DNA of 64,000 nt, taken from Sulfodiicoccus acidiphilus (GTDB taxonomy: Archaea; Thermoproteota; Thermoprotei_A; Sulfolobales; Sulfolobaceae). The stretch's first letter is position 1. Each line of letters opens with the position of its first letter. Where the stretch lies: the NCBI RefSeq assembly GCF_003967175.1, contig NZ_AP018553.1, positions 1,426,001 through 1,490,000 of the forward strand. Direction: 5' to 3'. The notes under the pieces are model-generated. The model made no database searches, was not told the DNA's origin, and saw only the letters and a list, made by a program, of their open reading frames with translations. The translations under genes were made by a program, and so were the position numbers. Shown here one piece after another: positions 1 to 64,000 of the stretch.

Positions 1-185
1 CTCCCTCGCCAATCCTATCACAACTTCAATGGGGCTGAGGAGAGTCTCTAAAAGGGGTTTTCCTCGACGCGCGTTCAGACCAACTTTCCCTCCCTAGATG
101 ACGAGTCCTTCGTCGCTTTTCCCTTCCGTCGGGGCGGGTGCAACTCACCGCTATGCGACCTACAGTACGTCAATCTGAACAACCG

Positions 186-194
186 AATTTATAA
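186..194 (+). promoter_or_regulatory. TATA box of the HIT gene
   Basis: An AATTTATAA sequence centred near 190 matches an archaeal TATA box. It would place the transcription start at about 215-219, close to the proposed GTG start of the HIT gene, so the mRNA would be essentially leaderless. The rest of positions 1-185 shows nothing recognisable. Confidence 0.45.
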
Positions 195-218
195 CCAGGG
201 CCTTGTTTGAAATCCTTC

Positions 219-635
219 GTGTGTCTCTTCTGCGACATAGTGAGGGGAGAGGCCAAGTCGTTCGTGGTTTACAGGGACTCAGATTACACGGCCTTCTTGG
301 ACAGGTACCCCATATCACCTGGGCACACCTTGGTTGTGCCTAACAGACACTTCCAGGACTACGTGTCGACAGATGAGGACGTGTTGATGGGCATCCAGCC
401 GGTCATAAGGAGGGTAGCGAGGGGAGTGATGAAAGGCCTGGGGGCCGACGGAGTCAGGATAGGCACTAACGTTGGAAGGAGTGCAGGACAGGTCATATTC
501 CACCTCCACTTCCACGTCATACCGACGTGGTCAAAGGGGATACCCCCGAGGTTCAATTCCTTCGTTCCTAGGAAGGAGATGTCTGACGAGGAGTTCGAGA
601 TCGTCAGATCCGCGATAGCGGAGGCTTTGATGTGA
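219..635 (+). CDS. HIT family nucleotide-binding protein
   Basis: Small histidine-triad protein of the Hint/Fhit superfamily, which hydrolyses or transfers nucleotidyl groups from substrates such as AMP-lysine or dinucleoside polyphosphates. The triad HLHFHVIP lies about 95 residues in and is followed by the usual Trp. An N-terminal C-x2-C pair (CLFC) is typical of the family. I chose GTG at 219 because HIT proteins usually begin just before CxxC and the TATA box puts the transcription start there; TTG at 207 is an in-frame alternative adding four residues. The stop overlaps the next gene's GTG, so the two are probably cotranscribed. The substrate cannot be told from sequence. Confidence 0.9.
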   Translation: MCLFCDIVRGEAKSFVVYRDSDYTAFLDRYPISPGHTLVVPNRHFQDYVSTDEDVLMGIQPVIRRVARGVMKGLGADGVRIGTNVGRSAGQVIFHLHFHVIPTWSKGIPPRFNSFVPRKEMSDEEFEIVRSAIAEALM

Positions 636-1480
636 TCTATACTTGGCTGTTCCTAGGGCTATACGTTTCCTCCATGTTCGTTGGAAGAGCTCTGAAGCTA
701 GACGGCTCCAGGCTCATGACTCCCGTGGTTTTAGTTCTCGTATTCACGGTGAGCGCTTGGGCTTCGACGGAGGTGGTGGTGAGGGAACTGGAGGGGCTCC
801 TTTTCCGCTCACTGGCCTTCACAGCGATGTTGGTTCTCCTCACGCTGGGTATTGGCGCTCTATTGAGGGGTGGGAGGGGAAACCTCGGTGAGGTGAAGTC
901 CTCCTTCCCCTTCCAGTATCCAGCGGCCCTAGTTGCGGGTTGGGTCTTCGGGATCCTGTTTAGGACCCCCCTCTACTCCTCAGTAGTGACCTGTGAGCTC
1001 TACGTTCTCGCCGTTGTGGTAGGTATTTCTATGTGGAGGGGACTGTCGTTGAGGACAGTGCGAGCAGGAGGGGCCAGGGCCCTCCTGTCCACTGCGGTGG
1101 CGCTCTTAGGTTCGGCAGTTGGAGCAGGTCTCTTCTCGTTCCTCACGGGGCTGAGATTTAACGTGGCGTTGGGGATAGCGCTGGGGATGGGGTGGTACAG
1201 CTTCACGGGTCCGGCGATCGCCGCCTACGTCTCGCCTTACTACGGGGTCGTGGCGTTCCTTGTAAATTTCCTCAGGGAACAGGTGACCTACGTCTTGGTG
1301 CCGGCCCTGAGGAGGGACGAGGTGGGGCTCCTCGCCCTCGGAGGCGCCACCACAATGGACGATACGTTACCCGTCTTCGTCTCCACCTTCGGCCCGGAGG
1401 CAGGAGTGAGCGCCGCCGTCAATGGCGTGATCCTCACTCTCATCGTTCCCATCCTCGTTACCACGGTAGTTTCGATCTGA
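632..1480 (+). CDS. LysO-family (DUF340) membrane exporter
   Basis: Membrane protein of 282 residues with about eight hydrophobic segments. It resembles the LysO/YbjE lysine-exporter family, which effluxes lysine or toxic analogues such as thialysine. The best family mark is TTMDDTLPVF in the C-terminal third, matching the conserved acidic TMD motif. It starts with GTG inside the last codons of the HIT gene, so translation is probably coupled. The family assignment is fairly safe; lysine as substrate is only by homology. Confidence 0.8.
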   Translation: MIYTWLFLGLYVSSMFVGRALKLDGSRLMTPVVLVLVFTVSAWASTEVVVRELEGLLFRSLAFTAMLVLLTLGIGALLRGGRGNLGEVKSSFPFQYPAALVAGWVFGILFRTPLYSSVVTCELYVLAVVVGISMWRGLSLRTVRAGGARALLSTAVALLGSAVGAGLFSFLTGLRFNVALGIALGMGWYSFTGPAIAAYVSPYYGVVAFLVNFLREQVTYVLVPALRRDEVGLLALGGATTMDDTLPVFVSTFGPEAGVSAAVNGVILTLIVPILVTTVVSI

Positions 1481-1503
1481 CGACCTGAGCGATCTTGCAA
1501 GAG

Positions 1504-1513
1504 TTATATATAT
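1504..1513 (+). promoter_or_regulatory. TATA box of the R2-like gene
   Basis: TTATATATAT sits about 25 nt upstream of the ATG at 1535, the expected spacing for a leaderless archaeal transcript. It shows that the interrupted R2-like gene still has a promoter. Confidence 0.5.
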
Positions 1514-1534
1514 GTCGCAAATTTCATGTATATT

Positions 1535-2539
1535 ATGACTATTGATTACAATTCGGAGCCCTCCTTTCCGGAACTCAACGTTTACCCCCTCAGGTGGAAG
1601 TTCGACAACCAGGCTGGGTGGAAGCTTTACAGGAGGGCCAAGAGGGAACAGTGAGACGAGGACGAGATAGATTGGGGGAGGCTGAGAGAAGTGATCTCGG
1701 GTCTAGAGAGGCGAGAGAGGTTGGCTGTAGCCTATTGGTGGGCCATGCTCTCCAACTTCGACAACGCCACTCCGGTGTTCGCTCACGCCGTGGTCAAGGC
1801 TAGCGAGAGACACCTCCACAACGCGATCTCTGCCCTACTGACGACAATTACTTACGACGAAAATAGGCACAACCTAGTGTGCGGCAGATCTATCGACTCT
1901 GTGTTCCCTGGCTTTCCCTACGTCAAACCTAGGGACGAGTTGGAGGAGCGGGCCAGGCTCAACGTTCTCTGGACCTGATACGACGGCTCGAGGTATTGGG
2001 AGGCATACTTGAAGGCCTACTCCAAGTACGGCATAGACGTCCTGTTCACTTCGTTCATGATGGGCGAGGCCGCGGCCACCACTGTGTTCACGGGAGCCGC
2101 CAAGAACGCGAAAGTGGATCAGTTCAGGGAGGCATTCAAGAACACGGCGGTCGACGAGACGAGACACTATGCCTTCACTCATCTAGTGCTCACGGACGCC
2201 GCTGCTAGGATTTCCGACGAAGAGAAGAGGATGGTGACGAAGCAGATAAGGGCGGGATTCGTCTTCCTCTCCCTCATCACTTACAAGAAGCCCTCGGAGT
2301 TCTGGAAGCTGCCGCCTTGGTTCCAGGAGGTGCACGAACAGATGGAGGAATTGGCCAGAGAGGCGGGGCTAGGGATACCGACGTTGGAGGAAAAGGAGAA
2401 GGCGTGGAGAGACGCAGTGATTAAGGTAGGAGTGGCGCTCAAGAGGTACGGAGTCAGGATGCCCGCCATACCAGAACTCGGCGTGACGGGAGAGGAAGTG
2501 GAAGAGTCAGGCGAGGAAGACGTAGTACCCGTGTTCTGA
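1535..2539 (+). pseudogene. R2-like diiron protein with two in-frame TGA codons
   Basis: Ferritin-superfamily protein related to ribonucleotide reductase R2 and R2-like ligand-binding oxidases. One frame runs from ATG 1535 to 2539 (334 codons, a normal length for the family) but is interrupted by TGA at 1652-1654 and 1976-1978. Both stops fall where Trp reads naturally (REQ-stop-DEDE and LWT-stop-YDG). The metal ligands appear intact: an Asp in SNFDN, ExxH in DENRH, Glu in GEAAATT and a second ExxH in DETRH. There is no frameshift anywhere. Either the gene took two TGG-to-TGA changes, or there are base-calling errors, or the TGAs are read through. R2 versus R2lox cannot be settled by eye. Confidence 0.7.
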
Positions 2540-2917
2540 GCTCAGGCGAGCGACCGCTCCTCAAGCCGGTGGTTTCCCGGTCGAGAATCTCTCGCACCTC
2601 GAGTCCGTGCCTAAGAGATCGTGTTATTCCAGAGCGAAGGAGCGACCTCGGCTAGGTGAGGCACGAGAAGTACATTCTTGGACTAGGAAAAATTAAACAA
2701 CTAGACTTTTCCTTGAAAACGTCTATTCGTGAACTCACCCCACCCTGACCGACGGGGTGAGTTCGCTTCGCGACACTTCCTCGCTTAGGCCAACTCTATT
2801 TCTTCCATGACCGTGTTAGGAAACGCTCTTCCCCGCAACACAACCTTGAGGTAAACTTATTTACCATTAACCAGTGCACTTCGAACATGACCGGTGGACT
2901 AGAAATCAGTTAAGGTT
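2540..2917. other. Intergenic region with an element right-end remnant
   Basis: I see no gene here. At 2737-2771 the minus strand carries a hairpin of the form GAACTCACCCC...GGGGTGAGTTC, closely resembling the right-end hairpin of the IS605-like elements elsewhere in the window, so it is probably a decayed element end. A TATA-like AAACTTATTTAC near 2852-2863 could drive cimA. Confidence 0.4.
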
Positions 2918-4441
2918 TTGGACACTACCCTGCGAGACGGCTCGCAGGGAGTGAACGTCTCCTTTTCCTTGAAAGATAAGTTGAAGGTGGCTCAACTCCT
3001 AGATCAGCTGGGAGTAGACTACATAGAAGGCGGATGGCCAGCCTCGAATCCAAAGGACTTCGAGTTCTTCAAGGAAGTTAAGGGACTGGGACTCTCGTCC
3101 AAGGTGGCAGCCTTCGGTAGCACGAGGAGGAAAGGTGTCAAACCCAGCGCCGATCAGAGCCTCAACGGGATTCTAGACGCTGACACCGAGGTGGGTGTGA
3201 TCTTCGGCAAGTCCTGGAGACTCCACGTGAGGGAAGTGCTTAACGTCACGGACCAAGAGAACTTGGAAATGATATACGACAGCGTCAGGTACTTGAAAGA
3301 CCACGGACTGGAGGTGATTTTCGACGCCGAACACTTCTACCAAGGTTACCTCGACGATCCCTCGTACGCCATCGCCGTGCTTAACACGGCTAGGGAGGCG
3401 GGAGCTGATACGTTGGTCCTCGCCGACACCAACGGGGGCACACCCCCACACGTGATCTTCAAAGTGACCACGGAAGTGAGGGAGAAAGTCGAAGGAGAAC
3501 TCGGAACTCACATGCACAACGATGCCGGCTGCGCAGTCGCCAACACGCTTCTGGGAGTGGCCGCTGGAGCCAGGCACGTCCAGGGCACCATTAACGGGAT
3601 CGGTGAGAGGACTGGGAACGCCGACCTGGTTCAAGTTATACCCACTCTAGCGTTGAAAATGGGTTTCAAAGTCCTCAAGGATGGTTCTCTTCCTAAGTTG
3701 AGAGAGGTCTCGGCAGAGCTCTACGACATACTGGGCCAGCAGCCTAACCCCTTTCAGCCCTACGTAGGGGATAACGCGTTCTCCCACAAGGCCGGCGTTC
3801 ACGCAGACGCAGTCATGAAGAATCCCAAGGCGTACGAACACGTGGACCCCTCTTTAGTTGGAAACTCTCGGAAGGTGGTAATCTCTGAGCTGAGCGGTTC
3901 CTCGAACCTGTTGGCTTACGCCGATGCGTTGGGACTCACCAAGAACAAGAAGGACGAGAGACTCAGGGCAGCTCTCGAGAGGGTCAAGTCCATGGAGAAG
4001 GAGGGGTACAGTTTCGATCAGGCAGCAGCCTCGGCCATATTGATCATGATGAGGGAGTTCGGTACTTACGTTCCGTCCTTCGAGGTTGACTATTGGAAGG
4101 TCATGTCTGACGGTGTCCTATCGCTCGCTGTGGTCAAAGTTAACGGAAAGCCGGCGGTGGCAGAGGGTAACGGTCCAGTTAACGCTGTGGACAAAGCTCT
4201 AAGGGAGGCCCTCAGAGACGCCGGACTATCTGTCGAAGATGTGAAGTTGGTGGACTACAAGGTGCACTTACCTGGTAGAGCAAGAAACACTGAGAGCGTT
4301 GTTCGAGTGGTGGCCCAATTCACCGACGGAATTAGAGTGTGGGGCACAACCGGAGTGTCGACCAACGTGGTGGAAGCCTCAGTTAGGGCCCTCATTGACG
4401 GGTTCGACTACTACCTGCAGATGGAAAGACGTAAGAGGTGA
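2918..4441 (+). CDS. cimA: (R)-citramalate synthase
   Basis: Condenses acetyl-CoA and pyruvate to citramalate, the first step of the threonine-independent isoleucine pathway. The protein (507 residues) starts with the DTTLRDG metal/substrate motif of the DRE-TIM family and carries HMHNDAG, GTINGIGERTG and, in the linker, FSHKAGVHADA. The C-terminal 120 residues look like the LeuA allosteric dimer domain that binds Leu or Ile. The opening YIEGGWPASNPKD favours the bacterial-type CimA subfamily over isopropylmalate or homocitrate synthase. The start is awkward: the conserved KVLDTTLRDG frame is preceded by GTT and closed by a stop at 2900-2902, leaving TTG at 2918, only a residue or two before the motif. 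Confidence 0.85.
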   Translation: MDTTLRDGSQGVNVSFSLKDKLKVAQLLDQLGVDYIEGGWPASNPKDFEFFKEVKGLGLSSKVAAFGSTRRKGVKPSADQSLNGILDADTEVGVIFGKSWRLHVREVLNVTDQENLEMIYDSVRYLKDHGLEVIFDAEHFYQGYLDDPSYAIAVLNTAREAGADTLVLADTNGGTPPHVIFKVTTEVREKVEGELGTHMHNDAGCAVANTLLGVAAGARHVQGTINGIGERTGNADLVQVIPTLALKMGFKVLKDGSLPKLREVSAELYDILGQQPNPFQPYVGDNAFSHKAGVHADAVMKNPKAYEHVDPSLVGNSRKVVISELSGSSNLLAYADALGLTKNKKDERLRAALERVKSMEKEGYSFDQAAASAILIMMREFGTYVPSFEVDYWKVMSDGVLSLAVVKVNGKPAVAEGNGPVNAVDKALREALRDAGLSVEDVKLVDYKVHLPGRARNTESVVRVVAQFTDGIRVWGTTGVSTNVVEASVRALIDGFDYYLQMERRKR

Positions 4442-4576
4442 AACGAGTGTCTCAGCAGCGTCTTCCCTAGAAATTCCGTTAAGCAGAGGTCCCTAGATAT
4501 CTTAGTTTCATTGGATTGTAAGGCCTTCCAGAATACACATTTAAGCCGTCCCATTCCCTTGCACAGTCATGAGTGG

Positions 4577-5467
4577 ATGGGACCCAGGGGAGCCAGAAAG
4601 GGCGGTAAGGCCTACGTCATACTCCGGTTCCTTAGAATAGAACAAGTCTTCTTCAGTTTACCAATGGCCTACATGGGGGCCTTCCTAGCTATCAGGGGTA
4701 TACCGTCTATAAGAGTCCTCCTCCTCATTCTATCGGCTCTATTCTTCTTGAGGATGGCAGGGATCACCATGGACAACTTAGCCGATAGAGAGATAGACGC
4801 GGCAAACCCTCGGACTAGGACCAGGCCCTTAGTCACGGGCGCAATAACAGTGAGGGAGGCCTGGGTCATGATCTTGGTTGGGATGATTGGCTTCTTCCTT
4901 TCGGCCTACTTGGTCAATGAATGGACCCTCATCTTCTCTCCCGTGGTGGGGGCTGTGGTATTAAGTTACCCGTACATGAAGAGGTTCACTTCCTTCGCTA
5001 ACTACCACCTGGCCGCAATACAGGGACTGGCAGTGTTCAGCGGAGCCGTGGCTAGCGACGGTCTTAAGTTCCACACACTTACCCAAGTTGTCTCAAACGT
5101 CCCGTGGCTCTTCGTAGTTTCAACGATACTGTGGGCTGTGGGTTTCGATCTCTACAATCACATTCCTGATGCGCAATTCGATAGGGAGATGGGGTTGCAC
5201 AGTTTCGCGGTCCTCCTAGGTGGAAGAGCCCTGACTTTCGCTGGGTTGAATCAGCTTTCCTCTGTTCTCCTAGCCGTGGGAGGAGACTTGGTCTACTCCC
5301 TAGGGCCGATATCCTACGCAGCAACTGTGCTTCATGGACTTGTGATGTTGGCCGCGTACTACTTTGCTTCGCGAAAGGGAGACTTCGGCAGGGCCTTCTA
5401 TTACAACATCTACTCCTCCGTAATCCTCGGGCTCGGGATAATACTTAACGTAGCCCTCCTCTCTTAA
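4577..5467 (+). CDS. UbiA family prenyltransferase
   Basis: Integral membrane prenyltransferase with about nine helices, attaching a polyprenyl chain to an aromatic or isoprenoid-lipid acceptor. Both Asp-rich motifs that bind Mg-diphosphate are present: DNLADREID in the N-terminal half and DAQFDREMG in the second half. In Sulfolobales such proteins are candidates for quinone or archaeal-lipid synthesis; the acceptor is unknown. ATG at 4577 was chosen because a TATA-like ATTTAAG around 4538 puts the transcription start at about 4566-4572. The frame is open upstream to 4511. The next gene starts 5 nt after the stop, suggesting an operon. Confidence 0.85.
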   Translation: MGPRGARKGGKAYVILRFLRIEQVFFSLPMAYMGAFLAIRGIPSIRVLLLILSALFFLRMAGITMDNLADREIDAANPRTRTRPLVTGAITVREAWVMILVGMIGFFLSAYLVNEWTLIFSPVVGAVVLSYPYMKRFTSFANYHLAAIQGLAVFSGAVASDGLKFHTLTQVVSNVPWLFVVSTILWAVGFDLYNHIPDAQFDREMGLHSFAVLLGGRALTFAGLNQLSSVLLAVGGDLVYSLGPISYAATVLHGLVMLAAYYFASRKGDFGRAFYYNIYSSVILGLGIILNVALLS

Positions 5468-5472
5468 TTTTT

Positions 5473-6363
5473 ATGAGTACCTCGGTGGTGCAGATCGTGA
5501 ACCTGAACACCCACATATTGTTCGCTGTATCCCTCGGAATGGTACTCACCCACCACGTAGAGCTGGCCGTTTTGATTGGCATAGGGGCTGCACTGCCAGA
5601 TCTAGATAGGGAGTACGTCTTCACCACGAGGAAGCTCTTCTCCAAGTTTCAACTCCACAGGGCTCTCCTCCACAACGTTTTCTTCGTCGCAGGACTCTAC
5701 TTGATAAATCCGTGGTTGGCCCTTGGGGCCGCCTGCCACATAGGATTAGACCTCCTCACCTCCCCTACTGACAGGGGAGTGGAACCTTTCTTTCCCCTGA
5801 CTAGACTGGTCACAGGAGTTTACCTCACCTTAGAGGGGGAAGTAGTGAATCGGAGGGGGTTAAGTTGGTATTTGGAGGATCCAGTGACCTTAGTCCAGGA
5901 GACAGCGGATCCCGGGCTCAGGGAGTCGGGAGTGGTTCCTTGGTTGAGGGTTTACGGCCCCTTCAGGAATAGTAGGCTGATGGATTGGGGTGTCTTCTAC
6001 TCTTCGTTGGTGTTCGTGGCCTTGTACACTCAAGTGCGACTCGACTACGGATTCCTAGGGTGGCTCCTGAGGTTCTTGGGCAACGCCTTCCTCGGACACC
6101 CCCTCATCGTGGGGGGACTCGTGCTCTTTTACCTCACAGGGGAAGTTTGGAGGAGGAAGCTGCAGTTCTCAGGTTCTCATCGTAGGGAAGTATTGGCTTC
6201 GATCCTAGTCTCCGTCGCTTCACTTTCGATCGGAATAGTGAGCGTTAGGATGGGCGGGGTAGTGGACTGGTCGTTGGTGGGCATGGTTTCGCTCGCTCTC
6301 CTCATAGGAATGTCGATCGCTTACGTTCACGTGAGGCTACGCAACGGTAGAGTTGTACTTTGA
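5473..6363 (+). CDS. YdjM/DUF457-like membrane metal-dependent hydrolase
   Basis: Membrane protein of 296 residues resembling the YdjM/DUF457 family of predicted membrane-bound metal-dependent hydrolases. Conserved polar residues lie within helices: an early NTHILFA, LPDLD (residues about 41-45), HRALLHN and HIGLDLLTSPTDRG. The C-terminal half holds several further hydrophobic segments. It lies 5 nt downstream of the UbiA gene, so the two may act on the same lipid pathway, but that is inference. The biochemical function of the family is not established. Confidence 0.7.
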   Translation: MSTSVVQIVNLNTHILFAVSLGMVLTHHVELAVLIGIGAALPDLDREYVFTTRKLFSKFQLHRALLHNVFFVAGLYLINPWLALGAACHIGLDLLTSPTDRGVEPFFPLTRLVTGVYLTLEGEVVNRRGLSWYLEDPVTLVQETADPGLRESGVVPWLRVYGPFRNSRLMDWGVFYSSLVFVALYTQVRLDYGFLGWLLRFLGNAFLGHPLIVGGLVLFYLTGEVWRRKLQFSGSHRREVLASILVSVASLSIGIVSVRMGGVVDWSLVGMVSLALLIGMSIAYVHVRLRNGRVVL

Positions 6364-6507
6364 TGGGAGAATAACAATTTTACCTTCCGCGGAGGGTTTA
6401 CCCTAGATTGAGGTCGCGTCCACTACTGGAACTAGGTTCCTCCCGCAGATTGAAATTCCTTTACGAAGTCAACCGGAGCGTGAGGAGGCGTCGATTATCG
6501 CTCCACA

Positions 6508-6517
6508 ATATTTAAAA
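6508..6517 (+). promoter_or_regulatory. TATA box of the FtsZ-like operon
   Basis: ATATTTAAAA lies about 30 nt before the first ATG of the five-gene cluster. It is the only clear promoter-like sequence for the cluster, because all later genes overlap their upstream neighbour. No SD-like sequence is needed at this spacing (leaderless start). The ~170 bp upstream of it shows nothing else. Confidence 0.5.
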
Positions 6518-6541
6518 AGACTCTGCAAGGGTGGGACATTG

Positions 6542-7516
6542 ATGATGTCTTCTAACGCTAGGAGCTTTGCAGTGTTTCTATTTCTTGTGGCGATTTCGTT
6601 GTGCTTCTCGCCTTTAGTTCCGGCAATTGTGGGGCAGTCTTCCTCTAACTGGGTAAAGCTAGTGTCTGTTTACGACGAGACAACCGGACAACGAGTTTCC
6701 AACGCGAGTCAACTCCTGGCTGGTGACACGTACAACGTCACGTTCGACGTCAACGTACCTTTCAGCGACCCATCAGCTTTCTACGTAGTTTCCATAGACC
6801 CTTCAATGGAGCTATACGGGAGTCAATTCTGGTACGTCCTCTCCCCCTCCTATCCTGGTTTCAACGTGTCCACCTTCGATCCCACACACACAGCGATTCG
6901 CTTCTCTCAGGTCCAGGGCACATTGGAGCTGGCCGCTGTCTTTACGGTACCGAATAACATAACGTACGTAGGGAACGAGCAAGGCGTTGTCATACAGAGG
7001 CCCCTCTACGGTGTGGACGTCATATCCGTACTTGCGGGGACGAGCATCGTCGGGTACTACTCGCCCGTCCTCGTGAGCTCTCAGATACTCCAGTATCAGC
7101 AACTCTACACGCAGGACTCCCTCCTCCTTTCTTCACACAAGGTTAACTCCCTTTACACGCCAGCCTACCAAGCCGTGATGGCTCAGGCCCAGTCGCTCTA
7201 TGGACAGGGTCTCGTCTCGCAGGCCATATCTACGCTCGAGCTCCTAAACTCGAGTAATTTCCCGCCCCCTCCCTCACCTCCCAGCGACGCTCTCCTTTTC
7301 GCCGGTTTCGGGGCGGCCGGGGCCCTAGCTGTAGTCGCGGTCGTAGCATTAGTTTTGTTCTCTAGAACTAGGTCTCGTGTCTCGGCCATGGAGTCCGCCA
7401 TAACCAGCGCGGCCAATCAACTCTCTTCCCTTAAGGCGACCCTCTCTTCTTACGATCAGCGATTGGCGGAAGAGGTCGATAGGTTGACAAAGAAGTTGAG
7501 GGAGGCGAAAGAATGA
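6542..7516 (+). CDS. Secreted-domain, single-pass membrane protein with cytosolic coiled coil (gene 1 of FtsZ-like cluster)
   Basis: I do not recognise a named family. An N-terminal signal-like hydrophobic stretch (about residues 8-30) is followed by a ~220-residue beta-rich, Ser/Thr/Tyr/Asn-rich domain, a Pro-rich hinge, one transmembrane helix near residues 250-275, and a charged tail that reads as a coiled coil. The topology would be: outside domain, one membrane pass, coiled coil in the cytosol. Its stop overlaps the ATG of the tubulin-like gene as ATGA, so translation is coupled. It could be the membrane anchor or receptor for that GTPase, but this is inferred from context only. Confidence 0.7.
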   Translation: MMSSNARSFAVFLFLVAISLCFSPLVPAIVGQSSSNWVKLVSVYDETTGQRVSNASQLLAGDTYNVTFDVNVPFSDPSAFYVVSIDPSMELYGSQFWYVLSPSYPGFNVSTFDPTHTAIRFSQVQGTLELAAVFTVPNNITYVGNEQGVVIQRPLYGVDVISVLAGTSIVGYYSPVLVSSQILQYQQLYTQDSLLLSSHKVNSLYTPAYQAVMAQAQSLYGQGLVSQAISTLELLNSSNFPPPPSPPSDALLFAGFGAAGALAVVAVVALVLFSRTRSRVSAMESAITSAANQLSSLKATLSSYDQRLAEEVDRLTKKLREAKE

Positions 7517-10169
7517 GCCAAGTCAACGAGAAGAGCGTAGGGAAGTACTCAGACGTCCACATAATAGGACTTGGTGGCACCGGTACTAACTTGATTCAGC
7601 GACTAATAGAGAGTCCCAGGTTACTACAACTCTTAGAATCGGAGGACTCCAACCTGTCACTCATGGCAATCGATGTAGCGGACGGTGACCTAGAAGCCCT
7701 CAACTTGGCCTATGAGAATGCCAAGAACAGATTGGTCAACGCAAGGATACTTGTGGACAGGCTCTACCTGAGGGCCCTCAAGGTGAGGTTCAACTCCCCC
7801 AACACCCTCTTCGAGTTTCTAAACAAACTAGACGGATACTTGGAGGGAGAGGGAATAAAGGTCGCTAACTATAGGCCGTGGATAAGTAGCATGATCCAGA
7901 TACCTCCCCTAGCGGGTGGAGTGGGGAGAATGAGGGCACTGAGCAAGGCGATATACAACTTGAATTTCTACTACTACAACGAATTGAGCTCTGCTTTAAG
8001 CCTTTTCGTGGACAGGGTGAAGCGCTCTGTGAGGCAGCCCATAGTGCTCATCGTTTTCGGCCTGGGAGGAGGTACGGGCAGCGGAATGGTGATGGACCTG
8101 GCCAGACACCTGAGGGTCAAACTGGGGAGCGCGGTTCCGATAATAGCCCTCGTCGTACTGCCCAGTTCTGCCGACGATCCGGTGGCCCGGGGAATATCGC
8201 CCTACACTGCCCTGCAGGAGTTCGAGCTTCTCTTCAACAACGAGCTTAACTCGAAGGTGGTGGAGACCTTCGGGAGGACCTATGTGAATCCTTTCACGGC
8301 CCTGTTCTTCCTCTCACTGGACCCGGTGTACAACCTGAAGAGCACACTGATCGAGGCAAAGGCCGACCTCGACGACGCGATAGTTGACTTGGTATACTCC
8401 ATGAGGTTCTTCGATTTGGCCGACTTGACGAGTAGAACCGGAACTAACAATGACTTCGGCAGGAACTGGGTTCACGCTGCAGGTTTCCTGAAGATAAGTT
8501 ACCCATTGGATCAGTACATCGCCTACATAAAGGGTCAATTGCAGACCCTCAAACTCCTCGGAGACTTCATGCTGGAGAAGGCGGAGATACTCGAGAGGGC
8601 GAGGAGGTTACTGGACTCGGAGTTTCAAGAGCTCAGGTGGATATACCAAACGTTCCTAGCGTCTCAGGGTCAGTTCAACCCTCAGACCTTCGAGGGAGAG
8701 CTGGACTCTGTGATAAGTAGGGGGGAAGGTATGAGACTCTCTTTAAGCAAGAGCTCAACGGCCTGAGGGACTTTTACTCCTACTACGTAGAGAAGTTCGC
8801 CAACGTGGTGAAGGGCCTAAGGTTCCCCGATGATACGAACGAAGGGGCAGTTGTAAGTGACGTCAATAGGTACCTCGATAAGGTGAGGAACTTATCCTCG
8901 ACCTACGAGGAGCTCTCAGTTGTCGACGTGAAGGACGTCCAAGAGAGGATATCCGCCGGGAGGAACTTCACGCCGTCCCAGATGGAGGCCCTGAATTCGA
9001 GTCTTAACTTCATTTCCTCCATAAGGAACGTAGTCACCGCCTTCCAACTGTACACCAGGACAAGGATATTGGCTGAGGAGCTGAGCAAGAGGCCCCTAAA
9101 CGAGGGTTCGAAGCAGAGGCTAGGGAAGGTCAACGAGAGGCTCAGGATACTGTACCCGCTCATGCAGGTGTTGACACACAAACCAGAGAACGAGGGGAAA
9201 TTGATAGACGACGTCGTCTTACAGGTGAGGACTACATTGAGGAACTCGGCCCAAGAGAGGCTCACCAACAAACAGAGGGAGGTGGACTTCCTGCGGGGCG
9301 AGGTAGACAGGTTGGCCAACGAGGCTGAGGAGTTCAGGAAGCAATTGAAGAAAGGACTCGGAATATTTTCCAATAAGAAACCGATACAAAGAAACTTGGA
9401 GTCCACTGAGGAAGAGCTGCATCAGAGACAGGGGCAACTCGAGCTCGCCTCAAGGGAGTTGGAGTTCGCTAAGACTTACAACGACTTAGTGGCCCAAGTC
9501 GTGGACAGGTTAGACGCGACCAAACCGTATAGGAAGGAACTCGCCCAAGTGGTCGCTAGGGAAAGGGAACTGAACAAGCTGCTCACCTCCGTCACCTCGA
9601 CCAGTAGGTTCTACGAGAAGATCGTAGAGTTGAGCGAGGAGGAGAGGGTCAGGATAATGGAGATGATACTTCAGGAAAGGGAAACCGAACTCAGAGAGCC
9701 AGGCACCCTCAGGGACATACTGAACATGGAGAGGTTCAAGAACATCCTGAGCAGTCACATGAAGGTCTTCAGCACTCCCTCCTACGTAGGATTCAACAAC
9801 GACTACAGGACGGACGTTATATGGGTCACTGTGAGTCTACCTGAGGGCATGTGGGACATGGACTTGCAGATGAGGCTCATGAACGTTCTCTCAGGCAACA
9901 TAAACGTTGAGGCGAGTAAGGCGGTTACAATAAAACAAATACCCCAGGTGGATCCTTGGACCATTTCCTTAACTGTGTTCTTCGCAAAGGGCAGGGCTGA
10001 AAACCTAGAGAAGTACCCATCAATGCAGAGGGACTCGCAGGTGGTGAGGCCGGGAGACAGGTACCTCTACAGGAGTTTCTTGCTGGAGCAGGGGGTGCAG
10101 GACGTGGAGGCGCTCGTGTCTCAGCTTCAGGGTGGAGAGGGTGAAAGGGAGGCCCAGCGTCAGGGATAG
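7513..10169 (+). CDS. Tubulin/FtsZ-superfamily GTPase (FtsZ-like, Tubulin_2 type), one frameshift
   Basis: The N-terminal ~400 residues form a tubulin/FtsZ-type GTPase: a first nucleotide loop GLGGTGTN at residues 19-26, a GGVGRMRALSKAIY segment near 135-148, and the tubulin signature GLGGGTGSG at 183-191. A long coiled coil rich in Glu, Arg and Leu follows, then a ~150-residue C-terminal domain. At about 885 residues it is far longer than FtsZ and closer to FtsZ-like families inferred to remodel membranes. The frame shifts once at the six-G run 8720-8725. One extra G would join the frames smoothly (reading ...YETLFKQELNGLRDFY), and the second frame stays fully coding. Most crenarchaea lack canonical FtsZ and divide with ESCRT/Cdv, so another role is likely. 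Confidence 0.8.
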
Positions 10170-12398
10170 GTTCGACTTAGTTACTGCGGACCTACTTTTG
10201 GCAATTTCCACCTTCGTTTACCTCCTCGAGGTCAAGTTCCTCCCTTTGGCCTCCTCTCTACCAGTAATAATACCGCTGGGCTCTTCCTACTTGGGCTCTA
10301 TAAGGGGTTAGGTAAAGCGGCGGCTTTGGAGGCCGCGATAGTCTTCTTCGCTCTCCTCTGGCAATCCTTGGGCTTCGGCCTAGCCACTTTGAACCTCTCT
10401 CAAGTTGTCCTTAACGTGACTTACCTCACCACTTCCCTCATATACCTCTCCCTCTTAACGTTCACTTCAGTTGCCGTATTCGGGGGACTCGTGGATCCGT
10501 TGCCTCTCTCCGCCGCCGTGTTGGCAGCAGCCCTGATGCTCACTCCCCTCTATTTCCTTTCTCCCGTTATGGTAGTCATACCACTCTTCCTTAGGTTACC
10601 TACAAGGTTGAGTACGACTGGATACCTCTTCTTCGCGCTCGTCACCCCCCTCATATTTCTAAACAATGCCATAGGGTACAGCTCCGGCGCACTTTCTGGG
10701 GCACCTCAGGTGTTCTCTAGGCTAACCTTTCTCTCCTCAACCATCAGGCCCGACTTAACTAGTCTGAACGTATTCCTCAGAGGGCTCCCCCCTAACTTCA
10801 TCTACCCTCACAACGTCCTGTTGGGTATGACCATATCACAGGCCCTCGGGCTACTCATTGGCATAGCTCTAGTGGGTGTGGCGTTCGCTATTACCGCAAG
10901 CGTGGGGAACTTAGTTAAATATGGACTAGACAAAATATACTTAGACGACGACTTCAGGAGGAAGCTTGACGTCCTCATGCCGGCGATCACCGGCGTGGTC
11001 GCGGTTGCGGTGTTTTGGTTGTTGGTAGTGGTCTTCTCCAGTCCGAGCGTCGGGGACTACTACACTTCCCTAACCAACAGTAGGGATGTAGGGTCCATGT
11101 TCTTGGGGGCGGTATTGGTGGGAGGAGCGTTCTCAGGCAGGGAATTGGCGATTCAGAGGCTGGAGGAGGTTGAGAGGGTGAGGAACTCACTTGTCGAGTC
11201 ACTTGAGTCACTGAGAAGAAACCTAGAAGAAGCACGTCGCGTCCTCTCAGAGGTCTCCTCAGCTCTCCCCTCAGTCGACTTGTCCGACGAGTCTAGGCGG
11301 ACAGAGCAGTGCAGCGAGTTCCTCGCCTCTGTGGAGGGAAAAGTGGAGAGCTCGGGTCTAGAAGTGCTGTTGAAGTGGACTCCAGTGGCTACCGACTGCC
11401 TCAGCTACGTTTCTGGTGTTGAGGGAAGGGTCAGGGAGAAGGTTATCAGGGACGTTTCGTACCTCCACTCACTCTCGGAGTCCCAGAACCTCACGCTGAG
11501 GAACTTGGGGGTAGGCCTGAGTATACCTTCTCCCGCCGAGATCTCCCCAGAGGCCAAGGTGGAGGACATATCAAAAGTATATGTGAAGTTCGTGGAGGAG
11601 CTGAGACGTTCTCTGAAGGAGCTATACTCGACGTACAGGGAGGTCGTCAAGGAATTCAATGCACTCATGGGCGAGGAGATCGCCCTTGTCCAGGGCCTTG
11701 CCCCCGAGTCCCTCTTAGACACTTATCAGTACGATGAAGCAATGAAGGTCGCTGTGGACTACTGGTTCAACTTCGAGGAAGCTCAGCGGGTTGACCTCAG
11801 TGTAGCCCTCGCTAGGCTTAGAGACGCAGCAAAACTACTGGCTACGGCCTCCCCGGAGGAGGGGGAAGAGATCGAGAAGCTCGCCGAAGAGGCGAAGGAC
11901 TTCACCCCCGTGAGGTCCCTGGAACTCAGTAGGAAGCTGCGGGAGATGCGGACCAAGTTGTTCGATCTGACGAAGAAGATCTGGGAGGACGTAGAAAGGA
12001 TCAACCAGATGGCATCTAGGGTAAAGTTGGACGTCGCTAGGATTCAGTTCAAGGTGAACCAGGAGGTGGAGGCGATCAACAGGGTACTCAAGGACGCGTC
12101 AAAGGAGAGACCGAGCATCGAGGAAGTGACCAACCTGATCAGGGAGTTGACGGAGTTGCTGAGGTTACACAGGGAGTTCCTCAAGGAGGACGAGCTTAAC
12201 GTGCTCAGACTCGCCCACTATTCGTTGGCGGAGAAAATAATGGACCAGATGATGGGAATGAAGGGAGAAGTAAGCTTGAAGGACCTGCCGTTCACAGACG
12301 ACGCAGCGTTTCTCTACATGAGGATCTACGCGGCCACCCATAACAACCTAGCCTTGGACGAACTCAAGGGCGTGATGTCAGTTGGGCAAGTGCGTTGA
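10141..12398 (+). CDS. Multi-pass membrane protein with long coiled-coil tail (gene 3 of FtsZ-like cluster), one frameshift
   Basis: Unrecognised family. The frame opens at GTG 10141, inside the end of the GTPase gene, reads about 50 hydrophobic residues, and shifts at the GGG run 10278-10280. One added G continues it as a hydrophobic segment into the next ~690 residues. The N-terminal ~300 residues hold about eight transmembrane segments. The remaining ~430 are charged and helical, with heptad-like Leu/Val and many Glu, Arg and Lys, predicted as a long cytosolic coiled coil. If no G is missing, translation could instead begin at TTG 10326. It overlaps the next gene. It is a plausible membrane partner that contacts the coiled coil of the GTPase. 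Confidence 0.65.
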
Positions 12399-13392
12399 AG
12401 GTCACGTCACCGAAGGACTGAAGTGTCAGTTGTGTGGTGCGCCCCTCGACTTCGCCTCGTCCATGGAAGACGTCCTGAAGGTTAAGCTCTCCCTCCCTTC
12501 ACCTCCCAAGTCACAGGCCATTTTGGTCGGAGTGGGTGGGAACGTCAGGGCCGAACACGTGAGTTACCTAGGGATAGGAGAGGAAAAAGTCTCTTACTCC
12601 TCACTGACGTTGCCCCTCGTAAAGGGTGGATTAGCCGACGATTACGAGAGGTCATACAAGGAGACCTTGAGGAGGTATTTAGATGGACTGCAGTTCTTCT
12701 CCAGTCCAGCTAGACTCGCCGTACTCGACTCCACGAACCTGCTGTCTCCCGCCGTAGGCTCCCTCTTGATTGACGTCCCAGCCATTGTTGTGATACCCAC
12801 TCCTGACTCGTCTACCTTGGAGCTTAGCACCTCATACCTGACCCTCAACGTGCTTGACCGTTCCCAGATTCCTGCGCTGTTGGTGAGGAGGGACGTCATC
12901 GAAGACTCCACGGGTTACGTTCATGGAGTGGGAGTGGTGAACGGGATGGAACTGCTGAGTTCTCTGGCCAGTCTGGTATTGTCCTCCTACGAGGAAATCT
13001 GGGACTTCATGCAACTCAACTCCAAGCTCGGAGTGCGTACTTACGCCTTGACATGGGTTCTAGGAGGATCTGACTTAGTGTTCGGATCGCCCTTAAACGC
13101 CATGAGGGCTTCCACTTTCGTTAGGTCGGTCCAATTCCTCGAAGAGGAAGTGGAGAGTTTGGCACTCGCGGGTAGGGTGGACAAGAACCAAGTGGAGAGT
13201 GTCGAGCGTTCGTTCAGGGAACTTGTGAGGGACGGATTCAAGGGGAAACTTTCAACGACAAAGGTAATGTTAACGTCAACTGAGAGCTCCGTCTACGATC
13301 TCCTCTTAATGTACGGGGTAAAGGGCGTCGTGGGGCTAGAGGTTCTCGAGGCCGCTCACAACAAACTGCAGTCGAGGGCGGAGGCGAGATGA
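12382..13392 (+). CDS. Zinc-ribbon protein with possible degenerate FtsZ fold (gene 4 of FtsZ-like cluster)
   Basis: The first 20 residues hold a zinc-ribbon-like pattern, C4-x3-H8-x6-C15-x2-C18. The remaining ~315 residues read as alternating beta strands and helices: an early ILVGVGGNV, a mid LAVLDSTNLLS and IVVIPTPDSS, then VGVVNGMELLSSL. To my eye the order recalls the tubulin/FtsZ domain (a glycine loop, strand, helix, then the NN-type motif and activation domain), but the GGGTGTG signature is missing. I offer that as a weak structural guess. TTG at 12382 is used because the zinc motif begins there; the start lies 17 nt inside the upstream gene, so translation is coupled. Confidence 0.6.
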   Translation: MGKCVEGHVTEGLKCQLCGAPLDFASSMEDVLKVKLSLPSPPKSQAILVGVGGNVRAEHVSYLGIGEEKVSYSSLTLPLVKGGLADDYERSYKETLRRYLDGLQFFSSPARLAVLDSTNLLSPAVGSLLIDVPAIVVIPTPDSSTLELSTSYLTLNVLDRSQIPALLVRRDVIEDSTGYVHGVGVVNGMELLSSLASLVLSSYEEIWDFMQLNSKLGVRTYALTWVLGGSDLVFGSPLNAMRASTFVRSVQFLEEEVESLALAGRVDKNQVESVERSFRELVRDGFKGKLSTTKVMLTSTESSVYDLLLMYGVKGVVGLEVLEAAHNKLQSRAEAR

Positions 13393-14120
13393 AGGTCACA
13401 GTGGAAGGAAGGGAAGGGGACGACTGTATAGTGGAAATAGAGGGAGGGGAACTAATCGCGACTTGTCAGAAGAGGTCCACGTTCAGAAAGGTCAGAGAGC
13501 AGATCCTCAGGGTTAAGGTCGACCCCCAGCTCAACGCGGTGTGGGAAGGAGGAAAGGTAATTGTCAATGGCGTCACCCTAGTCGGCGATCAGGCCGAGAT
13601 GGTAGAGCTCTGGAAAAGACTTAGGGGACCGAAACTAGCGAGTCTCCTAGACATGGCAAAGGAACCTGTAGCCCAGTTCCTCTCATCCAGACTCCTCGTT
13701 ATAGTCGAGGCGAAGAAGACCCTCGAAGATCCAGACAGGAGAGTCGCGTTCTTCTTGAGGCGTGGAGAACCTCTCCGAGAATTGAGTTCTCAGGTGGAGC
13801 AGGAGTTACGTCGAAGCTTAGGGCAACTGGAGGAGGTAATTGGCAGATCTGGGCTACTCCACGAGGAGTCCAGGCAGGTGTGGGCCGTTGCGTATCTGTG
13901 TTCCCTACTTCAGGATTATCTAATTGAGGGAAGGGATCCGTCGGAGATCTACTCGGCCCTCAGGCGTGAAGTGAGTACCTTCCAGGGAGTGGTTTCGAGG
14001 CCAGAGGAGGTGACAGACTTCGGGAGGAAGCTAATCGAGGCGGCATCGAAAAGCATTTCTACTACCTTTCACGGAATGAAGGACAGTAACGAAACAACTA
14101 CCACCTCGACTCAGGGATGA
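13389..14120 (+). CDS. Uncharacterised protein (gene 5 of FtsZ-like cluster)
   Basis: I do not recognise this protein (243 residues, soluble). The first ~80 residues look beta-rich and the rest mostly alpha-helical. A Thr/Ser-rich tail ends the protein. ATG overlaps the previous stop as ATGA, making it the last gene of the tightly overlapping cluster. Its position suggests a cytosolic accessory subunit of the tubulin-like system. No catalytic motif is visible. Confidence 0.65.
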   Translation: MKVTVEGREGDDCIVEIEGGELIATCQKRSTFRKVREQILRVKVDPQLNAVWEGGKVIVNGVTLVGDQAEMVELWKRLRGPKLASLLDMAKEPVAQFLSSRLLVIVEAKKTLEDPDRRVAFFLRRGEPLRELSSQVEQELRRSLGQLEEVIGRSGLLHEESRQVWAVAYLCSLLQDYLIEGRDPSEIYSALRREVSTFQGVVSRPEEVTDFGRKLIEAASKSISTTFHGMKDSNETTTTSTQG

Positions 14121-14382
14121 AACTAAAAACAGTTGTGTGGTATTAGCTAAACTAAAAGCGTCTAATGTAGACTTGGAATTCGTTGGTACTGATGGAGGGG
14201 CAACTGCGTCCCTCCCCATCATCTATTGGGCAGAGCTTATCCATTAACGATCCCTACTTTCCCAACCTAAACGTGACCTCTCCAATAGCTTAACCCTCCA
14301 GATGTGTAGTGGGGACTGGAGAGGACTTGTAGCTGAGTCCGATTAAAGGATCGCTAAGGTGAGGAGAACTTCGATGCCTTTT

Positions 14383-14817
14383 CTACGGGGTAGGGGCTTC
14401 CCACTTTCTACTCCTAACTAAAATGAACCTTCCGAGAGAAATTACGGCTATTAGAGCGCCGTAGGCAGCTAGGTCCTGTACGGTGAAGGTCCTCCCGAAG
14501 ATCTCGATTATTATCTCTCTGAGTATGAACGAAAGGGTGGCATCCATCACGTAGACGACACTTCTTCCCTTCCCCCTGGCGAAGTCTATCATACTCATTA
14601 GGATCTCAAGCAGGACAACAGCAAGCAGAGCGTTGTCGACTGTGGCCTCCACTACCGCAGCTGGTCCTAAGGTGAGAGACCGCCAAACTTCGAACACAGT
14701 GTCTCCTAGTACGAACACCAGACCGACCATGAGCAGGGCCTGTATCACGTAGGAAACGTATCTCACTAGGTCCTCTTCAGTGAACTTCGGCCTCACGCCT
14801 GCCCGTTCACGTCGCAA
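14383..14817 (-). CDS. PsiE-like membrane protein
   Basis: Four-helix membrane protein of 144 residues resembling the phosphate-starvation-inducible PsiE family. The arrangement VLGDTVFEVWRSL, then LLAVVLLEILMSMIDFARG, then FILREIIIEIFGR, is characteristic. The molecular role of PsiE proteins is unknown. It sits last in a group of three leftward genes, 9 nt after the unknown upstream gene. The interval 14121-14382 contains nothing I recognise. Confidence 0.7.
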   Translation of the reverse strand: MRRERAGVRPKFTEEDLVRYVSYVIQALLMVGLVFVLGDTVFEVWRSLTLGPAAVVEATVDNALLAVVLLEILMSMIDFARGKGRSVVYVMDATLSFILREIIIEIFGRTFTVQDLAAYGALIAVISLGRFILVRSRKWEAPTP

Positions 14818-14826
14818 TATAAAAGT

Positions 14827-15387
14827 CTAGGACGAGAGCCTCAATGCCCTCTTCCAGAGAACCTCCTCTAGGTAAGGGAGTCCAGCGAACGCGGCGGGAT
14901 TGAACTTCTCTTTGAACCCCTCTTCTTTCCCCAGTTTCGCGAATAGATGCATTAAGTTCAGGGCTAACGCTGAGGCCTCTCCCAACTTAGGAACAGCAGG
15001 GTTATCACACGTAAGCAGGGCCTGGTAGGAGTAGTCGTAGTTTCCTTCCCTAGCCAGCTTAACTAAGTGAGATGGGTCAGGTAAGGGGCCTTTTCCTACT
15101 AGGTATTTACCGAGTGCGTCTAGGTAGCCTATGGCCCACTGGTAGAACTCCCTCCATTCAGGGTCCTCGAACCGCAGAGCTGATAACACTGAGGCCAAGT
15201 GTTTCTCCGTCGAGAAATAGAGTTCCACGTCGTGATCGTAACCTAAGGTAGTACCCGTGATTAGACAGTCGAAGGACGGAAACTCTTTCACACCGTTCCA
15301 CGCTCTAATTTCAATATTAAGTCTTCCCTGAGGCGACCGAAACTTTACATGAAGGTGTGGGGACTCAACTCCTGGTGGGAGCGCCAC
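14827..15387 (-). CDS. Uncharacterised soluble protein
   Basis: Protein of 186 residues that I do not recognise. The N-terminal third is beta-rich and the C-terminal two thirds mainly helical, with Trp, Tyr and Leu. It begins at GTG and overlaps the end of the metallopeptidase gene by about 40 nt, so the two are probably cotranslated. No ATG lies near the proposed start; a slightly later GTG or TTG start is possible. Conservation of the overlap suggests a functional link with the peptidase, which is inference. Confidence 0.6.
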   Translation of the reverse strand: MALPPGVESPHLHVKFRSPQGRLNIEIRAWNGVKEFPSFDCLITGTTLGYDHDVELYFSTEKHLASVLSALRFEDPEWREFYQWAIGYLDALGKYLVGKGPLPDPSHLVKLAREGNYDYSYQALLTCDNPAVPKLGEASALALNLMHLFAKLGKEEGFKEKFNPAAFAGLPYLEEVLWKRALRLSS

Positions 15388-15758
15388 AGCATGACGTCCA
15401 CTGGGAACGCTAAGTCCATGGCCATTTTGAAGGCGGGACCATCGTGCCCGAACTTCCTGCCAATTAAGTCCATAGTCATTCTCCTCACCTCCCTCTCGTC
15501 GGCTACACCTATTATGTGGAGGTACTCGTGTGTCAGGACTACGTATAGGTATTCCCTAGCCAGTCCAGCCGACGAAGCCCTCAGGAAGGGAGCCTCGTTG
15601 AGGTTTATCAGCGTTGTTCCTGCCTTCACGAACGCTAACACTTGGTCGTTCACCCTCACCAGCTGCACCTCGGCCCTCGGAACCTCTCTATCTAGTTCCC
15701 TCACTAGGTCTCTCCTCACCTCTTCGGCTACCTCCTGGGGCGATGTGGAGAAAGGCAT
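15345..15758 (-). CDS. Small zinc metallopeptidase (HExxH)
   Basis: Protein of 137 residues with a clear zinc-protease motif HEYLH (H77, E78, H81) in the helix VVLTHEYLHIIGVADE, preceded by a hydrophobic strand INLNEAPFL. The third ligand is probably a later His or Asp, for example in FGHDG near residue 108. The size recalls SprT/minigluzincin-type compact peptidases. There is no signal peptide, so it is cytosolic. The substrate is unknown. It heads the leftward three-gene group. Confidence 0.75.
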   Translation of the reverse strand: MPFSTSPQEVAEEVRRDLVRELDREVPRAEVQLVRVNDQVLAFVKAGTTLINLNEAPFLRASSAGLAREYLYVVLTHEYLHIIGVADEREVRRMTMDLIGRKFGHDGPAFKMAMDLAFPVDVMLWRSHQELSPHTFM

Positions 15759-15821
15759 AAGACGCTTTTTACTTGGTCATATAAAAACCCATCTTAAGTC
15801 CGTATTCACAAAAGACGCGTA

Positions 15822-16101
15822 TTTAACTTCTTTGGGGGTTGATGGGGCGGAAGTCCACTCCTTAGGACGGTCCCCTCATAGAAACGTCTTTATGGGGTGT
15901 TGGGAAACTATACTCCAGACTTCGGCCGTGAGGGCTGGGCACCCTAGGGACTGGGGGACCTCACGGTCGTGGGAAGCGACCTTCTTTAGCCTCCCCTCCC
16001 CACGGTTCACACGACTTTTCCTTGGAAACTCCGCTACTGACGGAGATCGAGGTCTCTACGGGACTCGTGGTGAGGACGCCGGAGAGGACGGGTTAGTTCG
16101 C
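15822..16101 (+). repeat. IS605-like non-autonomous element, copy A (most diverged full copy)
   Basis: Starts after TTTAAC with a left-end hairpin (GGGGCGGAAGTCCAC...), the landmark CATAGAAACGT, a mid region with GAGGGCTGGGCACCCTAGGG, CCGCTAC...GGAGATCGAGG, and a right-end hairpin ending GGTTAGTTCGC. The order matches the better-preserved copies B-E, but many substitutions have broken the tnpB-tail frame. It fills most of the gap between the metallopeptidase gene and the EamA transporter. Confidence 0.7.
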
Positions 16102-16189
16102 TTCAGCAACAACGTTATGTACTCTCTTCCTTTTTCCTTGGAGGCTATGGGGGTACATTTCAAAATTGGTTTTGGCCAAACATGTCGAG

Positions 16190-17017
16190 ATGAACAGAGG
16201 CTACCTTTACATGCTCGGAGTTGTAGTCGTGTGGGGACTTTCCTATCCATTATCGAAGCTCTCCCTCACTTACATGTCTCCCTTCGTTTTAGCATTCTTC
16301 AGGTTCCTGGTGGGAGGGTTAGCGCTCCTCCTCCTCTCTCGGGGTATGCAGGTGGGAGTGAAGGAGACGATCAACGGTGTCCTAAACGTCTTCCTCTTAG
16401 TTCTGTTCCTAAATCTGAGTCTCATGTTCACCCACAACCCCGCCCTGGCGTCGGTGCTGATCTATACTCAGCCCCTCTTTGTGCTCACCATAGCATTATT
16501 CCTCGGAGAGAGTGTAGGGAGGATTAGAATGTTGGGCGTCTTGATAGGGTTCGCTGGAGCCCTCCTCTCCGTGGGAAGCACTAGTTTCAGTCTGGGATCG
16601 CTATTCGCGGTGGCCGGGGGGTTCACTTGGGCAGTAGGCACAACTTACTTCAGGAGGAACGTCTCAAGAGGGGATCTCGTCAAATTGAACTCCTTCATGG
16701 CTCTCCTCTCTGCCCTCCTAGATGTACCCCTTATGTCCTACGACTGGAAGTTGGAACTCAGTCCGGAAGGGATCGCTTTGGCAGTGGTGGTGGGGTTGAC
16801 GGCCCAGGCGGTCGGGTTCCTCCTCTGGTTCTCCGCAGTGAGGGAACTGGGGCCAGTGAACGCTAGCGCCACGTCGATATTGATTCCGGCCTCCGCTTAC
16901 GTCCTATCCTTCCTAGTGCTTGGGACGGTTCCGACTCTGCTAGAGGTGATCGGCTCCTCCGTGGCCCTGTTGGGAGTGTTCATCAGCCAGTTCGGTGAGA
17001 GGCTCGCTAGGGCTTAA
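16190..17017 (+). CDS. EamA/DMT-superfamily transporter
   Basis: Ten-helix permease of the drug/metabolite transporter superfamily with two EamA repeats (about residues 1-135 and 140-275). The first repeat begins with the family's VVWGLSYPLSKL and the second with VAGGFTWAVGTTYFRR. Substrates in this family range from amino acids to metabolites and cannot be predicted. ATG at 16190 gives a normal N-terminus; a TTG at 16166 would add eight residues. It ends head to head with the next, leftward gene (4-nt overlap of stops). Confidence 0.85.
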   Translation: MNRGYLYMLGVVVVWGLSYPLSKLSLTYMSPFVLAFFRFLVGGLALLLLSRGMQVGVKETINGVLNVFLLVLFLNLSLMFTHNPALASVLIYTQPLFVLTIALFLGESVGRIRMLGVLIGFAGALLSVGSTSFSLGSLFAVAGGFTWAVGTTYFRRNVSRGDLVKLNSFMALLSALLDVPLMSYDWKLELSPEGIALAVVVGLTAQAVGFLLWFSAVRELGPVNASATSILIPASAYVLSFLVLGTVPTLLEVIGSSVALLGVFISQFGERLARA

Positions 17018-17373
17018 CTTACTTCTCCCTGGACCCTAACGTGTCTCTCCCTGAGTGTAGAGATGTCCTCCTCTAACCTCTGGATCTCTCTGTTTATTAG
17101 CTCCACCTTGAGGTCCACGTCCTCCTTAGTAGCTGACATGATCGACCTGAGGCTGGCCATGTAGTCGACTATGGCGTCCATAAGTTTAGTCATGCGTTCT
17201 AGGAGGTTCTGCATCTTCTCTAAGTCGTCCGTGTAAGTAGTTTGCTGGTAGACGAAGAGTAGGAGGAGGAGATCTCTCTCAGTCAGTGGCTCGTTGGACT
17301 TTACCTTCCTGTCCAGCTCGTCCAGCTCCTTCTTGAGGATCTTACCGACGCTTGGTGAACCTTCACCGCTCAC
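17014..17373 (-). CDS. Small coiled-coil protein, unknown
   Basis: Charged helical protein of 119 residues, rich in Leu, Glu, Lys and Met, with long heptad-like stretches from residue 10 to the end. It has no transmembrane segment and no catalytic motif. I cannot name a family. It could be a small structural or chromatin-associated protein as found in Sulfolobales, but that is guesswork. The gene is divergent from the next membrane protein with about 50 bp between them. Confidence 0.6.
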   Translation of the reverse strand: MSGEGSPSVGKILKKELDELDRKVKSNEPLTERDLLLLLFVYQQTTYTDDLEKMQNLLERMTKLMDAIVDYMASLRSIMSATKEDVDLKVELINREIQRLEEDISTLRERHVRVQGEVS

Positions 17374-17422
17374 GTGTTATACTGCCACCCTGAGGTAAAA
17401 AAGGGCCTCTGACAAGGTTTAT

Positions 17423-17941
17423 TTGGGTCCTCTTCCCCATAGAGACGTGGTTTCCCTAATTACGGTGGCCATAGCGGTCCTCTTGATCGGAATTCTCCTC
17501 TCTGTGTTCGCCCCCTATCTCACCCCGGGTTACTTGGAGTTGGACAGGGAGCTAGTCGACACTGGGAAGGGCGTCACCCTTCCTCCCAACAGCAGCGTAA
17601 CATTAGAGGCGCTCTACGTCAACGAGAGCGGAATGACGCTCCTCTTCCTGACCAACTCTACACACGACGTTGTTAAGGTCCTATTACCCTCGGGCAAGAT
17701 CTACCGCAACTCCACAGGTTCAATGAGCGTTCAAGTGCCAGTTGGACGGTATACGTTGGAGGCTGTGAACCTCCTTAATCAATCCCAGGCTATGAAGTAC
17801 TACGTGCTCCTAGTTAGTGGCTCTAGGCTCGGGCAAATTGTGGGCTTCTACGACGTTATATCTAACGCGTACCTAGTCGGAATAGCGATAGGGATAGTGG
17901 GTCTAGTGAGGTACGTTTCGAGGAGGAGGTCCAAACAGTAG
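17423..17941 (+). CDS. Membrane protein with extracytoplasmic beta domain, unknown
   Basis: 172 residues: one hydrophobic helix near the N-terminus (about 9-31), a ~95-residue Asn/Ser/Thr-rich beta domain with several N-glycosylation sequons (NSS, NES, NST, NQS), and a second helix near the C-terminus (about 145-165) followed by an Arg/Lys-rich end. This predicts a loop domain outside the cell held by two helices. I do not recognise the family. A weak TATA-like TTTATTTG lies just before the start. Confidence 0.6.
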   Translation: MGPLPHRDVVSLITVAIAVLLIGILLSVFAPYLTPGYLELDRELVDTGKGVTLPPNSSVTLEALYVNESGMTLLFLTNSTHDVVKVLLPSGKIYRNSTGSMSVQVPVGRYTLEAVNLLNQSQAMKYYVLLVSGSRLGQIVGFYDVISNAYLVGIAIGIVGLVRYVSRRRSKQ

Positions 17942-17970
17942 CTTATTAATCTCCTCCTCGAGTCCTGACT

Positions 17971-19245
17971 ATGGGGTACTTCGACGACTTCCCCTCCTCC
18001 ACTAAGGTGAGGACGTTCTTCGTCTCCTCGGCGGGCTTTCTCCTCGACGGATACGACTTATCTGTAATTTCCTTCGCCTCCACCTTCATATTGAGGGAGT
18101 TCTCACTGACCACACCAGAGTATGGACTGTTGCTGGCGGCGTCCTTGATTGGCATGATACCCGGTTCTGTTCTCTTCGGATGGTTGTCGGACAGGATGGG
18201 CAGGAGTAAATTGATGGGGGTGGACCTCTTCTTCTTCTTAGTTTTCGGAATAACGGCGGCCCTATCGCAGAACTTCGCTGAACTGTTCGCCTCTAGGCTA
18301 CTTCTCGGTGTCGGTATAGGGGGAGACTACCCCATAAGCAGCACCTTGATGTCCGAGATGTCCCCACCCTCCTCCAGAGGAAGGTACCTTGTGGGGGCCG
18401 TCTCCATGTACTGGATAGGGAGCGCGCTCTCAGGGGCTGTGACCTACCCGGCCCTGACTCTCGGACCGTTCTTCTGGAGATACGTTTTCTTAGTGGGAGC
18501 GCTGCTTTCAGTGCCCATAATTCTCCTGCGACTTAGGCTATCTGAGTCCCCACGTTGGTTGGTGTCAACTGGGGCACTCAAGGGCTCAAACCTCCCCACT
18601 CCCGAGCTCGAGAACAAGGGAGCCAAGGGATTCGCAGACCTCTTTAAGGGCAGGATGCTGTGGGTCACTGTTTTCCTGTCAAGTGTCTGGTTCCTCTTCG
18701 ATGTAGCGTCCTACGGCATAGGCCTATACTACCCATACTTGCTGGAGCAATTCGCCTTCCCCTCTAAATACGAGGTAGTGTTGGGAACGCTAGCCATATC
18801 AGCCGGGGCAATAGTAGGCTACGCGGTAGCAGAGGCCGTAGTGGACTCCCTAGGAAGAAGGGTGGTTCTCCTCACCGGACTCGGTTCTATGGCAGCTCTA
18901 CTCTACCTGGGGTGGGGAGTCAGGCTCCACGGTCCCCTACTCGTCCCGTACTTCATGTCCTTCGTGGCCATGGAACAGTGGGCGGGGGCGGTGACTCTCT
19001 TTTACCCCACTGAACTCTTCCCTACGTCCGTCAGGTCCTCAGGTCAAGGAGTGGCCACCGCCGCGAGCAGGGTGGGAGCGGTTCTGGGTGTGTTCTACTT
19101 CCCTCAGCTAACCGTTTCACTTGGGTTGGCGAACTCCCTATTTACTTTCGCCACTGTTTCCCTGGTGGCGCTCGCAATATCTCTACTAGGTGCCCGCGAA
19201 ACAGCCAAGAAGCAACTGGAGGACACCTCGCAGGGCGTGAGGTGA
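17971..19245 (+). CDS. MFS transporter (metabolite:H+ symporter type)
   Basis: Twelve-helix major facilitator of 424 residues. Signature loops are [14 protein letters not shown] between helices 2 and 3, [16 protein letters not shown] in helix 4, and a C-half [10 protein letters not shown]. The GGDYP and RGR motifs are typical of the sugar/phosphate:H+ symporter branch, which includes Pho84-like and aromatic-acid carriers. The substrate is not predictable. ATG follows the previous gene by about 30 nt on the same strand. Confidence 0.85.
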
Positions 19246-19267
19246 ACGTCGGAAACTGAAATAACAA

Positions 19268-19277
19268 CAAATTTATA
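19268..19277 (+). promoter_or_regulatory. TATA box for the paired small genes
   Basis: AAATTTATAC lies about 26-30 nt upstream of the ATG at 19300, giving a leaderless transcript for the two overlapping small genes that follow. Confidence 0.5.
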
Positions 19278-19299
19278 CTGGGAAAACATATTCAACTTT

Positions 19300-19617
19300 A
19301 TGGACCTTCAGTCCAGGAAACTTAACGAGATAGAGGCAGTAGTTGGTGTTACGGCGGTAGGTTTATTGAGGGAGCGGAGGCTAGAGGCGATCTGGGGCCA
19401 GTTCAAGGTTGACGAGGGGAGGTTGATGGATGTGATAACTCGAAACTTAGAAAAGTTGAAAGAACACGCTAAAGTAACACCATCCTTAGCTCCCTTCAGG
19501 GGATTCGCCATGGTGCTCGATGACGTAGGTTTGTTTGTATATGACGATCTCGTGGTGCTGACTGATGCGAAGAAAGTTGACTGGGATAGGTTAGTGAAGG
19601 CGGTGACTAGTTCGTGA
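19300..19617 (+). CDS. Small soluble protein, related to its neighbour
   Basis: Protein of 105 residues without a recognised family. Its second half reads GFAMVLDDVGLFVYDD...KVDWDRL, paralleling GFVILGEKRSIAFAKN...FVTWDEL in the adjacent gene. The pattern (helix, two or three beta strands, helix) recalls roadblock/longin-type small regulatory domains, but that is only an impression. It overlaps the following gene by 4 nt (GTGA). Confidence 0.55.
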   Translation: MDLQSRKLNEIEAVVGVTAVGLLRERRLEAIWGQFKVDEGRLMDVITRNLEKLKEHAKVTPSLAPFRGFAMVLDDVGLFVYDDLVVLTDAKKVDWDRLVKAVTSS

Positions 19618-20066
19618 GAGGGGAATTGGGTAGAATAGATCTGCGGAGCGGAAAAGTGGAGGGGGAAGTAGAGAGAGCAGAAGAGTTAGCCTCGTTACTC
19701 AAAGAGGACTGTCAGGTGGGGGAAAGGGAAGCAATAGAGCTGGGGTTTAGGAAGCTCAACGGTTTCGTCATTTTAGGGGAGAAGCGTTCTATTGCCTTCG
19801 CCAAGAACGTCGCCGTAATAGTGGACAACTCCTTCGTGACGTGGGATGAACTGTTCGTGCACTACGGACTGGATAGAACGTACTTGACGGTGGGGGCGGT
19901 GTTGACAGGTCTGTCCTTGATGTTGTTCTATTTGGCTTTGGGAACTTCCCTATTGGACTACTTCGCCCCAGAACCTAGACTATATACACCAATACTAATG
20001 TTGTTATTGGGGTTGACCTTCCTAGGGATTTCAAAGAGCAGGCCGAAGTACAGGTTCTCCAGTTGA
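19614..20066 (+). CDS. Membrane-anchored partner of the preceding small protein
   Basis: 150 residues: an N-terminal ~90-residue domain that resembles the neighbouring 105-residue protein, then two transmembrane helices (about residues 92-112 and 123-140) and a short basic tail. The pair looks like a soluble and a membrane-tethered copy of one domain, possibly forming a heterodimer at the membrane. GTG start overlaps the upstream stop. No family is recognised. Confidence 0.55.
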   Translation: MRGELGRIDLRSGKVEGEVERAEELASLLKEDCQVGEREAIELGFRKLNGFVILGEKRSIAFAKNVAVIVDNSFVTWDELFVHYGLDRTYLTVGAVLTGLSLMLFYLALGTSLLDYFAPEPRLYTPILMLLLGLTFLGISKSRPKYRFSS

Positions 20067-20282
20067 GTGGAAGTCCATAGGAGAGCGTCAATCATATAGT
20101 TTAGTGTGTTATGCGCATAGCGGTCTTCCCTAAGTGAGTAGAGTGTTAGTGAGTGAAATGTAGATAGGTAGGATTCCAAGAGGGACATCGCAAATGCGGG
20201 TTGACCCTGTCTTCATGTCCATCTTCGATCGTTTCCTTAGGTTTCGTTAGAGTTCACGCTACGAAATTTAGATGAGAGTAGA

Positions 20283-20294
20283 AAAAAGTTATTA
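20283..20294 (+). promoter_or_regulatory. Probable promoter of sqr
   Basis: AAAAAAGTTATTAG, 30-40 nt before the ATG of sqr, is the best TATA-like sequence in an otherwise featureless 258-bp gap (20067-20324). Confidence 0.35.
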
Positions 20295-20318
20295 GTACCG
20301 AAATGCAATAATCTATGA

Positions 20319-21554
<1,236 letters not shown>

Positions 21555-21557
21555 GGC

Positions 21558-22184
21558 GTGGAGGAGAAGCTGGCGGACATGCTTGAGGACAATAAGGTGA
21601 TAACTCTATCGAAATTGATGGGAGTCTTGGAGAAGCTAGACAGGTACGGGTTCTTGGACGTCGTAAACGGGCTTCTTGAAGATGAAGAAACGGTGGGCAA
21701 GGTAATAGGAGCAGTCGTGAACGATCAATTCCTCTCCTTATTTGGCAGAGGGAACGAGGTGATGGACTTGCTAGACCTTTTGACCAATGGTGAGACTGTG
21801 GGAGCCCTCAAGGACGTGGTCGAGCTCTACTCCACGTTCAAGAGGACGGGAATAATGGAACCTCTTGCGGGACTACTTAGGGACGAGGAGCTTCTGGGCA
21901 AGGTGATAGGGGCGGTCGTGAACGACTCCACACTAACCTTGGCCACTAAATGGAACGAGATCGTGGACTCCTTGGCCAAGATCGACTTCAGTCAATTGAA
22001 GTACTATGTGAGCGCGATATCCCTCTACGGGAACGGGATAAGGGACCCAAACAAAGTGGTACCAATAAGAGGGTTCATGGACATACTCAAGCTTCTGAAA
22101 GACCCAGACGTCCAAAGGGGGATAGGAATACTGTTGGCAGGGCTCAAGGAACTCGGTAGATCCTACGACGCCAGTAAGCTCTAA
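21558..22184 (+). CDS. DUF1641 protein, SQR partner
   Basis: Helical protein of 208 residues with an internal duplication: GKVIGAVVND appears at about 47-56 and again at 114-123, each after an acidic segment and followed by a hydrophobic helix. DUF1641 proteins regularly follow sulfide:quinone oxidoreductase genes and are thought to assist or anchor it; the role is not proven. GTG start lies 3 nt after the sqr stop, so cotranslation is expected. Confidence 0.75.
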   Translation: MEEKLADMLEDNKVITLSKLMGVLEKLDRYGFLDVVNGLLEDEETVGKVIGAVVNDQFLSLFGRGNEVMDLLDLLTNGETVGALKDVVELYSTFKRTGIMEPLAGLLRDEELLGKVIGAVVNDSTLTLATKWNEIVDSLAKIDFSQLKYYVSAISLYGNGIRDPNKVVPIRGFMDILKLLKDPDVQRGIGILLAGLKELGRSYDASKL

Positions 22185-22208
22185 CTTACGCTACGAGCTG
22201 TCGAAGCG

Positions 22209-22501
22209 TTTAACCCTATGGGGGTTAAGGGGACGGAAGTCCCCTTCCGTGAGGACTGATACCCCCTCATAGAAACGTTAATGAAGCTCCAACGTCTTCT
22301 ATACCTCTGCTGTAAGAGCTGGGTCTCACCCTAGGGGCTGGGGGAACTCACGCCCGTGGAGAGGAAACCCTCCGTGACCTCCCTACCACGCTGTTCACAG
22401 GACAGTTCCACTGAACCTCCGCTACGGAAGGGGATCGATATCGATCCGAGGAGCGGGACTCACCGCGAGGACTCCACGTCCGTGATGGCGTGGTAGTTCA
22501 C
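22209..22501 (+). repeat. IS605-like non-autonomous element, copy B
   Basis: Follows TTTAAC. The left-end hairpin GGGGACGGAAGTCCCC is intact, then CCTCATAGAAACGTTAATG, the shared deletion junction (GAAGCTCCAACGTCTTCTA), a ~55-codon frame beginning GELTPVERKPS that resembles a TnpB C-terminal tail and closes at TAG, and a right-end hairpin ending GTAGTTCAC. The tail frame is open here, although diverged at residues such as IDIDPRS. Confidence 0.8.
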
Positions 22502-22827
22502 TTACTCTCTTAGGTTCCGGCTTCAGAGTTCTTTTCTATTTGATTTTTAACCGCAACACGTCGAGCCTAATTTTTAATTTCAATCCTTAAAACCGCTCAC
22601 TTAGATCACCTCAACTCACTAAAGAGGGTTAAAAAGGGATCCTCACACTGTCCTAAACCAAGGAGTTGTAGTCCCAAGTAGTTCGCCCACAATTTGCCAT
22701 TTTTATATGCAATAGCACATTTCCCCATCTTCGTCTGAGACTTCTGCAGGTTTTATCATATTTTAATATGCATTTCTCCAAAGTGTCATGTGGTGAGTAT
22801 TTATAGTGCTCTAGAGAAATATTTAGC
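22502..22827 (+). promoter_or_regulatory. Upstream region of the dox operon
   Basis: AT-rich, non-coding. TATTTATA at 22798-22805 is well placed for a leaderless start at ATG 22828. Two further TATA-like tracts (TTTTTATATG near 22700 and TTTAATATG near 22762) each precede ATGC and could be extra promoters or binding sites. A TGCAATAGCACAT stretch at about 22708-22720 resembles TGCATACAAATGCACAT upstream of the winged-helix gene after doxE. Confidence 0.45.
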
Positions 22828-24618
22828 ATGAATTTGCCCTCTTGGTTAACTCAGTCCAGCATATGGAGGCTGGTCTCCTCGCTCTTCCAGCTGGACAAGG
22901 ACTGGACGGCGAGGATGGTAACCGCCATGCTGGTGATGGGTGTGGCGTGGGGCTTCCTCGGAACAATAGACTCCCTCATGGTCAGGATACAGGAGACGCT
23001 CTGGGGGTTCGCAGGACTCTTACAGTTCACGCCCCAAGAGTACTACGGGGCCATAACGCTCCACGCCTCAAGGGACTTGTTTGGGTTCGCTCAGCAGATC
23101 ATTTACGCCATCATAATCTTTTTCACAATAAGACTCCTTAACTTACAGCCGAGGGCGAAGTGGCTCCTGATCACCTCGTTCGTCGCCCTCAACGTCTCGA
23201 TGATGTTCATCGAAGGTCCCATAATCCTCACTCCCACATTCAACGACAACTACTTCGCCGCCGGCTCTTGGTATTATCTCTCTCCCCTGGGCATCCCAGG
23301 TTACAGCTCTTACGTCCTTTCTCCTTTCTTCTACTTCGGGTGGCTCCTCCTCGACTTCTTCACCTACGGAGCTGGCATATGGATAGTCTACCACTACTAC
23401 GTAGCCACTAGACAGATGAAGCAGAGGTTGCCCGTACCGGTGGTCTTCTTCTTGATGATAATCCTGCTCTTCATGCTTGGCTACTCTGGGGTCACAGCCG
23501 CCGACGTGTGGGACGTCTTGGCCTACTATCACGTAGTTGGTCTAGTCCCCATAGATAACCAGATCCTGTTCTGGATATTCGGGCACTCGGTCGTCTACAT
23601 GCTCTGGCTGCCTGCGGTCGCCGCACTCTACCTCCTAGTACCAATCCTAGCTAGGAGGCCCCTCTACAGCGAAAGGATGGGTAGGCTCTCCGCGTTGCTG
23701 TATCTCATATTCTCAAACAACGTCCCGATTCACCACCTCTACATGGTCAACATACCGGTCTCACTCAAGATACTTCAAGAGGTCTTCACTTACGCCGTGG
23801 TTGTCCCTTCAATGATGACTTTCTTCAACCTGTGGGCTACGGCGAAGGGCGCTAAGTTCACGTGGAACGTCATATCAGCCTTCACCGTCACTTCCTTTGC
23901 TGGCGCCATAGGTGCAGGCGTGACGGGGATAGCTAACGGCACTATAGCCTTCGACGCGGTTATACACAACACAATGTGGGTAGTTGGGCACTTCCATGCC
24001 ATGATCCTGCTCAGCATCGTCCCTGGAGCCATGGCCGTGTTCTACTACATGATGCCCATGCTGACTGGTAGAGAGTGGTACTCCAAGTCCATGGCGTGGG
24101 GACACTTCTGGGGTTACGTCGTCGGAGCGGCCATGATTTCGGTTGGCTTCGATCAGCTCGGACTATACGGTATTGTCAGAAGATCTGAGATATATCCGAG
24201 GTTCCCCGCGGTAGTGGACGCCGAGGGACTCGTGACTGTGGGTGCGGTCCTAGCGGCAACAGCGACACTCCTATGGGGTCTCAACGTCGTCATGACTGTC
24301 CTCAGAGGCAAGCTTGCCAACGTGGAGGGGCTACCACTGGATCAGGTAGTGGAGAAGGTGGGGGAGGAACTGTCGGCCCCCACAGTGCTGGCCAGCGTCT
24401 CTACACCAGTTAGGTCTGTACTCTCGGTGAGCAGGAGGGCCCTGAGCAGGGGTTACTCTCTGGGAGTGTTAGGAGCGGCCCTGATAGTTGTAAGTTCCTT
24501 CGTGATAGCCTTCGCCCACAGTACTTACGACCTATACACCTGGACGTGGATAGTACTGTTGACGATTGGAATATTCCTGGTCGCCATCCCAGTAATGAGG
24601 GACTCAAAGGCGGTGTGA
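22828..24618 (+). CDS. doxB: Terminal quinol oxidase subunit I (heme-copper oxidase)
   Basis: Catalytic subunit of an aa3-type terminal oxidase reducing O2 with electrons from caldariella-type quinol. About 13 transmembrane helices and all redox ligands are visible: the low-spin heme His in HASRDLFG, the CuB site GHSVVY plus the HH pair in PIHHLYM, and the heme pair HFH in VVGHFHAM. At 596 residues it matches DoxB/FoxA of Sulfolobales rather than SoxB. The doxB-doxC-doxE order with small neighbours supports the Dox type. FoxA (iron-oxidation) oxidases are close relatives and cannot be excluded. Confidence 0.9.
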
Positions 24619-24619
24619 G

Positions 24620-25648
24620 GTGAGTGGAGTGGAACAGAGTACGAAGTGGGAATTAGGTTTCGTGGCGTTAGTGGTGATCCTGTTTGGGGTGGTGATTGTG
24701 GCCACCGTACCTACCGACTACAGGGTTGGAGGAGTTCCCTCCTCCACGACCTTGGCCGAACAAGACCCAGGGAAGGTGATAGAGACCCACGTTGAGCAAC
24801 TGCAATACGTCTTCAACATTACTGAGAGAGGCGACGTGAACGGGAACTACTACAACCTCATAGTGGCCCACCAAGGCGACGTGCTCAACTTGACCATGAC
24901 CGCTCCACTACGTGATTCAGCCACGGGTAACTTCTACTTCCCAGACTACGCCGACCAGGTAGTCGACGACCAGATAGTCCCAGCCATGGTCTCTTACGAC
25001 GCGCTCAGTGTGCCTCGGATCCCAGGTGCATACGCTTTCTTGGACGGGGAGTACGATGGACCGTGGTACACTTACCAGGTGGGATTGGTTCTAGTGCTCC
25101 CTCAGTCTGGGCTCTACTCTCCACAGGAGCTGTCTGCCTACGTAGCTCAGACAGACCAAGCCAAGGCTTCGGGGCTCTCAGGGGACAACTACAATCCCCC
25201 AGTGGTGTTCTACAACTCAACCTCACCAAACGTAGTGTTGGCTACAGATCCCTATGGTGTCTTCAACTCCTCCGTCCCTGGGCCGACTTTAGTTCTGAGG
25301 AACGGCTCAACCGCTTCCATAACGCTGTATTTTGCCCCACCTAGCCCGGTCCACAACTACTTAGTTACGTATGTTAATGGTAGACCTGTTGAAGTGACTA
25401 ATATTAGTGTAGGCATTTACGGAGTGGAGTCAAACGGGGCGTTGGTGCCATTGGCACAAGCACCCATAGTTTACGGCTCTCCAATGCACTTCACAGTCGA
25501 CGTTGACGGTCAATTCCCCGCCTACCTTTACGGTCTAGTGAAGCCAGTCTACAACAATTACGACCCCTACAACGAGTCGAGTCTGTTGGTTGGGGAGGAT
25601 ACCGGTCTCGTAATGGGTGCGTGGGGGGTTATCTTGGTGGAGGGATGA
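24620..25648 (+). CDS. doxC: Terminal quinol oxidase subunit DoxC-like
   Basis: 342 residues: one N-terminal membrane anchor (about residues 10-30) and a large extracytoplasmic beta-rich domain with many N-x-S/T sequons, as expected for an acid-exposed, glycosylated Sulfolobales protein. Length and position match DoxC (~38 kDa) of the Acidianus quinol oxidase. I see no CuA cysteine motif, consistent with a quinol rather than a cytochrome c oxidase. GTG start is 1 nt after the doxB stop. Confidence 0.85.
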   Translation: MSGVEQSTKWELGFVALVVILFGVVIVATVPTDYRVGGVPSSTTLAEQDPGKVIETHVEQLQYVFNITERGDVNGNYYNLIVAHQGDVLNLTMTAPLRDSATGNFYFPDYADQVVDDQIVPAMVSYDALSVPRIPGAYAFLDGEYDGPWYTYQVGLVLVLPQSGLYSPQELSAYVAQTDQAKASGLSGDNYNPPVVFYNSTSPNVVLATDPYGVFNSSVPGPTLVLRNGSTASITLYFAPPSPVHNYLVTYVNGRPVEVTNISVGIYGVESNGALVPLAQAPIVYGSPMHFTVDVDGQFPAYLYGLVKPVYNNYDPYNESSLLVGEDTGLVMGAWGVILVEG

Positions 25649-25842
25649 AAATGAAGGAGTACAGCTTCTTTAAAGTTCTCGGCATAGGGTATGCCTTAGC
25701 ATTGCTTCTGTTATTGTGGGAGATATTGGACGTGACCCTTCACAGAGCTGCCACTTCCATGGTTTTGCCCTTCACCGCGGCGGCGATAGTTGGGTTCGCG
25801 GCTTACTTCCTTTTCGTTTACTTCGCTCCTGAACGTAAGTAG
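25645..25842 (+). CDS. doxE: Small oxidase subunit DoxE-like
   Basis: 65-residue protein with two hydrophobic helices (about residues 9-29 and 37-58), matching the ~8-kDa DoxE subunit of the Acidianus oxidase by size and position. ATG overlaps the doxC stop as ATGA, so translation is coupled. The start at 25645 is preferred over an upstream GTG that would only add a Gly-rich stretch inside doxC. Confidence 0.8.
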   Translation: MKMKEYSFFKVLGIGYALALLLLLWEILDVTLHRAATSMVLPFTAAAIVGFAAYFLFVYFAPERK

Positions 25843-26064
25843 CTAACGAGTTTCCCAACCTATGTATGGAACCTGGTTTTTAGGACAAGGAGGGAGTCGA
25901 AGTAGTGAGGCACTGAAAAATGTGGGGTAACCTTACCCACCGAAATGTTGGCCCTTTAACGAGAAAGGGTCATTATATAACGACGTAGAGAAGCTGACTT
26001 CTTTTCAGTAGTTAAGAGTTCTCTTCACGTTTATCTTAACTTGGGTTCAAGGGTGGACCTCACC

Positions 26065-26342
26065 ACCGAGGACGGAAGGTCCCCTTTGTTGATTTTAAAT
26101 ACTGGTCAGAAGGACGACGTCTAGGCTATGTTCACCGACGGAGCGACCTTCACCTAGATCCCTAAAAGCGAGGGTCCTCGAAGTACGCCTCCCGCCCCAA
26201 GGCCCTTAGCGGGCACCGAGTCTCGGGCGATCCTAAATCGGGGCCGGTCCTCAGTGCCCGTTGATCTCTCTACCCTTTGGGCGAAGAAGGAAATACCCAC
26301 CGCGAGGTGGGAAGCCCCGTCCGTGATGACGGGATAAGTTCG
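26065..26342 (+). repeat. Decayed IS605-like element, copy G
   Basis: The right end is clear: AATACCCACCGCGAGGTGGG followed by GCCCCGTCCGTGATGACGGG. The left end is weakly recognisable as GGACGGAAGGTCCCC near 26076. The interior differs from the other copies and contains a GC-rich inverted repeat (26210-26220 with 26250-26260). Probably a relative of a different element subtype or an old copy. The remaining parts of the gap 25843-26594 hold only AT-rich sequence before the regulator gene. Confidence 0.5.
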
Positions 26343-26594
26343 TAGGGAAGGGATCAAGGAGAAGTGTAAAATTCCCTACTTCGAGGAGTTGTAGCCAGTC
26401 GTCACCACTTTGCATTTCATCCTTGCCGCAGATCTATCCACATCTAAACGCTAAACCTTTTTGAGTGAACGTTTTAACCTTGAGGAGCTAACTTTAATCA
26501 ACCCTTCTGAAGTTAATACTTGCATACAAATGCACATACTTTTGTGTTTCTGTGTGCGAAGGGTTTTTTAACTAAAAAAGGAAGATGGATATAG

Positions 26595-26987
26595 GTGAAT
26601 AAGATGGATAAGGTAAGACTTCAAGACGGGAGAGAAGTGGACGTCTACAGGCTGGCTGGCTTCCTTTACGGGCTATCAGCCAGTGACGTAGAGCTGCTCA
26701 AGGTGATCTTAGAGCAGCGTGAGGTGACCACGGAATACCTCGCTGAGAGGTTAAAAGTCACCAAGGCCTCCGTGAGCAAGGGATTGAACAACATATTAGA
26801 TAGGGGACTGATAAGTAGAGACAGGGCCATGAGGAACGGTGGCAAGGGTAGACCAATCTACATATATAAGGCCGACAGGAAGCAGTTTCTGGCGAGGTTC
26901 GCTGACGATCTGCAGTCAATATCAGACCAAGTGAGGAAATCGCTAGAGGAGAAGGACGGCAAGAAACTAGTAACAGTACCCAACTAA
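26595..26987 (+). CDS. Winged-helix transcriptional regulator (TrmB/MarR-like)
   Basis: DNA-binding protein of 130 residues. The winged helix-turn-helix spans about residues 30-95: a first helix with SDVELLKVILEQ, recognition helix TKASVSKGLNNILDRGL, and a wing with GGKGRPIYIY. A C-terminal helix is likely the dimer interface. GTG 26595 and ATG 26604 are both possible starts. Lying 750 bp after doxE on the same strand, it could control the oxidase; the similar TGCA/GCACAT sequence upstream of both is suggestive only. Confidence 0.75.
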   Translation: MNKMDKVRLQDGREVDVYRLAGFLYGLSASDVELLKVILEQREVTTEYLAERLKVTKASVSKGLNNILDRGLISRDRAMRNGGKGRPIYIYKADRKQFLARFADDLQSISDQVRKSLEEKDGKKLVTVPN

Positions 26988-26992
26988 GTTTC

Positions 26993-27493
26993 TTAAACCC
27001 TGAAGGTATACATTCCGTTTTCAATCTCTTTTAGTTCTATTTTGATTCCCTTAGGGATTAGGTGGATCTCTCCGTCCTCTGCCGTGATACGTAGGGTCAT
27101 TTTGTTCAAGTAAAGGACGTACGTCAAGGCACATATTGCCGCGTCGAAGTGGTCCTTATATCCTTCCACCTTCAATACCAAGTTCTTCTCGGATGTGGTA
27201 GGGTGGGTCTCAATCAGTGAGAGCTTAGATGATAACTTCATTGCCCTCTCCACAAGTTTGGGCATCCAAGAGGGAGGGAGCAATCTGGCTCCCACCCGCA
27301 TGGCCATTCTGTCCACTTTCCTGAAGCCTGAGGCTCTAGTCAGAGGTGCGTCTATAGCTCCCGCATCGCCACACAGCTCGATAATTTCCTCGTCCTTCCA
27401 TACGTCGTGAACTTCGATGAACTCGCCCCGGATCACCGCGACAGACGAAGGTCTAACTACCGCCAGGTCTATCCCACAGAATCGCCTAATCAA
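26993..27493 (-). CDS. DUF429 family protein (RNase H-like fold)
   Basis: Protein of 166 residues matching the DUF429 pattern: an N-terminal GIDLA strand, DAPL near residue 49, ETHPTTS near 95, and HFDAAICALT near 114. Conserved acidic residues in this order suggest an RNase H-like nuclease fold; the substrate is unknown. It is convergent with the winged-helix gene, stops 6 nt apart. Confidence 0.8.
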   Translation of the reverse strand: MIRRFCGIDLAVVRPSSVAVIRGEFIEVHDVWKDEEIIELCGDAGAIDAPLTRASGFRKVDRMAMRVGARLLPPSWMPKLVERAMKLSSKLSLIETHPTTSEKNLVLKVEGYKDHFDAAICALTYVLYLNKMTLRITAEDGEIHLIPKGIKIELKEIENGMYTFRV

Positions 27494-28814
27494 AAAGTAG
27501 CCCGGTAAAATATTCCCCCCGTGGACAAAAAGGTTGAGTTAGCTTTCTAGCGCCTTGAAGCGTATCAGCTACGTCCTTTGACATTTCGAGTGCGCGGCGT
27601 GAGTGTATAGCAGTTCTTTACAAATTATGAGTTTAAGGGAGGGGAAAGCCCAGCAGCGAAGTCGCCGCTCAATTAAATAATTTTTTAGATTTTTCCTTGT
27701 AAAGTTAAGAATGCTTCTCTTTACCTTACCGAGAACTCAACTTGACCGAGGAGCAACTAGTACCACCCTCTTTCGCAGTTCTCTTCTCACACGGAGTTAT
27801 AGCTTAACAACGAAAGTCCACAGTGTTCAAATTGGGCGGTCTCCAGCTTTTTCTCTGCTCCTTCGAGAGGTGAAACCCCCGAACCGACGGTGGGAACGAC
27901 TAACAGCTCCGAGGGAACCCATCTGGGGAGGTCAGAAAAGATGGAAATCCTCGTCATTCGAAGCGTGGACAATAGTTCAAACGCGGCCCTCTGAAACAGT
28001 TTCTAGATAACACTACCCACGCTCCTCGCCTCTACAGGCATTTCTCCTCTCAACGACAGAGGATCCTCCACGATCTGCGAGTCTCAGCATCCAACTAGAC
28101 CACCTCGATGTCACCTAGAACTAGGAGTTCATCCTGAATCTGCTGTCCTGCCTTAAGTCCGTGGATTAGATAAGATCCAAGGCCTCGCCCCTCCCTGGGA
28201 CGATTCGCGATCTTCCCAGGTTTACTTCGACCACGCTGACGGCGCCCCTTCTCCGGCTCGATCGAGTACTTAACTGAGGGAGGAACGACTACCGTCTCCC
28301 TTTCCCACTAAGGGACTGAACTTCGCGGACGAAAGTCCCACCTTCGAGTGGGGTCCCTCCCCGATCCACTCTACTGCCCACCAGGGATGTGAACCCGAAC
28401 CGACGGTGGAAACGACGAACTACCCCACGGAGTAACCCTCTGCGAGGCGGGGAGGAAGTCAGCTAGAGCTGAAGGCTTGAAAACGGTGCCGTGTTGGAGG
28501 TGGTTGAGAGCAAAACCTCCAAGCGCTATGCCTTCCATAGTGTGGAGGTAGGGAAGAATCTTAGAGCTACGGGGAAAAACCCTTCAATCGCAGACTAAAT
28601 TCCGACTTGATCGGAAACTCGGAGGAGGCTTCAGTATCTCTAAGGTAGGAGACAACTGACCTTTGCCTTTCCTTAAACAGTGCCAGAAGCATATCGGGTT
28701 GGGAGGACGTTCCTCGCCATATGCACCTAGTTCCCGCTAAATGGGAGAGAGAAATTGTGAAGCACATCTGTCCACTGGTAGGTTTTTAATTCTCCGTTTC
28801 TAAAACTCGTTAAA
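27494..28814. other. Gene-poor 1.3-kb region, decayed sequence
   Basis: No convincing gene on either strand. The two parts 27878-27945 and 28392-28465 share a short motif (CGAACCGACGGTGG then AACGAC), an imperfect direct repeat. Around 28325-28370 the sequence GGACGAAAGTCCCACC recalls the left-end hairpin of the IS605-like elements. I read this as a graveyard of old element insertions. The final part holds TATA-like GTTTTTAATT (28781-28790) for the next gene. Confidence 0.4.
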
Positions 28815-29108
28815 ATGGGCGTAATCGTTAGGAAGATACACACGAAGAAGGACGGCGGAAACGTTTGGCTCAGGGTCACCGAAGAACCCCCTAGCATGAA
28901 GAACGAGAACCCATCAGACGGGTACTTCTTCGTGAGGGTGGGCGACGATTCGGGGGACAAAGTGATAAGACTGTCGGACGAGGAAGCGCTAGATGTAGCT
29001 CAAAGGATCCTCGAGTCCTACAGGAGGCATGTGAAGATATACGAAAAACTAGAGGATGAGAGCTATAGGATGTACAAGATGAAGTCTGACGAGAATGAGG
29101 AAGACTAG
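28815..29108 (+). CDS. Small acidic conserved-looking protein
   Basis: 97 residues: a beta-rich N-terminal half (RKIHTKKDGGNVWLRVTEE, then GYFFVRVGDD) and a C-terminal helix running about residues 56-90 with a Glu/Asp/Lys-rich tail. It has coding-like composition and a TATA box 25-30 nt upstream, giving a leaderless ATG. It ends 4 nt inside the convergent pibD gene. I do not recognise the family; a nucleic-acid or protein-binding role is conceivable but unsupported. Confidence 0.6.
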   Translation: MGVIVRKIHTKKDGGNVWLRVTEEPPSMKNENPSDGYFFVRVGDDSGDKVIRLSDEEALDVAQRILESYRRHVKIYEKLEDESYRMYKMKSDENEED

Positions 29109-29815
29109 ACTGGAAGCCCAACCATCAGAGAGAAAACGTAGGCCGCCAACATGAAGGTCAGTACGGGAACCCCCCACGCGACCCATATGTAGGTGTCGTT
29201 ACCGATCTTGCCTTGCTCAAGTAGTAAACGGAAGGTTTCCCTCCACTTGGAATCGTCTTCGTCTACTGAGAACGTAGTTCTAAGCTTCAGGTTCCCGTCC
29301 TCCGTGATCTCGGTGAGCGGAAATAGGAACTTCGATCTCAGGAACTCCTCCACCGTGATCCTTCTCCCTGAGAAGGCCAAAGGGAGCCTCTTAAACCAGG
29401 GTAACCCTGAGGTGTACCTGAAGTTTCTGCCTAAGTTTAAGACCCCGGCAACTGCTATGGCGATGGCGGTGTAGAGCAGAACTGTCAGGCCCTCAAGTCC
29501 TCGTCCTGACAGATTCGGGAACAGGAAGGGGTGGGTTACTGGGTTAAGGGCCCCGACGAGAGTGGCACATATGACGTCAGCACCCCCTAAGAGACTGAAT
29601 CTGTACATGGCGTAAGTTGTCATCCCAGTAGCGACGACCGAATATGTGTATACTAAAGGTGAGAACGATCCCCACTGGAAGTAGACCAAGGCCAGTAGAG
29701 GGAGGTAATAGAGCCATACCGCATCATTGACCTCCCTACTCCTCAAGTCCAGAACTGCAACGTGGACTAGCATGGCAGTGGTACCCAACACCTGTATCAA
29801 GTAAATTAACCACAT
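29105..29815 (-). CDS. pibD: Type IV prepilin/preflagellin peptidase
   Basis: Membrane aspartyl protease that cleaves class III signal peptides of archaellins, pilins and sugar-binding proteins before assembly. Its two catalytic aspartates are visible: D23 in VLDLRSREVND and D80 in the GxHyD motif LLGGAD. These are the positions I recall for the Sulfolobus enzyme. It has about six helices with a soluble loop near 165-205. Length 236 matches PibD. Its substrates are not encoded in this window. Confidence 0.9.
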   Translation of the reverse strand: MWLIYLIQVLGTTAMLVHVAVLDLRSREVNDAVWLYYLPLLALVYFQWGSFSPLVYTYSVVATGMTTYAMYRFSLLGGADVICATLVGALNPVTHPFLFPNLSGRGLEGLTVLLYTAIAIAVAGVLNLGRNFRYTSGLPWFKRLPLAFSGRRITVEEFLRSKFLFPLTEITEDGNLKLRTTFSVDEDDSKWRETFRLLLEQGKIGNDTYIWVAWGVPVLTFMLAAYVFSLMVGLPV

Positions 29816-30074
29816 GGCAGGAAGCTCCCCTCACTCTGCCTAGCTTCGAGGCTGTCAGAGAGCTAGATACCCCGAGGAAATAAAGTGTTTCTAGTTATAA
29901 AACCGCTTCTATTGCAGCTAGGAGACAACGTTTTGGGGTAAAGAGCTATTGTGCGAATTAGTTCTGAACTTCGGCACCCCTTTTTTGTGTAAGTTCCTTG
30001 CGTCAAACCTAAACTCTATCGAGGATCTCTGGCAGAAACGCTTAAAGGGGAAACACACCTCCATATACTATCAT

Positions 30075-30212
30075 ATGATAGTTAAAATAACCGTGAAACA
30101 TCCCATCATGAGGGATGGGACGAGGGTGTTCTGGATGGAGGCCAAGGACATGGAGGATGCGATGAGACAGGTGAGGGGACTACCGATAGAGAGGATGGAA
30201 GTGGTGGGCTGA
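30075..30212 (+). CDS. Small 45-residue protein
   Basis: Short basic protein starting MIVKITVKHPIMRDG and ending with a helix (MEDAMRQVRGLPIER). A TATA-like GCTTAAAGG at about 30040 is 30 nt upstream, supporting ATG 30075 as a near-leaderless start. It reads as one beta strand pair plus a helix. I do not recognise it, but length, promoter and spacing to the next gene make it likely real. Confidence 0.5.
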   Translation: MIVKITVKHPIMRDGTRVFWMEAKDMEDAMRQVRGLPIERMEVVG

Positions 30213-30243
30213 ACTTAATTAATTCGAAGTACAATTCTACTGT

Positions 30244-31223
30244 ATGGAAGTTGTGGTTCTTGGATGTAGAAAGTTCGGAAAGGTGCACCTCCGTGCCCTT
30301 TCGTCGCTCAAAGTCCCTTACAGTATAATGGAGAGGAACCCAGACGTTCTGAAGGACTGTGCGTCCACGTTCTCACCCCTAAGAACCTTCAGCTCTATCG
30401 ATGAAGTTCTAAGGTCTAACGCTGACGTGGTCGACGTGGTCTTGCCGCATAACTTGCACAGACAGGTCGTAGTGGAGGCGTTGAAAGCAGGGAAACACGT
30501 CCTGGTTGAGAAGCCCATAGCTACAACGGTTGAAGAAGGTGAGGACATGATCAAGGCATCTAAGGAGTATCGTAGAAAGTTCATGGTGGCGGAGCAGTAC
30601 TTCTTCGACCCGACCGTGAAGGCGGTATCCTCCATGATAAGGGAAGGTAAATTGGGTAAGGTCCACACCATCGTAGTTAGGGACCAGAGGTTTTACGACC
30701 ACACAGGGTGGAGGACAGATCCCACTGTAATGGGAGGAGGCGCGCTCATCGACGGTGGGATCCACTACGTCGACACTATCCTGAACTTCGGAGGGGACTA
30801 CGAGGGCCTGACTGCTTCGGTGAGCCACGTGGGGTCCACCCTCAAGGGGAGGACAACACGGTGGCATTCTTCAAGTTTAGGTCTGGGGCCGCTGGCGTAC
30901 TTCTATACTCTTGGGCCTACAGAGGGAATCCCGTTCTCCCAGGCTTCGAGGTCATAGGGGAAGAGGGAACTGTGTACGAGGACGTGACCACGAGGTCTCA
31001 GGCCGATTTCGTAGATCCGTCTAGGACGACCGCGTACGGTCTTCCCGTCCTCAATGGGAAGAAGGTGGAGGTGAAGACTTACGACGTCTTCCAGGAGGAG
31101 ATAGGCTCCTTCATCAGGGCTGTGGAGAGGGACGAGCCAGTTCCGATGCCACCCGAGTTGGCACTGAGGGACCTCAAGGCTGTGTTGGACGTCTACAGAA
31201 TTGCTGGGTACAGTCCGCGCTAA
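30244..31223 (+). CDS. Gfo/Idh/MocA-family NAD(P)-dependent oxidoreductase, one frameshift
   Basis: Sugar or sugar-derivative dehydrogenase. An N-terminal Rossmann fold (VVVLGCRKFGKVHLRAL) is followed by the family motif EKPIATT near residue 95 and a C-terminal substrate domain with GGGALIDGGIHYVD near 170. The frame shifts at the four-G run 30846-30849; one added G links KG to EDNTVAFFKF and gives a normal ~325-residue protein. TATA-like CTTAATTAAT at 30214 supports the ATG at 30244. The substrate is unknown. Confidence 0.8.
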
Positions 31224-31253
31224 CTTTATAGTGATGCCTAGCCTCACGGAACT

Positions 31254-31874
31254 GTGGATAGGTACAAGGCTGGGGCTTTCCTCGCGTTTCTCTTCGCCGC
31301 CCTCACTGTGTTGGTGAAAGTCCTCTCCGAGCCTAAAGTTCCAGGTAACATCCTCATCTTCCACCTCATCAATGACGCTCAAGTTCCGGCCCTCAATCCA
31401 GTCATGGTTTTCCTTTCCCTATACGGCAGGGAGTACGTGTGGATACCTGTGGTGGCCATCCTTTTCTTTTTCAGGAGGAGAGCCTCCATGATAATGGCTT
31501 CCGCCTTCATCGCGGATATAGTATTGGGTGAGGGATTGAAGTACGCAGTGGCTCAGCTGAGGCCCTTCCTTTACGTAAGCGCCCACCTTCTGGTACCTCC
31601 ACCCCACGACTTCAGTTACCCCTCGGGACACGCCCTCATAGTCTCCACCGGAGCAGTGGTGTCCTACTATACTCTGCCTAGGTGGGCTTGGATCCCCCTC
31701 ATGGTCGAGGCGGTGGCCGTGAGCTACTCCCGAGTGTACGTCGGAGTTCACTGGCCGGCCGACGTCCTCGGAGGGTGGTTGTTGGGAACTGCGGTCGCTC
31801 AGCTCTCCTTCCTCTTGGAGAACTTCAAGTGGTATAGGTCCTTAGAGAGAGCGCTGAAGGCCAGGGAACAGTGA
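31254..31874 (+). CDS. PAP2-family membrane phosphatase
   Basis: Six-helix lipid phosphatase of 206 residues with the three active-site motifs in order: KYAVAQLRP, YPSGHA, and SRVYVGVHWPAD. In archaea such proteins can dephosphorylate dolichyl or undecaprenyl diphosphate, recycling the glycan carrier; the substrate is not proven. GTG at 31254 is supported by AACTTTATA about 25 nt upstream. Confidence 0.85.
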   Translation: MDRYKAGAFLAFLFAALTVLVKVLSEPKVPGNILIFHLINDAQVPALNPVMVFLSLYGREYVWIPVVAILFFFRRRASMIMASAFIADIVLGEGLKYAVAQLRPFLYVSAHLLVPPPHDFSYPSGHALIVSTGAVVSYYTLPRWAWIPLMVEAVAVSYSRVYVGVHWPADVLGGWLLGTAVAQLSFLLENFKWYRSLERALKAREQ

Positions 31875-32790
31875 CTCGCTTCTTCCTCACGAAGCATGCG
31901 ACCTGCCTATCTCTCACGTCCTCCAGTCTAGGTTCGCCAGTTCTACAACCCTCAACAGCCAAGGGGCATTTGGAGTGGAACTTACATCCGGTCGCGGAGG
32001 GACCTCTATCCAAGGCCTTAATCTGCTCCTTCACATCGGAGAGCGAAGGGACCGAGTGCATGAGTTGTGAAGTGTAGGGGCTCCCTCAACACCTTCTTCG
32101 CTGGTTCAGCTTCCGCCACCCTCCCCGAAAAATGACCGCAACCATGTCGACCATGTACGCTGGCACAGCTACGTTGTGGGTTGCGACGAGGTAACTAGTT
32201 CCCTTCCTCTCCTAAATGTCTAGGAAGAGGTTGAGGACCTGGACCTGCATCGACACGTAGAAGTTGGACGTAGGCTCGTCCAATATCAGGTACTTGAGCG
32301 AGCCTATGATCGCCCTCGCTATGGATATCCTCTGTCCTCCAGAGAACTCGAGGGGGTACCTGAACCTCACCTCTGGGTCAAGGCCCACCACCTCCAAGGC
32401 TTTGCTCACCTTTTCCTCCACTTCACTCTCCCCTGCCGCCGCCAACTGCTCTGCCACCCCGTCGCCCATCCTCATCCTGCGACGAGTAAGGGTCCTGAAG
32501 GAGGACTTGCATGTATCTCCTTAGCGGCCTCGGCTTGTACTTCTCGGCCTTAGTTACATCGATCCCCATGAACTCTATCCTCCCTGACGTCGGCCTGCGC
32601 AGTCTCAGTGTGGCTAATCCCAATGTGGACTTTCCCGAGCCCGATTCACCTATCAGAGCTAAGGTCTCCCCGCCCTTCACGTTGGACCCCCGCAGCCCTC
32701 ACTTCCCTCCTATCCTACACGTCACGTGGAGGTCCTCCACCCTGAGTAGGTCAGTGTAGGTGACAGGCAACCTTCTTCCCCTTCATTACC
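31825..32790 (-). pseudogene. Decayed peptide ABC transporter ATPase (DppF/OppF-like)
   Basis: Remains of an oligopeptide-transporter ATPase, readable in pieces in the right order: Walker A GESGSGKST, a Q-loop LLQDPYSSQD, signature LEFSGGQRISIARA with Walker B LILDEPTS, an ATHNVAVPA H-loop, and the C-terminal cysteine segment GCKFHSKCPLA...CFV. The pieces are in different frames, with an in-frame TAG after LFLDI and other stops near the start. No permease or binding-protein gene lies nearby. Its end overlaps the PAP2 gene in antisense. This one is a genuine pseudogene, unlike the single-G frameshifts elsewhere. Confidence 0.85.
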
Positions 32791-33023
32791 ATGACGCTCT
32801 AGACCGGGTGAGTTCTCGAAACGTTCAAGCGAGGGTCCACGAGGTATCCCTCCGCTAACCTGTGAGCACCGACCTAGGGTCGGGATGGTTCTCTGAGCTC
32901 CTTAAACTCCCACCTCTACCCGTTGGACAAGGTGGAGCCATGAAGTGGAAGGTCCGTCATGAGGGCGAGGTAAGTTCACTGGCCTTACGAAAGTTGTTAA
33001 TCCCGAGGATAAGGAGGATCCTA

Positions 33024-33650
33024 CTATCCCCCGTTTCTGTGTCTTATGATAAATCTACAGAGATAGGAATCGTTGACCTGCCTGTGAGTGTTTTCAACGT
33101 CTGCTTCCAGAACCTTAGAAAACAGTTCCCTTTCCATGGAGCACGCTTCACCAAATAGTGAAGCTATTCTATATATTGGACAGTTAAATTCTATTAATTC
33201 GAATGAATTTCCAATTTTCCTTACCTCCGCCATGTAGCCCGTGGACGTTCTTAACTTTCCTAAAACCTCGACCTTTTCATCAAGCTTCTTTTTATCCAGT
33301 TTTTCCTTGTATTCTCTATAAAGTATTTTATATCTGTCCTTAAGAAACCTTATTACTATGTCTCCTTTTCCTTCCCTTTTTACATAATCTAGGAGTTCCA
33401 TTAATGTAAGTGAATCAGAATTGCTGAAATATAATTTGCCTTCTTCAGTTAGATTGAAAACATATGTTGGTCTGCCTATATCTCTTTTTATTATTTTCCT
33501 CGAAATCAATCCCTTCTGTTCCAGTCGCGTTATGTGTTTATGCACCCCCATCTTAGTTATTCCCAAACCCTCCGCTATCTCTTGGAGAGTGGCGGGACCA
33601 TTTTTCTTGATGAATAAGATTATCTTGCTTTCGGTAGAGGTTTCTGACAC
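33024..33650 (-). CDS. SufR-like Fe-S winged-helix regulator
   Basis: DNA-binding protein of 208 residues. An N-terminal DeoR/ArsR-type winged helix (LQEIAEGLGITKMGVHKHITRLEQ at about 15-40) precedes a C-terminal domain with cysteines spaced like SufR: NCPIYRIASLFGEACSMER, then a later SYLCRF. That pattern binds a [4Fe-4S] cluster in SufR/YrhO-like sensors. The gene is clearly more AT-rich than its neighbours, suggesting recent transfer. GTG start. The intergenic region upstream holds three near-identical palindromes that could be its operator. Confidence 0.8.
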   Translation of the reverse strand: MSETSTESKIILFIKKNGPATLQEIAEGLGITKMGVHKHITRLEQKGLISRKIIKRDIGRPTYVFNLTEEGKLYFSNSDSLTLMELLDYVKREGKGDIVIRFLKDRYKILYREYKEKLDKKKLDEKVEVLGKLRTSTGYMAEVRKIGNSFELIEFNCPIYRIASLFGEACSMERELFSKVLEADVENTHRQVNDSYLCRFIIRHRNGG

Positions 33651-33670
33651 GGTTAATAGTAAACTTTATT

Positions 33671-33736
33671 GTTTATAAACTTCTCCAATATAACGGTTTT
33701 CATTCGCTTTGGAAGATGTTTATAAACTTTATAAAC
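33671..33736. promoter_or_regulatory. Palindromic operator-like repeats
   Basis: The perfect 10-bp palindrome GTTTATAAAC occurs at 33671-33680 and 33718-33727, and a third copy with one change (CTTTATAAAC) follows immediately at 33727-33736. They sit between the leftward SufR-like gene and a rightward small frame. The centres are 47 bp apart, with the third 9 bp further on. The arrangement fits autoregulation by the dimeric regulator, with possible overlap of TATA boxes. Confidence 0.5.
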
Positions 33737-33774
33737 GACTCAGTTTATTTATTTAAATGTCTTTTTTGTAATCC

Positions 33775-33915
33775 ATGGGGCGGATAAGGAAAGACAGAAG
33801 GGAAGAGAAGAAGATTTTTTCAATATGTGATTATCCTCCGGAGTACCTCAAGGCAGAATATCCATATGAGTATGAGTATATAATGCGGATGAGAAAGAGA
33901 CGCACATCGTTTTAG
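33775..33915 (+). CDS. Possible 46-residue basic/aromatic protein
   Basis: A short open frame (MGRIRKDRREEKK... ending MRMRKRRTSF) rich in Arg, Lys, Glu and Tyr. It lies just past the palindromes and a TTTATTTATTTAAATG promoter-like tract. Divergent expression with the SufR-like gene would fit a small regulatory or redox partner, but no family is recognised and it may be chance. Confidence 0.35.
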   Translation: MGRIRKDRREEKKIFSICDYPPEYLKAEYPYEYEYIMRMRKRRTSF

Positions 33916-34141
33916 TTCTTGCTCGAGTTAAGGAGATGAGAGTTCATTGTGATGCAGCCACCCAGCTTCACCTCTAGGAGGCCACGTTGACACTAGGGGA
34001 GATGAGTGATCTCTTGACGACAGGGTTATAGTAGGGAGCTTTCTGGGTAATAGGAGGAAGTCAGGGCCGTAGGAGTGTCTTTCGCGCGCCTGGGTGGTAG
34101 CGGCTCCATAACCTAAAAATCTAGAATCTAAAAAAAAGGAC

Positions 34142-35125
34142 GTGGTTCCTAAAGTCCTGGTGACTAGGAAGTTCTTCCCGGACGTTTTCTCGACTTCAGG
34201 CTACCAAGTGGAGTATTGGGAAGGAAGGGGCCCCGTGACGCGAGATAGGCTACTGAGAGGAGACTTCGACGCCCTAGTTTCCATGCTCTTCGACAGGATC
34301 GACTGCGAGGTTCTCTCCTCCCCTAGGCTCAGGTTAGTTGCCCAGTACGCAGTAGGTTACGATAACATCGACCTCCAATGTGCTACTTCTCGGGGGATCT
34401 ACGTCACCAACACGCCTGACGTGCTAACTGAAGCGACTGCGGAGTTCACGTGGGCCCTGATAATGGCAGCAGCGAGACGCGTAGTCGAGGGAGACGCCAT
34501 GGTCAGGTCAGGTAAGTGGGCAGAGCACGACGTCCCATGGGATCCGACTCTCCTGTTAGGTATGGAGTTGAAGGGGAAGCAACTCGGGGTCGTGGGGTTC
34601 GGCAGAATAGGGCTGAGAGTGGGTGAAATAGGGAGGGCATTCGGGATGAACGTCGCATACTGGTCTAGAGGAAGGAGGTTCGTCCCGTGGGCCACCAGGA
34701 TGGAGCTTGAGAGCCTCTTCTCGACATCGGACGTGATCAGCGTGAATCTCCCCCTGACACCGGAAACCAAGCACCTCGTAGGTGAGAGGCTCTTGTCGTT
34801 AGTGAAGCCCACAGCCATACTCGTCAACACCGCCAGAGGTCCGGTGGTAGACACTGAGGCCCTTGTGAGGGCATTGAGCTCAGGGAGGGTCGCGGCCGTT
34901 GGATTGGACGTCTTCGAGGAGGAACCCCTCCCACCCGACAGTCCCCTCTGCAGGTTTAACAACGTGGTTCTCGCACCTCATCTGGGGAGCGCCACGACGG
35001 AAGCCAGGAGGGCCATGGCCCTCACGGTGGTCAGAAACCTCAGAGCCTTCCTAGAGGGAGATGTCCCTCCCACCCTAGTCAACAGGGAGGTCGTAAGCTT
35101 CAGGAGGCCTGGATTCGGGAATTAG
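34142..35125 (+). CDS. D-isomer 2-hydroxyacid dehydrogenase (glyoxylate/hydroxypyruvate reductase-like)
   Basis: NAD(P)-dependent dehydrogenase of 327 residues. The Rossmann loop is GVVGFGRIGLRVG near residue 157; the catalytic set is Arg in NTARGPVVD, Glu in FEEEPLPPDSP, and His in LAPHLGSAT. It resembles GyaR, the archaeal glyoxylate reductase, more than SerA because it lacks a C-terminal ACT domain. GTG start; no strong TATA box is evident beyond AT-rich CCTAAAAATC. Confidence 0.85.
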   Translation: MVPKVLVTRKFFPDVFSTSGYQVEYWEGRGPVTRDRLLRGDFDALVSMLFDRIDCEVLSSPRLRLVAQYAVGYDNIDLQCATSRGIYVTNTPDVLTEATAEFTWALIMAAARRVVEGDAMVRSGKWAEHDVPWDPTLLLGMELKGKQLGVVGFGRIGLRVGEIGRAFGMNVAYWSRGRRFVPWATRMELESLFSTSDVISVNLPLTPETKHLVGERLLSLVKPTAILVNTARGPVVDTEALVRALSSGRVAAVGLDVFEEEPLPPDSPLCRFNNVVLAPHLGSATTEARRAMALTVVRNLRAFLEGDVPPTLVNREVVSFRRPGFGN

Positions 35126-35130
35126 CGCGG

Positions 35131-36843
<1,713 letters not shown>

Positions 36844-37206
36844 TTACCACGGGACCGACAGTATAGATATATATCCTTTTTCAGGTAGACAAGTGAAAGT
36901 TGAAAGTGATATTATACCCCTAACTAAAAAGTTATCAGCAAAAAGACGTATCTGTGAGGAAAACCCATATAATTCCCCACCTCTCAAATGGTACAATGTA
37001 GTTGAACCGTCAGACTCGGGTTCACTGTATCCTACACTTAAAGGGTGCCGAATTCATCGTTATAAAAATTGTTCAGTTTTAACTAGAGAGCTGGGGTCCC
37101 CACCGATCTTGTTTTAGAGGAATCCCTAAGTTATTGTGGACCACTTCACTTAGGCCGAATTCCTGAGAACCCCTAGGATTATAACTTGCTTTACGGATAT
37201 ACTATC
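36844..37206. other. Intergenic region between amt and kdgA
   Basis: AT-rich, no gene seen. It holds the leftward amt promoter (ATATATATC, 36868-36878) and the rightward kdgA promoter (GATTATAACTT around 37177-37187). The AT-rich middle (36890-37090) contains TTATAAAAATTG but nothing further I can assign. Confidence 0.4.
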
Positions 37207-38073
37207 ATGCCAGACATCATCGTTCCCACGGTAACGCCCTTCACACCTGAGGGGAAGGTAGACCTGGAGAAGCTAAAAGAGCACGTTACACATCTGGTTA
37301 GGAAAGGTGTCGACGTAATTTTCCTCAACGGGACCACAGGAATGGGACCTGCTCTCTCACCCGAAGAGAAGCTAGCAGTCCTCAAGTCGGTCTACGACGT
37401 CACGAACAGGGTTATCTTTCAGGTAGGTGGTCTGAACCTCTACGACGTTGTAAAGTTGGCCAGGGAGTCCAAGGACTTTGACATAGTTGGAGTGGCCTCT
37501 TATCCACCCTACTACTTCCCGAGGATGCGTGAAGACTGGGTACTGAGGTACTTCAGGGATCTGTGCGCTGCCTCGCCTCACCCCGTTTACCTCTATAACT
37601 ACCCCTTAGCCACTGGTTTCGACGTCTCTCCTGCCTTGGCCAAGGAAATAGGCTGCCTCAAGGGAGTTAAGGACACGACCCAGGACCTCGCACACCCTCT
37701 TTCCCTTAAGAGGGTCCTCCCCGACCTAAAGGTGTACACTGGGGCGGACACATTGGTCCTACCCTCCATGGCTTCTGGGTTGGACGGGGTCGTATCGGCC
37801 TTAGGCAACTACGCCCCCGAGCTACTCTTGAGGGTCAGGAACTTAGTGAACGATGGAAAGCTTAGGGAGGCCGTTGAGGTTCAGCAGGTCATAGCGGAGC
37901 TCATAGACCTCTCCAGGAAGTACGGTTCACTTGCCGCCAACTACGTTCTGGTGAGGGAGCTCCAGGGCCACGACGTTGGAGTACCTAGGCCTCCCGTCTA
38001 TCCAGTTGTAGACGAGGCGAGGTTGAGGTCGGAGCTCGAGCCCCTGAAGAGGAGGGTTGAGTCCCTGAAATGA
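37207..38073 (+). CDS. kdgA: 2-keto-3-deoxy(6-phospho)gluconate aldolase
   Basis: Class I aldolase of the branched Entner-Doudoroff pathway, cleaving KDG or KDPG to pyruvate and glyceraldehyde(-3-phosphate). From ATG 37207 the Schiff-base Lys is K155 (KGVKDTTQ) and the active-site Tyr is Y130 (YLYNYPL), both at the positions of the Sulfolobus solfataricus enzyme; GTTGMGPALS binds the carboxylate. A TATA box 25 nt upstream favours this leaderless start over an earlier in-frame ATG. It overlaps kdgK by 4 nt. Confidence 0.93.
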   Translation: MPDIIVPTVTPFTPEGKVDLEKLKEHVTHLVRKGVDVIFLNGTTGMGPALSPEEKLAVLKSVYDVTNRVIFQVGGLNLYDVVKLARESKDFDIVGVASYPPYYFPRMREDWVLRYFRDLCAASPHPVYLYNYPLATGFDVSPALAKEIGCLKGVKDTTQDLAHPLSLKRVLPDLKVYTGADTLVLPSMASGLDGVVSALGNYAPELLLRVRNLVNDGKLREAVEVQQVIAELIDLSRKYGSLAANYVLVRELQGHDVGVPRPPVYPVVDEARLRSELEPLKRRVESLK

Positions 38074-39002
38074 GAGTTGTTGCCCTAGGTGAACCGCTGG
38101 TCCAACTCAACGCGACGTCCCCTGGACCTCTTCGCTACGTCCACATGTTCGAGACACATGTGGCGGGATCTGAGCTCAATTTCTGCGTCTCCGTTGTCAC
38201 CACGGGACTGCAGTGCTCCCTTTTGGCTAGGGTGGGAGAAGACGAATTCGGGAAGGCGGTGATCGAGTACGGCAGGGCTCGGGGTGTCGACGTGAGTGCG
38301 GTGAAGGTAGATCCCTCTCCTACCGGTGTCTACTTCATTCAGAGGCACTTCCCGGTCCCTGACAGGAGCGAAGTATTCTACTACAGAAAAGATAGCGCAG
38401 GGAGCAAGCTTTCACCTGAGGACGTGGACGAGTCCCTAGTTAAAGGGGCTCGATTGGTCCACTCGACTGGGATAACACTGGCCATCAGCGACTCGGCGAG
38501 ACAGGCCGTGGAGAGGGCTTTTCAACTGGCCCCCAGGAGGTCTGTCGACACCAATATCAGACCAAAGCTCTGGTCTCCAGAGAGGGCTAGGGAGGCATTG
38601 AGAAGGGTTCTACATGGACTTGAGTTCCTCTTCGTCGATCCAGTCGACGCCAGGATAATAGTGGGGGAGGAAGATCCTGACGCCGCAGTGAGGAGGTTTA
38701 GGGAGGAGTTCTCGGTGGAGACTGTGGTGTTTAAGATGGGGGAGAGGGGCTCCAGAGTTTACGTAGACGGAAAGGCCGTGGCTGGACCGAGCTTCAAGGT
38801 CAGGGTGGAGGACCCCATAGGAGCCGGGGACGCGCTGGCCGGGTATTTCGTTGGGCTTGTCCTTCAAGGAAGATCGGTGGAGGAGGCCATAAGGTACGCC
38901 AGTGCCGCGGCGACCCTGGTGGTGACGGTCAGGGGAGACACAGAGGCGGTACCAGACCTCAAGGAGGCCTCGAGGTTCCTAAACTCTCAGGAACTTCCCT
39001 GA
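38070..39002 (+). CDS. kdgK: 2-keto-3-deoxygluconate kinase
   Basis: PfkB-family sugar kinase phosphorylating KDG to KDPG, opening the semi-phosphorylative branch. Features: N-terminal GEPLVQL, substrate-side GSELNFCVS, and the C-terminal anion-hole and catalytic base DPIGAGDALAGYF near residue 250. Length 310 is standard. ATG overlaps the kdgA stop (ATGA), so the pair forms an operon. Confidence 0.92.
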   Translation: MRVVALGEPLVQLNATSPGPLRYVHMFETHVAGSELNFCVSVVTTGLQCSLLARVGEDEFGKAVIEYGRARGVDVSAVKVDPSPTGVYFIQRHFPVPDRSEVFYYRKDSAGSKLSPEDVDESLVKGARLVHSTGITLAISDSARQAVERAFQLAPRRSVDTNIRPKLWSPERAREALRRVLHGLEFLFVDPVDARIIVGEEDPDAAVRRFREEFSVETVVFKMGERGSRVYVDGKAVAGPSFKVRVEDPIGAGDALAGYFVGLVLQGRSVEEAIRYASAAATLVVTVRGDTEAVPDLKEASRFLNSQELP

Positions 39003-39063
39003 CGCCCACGTGGGAGAACCTCGCTCCTCCCCTCACGCACTGTTACTGGTCGAAACGTGCACT

Positions 39064-39075
39064 GGGCTTTTTAGA
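39064..39075 (+). promoter_or_regulatory. TATA box of gapN
   Basis: CTTTTTAGATA-type sequence 25-30 nt before the gapN ATG, indicating that gapN can be transcribed independently of kdgA-kdgK (94-bp gap). Confidence 0.45.
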
Positions 39076-39096
39076 TACTGAAGTGTAAACGTCATT

Positions 39097-40628
39097 ATGG
39101 AAGTCACCAAGCCCGTTGCGCTCAGCCTGAGCAAGGCCGAGTTCAAGGATATATACAGGATGGACGGGGTCCCAGAATTCAAGACCTACTTGGCCGGGGA
39201 GTGGTACTCCGGTACGGAGCTCATGGACGTCAGGAGCCCAATAGACTCTTCTATCTTCGCCAAGGTACCACGTGTCAACGGAGAGGTCGCCTCCAAGGTC
39301 CTTTCTTTGGCTTACTCAAAGGGAAGGAGGGAGATGAGGGACACACCTGGAGAGAAGAGGTTGGCCATATACCACAAGGTGGCGGACCTGTTGGAGGAGC
39401 TCAAGGACGACTTCGTGGATGTCCTGATCGTGAACAACGGAAAGACGAGGCAGGCCGCCCTAGGAGAGGTGGGAGCCTCGGTGGAAAGGTTGAGGAGGGC
39501 CGACCTAGACGTGAGGAAGCTCTACGGTGACTACGTCCCAGGAGACTGGAGCTCGGAGAGCCTACAGACCGAGGCCATAGTGAGGAGGGAGCCCTTGGGC
39601 CTAGTGCTCGCCATAACCCCCTTCAATTACCCCCTGTTCGATGTAGTCAACAAGTTCGTCTACACCACCGTGGCTGGGAACGCCATGTTACTTAAGCCCT
39701 CCACTTTGACTCCCCTGACCGCGATCATGTTCGCTCGGTTGCTCGAGTTGGCTGGGTTCCCGAGGACGGCCTTCGCAGTCCTAACCTCCCGTGGGTCCGA
39801 CGTCTCAGGAGTGGTTAGGGATCCCAGAGTCGAGGGTATAACCCTCACCGGAAGTACCGAGACTGGAGAGGCAATAATGAGGGAGGGCGGGATAAAGCAA
39901 TATGTCATGGAGCTGGGAGGTGGCGACCCAGCAATAGTCCTTGCTGACGCTGACGTGAACTGGGCGGCCCAGAGGATAGTGGCCGGAATAACCAGCTACT
40001 CTGGCCAGAGGTGCGATTCCGTGAAGCTAGTGTTGGCGGAGCCCCAAGTTTACGACCAACTGAAGGCCAAGTTGTTGGAGGAGCTCTCAAAGGTGAGAGT
40101 CGGTGACCCTAGAGATCCAGATGTAACTATGGGGCCTGTGATCGAGGAGTCTACAGTCGACGAGTTGGAACAGGGAGTTAAGGACGCCGTCTCAAAGGGT
40201 GCGAAAGTCATCTTCGGGGTAGGAGACTTGGGCGTCACTACGTCGAACCTACCCTAATTGAAGTGGAAAGGGAGAGGATAGGCGACCTCTACCTGTACAA
40301 CAAGGAGGTCTTCCTCTCGGTTGCCCTCCTCACTAAGGTGAGGGACGAAGTGGATGCCGTCGCGGTCTCGAACGGGAGAAGGTACGGCCTGGACGCAGCG
40401 GTCTTCGGGAACGACATGACGCGGGTGAGGAGGGTGATAAGGCAGTTGGAGGTGGGCGCCGTCTACGTCAACGACTACCCTAGGCACGGCATAGGGTACT
40501 TCCCCTTCGGAGGGAGGAAGGGATCTGGGGTTGCCCGGGAGGGAATAGGCTATACCATAGAGTACGTCACAGCCTATAAGACGGTCATGTACAACTACAG
40601 GGGAAAGGGTGTGTGGGAGTACCTCTAA
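39097..40628 (+). CDS. gapN: Non-phosphorylating glyceraldehyde-3-phosphate dehydrogenase, one frameshift
   Basis: Aldehyde dehydrogenase oxidising GAP directly to 3-phosphoglycerate, the lower glycolytic step in Sulfolobales. Active-site residues: general base E272 in MELGGGDP and nucleophile C306 in SGQRCDSVK, a sequence typical of archaeal GAPN. The frame breaks at the GGG 40230-40232; a fourth G continues as [15 protein letters not shown] into 40263-40628, restoring a ~510-residue enzyme. It completes the kdgA-kdgK-gapN set. Confidence 0.9.
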
Positions 40629-40857
40629 GAGGATGAGTCATTTTTAGAGAATCCTTTTCTATAGAAGCTAGACGTTTCTAGCGTCTCGATCCCTCGACTA
40701 AACGTCTTGGACGCTAAAGACGAACTAAAGCCTCTAGGCGACGCTCTCCTGTATACCGCCCAAGACGAAGGTAGGCCCACGACACTTTTTGCTCTGCCAA
40801 ATCCCTATTAAACCTGCGCATTAACGACGCCCTTCGCCGTATTGACAACACAGTTAT

Positions 40858-41340
40858 TTGTCGGTAAGGCCACCCGGCCTCGTGGCACTCAAGGTCGGAA
40901 CTAGGGCTCCTGACTTCGAGGGGGTAACCGACTCGGGCGAGAAGTTCAGGCTCTCAGACCTCATAGGAAAGAAGCACATAGTGCTATACTTCTACCCTAA
41001 GGACGACACTCCTGGATGTACGGCGGAGGCGTGCAGCTTCAGGGACAACTGGGAGGAGGTGAAGAAGTACGATGCCGTCGTAATAGGAGTTAGCTCCGAC
41101 TCAGTCGAGTCCCACAGGCAGTTCAAGTCCAAGTACTCCCTTCCATTCACGCTGATTAGCGACACGACCAAGGAGATAAGGAAGCTCTACGACGTGAAGG
41201 GAACATTGATGCCTCCTCGGGTGACATTCGTCATAGATAAGGACGGCATCATAAGGCACGTTTACGACTCTCAGCTCAATGCAACGGCCCACGTTAGGGA
41301 AGCGGTCAACGCCCTAAAGAAGATCGCCCCTCCAGCTTGA
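40858..41340 (+). CDS. bcp: Peroxiredoxin, Bcp/PrxQ type
   Basis: Thiol peroxidase detoxifying H2O2 and organic peroxides. The peroxidatic Cys is in [11 protein letters not shown]; the second Cys five residues on is the usual PrxQ resolving Cys. FYPKDDTPG and a later [10 protein letters not shown] fit the family. The first TTG (40858) adds eight residues; GTG at 40882 starts right at [12 protein letters not shown] and may be the true start. It overlaps the convergent cbiZ gene by 27 nt. The upstream gap (40629-40857) holds nothing recognisable. Confidence 0.9.
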
Positions 41341-41946
41341 CCACCTTCCGGCCGCCGTCCTTACCGCTTTAATTACGTCGGTGTAAACGGCGTCTCCTAT
41401 CCCGGTGCCCAACCCCACGAACCTCAAGGGATCCCCTCCGGTGAAGGCGACACCGATCGCATCCGACACAGTCCCAGGACATGGGAGATCCCCGCACCGA
41501 AGTCCCAAGGAGAAGGCGGCCGCCGACTTAGCTTCGGTGACGAGTCTGAAGAGGTCGGCCATTGCGTTGCCCACAGGTGAGGCCTCGACTGCCACGAACA
41601 CGTTTATAGTGCCCACTTCTCGAGGACAGGAGGGGTTGGTGAGTCCAGCCGTCGACACAACTAGGTGGTCCTTCCCTTCTATTACTTCCCTTGTCGCCAC
41701 GTCAACCTTAGTGAGAAACGCGATTAGTCGACCCCCGACTCCGAGTGCCCTGAGCCTCCCCTCTAAGTACCCATCCACCTCGCTGAGCTGGAAGCTGTCC
41801 CCTACTGTCATGAAGATGGCACCGTCACACCTTCCGCCTCCAAAGACGGTCGATGCGAGGGACTCACCAACCACTTCATACAGCACTGCGTCCCTCCACC
41901 ACCTCTCCTTCCACTTCACAGAGATCAGCTCCATCGATCTGGACAT
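41314..41946 (-). CDS. cbiZ: Adenosylcobinamide amidohydrolase
   Basis: CbiZ removes the aminopropanol side chain of salvaged cobinamide to give cobyric acid, the archaeal route for B12 salvage. The family pattern is clear: [39 protein letters not shown], and [10 protein letters not shown]. At 210 residues it is of normal size. A corrinoid-binding-protein homologue is encoded 3.3 kb downstream, but no other cobalamin gene is close. Confidence 0.85.
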
Positions 41947-42069
41947 GGACTATAAGGAGCTGTCGTAAAGTTCTCGATCAACAAGCATGGTAAGTCGATC
42001 CAGTTTGGGGGTGATTTTAGGAACAAGGGAGAGGTTAAGGCTATATACGAGAGACTGGAGGTTCAGGAT

Positions 42070-42585
42070 ATGAAGGTACTCTTCGTAGTGGGGGAGGAAT
42101 TCGAGGACGTGGAACTGCTCTATCCTTTCTACAGGGTGATAGAGGAGGGTCATCACCCAGTAATAGCATGGAAGGAGGCCAAGGCCAAAGTGACGGGAAA
42201 ACACGGATACACAGTGGAGTCTGACATCTCCTTTAAGGAAGTGAAGGTTGAGGACTACGGGGCTTTGGTGATACCAGGAGGGAGGGGACCGGAGAGAATA
42301 AGGAGTATTCCAGAGGTCAAGGAAATAACTAGGAAGTTCTTCGAGTCAAAGAGGCCAGTGGCAGCAATTTGTCACGGTCCACAGGTTCTCATATCTGCCG
42401 GACTTGTGCGCTCTAGGAAGCTCACCTCAGCCTACGGGATAAGGGACGACGTCGTAGCAGCTGGAGGGGAATACGTAGATCAGCCTGTCGTAGTTGACGG
42501 GAACCTCATCTCCTCTAGGCAGCCCGGCGATCTCCCGTTCTTCACCTCTACCCTAATTAAGGCGTTGAGGGAATTCAAGAACTGA
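42070..42585 (+). CDS. DJ-1/PfpI family protein
   Basis: Protein of 171 residues with the DJ-1/PfpI fold: GEEFEDVELLYPF near the N-terminus contains the conserved Glu, and the nucleophile elbow AICHGPQ carries the reactive Cys near residue 103 followed by His. Homologues act as intracellular proteases, deglycases or glyoxalases; the activity here is undetermined. TATA-like GGCTATATACG about 30 nt upstream fits the ATG. Confidence 0.88.
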   Translation: MKVLFVVGEEFEDVELLYPFYRVIEEGHHPVIAWKEAKAKVTGKHGYTVESDISFKEVKVEDYGALVIPGGRGPERIRSIPEVKEITRKFFESKRPVAAICHGPQVLISAGLVRSRKLTSAYGIRDDVVAAGGEYVDQPVVVDGNLISSRQPGDLPFFTSTLIKALREFKN

Positions 42586-42669
42586 GGACGATAGTTCCTC
42601 TAACATCGGCGTTATTTTCAACGGCGTTATGAATCGTCCTTACACCACAAGACATTGAAAGCTCCGTCG

Positions 42670-42718
42670 TTTAACTTGTTGGGAGTCCCCATCTCAGGGA
42701 CAGACCCCTTATAGAAAC
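42670..42718 (+). repeat. Left-end fragment of an IS605-like element
   Basis: Begins TTTAAC, continues with GGGAGTCCCCATCTCAGGGA and ends CCCCTTATAGAAAC, like the first 50 nt of the full elements. It lies directly before full copy C, giving a tandem of two left ends and suggesting insertion into, or recombination with, an older copy. Confidence 0.55.
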
Positions 42719-42730
42719 TAAATAAACGTT

Positions 42731-43033
42731 TTTAACTTAACGGAGGTTGAGGGGACGGAAGTCCCCTTCCGTGGGGACGGACAGCCCCCTTATGTAAACC
42801 TCTTTACGGTTGTCAAAATACTATTTCTACGACCTCTACTGTGAGAGCTGGGTCGCACCCTCTGGACTGGGGGAACTCACGCCCGTGGAGAGGAAACCCT
42901 CCGCGATCCCCCTTCCGTACTGTTCACAGAAAGGTTCCACTGAACCTCCGCTACGTAAGGAGATCGAGGTCCCTCCGGGAAGCAGGAAATCCCCACCGCG
43001 AGATGCCCCGTCCGTGAGGGCGGGGTAGTTCAC
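42731..43033 (+). repeat. IS605-like non-autonomous element, copy C
   Basis: Follows TTTAAC. Left-end hairpin GGGGACGGAAGTCCCC, TATGTAAACCT landmark, then a frame that reads through GELTPVERKPS... and closes as DAPSVRAG-stop. This is the best preserved of the tnpB-tail frames. The right end GCCCCGTCCGTGAGGGCGGG is a near-perfect hairpin, ending GTAGTTCAC. The 20 nt that follow (ATCATCTCTC...) would be the guide if the right end is an omega-RNA. Confidence 0.8.
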
Positions 43034-43464
43034 ATCATCTCTCATCGACTCCGGTGAGGTTTCGAAACCCTTGAGGAGGTACGGAGAGCACACAACTCCG
43101 AGAGAGTCTTCTCAACAAGGGGGGAACCTGAACAAGAGCTAAGTGTCTACTCCCATCCAAACCTTCCTCGACGCGTTTAGGACCACCACAAATTAAGTGA
43201 AGGATTTTTGAGTGAGTGGTCCATAAAATTTCGCGCTCCTGGAGGCGAGTGGGATAAGCACGGCCTCGGCCATAGCGAAATCTAGGGAAGGGGCCGAATA
43301 TGGTGGTGGAGGTGGACTCGAAAGGGGTAAAGACGTCGTGAAAGTTGCGAACCACCCTTCACGGTGGCTTCACGCTTCATCACGACTTGCCCAAAGGCGG
43401 AGAGCGGATCTCCACGGGAATCGAGGGACATCCCAACCTCATCTCACCTTTCCTGCACCATCTG
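43034..43464. other. Non-coding or decayed region
   Basis: No gene seen. Short open stretches on both strands have unconvincing composition. The AT-rich stretch near 43190-43230 could hold promoter-like sequence. The acyl-CoA synthetase gene ends at the right border. Confidence 0.3.
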
Positions 43465-45168
43465 TCAAACGAAGTACTCGCGTTCACCCCTTTCTCCCCT
43501 CCTTCTACGCTCCTCCTCGAGTTTTCTCAATTCGTTCCTCCTGATTTTCCCGCTAGTGGTCTTGGGCAACTCGTCCACGAACTCCACTATCCTCGGTACC
43601 TTGTAGGCCATGAGGACCTCCCTACAGTGAGACGCTATTTCCCTCGCAAGTTCCTCCGACGCACGGTACCCCGGTTTCAATACGACGAAGGCCTTCACTA
43701 ACTGCCACCTTTGGGGATCTGGGCTTCCCACTACCGCCACCTCTGCCACCGCGGGGTGTTCTATCACTGCGCTCTCCACCTCGAAGGGGCCCACCCTGTA
43801 ATCTGACGTCTTTATGACATCGTCAGACCTTCCAACGAAGAACCACCTTTCCCTTTCATCGAAGTAGGCCCTGTCTCCGGTGTAGTAATATCCTCCTCGG
43901 AACGCGTCCCTGTTCTTGGAGTCATCTGAGTATCCCAAGAACAGCCCCACCGGCCTCCAAGTGCTCAACTTGACTGCTACATGTCCCACGGTCCCAGGAG
44001 ACCTGATCTCCCGCCCTTCGTCGTCGAGTAGGACCACGTCGTACATGGGAGATGGGCGTCCCATCGAGCCCGGCGTAACCTCCTCCCAAGGAAGGTTACC
44101 TATCATTGCTGTGGTTTCTGTCTGGCCGTAGAAGTCCCTTATCGTGACCTCGAACCTGTCCCTCCACACCTTTATCACCTCGGGGTTCAGTGGTTCCCCC
44201 GCCGAGACCGCCTCCCTCAACTTATCGAACTTGAGGTTGGAGAGGTCTTGAACCACGAACTGTCTCCAGGCTGTCGGAGGTGCGCAGAAAGTCGTGACGC
44301 CTAGGGACTCTGCGGCGTTCAGGTACTTGGACGCGTCCAACTTACCAGAGTAGTTAATGGCTAACACCGTGGCTCCCAGGTTGAAGGGTGAGAAGAAGGA
44401 ACTCCAGGCGAACTTGGCCCATCCTGGGGCACTGAGGTTCAGGTGGAGGTCTCCAGGTTTAAGGCCTATGAATGCAGCTGTGGACAGGCTTCCCACTGGG
44501 TAACTAGAGGCGGTGTGTATGACCCTCTTCGGGAGGCCTGTCGTTCCAGAGGTGAAGTAGTTGAGGGACTGCTGATGCGGGGACGTGTCCTCGGGTCTGA
44601 CCGTCTCCTTCGGTAGGAAGTCCGTCGACGTCCAGCCCTCCCTCCTCCCGATCACCAGCTTGACCGGCTTCATCGAGCCCATAGCCTCCTCGACTCTAGC
44701 AGCACTGTCTTGGTCCGCGATCACGGCAGCTGGACGGAGGTCGGAGAACCTGTAGGAGAGCTCCCTCGTTGTCAGGTTGACGGCCGTGGGCACTCCCACC
44801 ATACCTCCCTTCACTATGGCCAGCATAGATGCCCATTGTTCTGGAACCAGTGGAGTCATCAGGTACACCGAGTCCCCTGCCTTCACTCCCTCCTTTCTTA
44901 GGAACGATAGCACCGAGTCCGCTAAGGTCGATAGCTGAGAATACGTAAGTTTACCTTCCTCTCCGCTATCTAGGTTGGTCCAGATCAGGGCCGGTGTACT
45001 TCCTCTCTCCCTCACGTGAATACCCTCGAACACTTCCGCAGCCCAGTTGAACCTACTCTGCTTGATCCTGTTCAACGACGTGAGGAGACCTGGGAGCCTT
45101 GATGCCTTCACCTCGTCTCTGGACTTCGACAGGTCCGCGAACTGCCTCACTGCTGAGGCGTAGTCCAT
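43465..45168 (-). CDS. AMP-forming acyl-CoA synthetase
   Basis: ANL-superfamily ligase of 567 residues activating a carboxylic acid via an acyl-adenylate. Motifs: P-loop YFTSGTTGLPKRV near residue 210, FYGQTET near 345, YYTGDRAYFDE near 430, and the catalytic Lys in TTSGKIRR near the C-terminus. In Metallosphaera, related enzymes act as 4-hydroxybutyryl- or 3-hydroxypropionyl-CoA synthetase in autotrophic CO2 fixation; substrate cannot be told here. An Arg/Glu-rich tail (RRRGERGER) follows. ATG start; no close neighbour on the same strand. Confidence 0.88.
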   Translation of the reverse strand: MDYASAVRQFADLSKSRDEVKASRLPGLLTSLNRIKQSRFNWAAEVFEGIHVRERGSTPALIWTNLDSGEEGKLTYSQLSTLADSVLSFLRKEGVKAGDSVYLMTPLVPEQWASMLAIVKGGMVGVPTAVNLTTRELSYRFSDLRPAAVIADQDSAARVEEAMGSMKPVKLVIGRREGWTSTDFLPKETVRPEDTSPHQQSLNYFTSGTTGLPKRVIHTASSYPVGSLSTAAFIGLKPGDLHLNLSAPGWAKFAWSSFFSPFNLGATVLAINYSGKLDASKYLNAAESLGVTTFCAPPTAWRQFVVQDLSNLKFDKLREAVSAGEPLNPEVIKVWRDRFEVTIRDFYGQTETTAMIGNLPWEEVTPGSMGRPSPMYDVVLLDDEGREIRSPGTVGHVAVKLSTWRPVGLFLGYSDDSKNRDAFRGGYYYTGDRAYFDERERWFFVGRSDDVIKTSDYRVGPFEVESAVIEHPAVAEVAVVGSPDPQRWQLVKAFVVLKPGYRASEELAREIASHCREVLMAYKVPRIVEFVDELPKTTSGKIRRNELRKLEEERRRRGERGEREYFV

Positions 45169-45283
45169 GTGTCACCTTGAGGTTCCAGATATTTTACTTT
45201 TCGGGGAAAAAGAACTCCTTGTGTTTCTCGATATCAAAGGTTCCAAGGGGACAACCTTCTAAGTTCCCCCTCCAATTAGAGGT

Positions 45284-46147
45284 GTGAAAGTCTACAGTCC
45301 GGAAGTTGGATTCGTGGACGTGCCGGAGGAGCCCTCTAGGATAATAAGCCTCTCCCCGGCAGTGACTGAGACCCTCTTCATGTTGGGGATGGGAGATAGG
45401 GTGGTAGGGGTAGACTCTTGGTCCTACAGGCCTCGAGAGGCGCTGAAAGTGAGGAGGGTTGGCTCTTACGCTACCCTCAACACGAACGTAGTCAGAGAAC
45501 TGTCGCCTGACCTAGTCCTCACTACCACAGGAGTGCAGCGTCCGCTCATCGACCAGCTTAAGGCCGCAAAGGTTCCCGTTTTTCCCGTGCCCATCCCCTC
45601 TACGGTCTTCGAACTGATATCTGGGGTCGCGTTGGTGGGCGGGTTAGTGGGGAAGTACGAAGAGGGAGCCAAGTTGGCGGAGGGACTTCACAGTAGGTTG
45701 GTGGAACTCTCCCGACTGAGGTTCTCGACCCCGGTGCGGGCCTACATAGAGATAGATCTGGGAGGGCCCACAGTACCGGCGTTCTTCTCCCACATTACCA
45801 GTGCCCTCCACCTCCTTAATGTGCACAACGTTTACGGCAACGTAAAGCAGGCCTACCTTTACGGGGTCAAAGTTGCCGACTTTCCGCTATTCGACGTCAG
45901 TGACGTCTTCAGGACGGATCCAGATGTTGTAATTTACGAGTTCAAAAGGAAGCAGCCGTCTGGGGAGGAGGTCAAGGAGCTAGTGCGAAGCAGAGGGTGG
46001 GACAAGTTGAGGGCAGTGAGAGAGGGAAGACTAGTGGTCCTCCCGGCCGACACATTGGCCCACCACGGCCCCTCCTTCCTAGATAACCTCAGAGAGTGCC
46101 TCGTGAAGGTCATGGACTCCCTTGGTTCACCTTCTCCATCTCCTTGA
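45284..46147 (+). CDS. BtuF/FhuD-like corrinoid or siderophore-binding protein, no signal peptide
   Basis: Protein of 287 residues with the two-lobe fold of cluster A-II binding proteins: SPAVTETLFMLGMGDRVVG at the N-terminus, LSPDLVLTTTG near 65, and C-terminal RGWDKLRAVREGRLVVLP. Unlike ABC-transporter binding proteins it starts directly with MKVYSPEVG and has neither signal peptide nor lipobox, so it should be cytosolic. With CbiZ nearby it may handle corrinoids, but this is inferred. GTG start. Confidence 0.75.
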   Translation: MKVYSPEVGFVDVPEEPSRIISLSPAVTETLFMLGMGDRVVGVDSWSYRPREALKVRRVGSYATLNTNVVRELSPDLVLTTTGVQRPLIDQLKAAKVPVFPVPIPSTVFELISGVALVGGLVGKYEEGAKLAEGLHSRLVELSRLRFSTPVRAYIEIDLGGPTVPAFFSHITSALHLLNVHNVYGNVKQAYLYGVKVADFPLFDVSDVFRTDPDVVIYEFKRKQPSGEEVKELVRSRGWDKLRAVREGRLVVLPADTLAHHGPSFLDNLRECLVKVMDSLGSPSPSP

Positions 46148-46547
46148 TCAGGTTGACGTTGGACGTCACGACTCCTTTAACGCCGATTTCCTTCATCCTC
46201 TCAGCTATTACGGGATCGTTCACGTTGTACGCCAGCACCCTGTCCACTCCCAGTTGTCTCACTGAACGTGGGTTGACGAGGCCGTAAGGAACTACGAGCA
46301 AGTCCACCTCGACTTTTGGCTTCACGGGAGATTGGACCAGAAGGGCCACTTTCAGTCCCTTCCTCTTCGCTTCCTTGGCCAGGGACTCGTCTTCAGTGAG
46401 GAGGAAATCGCTTCCCACTTTTTCTAGGTCGTTCGTCTTAAGAAGTGTTACTTTCCCTCTAGGACCCGTCGACACTACCCCGTGGAAACCCGCCTTGGAG
46501 GCTGCGTTGGCCCCCTCCTCGTCTCCAACTTCCAGATAGAACTCCAT
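46110..46547 (-). CDS. Small TIM-barrel-like protein, unknown
   Basis: Protein of 145 residues. The alternating strand/helix pattern and the end (VLAYNVNDPVIAERMKEIGV then GVVTSNVN) resemble the last strands of glycerophosphodiester phosphodiesterase or RNase P Rpp30-type barrels. The catalytic residues of GDPD are not visible and the protein is too short for a full barrel. Function not assigned. It overlaps the convergent BtuF-like gene. Confidence 0.55.
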   Translation of the reverse strand: MEFYLEVGDEEGANAASKAGFHGVVSTGPRGKVTLLKTNDLEKVGSDFLLTEDESLAKEAKRKGLKVALLVQSPVKPKVEVDLLVVPYGLVNPRSVRQLGVDRVLAYNVNDPVIAERMKEIGVKGVVTSNVNLIKEMEKVNQGSP

Positions 46548-46640
46548 GGGGTAAATGGGGAATCTGCAGTTAAATTACCTTCTCCAACTCACTGAGAACT
46601 CTATCACCTACAAAAACTAGGGGTCCGTTCCACAGGAATC

Positions 46641-46938
46641 TTTAACTTTTCGGGGTTAAGGGAGGCGGAAAGTCCCCTGCCATGTGGGTGGATAGCCCCC
46701 TTATATAAAGGTTTTTATAATAATGAAAAAATTTCCTAGACCTCTGCTGAAAGAGCTTGGTCGCACCCTCTGGACTGGGGGAACTCGCGCCTGTCGATAG
46801 GAAACCCTCCGTGACCTCCCTCCCGTACTGTTCACAGGACGGTTCCACTGAACCTCCGCTACGGAAGGGGATCGAGGTTCCTCCGAGGAGCGGGACTCAC
46901 CGCGAGGACGCCCCGTCCGTGAGGGCGTGGTAGCTCAC
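46641..46938 (+). repeat. IS605-like non-autonomous element, copy D
   Basis: Follows TTTAAC. Left-end hairpin slightly changed (GGGAGGCGGAAAGTCCCC), TATATAAAGG landmark, then the same tnpB-tail frame (LGELAPVDRKPS...) with closing APSVRAW-stop, and a right end GCCCCGTCCGTGAGGGCGTGG ending AGCTCAC. The deletion junction region has drifted compared with B and E. Downstream 20 nt: GAGTGGGACAGACGG... Confidence 0.8.
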
Positions 46939-47432
46939 GAGTGGGACAGACGGTTTCGCCGCTTCTCTCCCCACGATACCGTAAATGTCCCGATCGAGGA
47001 AGTGTCGAGTGCATTGAGGGACCTGCTCAACCTCCCCATCTTCTCCGTAACGTGCAGGGAGTTCACTTGGGACTAACGGAAGACGAAAGGAAAATGGAAA
47101 AAGTACTCAGTGAGGCTGTCCGGGGCTGGAGACGAGTTCTCGGAGGAGTTAGAGAGGTTAGAGTACAGTGGAGGTTCACAAACCGTTCAAAGGTTCCAAG
47201 GACCTGTGAAGCCTCTCAACGAAGTTCACCTTAGAGGACTTGGGAGGGAACCTTAGTGAGGATGGAGGTGGAACACCGGGTTGAAGGCCTGAGCAAGTCC
47301 GATAGGGCCGTCCTTGAGGAGTTGAACTTTAGGAAATTCAAGGCCTCCCTGGAGAACCTGAAGAGGTTCGTGGATTAGACGTACTGCACGCGGACTCACC
47401 ATTTTTAAGCGAGTTTCACCATTCAGTGAACC
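46939..47432. other. Probable remnant region upstream of the Mo-hydroxylase gene
   Basis: No complete gene. Short open stretches with coding-like codon use occur: a frame with SVRLSGAGDEFSEELERLEY at about 47107-47166, and a 38-residue frame at 47262-47378 (MEVEHRVEGLSKSDRAVLEE...). They read like fragments of one charged helical protein broken by stops and may be a pseudogene or a small coiled-coil gene. TTTTTAAG at 47401 may be the TATA box of the next gene. Confidence 0.35.
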
Positions 47433-49597
47433 ATGCGTTACGTCGGGAAGCCACTTAAGAGGGTGGTCGAGGACGTTCCATTGATAACGGGCAGGGCCAC
47501 ATTCGTTTACGACATCACCCTGCCGTCCACACTCCACGCAGTTTTCCTCAGGAGCCAGTACGCTCATGCCAAGTTCAAGGTTCACTGCAGAGGCCTCTGT
47601 TACACTGCGGAGGACCTACCAGTTAAGGTGGGTTTAGCAGAACGAGAAGCCGTTTACGTGGGGCAACCCCTCGCCGTGGTCCTCGCTGAGGACGAGTACA
47701 CCGCTAGGGACCTGGTCTCGTCGATCGAGGTGGAGTACGACCCGTTGCCAGCGGTGGTCGATCCAATTAAGGCCACCGAGGAGTCTTCGCCGAAGGCTAG
47801 GTCCGACCTCAAGTCGAACGTGTTCAGAGAGGAGAGGGTAGAGGCAGGTGACGTAGGGGTGGCCCTCAGGAGGGCTCACGCCGTAGTGGAGGGAACGTTG
47901 CTCAACCAGAGGCTCATACCCAGCGCAATGGAAATGAGGGGGGCTGTGGCGTCGTACGATGGGAACAGGCTTACAGTGTGGTCGAGCACCCAGAGCGCCT
48001 TCTTCGTCAAGAAGGCCGTTCAAGGTCTCGTCTCCAAGCTCGGGTCAGGAGCGTCAGAGCCGTCCAGCCTGCGGTCGGAGGGGCCTTCGGTAGTAAGTTA
48101 ATGACTTACCCGGAGGAGTTGGCTGTGAGCGCTTTGGCGGTGTTGACCAAGAGGCCGGTGAAGTGGTTCAACACCAGGGCCGAGGACATGGCCTCCACGA
48201 ACCAAGGGAGGGACATGATCTTGAAGTTCAGAGCAGGGGTGGATAGACAAGGAAGGATCTTGGGAATAGAGGGAACACTCTACTTCGACGCAGGTGCACC
48301 AATCGCCGAAGTGAACGAGAGCGCCTTCGGTATGGCCTCGACCGCAGCAAGGATGATAACTGGGCACTACGACATAGGGAACGTCAACGTAAGGGTCCTC
48401 GGTGTTAACACCAATAAGACGGTCATAGAGGCCTACAGGGGGGCTGGGAGGCCAGAGGGATCCTACTTCATAGAACGCATAGTGAACCTGGCGGCCAGGA
48501 AGGTCGGCGTCGATCAGTTCGAGATAAGGCAGCTCAACTCCCTGAAGGAGGCTAACCAGTACAGGACTCCCACTGGGATGACCCACGATAGCGGAAGGTA
48601 CTGGGAAGCGTTAGAGAGGGCGAAGCCGGCCTACTTGGAGTTGAGGCGCAAGAGGGACGAGATGAGATCGAGGGGAGAGACGGCTGGGGTGGGAGTTGCC
48701 TTCCCAGCGGAGATCGCCTCCTTCGGTCCCTACGAGACGGCCAAGGTCAAATTGACGTCTGGAGGGAAAGTGCAGGTGGTGAGCGGCTCTGGGCCCCACG
48801 GTCAAGGTGACGGAACCGCCTTCGCCATGATCGCAGCCGACGTGTTCGAGGTAGATCCTAGTCAGGTCGAGGTGCTCTGGGGCGACACCGACCTCATAGC
48901 GGACGGGCAGTACACCGCCGGGAGCCGGACTGTTGCGATCGGAGGAGCTGCGGTGTACGAAGCCTCCCTGAGACTGAAGGAGAGACTTGCCAAGACGGCG
49001 GCGGAAGCTATGGGTGTGGATGTGGCTCAATTGGAGTACTCGGAGGGCAAGTTCAGGAGGAAAGGCGACGGTGACTCCATGGATCTCTCTAGGCTCTTCG
49101 ACGCATCCCTCTCCATGGGGGTGGTTCCAGAGGAGTCCTACTCCTACGTCCAGAAACTCTACTACTCACCTTACGGAGTTCACCTAGCTCTCGTGAAGGT
49201 GGATCGGGAGACGGGAGAAGTGAGGGTGCTCGACTACAGGGCCTTCGACGACGTGGGAACTGTTGTGAATCCACTCACTACGGAAGGACAGGTCCACGGG
49301 GCAGTCCTACAAGGTGTGGGCCAGGCCCTTTATGAGGCGGCCATTTACGGAGACGACGGCTCACTCCTATCCACCGACTTCCTTTCTTACCACGTCCCGC
49401 GCCCCAAGGACTACGTCAGGGTGTTGTGGACTTCTTTGGGCCTAGCTAAGTCCGACAACCCACTGGGGGCCAAGGGGATAGGAGAGTTAGGTACCATAGC
49501 AGCAACTCCTGCAGTGGTCAACGCGGTGGAGGATGCCCTAAATAGAGAACTCTTGACCATGCCCCTTACCCCAGAGGTAGTCGTGAGACACCTGTGA
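47433..49597 (+). CDS. Molybdenum hydroxylase large subunit (CO/aldehyde dehydrogenase, xanthine dehydrogenase family), one frameshift
   Basis: Moco-binding subunit of ~720 residues. Motifs: VGQPLAVVLAE in the N-terminal hammerhead domain, VGGAFGSK, EAYRGAGRPEGSY for Moco contact, GSGPHGQGDGT, and the catalytic Glu in GAKGIGELG. The frame shifts at the GGG 48042-48044; one more G reads SKLGVRSVRAVQPAVGG and restores a full-length protein. Sulfolobales use such enzymes as glyceraldehyde or CO dehydrogenases. No medium (FAD) or small (2Fe-2S) subunit gene is adjacent, so partners must be elsewhere. Confidence 0.88.
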
Positions 49598-49657
49598 GGA
49601 GTTCAGTTTTTGAACCTCTAAGGTTCCCTATTATCTCAGAGCGCCCCACCACCTAAC

Positions 49658-50491
49658 GTGAGGTTAGTCAAGTACATGGTGAGGACCTTCCTCACCAACA
49701 AGTACATCTGGGGGTGGGGGGTTGCCTTCGCCGTCTTCTGGGAAGTGATGGGAGCTTACGTCTTCTCCTCTCAGGTTCCAGACCAGAAGCTACCCGCGAT
49801 CTATTACGGGGGAGCCTGGGCGGGGGAGTTGGTGTTGAACTCACTGAGCGCCGTCTCTATCAGCACCACCTTTATGTTGACATATCAGACGGGAGCGCTG
49901 CCTCATCTCTTCAGGTTCTCCAAAATGAGCTCCGCCCACTACACCGCTGGGGTCTACGCCGGAACACTGGCTGTGGGCTCATCGGCCCAAGCGATCACCT
50001 TGGGCTTACTTTCCCTCACTTTCTCAGACAAGTTCGACCTCCCAGTTTACCCGGTTGATCCCTCAGCCTTGGTTGGAGTAGTGGTCCTCACCGCCGTCTT
50101 CATGACTTCCCTGTCCTTCGTTCTCCAAGTGTTGGTGGCCAGGGCTTCCAGGAAACTTTCCAACCTCACTTCCTTCGTTCCCCTCATCCTGACCTACGGG
50201 TTCTCGTTCAGCTACCTTTACCTAAAGCTGGGTGAGCTGACGTACCTCAGCCCCTTCACGGCACTTGAGGCATTGCTCGTCAGGTCATACGTGGGGACCC
50301 AGGTTCCACTGAACTTCGCGCTCATACTCGACAACTACTCTTCGACAGGTAGGTTGGACGTGGTGACTCCTCTGTCACCTACTTTAGCTGTGCTCTCTGC
50401 CTTGGGTTGGACCGCAGTTCTCACACTCGTGGGAACCTTGGGGGCGAGGAACCTCTACTACAAGCCTCTAGAGGAGGGGAGGATCGCTTGA
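49658..50491 (+). CDS. ABC-2-type permease
   Basis: Six-helix membrane protein of 277 residues without periplasmic domain, resembling ABC-2 exporter permeases. It is the first of four overlapping or closely spaced genes (permease, ATPase, membrane protein, regulator). The substrate is unknown; ABC-2 exporters handle drugs, lipids or peptides. Start GTG at 49658 is 60 nt after the previous gene. Confidence 0.75.
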   Translation: MRLVKYMVRTFLTNKYIWGWGVAFAVFWEVMGAYVFSSQVPDQKLPAIYYGGAWAGELVLNSLSAVSISTTFMLTYQTGALPHLFRFSKMSSAHYTAGVYAGTLAVGSSAQAITLGLLSLTFSDKFDLPVYPVDPSALVGVVVLTAVFMTSLSFVLQVLVARASRKLSNLTSFVPLILTYGFSFSYLYLKLGELTYLSPFTALEALLVRSYVGTQVPLNFALILDNYSSTGRLDVVTPLSPTLAVLSALGWTAVLTLVGTLGARNLYYKPLEEGRIA

Positions 50492-51252
50492 TACAGCTAA
50501 GGGACTTCTCGGTGAGGCTCGGTTCAAGGGATGTGATCGAGAGGTGCACCGCAGACGTGGACAGAAAGGTCCTCCTGCTAGGTCCTAACGGTTCCGGGAA
50601 GACGAGCCTCCTGAGGGCTCTTGCCGGTGTACTGCCCTACGAGGGCAGTGCCAGGGTGGAGGGAGTGGAGGTGGCGAAAGCGAGGAACATGAACGCGTTG
50701 GCGACCAACTTACCTGAGGTGTTCACGCTAGGGGTGAGACTAAGGGACGTTCTTTACCTCTTCGGGGAGATCAAGGACCTCAACGAGGAATTGGCGGTGA
50801 AGATGTTAAGGAACGTTGGTATCAAGGACCTAAGTAAGAGGGTCTACGAACTCTCCTCCGGACAGGGAGCACTCTTCAGGACCGCTGTGGCCTTGGCCAC
50901 TAATCCGAGGACAATACTCCTCGACGAACCATTCGAGAACGTTGACGCAGCCCGGAGGTCCGTTGTAGTTAATTGGATCGAGGAGTACGGAGAGAGCGGG
51001 CTGGTGGTCACCCACGAGCTGGACGTAGCCACGAACTTCAAGGAGTTGGACGCATATATGCTGTTCGAGGGGAGGCTCCACGGTCCTATCAATGTGGGCG
51101 AGTTACTGAGCTCGGTTGTAGTGGAAGGCTCAAGGAACGGGGCACTCCTAGAAGTGGAGATAGGAGGGAAGAGGTTTTCCTTCGTGAAGGATCAACAGGG
51201 GAGTAAGTTGGGGGATCTCGTAGTGCTGGACAGGATATATAGCCTCCTGTGA
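50488..51252 (+). CDS. ABC transporter ATPase
   Basis: Motor subunit of 254 residues: Walker A GPNGSGKTS near residue 33, signature YELSSGQGALFR (a degenerate LSGGQ with Ser), Walker B TILLDEPFENVD, and H-loop VVTHELD. A C-terminal extension after residue 190 is unique to exporters of this type. TTG at 50488 overlaps the permease stop; an upstream in-frame ATG would lie inside the permease gene. Confidence 0.85.
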   Translation: MIQLRDFSVRLGSRDVIERCTADVDRKVLLLGPNGSGKTSLLRALAGVLPYEGSARVEGVEVAKARNMNALATNLPEVFTLGVRLRDVLYLFGEIKDLNEELAVKMLRNVGIKDLSKRVYELSSGQGALFRTAVALATNPRTILLDEPFENVDAARRSVVVNWIEEYGESGLVVTHELDVATNFKELDAYMLFEGRLHGPINVGELLSSVVVEGSRNGALLEVEIGGKRFSFVKDQQGSKLGDLVVLDRIYSLL

Positions 51253-51263
51253 GATGAACTTAG

Positions 51264-51902
51264 ATGGAGGTAAAGGACCTAGTCAACGAGTCGGAGGAAA
51301 TAGCCTTACGTGTAGTCAGATACGAGTATAGGAAGGCCGTGGGAAAGTACTATCTCGCTTGGAGCACCGAGCCCCTGATCGTAGCCATCTTCACTAGCCT
51401 CCTGACCTCCTTCGACCTCCCACCGGTGTCCTATAACTTCACTCCCGTACTCGTCGTCCCCTACATGGTCTACTCCTTCTACGTGTTCTGGAAGGCCATG
51501 GGGGTTTACGGGAGGATCGAGACTAGGTCGACGGGTTTAGCCCGGAGGGGTAACTCGGAGCGGACGTTCAGACCTATCTTCCTAGGAACCCAGTTGCTTT
51601 ACGCTTTGAGTTTCTCGCTCATCCTGGTTGGAGATTACTCTTCTCACTTCCTTCTAGCGCTGGCCGGTGCTCTACTATTCGCGGCCCTCTTCGGGAGGAG
51701 CATGTTGTACCTGGGCAGGATGGGGGGTGGAGTGAGACATTACGACGTGTTAGCGTCAGTTACACTCGCCTTAGTTTTCGCGTTCTTGGTGCGTCCTGAG
51801 TTCTACAACCAACCCCTGTTTCCAACCATCTACCTCACTTTCTCCGTCACCTGGATCTACGCGGGCTACATGTCCCTCAGAGAGGTCCTAGAGCATGAGT
51901 GA
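51264..51902 (+). CDS. Membrane protein of the ABC operon
   Basis: 212 residues with about six hydrophobic segments and a cytosolic N-terminal helix. No named family recognised. The position after the ATPase and the 8-nt overlap with the regulator gene suggest a second permease-like subunit or an accessory membrane protein of the same exporter. Confidence 0.65.
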   Translation: MEVKDLVNESEEIALRVVRYEYRKAVGKYYLAWSTEPLIVAIFTSLLTSFDLPPVSYNFTPVLVVPYMVYSFYVFWKAMGVYGRIETRSTGLARRGNSERTFRPIFLGTQLLYALSFSLILVGDYSSHFLLALAGALLFAALFGRSMLYLGRMGGGVRHYDVLASVTLALVFAFLVRPEFYNQPLFPTIYLTFSVTWIYAGYMSLREVLEHE

Positions 51903-52206
51903 GAAACTCAAGGAGCTGATGGAGTTGCTCTCTACTCCGTCCTTCTCTAGCTCTGCGCGGGTCGGGATCTTGCTCTCCCTCTACTACCTAGGCAGAGTGA
52001 CCTTCGTTGACCTACTGAAGGCCACGGATCTCCCTAAGAGTTCCCTCTTCGCCCATCTTCAGGTCCTCGAGGACGAGGGCCTAATCTTAGTTAAGAAGTC
52101 CATAACCCTCCAGGGACCTAGGACTATTGTCGTCTTAACCGATAAGGGGAAGACCGCCGTCCTAAGATACATTTCCCTCGTAAGGGAATTGGAGGAACTA
52201 AAATAG
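51895..52206 (+). CDS. Winged-helix regulator of the ABC operon
   Basis: 103-residue DNA-binding protein of the small winged-helix type found with ABC exporters (HTH_34/PadR-like). The recognition helix is PKSSLFAHLQVLEDEGL near residue 48, followed by the wing TLQGPRTIVVLT. It overlaps the end of the upstream gene. It likely senses the exported compound and regulates its own operon, by analogy. Confidence 0.75.
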   Translation: MSEKLKELMELLSTPSFSSSARVGILLSLYYLGRVTFVDLLKATDLPKSSLFAHLQVLEDEGLILVKKSITLQGPRTIVVLTDKGKTAVLRYISLVRELEELK

Positions 52207-52860
52207 ATGTCGTGAAGGATGAGAGGCAACTGGCTGTCGCTCCTCCGCCAGGGCAGGAACACTAGGCGTGGAATGTAAACGAGGCCATACGGAGATTGTG
52301 GTGTCTACTACGACAGGAGGAATTTGGTTTTCGTGAACCCCTCACGGACGTCCTAGCAACGAGGGTTTCCCGCTTCCAGGGCGACCTCGATACCCGTCGG
52401 TAGCGGATGTTCCAATTGTCCTTGAAGCTGTAGGACTAGACGTGGAGGGAATCCGCGTGTTCGAGGTGGGGGAGTGCGACACCCACATACACCAAACGTG
52501 TCACCGCGTCAAGGTCAGTATACGCCCAAGTGCCTAAGGAACCGCCTCCTAAGTTAGGGACCTTGGACTCATGTAGCTGCTGTAGAAGCAATGGTAACCT
52601 TCTCGCTTAACCCCTTCCTATTGAGGAAGTCGACGGTTTCCCTAGCTTCCAAACATACTCTTAACAGCTTCCTGAACTTTTTCCAGATTATTTCATGTTG
52701 GCTCACTACTCAGTTAAAAGTTAACAATTTGAAGATAATACCAAGGAGCGGGAATCTCCCGAAATACTCAGGAAAATGTGGCGGTGTTCTCCCTACAGGG
52801 AGGTAGAACATCTTGTCTTGTAATACTCAGCCCCATTTAAATGAAAGTTAACGCAAACAC
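52207..52860. other. 650-bp region without a recognisable gene
   Basis: GC-rich first half (52207-52560) with decayed coding-like sequence but many stops in all frames, and an AT-rich second half (52640-52860). I see no tRNA, element end or operator. Possibly the remains of a lost gene between the ABC operon and the convergent Nramp operon. Confidence 0.3.
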
Positions 52861-54006
52861 TTAACTTAACTCAATCACTCCGAGCAATCCTGTGATTAGA
52901 AACATGGCAACGACAACGAAATAGACGATCATTCTCCCTTTAGAAAAGGTGTATTCTCCCATTAACTCTCTTCTGGAGACGAGTATCCCTATGAGGACTG
53001 CGGGGAGTGTCACCACTAATGGGGAGACCGAAAGGATTGCTACAGCCAAGTTCAAGAGTTTCAGATAATCACCTACTAAGAAGACCGCGAGGAACATGGG
53101 GACGGATTCCAAGAGATACACCTTCTTCACATTGGACTTGTTATTGGCCCCTAAGGACTCAAGGACTCCCCACGAGCTCGCCAGTGAGACCACCACCAAG
53201 GCGAGGAAACCAGAAGATATCAGTAGAATCCCCAAAAACGAATTCACGGATGATGTGATTTCGTAGGGAGTTCTCTGACCTATAATTACGGCCAAGGCAA
53301 TCACTGCTTCCGTGGCCAAAGAACCAATTAGCGTCTCCCTGCTGTTCCATTTCAGCCTGTATCTTAACGGAGCTTTAGATTTAGAGTACCTGAGCGCGGT
53401 CGAGGTGCTCTGATATATGAGCATGCAAGGTGGGGTGACTACGGCTCCGACGTTGAGAGCAAGAAACAGTAGGAACTTAGGAGAGGACGAAATGTAGAAT
53501 GGATAACCTAGATACCTCAGGGGAAATACTAGAAATAACGAAACTGAAAGTATGAGTGCTGTGACCACTAGTAGAGTCCTCTCAGTTGATTCAAGTTCTC
53601 CCGTGAAGATTATCACGAGGTGAAGGACAAAAACTACTGGCAAGATTATCGTTGGATTGATGCTTAACATGGACGCTCCAACCGCTATACCAACATATTC
53701 ACTGAGATAAGTGAATGAATCTACCAAAAACATAGGAACAGTTGCCATTAAAGCTACTTTGCGCGCGTACTCCCTTCTGATCACTTCTCCCAATCCCCTC
53801 TCAGTCACCGCGCCTAACCTTCCAGCGGCCTCTTGGATAACGTAAAGAGGAAATGAAAGGAGAATGATGAACCAGAGAAGTCTAGTGCCGTACTGATCGC
53901 CAGTCAAGAGCCCTCCCAGAATACTCGCTGAGTCCGCGTTAGCCAAAAGAGCTATCCAAGCTGGTCCAAACAACCTGATCCCGTCCTTTACTTTCACTAC
54001 AATCAC
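52861..54006 (-). CDS. Nramp-related metal transporter with altered binding motifs
   Basis: Eleven-helix protein of 381 residues of the Nramp (SLC11) fold. Helix 1 reads FGPAWIALLANADSAS: the metal-binding DPGN motif is changed to A-D-S-A, keeping only Asp25. Helix 6 reads GAVVTPPCMLIYQS, replacing the MPH motif with T191-P-P, so the soft sulfur ligand Met is missing. That argues against classical Mn/Fe selectivity and is reminiscent of Nramp-related Mg transporters. It overlaps the Rieske gene by 4 nt in a three-gene operon with a Dps-like protein. Confidence 0.8.
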   Translation of the reverse strand: MIVVKVKDGIRLFGPAWIALLANADSASILGGLLTGDQYGTRLLWFIILLSFPLYVIQEAAGRLGAVTERGLGEVIRREYARKVALMATVPMFLVDSFTYLSEYVGIAVGASMLSINPTIILPVVFVLHLVIIFTGELESTERTLLVVTALILSVSLFLVFPLRYLGYPFYISSSPKFLLFLALNVGAVVTPPCMLIYQSTSTALRYSKSKAPLRYRLKWNSRETLIGSLATEAVIALAVIIGQRTPYEITSSVNSFLGILLISSGFLALVVVSLASSWGVLESLGANNKSNVKKVYLLESVPMFLAVFLVGDYLKLLNLAVAILSVSPLVVTLPAVLIGILVSRRELMGEYTFSKGRMIVYFVVVAMFLITGLLGVIELS

Positions 54007-54353
54007 TGGCTAGGACCTGAAATAGTTACGCAAACCTGCTCCCCCTCTTCACTCACAGGGAACTCGACCAAGTTCCCTGTTTCCCTCCATTTGCCGTATT
54101 TCTCAGGGTACGGTACGAAAACCGGCCTTCCCGTGTTTAAATCGTAGATGTAACCGTGGAGGTAACACCTTATCTTTTCATTGATTACGTCTCCTTTCCA
54201 TATGTCAGCTCCCTTGTGCGGACAATAGGGCGATATAGCCCACACTTTTCTTCCTATTCTAACTAGGACTACCAGTTGGTCGCCCGCGTGAACCTTTACA
54301 GGATCACCCTCTGGTATTTCGGTTAAATTTAAACAAGTCCTCAATAATAACAC
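54003..54353 (-). CDS. Rieske-type [2Fe-2S] protein
   Basis: Soluble electron carrier of 116 residues. The cluster ligands are C44-x-H46 (PYCPHKGAD) and C63-x2-H66 (RCYLHGYIYDL), as in nitrite-reductase/dioxygenase-type Rieske ferredoxins. No signal or anchor is seen, so it is cytosolic. Placed between a Dps-like gene and a metal transporter, it may donate electrons for iron mobilisation, which is inference. TTG or ATG start. Confidence 0.88.
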   Translation of the reverse strand: MLLLRTCLNLTEIPEGDPVKVHAGDQLVVLVRIGRKVWAISPYCPHKGADIWKGDVINEKIRCYLHGYIYDLNTGRPVFVPYPEKYGKWRETGNLVEFPVSEEGEQVCVTISGPSQ

Positions 54354-54364
54354 CGGAGGAAAAA

Positions 54365-54958
54365 TTATCCGGTGCGAGTTTTCCTCGACAAAGGCCCCTC
54401 TCCTGGATAGGATCTCCTGAAGTGCCCAGAGGGTCTATTATAGAGTAGCTCCAGGAACCAGGCCTCGTGCTCAATCTCCTCTTGTAATATTCTCTGAGCT
54501 AAGTCGTAAGTTCTGGGATCTTTGCCGTAAGTCATATCACACACTTCGTTCCACGTCCTTATTGCACATTGTTCTGCCTCCAGCAGGACCTTCAGGATAC
54601 TCCTCGGATCCTTCCAACCTTCAGGAAGATATGGGTCGGAGCACGCAGATATGTTGGCCACTTCCCTCATATCCTTCGGCAGGTTCCCTCCAAGCTCGTA
54701 TACCCTCTGGCTCATTAGTTCGAAGTGTAACCTGTCCTCTAACCTAGCGTCTTCGGCTATCTCTTTGAGTCCCTCTCCCTCTAGGCCGGTGAGATGCATC
54801 CTCAGAATTGTGTAATAATAATAGGTCGTGAACTCAGCAGCGGTAGCTCTCACTAGTTTATCTATTAATGTATCCACGTTCAGTCCTGATTTCTTTAACA
54901 CTTCTACTCCTACTACCTCAGGGCCGTTTCTACTTCCTGGGTTTACTTCTTCGCTCAT
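54365..54958 (-). CDS. Dps-like ferritin (DPSL/thioferritin type)
   Basis: Four-helix diiron protein of 197 residues that stores iron and uses H2O2 as oxidant, forming a 12-mer cage. Ligands include E42 (AEFTTYYYY), E74-x3-H78, E130 and E161-x2-H164. A conserved pair of cysteines (C106 in SACSDP and C131 in EQCAIRTW) is the thioferritin mark found in Sulfolobus DPSL. It heads the operon with Rieske and Nramp-like genes; a TATA box (AGCTTATTAATTT read leftward, near 54986-54998) drives it. Likely induced by peroxide stress. Confidence 0.88.
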
Positions 54959-55111
54959 GTTTGTTCTAGATATATTAACTGACTACAAATTAATAAGCTT
55001 TCCTATTAGGAAGTGATTTCTATATAAGATGTATTCTAATCTATTTGAGGGAAGAGGGGAATGTCCCTTATGAGGAACAGATGGTGTCGGAACGGTTTTC
55101 TTCCTGAAGGA

Positions 55112-56410
55112 GTGAACTACCCTGCCCTAACGGACGGGGCTTCCTGTTTCCTAGCCCCACCTTGCCAGTAACGTAGTACTGGTAGAGGGCGGAGCTCCAC
55201 AACTGAGGGTCGCACCGACCCCGATCTGCTCAAAATGTTCAGGGAGGCGTTGTAGTCGCGGTCGGCCACCCAACCTCAAGGACAGACGAACACCCTATCG
55301 GAGAGGGTGAGGTCTTCCATTACTCGACCGCACTTTGCACAGGTCTTGGAGGTGTAGGCTGGTTCACGAGGACTAGTTCCTTGCCGTGCTTCTCCATCTG
55401 GTACTCGATGACCCTCCTCAGTTCGTGGAGGGGGGGACCTCGTGGAGCCTCATCTTCCTGGGCGATCTGCCCACGAGTCCCTTGACTTGTATGCCCTCCA
55501 TAACCACAACGTCATAGTTCTGGGCGAAGTACTTACCCAGCTTCATGTAGAGGTCCCTCCCCAGTTCCTTGAGGTGCCCGTACGCCTTGGCCAACTTTAC
55601 CTTCGCCTTGAACCAGTTCTTGGAGAGGAAAACCTTCCTGGACAGGATCCTGTGGAGGTGCCTCACCTTCCACAGGGCCCTCTCGTAGGGCCTCAGGTTG
55701 GGGAAATACTCCCCGTCCGACGTGGTCAAGAGCTTCTCCAACCCCACGTCCAGTTCAACCACCCTGTCCGTGTTCTGGAGCTTTGGGAACTCGTAACCCT
55801 CGACCGCGAAGGAGATGTACACCCTCTCGGAGGGCATCAGCTTCACGACCACCCTCTTCACCTTGTCGAGGGGGAAGTCCCTATGTACGAGGACCTCGAA
55901 GACCCCCAGGTGGGAGAGGTACAACTTGATCGACTTCATGGGACGTCCCTCCCTGCTCTCCCCCCTTACCTCCCTTGAACTCAGCACCTTCCACCCGCTC
56001 TGCGGGTAGACCAGGGAGGAGTACTTGTGGGGCTTCTTCTCCTTGGGGAACCTGGCCAACCCGTCGATGAACCTCTGTCTCGCGTCGTGAAAGCGGTCCG
56101 CGACGTTCTGAACCACCTGCGAGTGCAGTTCCCTGTACCTCTCGTCCTGCTTCCTCAGGGCCAGTTGCCTCAACTCCGTCTCGGTTAAACCCTTCCCGTC
56201 CCTCCCGTGGAAGTAGAGGTCCGCCCAACGTAGGGTGTTGTCCTCACGAGCTAACCTCAACTGGGCCTTCAACGCCCCCAACGTTCGTCGGCGTATGCAC
56301 GAAAGCGGAACCCCACGTCTGACATTAACGGAATATCGTAGACTCTGATTTAAATATAAGGGGGCCATCCCCATCCTCACGGGTCTTCCGCCCCCTCAAC
56401 CCCCGTTAAG
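55112..56410 (-). mobile_element. IS200/IS605-type element with decayed tnpB (copy F)
   Basis: Leftward element bounded by a left end near 56340-56410 (GGGGTTGAGGGGGCGGAAGA read leftward, after CTTAAC) and a right end GCCCCGTCCGTTAGGGCAGGG followed by GTAGTTCAC. The ends closely match the short copies, so its nuclease or a relative could supply their trans functions. No tnpA lies in the element. Copy E lies back to back with it, 47 bp away. Confidence 0.8.
55140..56380 (-). pseudogene. tnpB: TnpB RNA-guided nuclease, broken
   Basis: Transposon-encoded RuvC nuclease guided by omega-RNA. RuvC-I is [12 protein letters not shown] near residue 200 (Asp kept), Ruv[19 protein letters not shown] (Glu kept). 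Zinc-finger half one is [10 protein letters not shown] and RuvC-III Asp is in [12 protein letters not shown]. The frame breaks at the seven-G run 55430-55436 (one more needed) and again near 55361. A TGA with codon loss replaces the second CxxC (FVCP-stop-GW), which is not a homopolymer problem, so it is probably inactive. Confidence 0.8.
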
Positions 56411-56457
56411 ATAAACTCCATGAGTGATGGACCCTAAGTCACTATTAACTTCTCAAG

Positions 56458-56755
56458 TATAACTAAAGGTTGAGGGGACGGAAGTCCCCTTCCGTGAGGA
56501 CGGGTAGCCCCCTTATGGAAACGTTTTCGTAATGAAGCTCCAACGTCTTCTAGACCTAACTGAAAGAGCTGGGTCGCACCCTAGGGGCTGGGGGAACTCG
56601 CGCCCGTGGAGAGGAAACCCTCCGTGATCCCCCTTCCGTACTGTTCACAGAAAGGTTCCACTGAACCTCCGCTACGTAAGGAGATCGAGGTTCCTCCGGG
56701 AAGCAGGAAATCCCCACCGCTAGGACGCTCCTTCCGTCAGGGCGGGGTAGTTCAC
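56458..56755 (+). repeat. IS605-like non-autonomous element, copy E
   Basis: Follows TATAAC, a one-base variant of the usual TTTAAC. Left-end hairpin GGGGACGGAAGTCCCC intact, TTATGGAAACGTTTT, the shared junction AATGAAGCTCCAACGTCTTC, then the tnpB-tail frame (PVERKPSVIPLP...) which goes out of frame near the right end. Ends GGGCGGGGTAGTTCAC. Its right end directly abuts a small coiled-coil frame on the opposite strand, which it seems to truncate. Confidence 0.8.
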
Positions 56756-56907
56756 ACACTCTCCGTCGTACAACGTTTAGCCTCCTCCCGAAGTCTCTCG
56801 ATCTCTTCCAGGTCCTTCTCCACTTACTCGATTTCGTTCAGTAGATCCTCCATTTTCCTCCCTCTTTCCTCTACGAGGTCTCTCAGCTCCCTTTCGCTGG
56901 AACTCAT
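56756..56907 (-). pseudogene. Small coiled-coil cistron at the end of the hydrogenase-like operon, interrupted
   Basis: ATG overlaps the stop of the HyfE-like gene as ATGA, as with every junction in this operon. The frame reads MSSSERELRDLVEERG...LLNEIE, hits TAA near 56824-56826, and continues in the same frame as a charged coiled coil (VEKDLEEIERLREEAK) until the right end of element copy E at 56755. It looks like a seventh gene, cut by the insertion and then mutated. It has no known family. Confidence 0.5.
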
Positions 56908-57545
56908 CCCACCAACTCCTCCAACACCTCATGTTCCCTCTTCTCCAGGATGACTAACGACGATATCACCACCAGGGCGAGGACGTCCAATAGAACACTC
57001 GCCTCGATCAGGAGGGGCACTGGAACTAGGAAGAGTCCCAAGAGGATCAGCGCATTCTCTTCCTCTATGTAACCTAGAATTTGAGCTATGGTGGACCTCC
57101 TAGAGGCGATGAGGAATAGTCCCTGAAAGAGGAGGATGAACGGAAAGATCAGGAGGAATCCTCTCTCTCCACCTAACAGTCCTATCCCTTTGAGGGCCAC
57201 GTATACGACTATGAGGCTCGAGGTGAAGAACGTTGATAGGTTGATCAGTAACGTCGACGCGACTCCTCCTGTCTTCTCCCTCTCCCATCCCCTGAGCCCG
57301 AGCACGTTGAGGAGGATCCACGGCGTAACTATGCTCCTGACCGACACCGTCAGGAGAGCCAGGTACAGGAAGTCTACGTTCCTGGTGGATAGGAACGCGA
57401 GGAAGGAGGTTAGGCCCACTAACGCCGATTCCACCCCAGTTCCCTTGATGGCAGAGTTGAAGAACGCCTGGCCTTGAACGTAGAGGGCCGAGGCAACTGT
57501 GCCTACCACCACGAGTTGAATCGCTTCTGTCAGGAGGTCAGCCAC
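56904..57545 (-). CDS. HyfE-like membrane subunit
   Basis: 213 residues and about six hydrophobic helices, resembling the HyfE subunit of hydrogenase-4-type complexes (combined MnhC/NuoK-like, proton or ion path). No charged motif can be singled out. The GTG/ATG start overlaps the HyfC-like gene's stop by 8 nt. Final full-length gene of the Ehr-type operon. Confidence 0.65.
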   Translation of the reverse strand: MADLLTEAIQLVVVGTVASALYVQGQAFFNSAIKGTGVESALVGLTSFLAFLSTRNVDFLYLALLTVSVRSIVTPWILLNVLGLRGWEREKTGGVASTLLINLSTFFTSSLIVVYVALKGIGLLGGERGFLLIFPFILLFQGLFLIASRRSTIAQILGYIEEENALILLGLFLVPVPLLIEASVLLDVLALVVISSLVILEKREHEVLEELVG

Positions 57546-58479
57546 GGAACACCACCGTCAATATTAGGGAGAACAACGAAAGCACTAGGGCGACGGCCAG
57601 AAAGTCCTGAACCTTGAAGAGCCTCAATTTGGCGAAAGTGGTCTCCATCACCGTTACTACTCCTATGAGTCCGATCCACTTCACAACCATCACTCCGACG
57701 TCAATAACGGAACCAATCGGCCCCAGGAATAGACCCCACGGAACAAGGAAAACGTTTAGGAGTACTGAACCTAGGAGGTATTGTTTGATGTAGTTGCTCC
57801 ACTTCAGCAAGCCAAGATCCCTTCCACTATATTCGTAGAGTAGCGACTCCTCTATCATGCCGAACTCCCACATTCCTGAACTCTCGACAGGCAACTTACC
57901 CGTCTCAAACATCCAGAGCATGAAGAACGCTACGGTTGCTACGACGTGGGGTACCGTTGCGTAGTTAGGAAGGATAACTGCGTAGTTCATTGCAGCGTAA
58001 GGGTTGTTGGTGTCTGTGATTAAGGCCACCGCGAAGAACACTGAGATCAGCGTCCCCTCACCTAGGTAAGCGAAGGAAAGGATCCTCGCCGATCCCAGGG
58101 CCACGAAGTTACTTCCACTTTCCATAGCTTGAGAGACTTTCAAGAAGGACGCCAGGGAAAAGAGCAGAGCACCTCCTAGGAAGTCCACCGTGGGAGTCAG
58201 AAACACTGGGGCGGGATATATTACAGGGATAACGAAGGAGATTAGAATATATACGGCGAACACCAGGGCTGGGCCGTAGAGGAATAGCTTGCCCGCTTCA
58301 ACAGGTACCACCGTCTCTTTCCTGAATAGCTTAGCGAGATCGTAGTAAGGCTGCAGGACGCTGGGTCCTCTCCTAGTTTCCACAAAGGCCTTGAACTTTT
58401 CCAACAGTCCAGCCATGAGAGGAGAGAGGAGAAGAACTGCTCCCACCTGCACCGAGGCCTCCACGACTGAGTAGTTCAC
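57538..58479 (-). CDS. NuoH/HyfC-like membrane subunit
   Basis: 313 residues, eight helices, matching the membrane subunit that couples the peripheral redox arm to the ion-pumping arm in complex I and membrane hydrogenases. Marks: VETRRGPSVLQPYYDLAKLFRKE near residue 35 and the cytosolic loop with GMIEESLLYEYSG. It overlaps the upstream antiporter-like gene by 4 nt. Confidence 0.85.
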   Translation of the reverse strand: MNYSVVEASVQVGAVLLLSPLMAGLLEKFKAFVETRRGPSVLQPYYDLAKLFRKETVVPVEAGKLFLYGPALVFAVYILISFVIPVIYPAPVFLTPTVDFLGGALLFSLASFLKVSQAMESGSNFVALGSARILSFAYLGEGTLISVFFAVALITDTNNPYAAMNYAVILPNYATVPHVVATVAFFMLWMFETGKLPVESSGMWEFGMIEESLLYEYSGRDLGLLKWSNYIKQYLLGSVLLNVFLVPWGLFLGPIGSVIDVGVMVVKWIGLIGVVTVMETTFAKLRLFKVQDFLAVALVLSLFSLILTVVFRG

Positions 58480-60179
58480 AGGGACATCACCACCAGTACC
58501 AGGAGTACAGCCAAGATCATGTAAATTACATACCAGGAAATCGAGCCATTCATGTACATCCTAGTGATCTTCTTGGAAGTGCCTACGTAAGTCCTTGCTA
58601 GCATGTAGATGCCCCTCCAGAACAAGTCCACATCCCCGGCCGCCCCCCTTTCCAACAATTGCCGAAGCATTAGTCTGACGTTGTTGGAGAATCCATAGGA
58701 GGTGTACTTCTGATGACTCCTCCCGTGGTTCCATGTCCTTACAGTCCTGCTTCTCCTTGGGCCTGCCACTAGAACCGTCATAGCGAACCCGCTCGCCAAC
58801 GTCAATGCCACGAATACAGGTGAGATTGCACCGAATACAGAACCGTTGAGCTTCACTGCGATCATTGAGCCCTGGGGAAGTCCTAGCGAGGGCGCCCCTA
58901 TCCTGAAGGGTGAGAGCAGGTAGATGACTAAACCTAGGACAAGGACTATTACTCCGGAGGTCATTACTACAGGGTAGCTCTCACCTTTAACCCCCCTAAA
59001 TAGCTGTAGGAATGACGAGAGTCTTAACATCGCGCCAGTGGCGAACCCCTCCCCTAGAGCTATTGCTATTCCTGTGAATAGAGGTATGAGCCCGGTGAGG
59101 CCTGGGATTAGAGCGGCTTCAGCGAAGAAGACCTCCAGGAGTCCCCAAGTCGCTACCCCCCCTACAGTGGGGAGTAGACCGGACATCGAGGAGGTGAGAA
59201 GCACCACCCCCAGCTTGGACCATGAGCTGGTTCTCCAAGATGCCATTGAAATCGACTCCCCGTAACCTTTTCCGGCGAGGAGGAAGAGCCCAGTCTTAGC
59301 CGTCGAGTGAGCCACGGCGTAGGCCGCTAGGACGAAGGAGGCCATCAATGCTAGGCTGTGTACAGGTGCGACTTCCAGTGCTCCTAGCGTGGCCAACAGG
59401 GCACCGTCGTTCTCTACCGTACTGAAACCCAGAAGTCCCTTCACGTGATCCGAGATGTACGCGAACAGGGCCCCGAAAAGAACGGTAAATCCCCCTATCG
59501 ACATTAGAGCCCATCCTAACGGCAAGTCCTGTGGCGAAAGTAAGGACATCTTGTATAACCCAAAGAGGGCTACAAGAGTCATTGAGGCGCTGAGGACAGC
59601 AGACAGCCTGGAAGGAGCGCTTCCGTGAGCGAGTGGAAGCCACTCTGTCACCATGAAGGGGAGGATTCCCATTTTCACTGCGAAACCGAAGGCAAGCACG
59701 TCTAGAGGCAAGTCCGTGTGCAGGGGAACGAACTCCACCATACCCGTCTGAGAGTAAGCTAGGGAGAACCCCCCGACTAACAGTACCGTGCTCAGTTCGC
59801 TGAAGGCCATGAAGACGAACGCGGGGTAGCTCAACCTCCTGTGAAGTCCGATCTCTACGTAGGCAGGCACCGTCATCACTTCCCAACCAGTGAGGAACGA
59901 GAGGTAGTTGGTGGATGTTAGGGCCATTGCCATGCCCAACAGAGAGAGTGCCATTAAGGAGGGCAACCACCTGTCATCGTCTCTCTGATTTGCAATTGCC
60001 GAGATCAACCAGACAAACCCTGCTACTGAGAGGAAGATCGCGAGGTGCTCAACTCTGAAGGCCAGCGCTCCCTGGACTACAAAGGCTGCAGACGAGACTG
60101 CCATTATAACGTAAGCTGGTCTCCTCCACTTCAACCCTACCGCTGAGGCCAGCGCCAAGGGAAGTAGGATGTAAAGCAC
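58476..60179 (-). CDS. Antiporter-like subunit (HyfB/NuoL type)
   Basis: 567-residue, ~15-helix subunit of the Mrp/NuoL antiporter family thought to translocate protons. Key residues are the Glu in FLTGWEVMTVPAY near 94 and the Lys of FAVKMGILPFMVTEWLPLAHG near 163. A soluble linker with the basic run RRSRTVRTWNHGRSHQK lies near 475. It begins at the last base of the NuoB-like stop. Confidence 0.85.
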   Translation of the reverse strand: MLYILLPLALASAVGLKWRRPAYVIMAVSSAAFVVQGALAFRVEHLAIFLSVAGFVWLISAIANQRDDDRWLPSLMALSLLGMAMALTSTNYLSFLTGWEVMTVPAYVEIGLHRRLSYPAFVFMAFSELSTVLLVGGFSLAYSQTGMVEFVPLHTDLPLDVLAFGFAVKMGILPFMVTEWLPLAHGSAPSRLSAVLSASMTLVALFGLYKMSLLSPQDLPLGWALMSIGGFTVLFGALFAYISDHVKGLLGFSTVENDGALLATLGALEVAPVHSLALMASFVLAAYAVAHSTAKTGLFLLAGKGYGESISMASWRTSSWSKLGVVLLTSSMSGLLPTVGGVATWGLLEVFFAEAALIPGLTGLIPLFTGIAIALGEGFATGAMLRLSSFLQLFRGVKGESYPVVMTSGVIVLVLGLVIYLLSPFRIGAPSLGLPQGSMIAVKLNGSVFGAISPVFVALTLASGFAMTVLVAGPRRSRTVRTWNHGRSHQKYTSYGFSNNVRLMLRQLLERGAAGDVDLFWRGIYMLARTYVGTSKKITRMYMNGSISWYVIYMILAVLLVLVVMSL

Positions 60180-60814
60180 TAAACGTCACCTTTGAGCCTT
60201 CTGAGTGCTTGAATTATCGAGGCCGGGGTGGGAGGACAACCGGGAACTACCACGTGAGCGTTAACCTCCGGCGGTCTCCCCAGCACTCCTCCAGAGGCGG
60301 CGCAGGCACCTATCAGTACCACCACTTTAGGTTCGGGCATGGCATCCAGGGCCTCCCTCAATGGTCCCTCCATTCCCTCAACCATTACTCCCATTAATAG
60401 AAGGGCGTCAGCGTGACGGGGCGTGTTTACCAGAAATATGCCGAATCTAGTGGCGTCGTATTGAGGAGAGAACAATAACTTCAACTCCACGTTACATCCT
60501 CCACAGCTCCCGACGTCTACTGGGAAGACGTGTAGGGACTTCCTGAAGAGCGAGTTTGTGGTTTTCACCTCTGGCTGAACTGTATTCCCAGTTGGGACTA
60601 GGTTCGGCTCACACCTCCTGCAGAATACACATTTCCCTGGTTCCCACTTACCTTCCCTTATTGCTCTCGTAGGGCAGCCTGAGAACTCTCCTTTCACTTC
60701 TAACTGTGAAGGCCAGGTGGCGTTATTCTCAGGCTCTTTCTCTGTTCTCACTCCTCTCCTTACTCCCCTCAGGAACCAACTCACCCTAGGTCCACCTCCA
60801 ATTCCGATACCCAT
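60179..60814 (-). CDS. NuoB/HyfI-like Fe-S subunit with N-terminal ferredoxin motif
   Basis: Small subunit of 211 residues. C-terminal domain (about 95-211) holds all four ligands of the proximal [4Fe-4S] cluster: C104 and C107 (GSCGGCNVE), C171 (GACA) and C193 (PGCPP). The N-terminal region carries C47-P and C62-x2-C65-x2-C68, one ferredoxin-like [4Fe-4S] site that in other complexes is on a separate HyfH/NuoI subunit; no such gene exists in this operon. The gene overlaps the large-subunit gene by 34 nt. Confidence 0.85.
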   Translation of the reverse strand: MGIGIGGGPRVSWFLRGVRRGVRTEKEPENNATWPSQLEVKGEFSGCPTRAIREGKWEPGKCVFCRRCEPNLVPTGNTVQPEVKTTNSLFRKSLHVFPVDVGSCGGCNVELKLLFSPQYDATRFGIFLVNTPRHADALLLMGVMVEGMEGPLREALDAMPEPKVVVLIGACAASGGVLGRPPEVNAHVVVPGCPPTPASIIQALRRLKGDV

Positions 60815-61902
60815 ATCCCGAAGCTCTCCCAGTTGAACGGAATGTCGGTGAAGATAGCACCCCTTGAGCTACTGAGGAAGGCCCTCAAGTTAGCTCTGGA
60901 TGGTGGGAGAACCTCCACCTTCCTCAACATCCTTCCCTCCACCTCCACTAAGTAAGCTAGGTCGCCAGATGGACTCTCTACTCTCGCAATACCCTCTCCC
61001 GTTCTTTCTGGGACTATGAAGGAGCTAGGCTCTGTCCTCATTTCCGAGAGCATTTCAATTGAGCTCTCCACCTCTTCCATTCTCACCATCAATCTGGATA
61101 AGGCGTCTCCATCCCTCATCGACACCGGTCTAAATCCGTCGTAAGGCAAGTCACCTCCATCGCACCTGGCGTCGAAGGCCATTCCCGCCGCCCTGGCCGC
61201 CGGACCTATTAAGGAGTTGTCCTTTATCACGCCGTTACCTGAGAGCCTATCCACGAAGATCCTGTTCTCCAACACCTTCCACATTTCCTTCATGAAGGTC
61301 CAGCCCACCAACATGGATGGTTCGAATCGACAGACTGTTCCCCCGAGGAAGTTGGCTCCCATGAAGTACCTGTGTCCGCAGGCTCGGCCTATGGTTCTGT
61401 TTACCTGTTCTACAGCACTCAGCACGGTGTAAGCGGGAACTAAGAGAGATGCGGCGTCAAGCAACCTATGTAGAACGAGGAGGTGATTCCTCACTCTCTC
61501 CAGTTCGAGTTCGACTATTCTGGAACTAACTACCTTTTCGTCGGGTTCAACCTCTAGGGCTTTCTCTACAGCTATTAGAAACGCAATGGAGTGGGCAGCG
61601 CCGAAGTTGGCGTTTATTCTCTCCACCTTCAAGATGGCGTCCTCTACTCTAAGCCCAGCTAAGGGGATCTTCCTGTTCTTAGAGGAGACGTAGTCTATCC
61701 AATCCACCGACTCACCCCTAGTTAACACGTCGAGTGCTAGGCTCTCGATCGGACCTCCAGCTAACGGCCCGTACGAGAAGGTGAAGCTCCCGTACTCTTT
61801 GGCGGGCCTACCTTCCTCATCTTGAGGACAAGGTGAGTTCATCAGTCCCTCGGTGGTTAGGCACTTCTCTCCAAGCTGTCCGACTATCCTCACCTTTACC
61901 AC
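60781..61902 (-). CDS. NuoD/HyfG-like large subunit without NiFe cysteines
   Basis: Catalytic-type subunit of 373 residues related to NiFe-hydrogenase large subunits and NuoD. The first NiFe motif, RxCGxC, is replaced by R95-I-N-A-N-F100 before GAAHS, and the C-terminal DPCxxC is absent (DIPFNWESFG). It therefore cannot bind the NiFe site. Such complexes are known as Ehr (energy-converting hydrogenase-related); the substrate is unknown, quinone being one possibility. GTG/ATG start overlaps the antiporter-like gene by 7 nt. Confidence 0.85.
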   Translation of the reverse strand: MVKVRIVGQLGEKCLTTEGLMNSPCPQDEEGRPAKEYGSFTFSYGPLAGGPIESLALDVLTRGESVDWIDYVSSKNRKIPLAGLRVEDAILKVERINANFGAAHSIAFLIAVEKALEVEPDEKVVSSRIVELELERVRNHLLVLHRLLDAASLLVPAYTVLSAVEQVNRTIGRACGHRYFMGANFLGGTVCRFEPSMLVGWTFMKEMWKVLENRIFVDRLSGNGVIKDNSLIGPAARAAGMAFDARCDGGDLPYDGFRPVSMRDGDALSRLMVRMEEVESSIEMLSEMRTEPSSFIVPERTGEGIARVESPSGDLAYLVEVEGRMLRKVEVLPPSRANLRAFLSSSRGAIFTDIPFNWESFGIWVSELEVDLG

Positions 61903-63161
61903 CTCATTAACAACAATCCCACGGCTAAGGACGCTAGTCCAGCCGCCAGGGAAGTCGCAGCCAGCAAAATGTCCTCCTTCTCCCTTTTCCCCTCGTGGAG
62001 GACCATCCTTCCCACGTGAAAGTTGATCGAGATGAAGCCTACGGCAGTGAACACTAAGGCTAGCGCCACTTGGGGGAACATTCCAGCCCTGAAGGCCGCG
62101 GAGAAGATCGCGAACTCTCCCAGGAAAGTCCCGAATGGAGGTAGTCCTGTAACGGAGAGCGACGAGATGAGTAGGGCCGCAGAGGTTACTGGCATGTTAA
62201 TTTGGTCTATTTCCTTCTTCCCCGTTGAACGTGTTATTGAGCCACAGGAATAGAACGCGCCAGCCTTCCCGAAGGCGTGAGAGAGGAGGAGGATCGCGAC
62301 TCCTAGGGTCGAGTTAGCTGACATCCCTAACAGTGCAAGATTCATGTTTTCGATCGTCGAATAGGCGAACAATCTTTTATGGAACCTCTGACTCCCCATC
62401 GCGATCGAGGCGAACCCTATTGAGATCACCGCGACCCAGCTGTAGAGTTCTGGAACTGGGGCAGCAACGTAGACCACATGAAGGACGTATACGGCCACAG
62501 GGAGCAATACCCCTGAGAACAACGCACTAACTGGGGCTGGTGCCTCACTATGCACATCGGGAAGCCACGTGTTCATTGGAAACACTCCTGCCTTTGTGCC
62601 GAATCCCATGAGGGCTAGCGCTGAGGCTATAGTCAGAAGGGGCGAGAGGTGGGGAGTCTCTATACTAGATACTGTAAGCGTGCCCAGTCCATAGTAAAAC
62701 AGGATCACCGACGCAAGAGCAAACGTAACACCAGCTGAGACCAGGATCACGTACCTCCACCCAGCCTCCAATGCCAGTGGAGTTCGCTCCGTCACCACCA
62801 GCAACACAGAGGAGACAGTAGTCGCTTCTATCCCAACCCACATCAGTCCTAGGTTGTTTACAACCACAGTGAAGAACATGGTGGAGGTGAAGAAGTTTAG
62901 AAAGTAGTAGTACCTGTTTTGGTTACCTATGTAGCGAAGTGAGTAAATTGCCGAGAGCACGTAGATGGACGCTATTGAGAGCAGAATATACCAACTGAAC
63001 TGTGTGACGTAGAAGGTTCCTATTACAGGTATTTCCCCCCGTAGCACAACCACCAGAGCCACCTCTACTATCGCCGACCCTATGGAAGCGTATCTAACCC
63101 TGGACAAAAACAGGTTAGCTACGAGGGGCAAGACTATTATAGACATCACGAGGGCGTTCAA
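61896..63161 (-). CDS. Antiporter-like subunit (HyfF/NuoN type)
   Basis: 421 residues, ~13 helices, of the NuoN/MrpD family. Family marks are GLMWVGIEATTVSSVLLV near 105 (Glu) and GFGTKAGVFPMNTWLPDVH near 197 with conserved Lys and the PDVH loop, plus SEAPAPVSALFSG. It is the first gene of the operon on this strand. Ion translocation is expected from the family. Confidence 0.85.
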   Translation of the reverse strand: MNALVMSIIVLPLVANLFLSRVRYASIGSAIVEVALVVVLRGEIPVIGTFYVTQFSWYILLSIASIYVLSAIYSLRYIGNQNRYYYFLNFFTSTMFFTVVVNNLGLMWVGIEATTVSSVLLVVTERTPLALEAGWRYVILVSAGVTFALASVILFYYGLGTLTVSSIETPHLSPLLTIASALALMGFGTKAGVFPMNTWLPDVHSEAPAPVSALFSGVLLPVAVYVLHVVYVAAPVPELYSWVAVISIGFASIAMGSQRFHKRLFAYSTIENMNLALLGMSANSTLGVAILLLSHAFGKAGAFYSCGSITRSTGKKEIDQINMPVTSAALLISSLSVTGLPPFGTFLGEFAIFSAAFRAGMFPQVALALVFTAVGFISINFHVGRMVLHEGKREKEDILLAATSLAAGLASLAVGLLLMRW

Positions 63162-63775
63162 CCTATCTCACCTTTGTAAGATAGGCGTCATCAGCCCTCA
63201 CAACTCGGGCGGTTAGGACGTTAGTCCGCGGAGGACGCCATCTCCGTGGGCGAGAGTTAGCAGTGAGGTATAAAAGATTTGCGAATCGGAGAACCCACGG
63301 ATCCTTCACTTTGGTGGCAACTTAAACGAGAAGGTAGTCGAAGGATTTCGTCAATAGGGGCATCTATGGCTTTGCTACCGCTGCGTAGATTTGGGGTTTC
63401 TTTACAAAAATTTAGGAGTCGAGGAGGTGGAAAGCCTCGCCTTTCACGGGGGGATAGATAGCTCCCTTATAATTAAAACATTGTTTTCCTACGATTTCCT
63501 TAGTGGCGTTAACGACTTCCCTCCCCGGCCCCATCGAGAACTCGACTGGACTGAGGGAGGGGCAACATGCACTTTTCTCTTATAGGGACTAGAGGCCGTC
63601 GAAAGTCCCCCTCTAGTCGGGAGCTCCGCCACCTCCCGCAGCACATCAAACGAGAGATGTAACCTAGAATCGAAGAGGGGAACTCTGAGTGGGGAGTAAG
63701 TCAGCTTCACGTCAAAGTTGATAAGGTCACTGTGAGAATTTCATCGAAAACTCTTTGAAGAGAGTTCACGACTGA
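63162..63775. other. Operon upstream region with element left-end remnant (copy H)
   Basis: Holds the upstream region of the Ehr-type operon. At 63405-63478 a left-end-like sequence (TTTAGG, GGAGGTGGAAAGCCTCGCC hairpin, CTCCCTTATAATTAAAAC) resembles the first 70 nt of the elements; the remainder to about 63600 is too diverged to call. No gene seen. Short frames near 63490-63710 have no support. Confidence 0.4.
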
Positions 63776-64000
63776 CTACGAGAAGCGGAGAGGGATTTAG
63801 AGGAGGCTAAGTGCACTAAGGAGGGCAAGTATTACGAGCTGACCTGCTTTCTGTCTCAGCAGTCGGCCGAGAAAGCCGTCAAAGGACTCCTTCAATCCAT
63901 GGGAATAGAGAGAAGAGGACACTCCATGATTCAATTAATCCAAGACGCTCATGTAGAGATACACCAATGTACCGCTTTCCTAAATAAACAGTACTTTCCT
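63776..64000 (+). CDS. HEPN-domain protein, partial (runs off the window)
   Basis: The open frame from 63776 reads LREAERDLEEAKCTKEG then YYELTCFLSQQSAEKAVKGL and GIERRGHSMIQLI, a clear HEPN domain as found in the HEPN/MNT toxin-antitoxin family, common in thermophilic archaea. A TGA (63773-63775) directly precedes it and no start codon lies near the expected N-terminus, so the 5' end may be missing or mutated. The RNase motif Rx4-6H would lie further on; GHS at about residue 49 is part of the conserved helix. The nucleotidyltransferase partner is not in view. Confidence 0.65.

Follow-up and report, generated by a model that had tools for sequence, protein, structure and literature searches.

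The locus described here lies within a window of 64,000 nucleotides (the whole stretch of DNA analysed) from Sulfodiicoccus acidiphilus, and comprises five genes on the plus strand (table 1). Their positions agree with those of a first-pass annotation made from the sequence alone, which had placed five genes at 6542–14120; the upstream limit is 6539 or 6542, depending on the start codon. The same annotation described a strictly overlapping operon. Overlaps were indeed found between genes 1 and 2 (4 bp), 3 and 4 (17 bp), and 4 and 5 (4 bp), but gene 2 is not a single open reading frame in the deposited sequence. In the related locus L006, overlaps at the successive junctions of the five genes measure 4, 23, 14 and 17 bp.

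Table 1. Features of the five-gene locus (positions refer to the window).
Feature	Position	Strand	Description
Gene 1	6539..7516	+	325 aa from TTG at 6539; ATG at 6542
Gene 2, N-terminal part (Tubulin_2/FtsZl1 GTPase domain)	7513..8766	+	T1 GLGGTGTN, T4 GLGGGTGSG, T7 FDLAD; matches PF13809 and PF00091
G6 run, frame switch in gene 2	8720..8725	+	One G fewer than in the reading of the orthologues
Gene 2, C-terminal part, other frame	8727..10169	+	Arm of coiled-coil helices, then an alpha/beta domain at the C-terminus, from orthologue alignment and model
Gene 3, N-terminal coding segment	10132..10303	+	Start codon not fixed; overlaps end of gene 2; frame of 10132 aligns with N-termini of L006 and L007 gene 3
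G4 run, frame switch in gene 3	10304..10307	+	Reading of gene 3 shifts here
Gene 3, remainder	10308..12398	+	Polytopic membrane protein, long cytosolic helical region, conserved C-terminal domain
Gene 4	12382..13392	+	Zinc-ribbon-like CxxxH...CxxC (residues 4–18), then tubulin-superfamily fold without T1/T4 nucleotide motifs
Gene 5	13389..14120	+	243 aa; judged by eye, rich in beta strands at the N-terminus; helices at the C-terminus; partner with no fold assigned

Gene 1 had been annotated as membrane-anchored, and its layout bears this out: an N-terminal signal or transmembrane segment is followed by an extracytoplasmic domain (residues ~33–246), a transmembrane helix (~256–274) and a conserved cytosolic helical tail (277–325), which is slightly better conserved than the ectodomain (pairwise identity 0.28–0.31 versus 0.25). 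The multi-pass topology and coiled coil expected of gene 3 were likewise recognized, as several transmembrane segments and a long helical region, and the part downstream of its frame switch was homologous to every group of gene 3 proteins in hhalign comparisons. Gene 5 proteins split into groups that were only partly linked by profile comparison, and sequence profiles revealed no convincing known fold for gene 1 or gene 5.

The reading frame of the GTPase domain of gene 2 is closed by a stop at 8766, and the coiled-coil and C-terminal part is read in a different frame, up to 10169. The frame changes at a run of six G residues that is one G short compared with the orthologues; the joined reading ...VISRGGRYETLFKQEL... 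aligns with these across the junction, and the part beyond it is 40% identical to residues 428–879 of L006 gene 2. A shift of the same kind affects gene 3 at a run of four G residues, and its true N-terminus lies in the frame that overlaps the end of gene 2. Both genes are clean ORFs, of 882 aa (gene 2) and 737 aa (gene 3), in two genomes referred to here as Saccharolobus-type, a working label given to these relatives partly because a locus resembling SSO1376 is disrupted within their genus. The gene 4 orthologue of these relatives has 343 aa. Two frameshifts within one operon, and the patchy presence of the module in the host family, could mean that the operon is decaying in strain HS-1T, with genes 2 and 3 as pseudogenes and the module inactive. 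This is considered unlikely, since both shifts are single-base changes at G runs, several unrelated ORFs of the window also look split, and after each shift genes 2 and 3 read on without further stops. Moreover, the HS-1T genome (2,353,189 bp) is a PacBio-only HGAP assembly (PMC6647314; raw reads DRA008516), so that indel errors are plausible, and sequencing error is the likelier, if unproven, source of both frameshifts. The sequence AGG GGG G at 8719–8725 would permit a programmed −1 slip restoring the frame and yielding full-length gene 2, but the orthologues of gene 2 are single ORFs and gene 3 carries the same kind of defect, which makes such a mechanism scarcely credible.

Gene 2 had been proposed to encode a tubulin-like GTPase on the basis of the motifs GLGGTGTN and GLGGGTGSG, both of which are present. 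A Pfam search supported this proposal, with a match to PF13809 (Tubulin_2) well above the curated cut-off (E = 1.2e-16; 61.3 bits against a cut-off of 27) and a second match to PF00091 (Tubulin; 1.8e-8). The protein is not a canonical FtsZ, as it scored 22.7 bits against the FtsZ equivalog model TIGR00065, for which the cut-off is 295.2. Among 27 gene 2 orthologues the T1, T4 and T7 loops are conserved, truncated rows aside; within T4 the residues GGGTGSG are invariant. At the position of T7, judged by the generally known consensus for this loop, the motif [N]xD[LMI]AD was found, and its acidic residues D295 and D298 were invariant in all 27 sequences.

A tubulin fold was also predicted for gene 2 from the structural model of its orthologue L041 (pLDDT 87.6, pTM 0.78), for which all 32 matches in the PDB at E ≤ 0.001 were CetZ, TubZ or FtsZ proteins. 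In this model the GTPase domain is followed by the core helix, H8, S7, near-continuous helices from 326 to 695 and a beta-alpha-beta-beta unit at 770–827; the C-terminal region thus combines helices with strands at 770–775, 805–810 and 817–827. The helical arm of ~370 residues after S7 corresponds to the extended central coiled coil that characterizes FtsZl1. By the order of its elements, rather than by superposed coordinates, the late unit may be read as S8-H10-S9-S10, in which case the arm would be inserted between S7 and S8.

Gene 4 had been described as a zinc-ribbon protein. The CxxxH...CxxC motif is present, but the annotation overlooked that the protein consists mainly of a predicted tubulin-superfamily fold. 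The AlphaFold model (pLDDT 92.1, pTM 0.85) was compared with the PDB using Foldseek, and all 50 matches listed belonged to this superfamily (tubulin, FtsZ, CetZ or TubZ). The best was Methanosaeta CetZ (E = 3e-11, probability 1.00), and TM-scores were moderate (0.46–0.61; 0.55–0.62 for CetZ). Sequence profiles pointed in the same direction: a profile of 26 gene 4 members found CetZ at 1.6e-5 and 1e-4, and one member matched PF00091 marginally (0.0055). With hhalign the profile and gene 2 aligned in register in the region of T4 (E = 5e-5), a match that appeared only with 26 sequences and not with a smaller alignment. The glycine loops T1 and T4, which form the GTP-binding loops of CetZ, were degenerate or absent in all 26 aligned members, and an acidic residue near the T7 position (residue 208 in the window) was retained in 20 of them. 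The predicted fold and the profile matches together indicate that gene 4 is a tubulin-superfamily protein that has lost the nucleotide loops T1 and T4. Among the sequences aligned, the zinc-ribbon-like N-terminus occurs only in the window, L006, L007, L043 and L042. The possibility that gene 4 is a zinc ribbon and nothing more was ruled out, because the tubulin-fold body persists in many orthologues that lack the ribbon.

A close form of gene 2 was detected in three of 31 genomes of the host family and was missing from the other 28, and some PF13809 protein was found in 15 of 229 genomes of the taxonomic class. The proteins from the latter scan comprise the window type (termed class I), a type II similar to SSO1376, itself disrupted by a transposon, and diverged forms; the type II gene of L032 is likewise interrupted. 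The genome of S. acidiphilus itself holds a second, diverged PF13809 copy. A scan of named genomes yielded 36 class I loci, mostly in Bathyarchaeota metagenome-assembled genomes (MAGs), with one further locus labelled Nitrososphaerales and others in Desulfurococcales/Pyrodictiaceae, some of whose loci are on the same contigs as in the class-wide scan. No relatives of class I gene 2 were present in the viral contigs searched, and a viral origin of the module was rejected on this ground.

The five genes occur together in the Saccharolobus-type relatives, in Pyrodictiaceae/Desulfurococcales and in about 25 Bathyarchaeota MAGs. Conserved clustering, as opposed to scattering over the genome, therefore extends over several archaeal lineages and far beyond Sulfolobales, where the module is rare. 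Counted over the 36 scanned loci, the window and three relatives, gene 1 lies beside gene 2 in all 39 class I loci with upstream sequence, and genes 3 and 4 lie near gene 2 in 31 of the 33 with adequate downstream sequence; many of the sequences counted were seeds of the models, which inflates their E-values, but non-seed members still matched strongly. The order is 1-2-3-4-5 in the group of the window and 1-2-4-3-5 elsewhere, usually with gene 4 inverted, and profile comparison linked genes 1, 2, 3 and 4 across the deep groups. Together with the transmembrane segments encoded at the locus, this clustering upholds the earlier suggestion that the five genes are a joint unit with membrane attachment. 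Among the 229 genomes of the class, the nine with a class I gene 2 all carried gene 4 and no other did (Fisher test, 2.5e-16, with relatedness ignored). In a sample of 398 genomes of the phylum, strong gene 4 matches were present in 19 of the 20 genomes with long gene 2 matches, the exception being G245, and two further genomes had only weak gene 4 matches, near 3e-4 to 5e-4. One genome (G047) retains all five genes in two clusters, with genes 1 and 2 on one contig and genes 3, 4 and 5 on another. In one family genes 3 and 5 are present and the GTPase is not detectable, suggesting that parts of the module may function without polymerization.

In the gene 2 tree, the window sequence groups with two Saccharolobus-type genes (support 100/99), followed by G047 (88/88) and then by the MAGs JOPF037, FK4.bin31 and RBG_13_52_12; the Pyrodictiaceae/Desulfurococcales sequences form a separate clade. 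This pattern fits either transfer or ancient duplication, within the limits that long branches and errors of MAG binning set on such a reading.

The FtsZl1 (Tubulin_2) family of GTPases was described in 2010, including SSO1376 of S. solfataricus (PMC2875224), and its occurrence in two Sulfolobales was already known (PMC2875224; PMC9723716). Gene 2 shares with FtsZl1 systems the N-terminal tubulin-type GTP-binding domain, the extended coiled coil, a C-terminal domain and membrane-protein neighbours. The 2010 study could not confidently find T6-H7 and left open whether FtsZl1 polymerizes in the usual mode (PMC2875224). In gene 2, by contrast, T7 is identifiable and conserved, the C-terminal region contains strands, and the module has a second tubulin-fold partner. 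The type II proteins of relatives, which resemble SSO1376, are only about 21–26% identical to gene 2 over part of its length, and hhalign detected no orthology between genes 3, 4 and 5 and the partners at type II loci.

The locus could nonetheless be an ordinary FtsZl1 system for membrane remodelling of the kind put forward in 2010, with membrane partners that differ between lineages and with gene 4 as a structural relic or a regulator outside the polymer. Gene 2 clearly belongs to PF13809, and membrane proteins of unknown function are common in FtsZl1 operons (PMC2875224). We nevertheless regard this explanation as somewhat unlikely, because gene 4 has a conserved tubulin fold and tracks gene 2 almost perfectly, and because neither the vWA-domain partner of FtsZl1 operons nor the protein-kinase, P-loop GTPase and OmpA families that often accompany it had a Pfam match among the five genes and the four flanking genes scanned.

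Membership of the tubulin superfamily, and the fact that canonical FtsZ was not found in the S. acidiphilus genome, might suggest an alternative or auxiliary apparatus for cell division. Such a role is very improbable, since the genome contains three CdvB-like genes, the module is as patchy as described above, and in family f17 three or more carriers have a separate ORF of 358–369 aa, the size of FtsZ, with a weak match.

Other members of the superfamily offer partial parallels. CetZ (Haloferax, Methanosaeta), of which CetZ1 is a cell-shape cytoskeleton protein, is the closest solved fold to gene 4, but gene 4 lacks its T1/T4 nucleotide motifs and lies in a membrane-protein operon. TubZ, a tubulin-fold GTPase, was one of the proteins that gene 2 matched in the PDB; unlike this plasmid and phage segregation filament, the module belongs to cellular genomes, has membrane partners and lacks relatives in viral contigs. 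Two tubulin-superfamily members are used together in BtubA/B, alpha/beta-tubulin and FtsZ1/FtsZ2, whereas in the present module, known from genes and predicted folds, gene 4 has no recognizable nucleotide site and gene 2 carries a long helical arm.

Taken together, the five genes may well encode one membrane-attached cytoskeletal machine containing two tubulin-superfamily proteins, one active and one nucleotide-free, which would shape the membrane or envelope rather than divide the cell; this is the reading we favour, with moderate confidence. Filament formation, contact between the products of genes 2 and 4, and membrane tethering are parts of it that we infer. As gene 2 retains T1, T4 and the catalytic acids of T7, its product should form head-to-tail assemblies in which GTP is hydrolysed where subunits meet. 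Gene 4, its nucleotide loops lost, is likely to attach to gene 2 at one end, either as an obligate non-exchanging partner or as a cap. Gene 3, with several transmembrane segments and cytosolic helices, and gene 1, with an extracytoplasmic domain, a single transmembrane helix and a conserved cytosolic helix, would tether the polymer to the membrane and link it to the cell surface. Gene 5 may act as an adaptor. More tentatively, and with some doubt, the module might be an asymmetric tubulin polymer, in which an active GTPase with a coiled-coil arm would join a pseudo-tubulin that holds no nucleotide, as an obligate pair or a capped filament on the archaeal membrane. Linked to the cell surface by a transmembrane protein, it would be a cytoskeleton common to Bathyarchaeia and scattered Thermoproteia.

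No description of the five-gene module, its spread in Bathyarchaeia or its pseudo-tubulin partner was found in the published papers searched, and the module is probably an undescribed membrane-attached cytoskeleton. FtsZl1 has so far been a predicted membrane-remodelling GTPase whose partners in Crenarchaeota were undescribed. Here it has a fixed partner set of five genes, a recognizable catalytic T7 loop and a conserved tubulin-fold partner whose nucleotide loops are lost, which makes the assembly and function of FtsZl1 testable in culturable thermoacidophiles, some relatives of which have genetic tools. The module also bears on the origin of two-subunit polymers among tubulins.

Four further ORFs of the window look split (see table, families assigned by eye), which suggests that there are indel errors throughout the PacBio-only S. 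acidiphilus assembly.

Type II Tubulin_2 loci, which resemble SSO1376, were represented by L008, L009, L032 and L029. Their GTPase is about 1050 aa long with TMs at the N-terminus, and in L008, L009 and L032 is followed by two proteins, one of 750–830 aa with 3–4 TM segments and one of ~263 aa. Two insertions interrupt the L032 locus, and the copy in L009 is split.

The diverged second Tubulin_2 protein of S. acidiphilus itself scored under the Pfam cut-off. Its gene is followed by ORFs of 339, 642 and 270 aa, and no partner gene in common with the window operon was detected at this locus.

Further features and their coordinates
Feature	Locus	Positions
Split ORF?, Gfo/Idh-like	window	30244-31223
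Split ORF?, ammonium transporter	window	35477-36843
Split ORF?, aldehyde dehydrogenase	window	39097-40628
Split ORF?, molybdopterin oxidase large subunit	window	47433-49597
Diverged second Tubulin_2 protein, 981 aa	L036 (own genome C1 ~1,896,000)	9015-11960
Rearranged cluster, Bathycorpusculum hydrogenotrophicum	L062	12869-17613
Conserved triad, genomes of another family	L120	4810-8881
	L121	8929-13087
	L122	6560-10007
	L123	8628-12650

In B. hydrogenotrophicum, about 4 kb lie between g2 (GTPase) and g4 (tubulin fold), and g3 (polytopic membrane protein) was not found adjoining g2; the cluster is therefore rearranged there.

The conserved triad contains a g3-like member (profile match 5e-22) and a member like the small partner g5 (5.6e-6), and its third protein is a possible g4-like candidate. 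No tubulin GTPase was detectable with the triad in these genomes, and it is perhaps a tubulin-less derivative.
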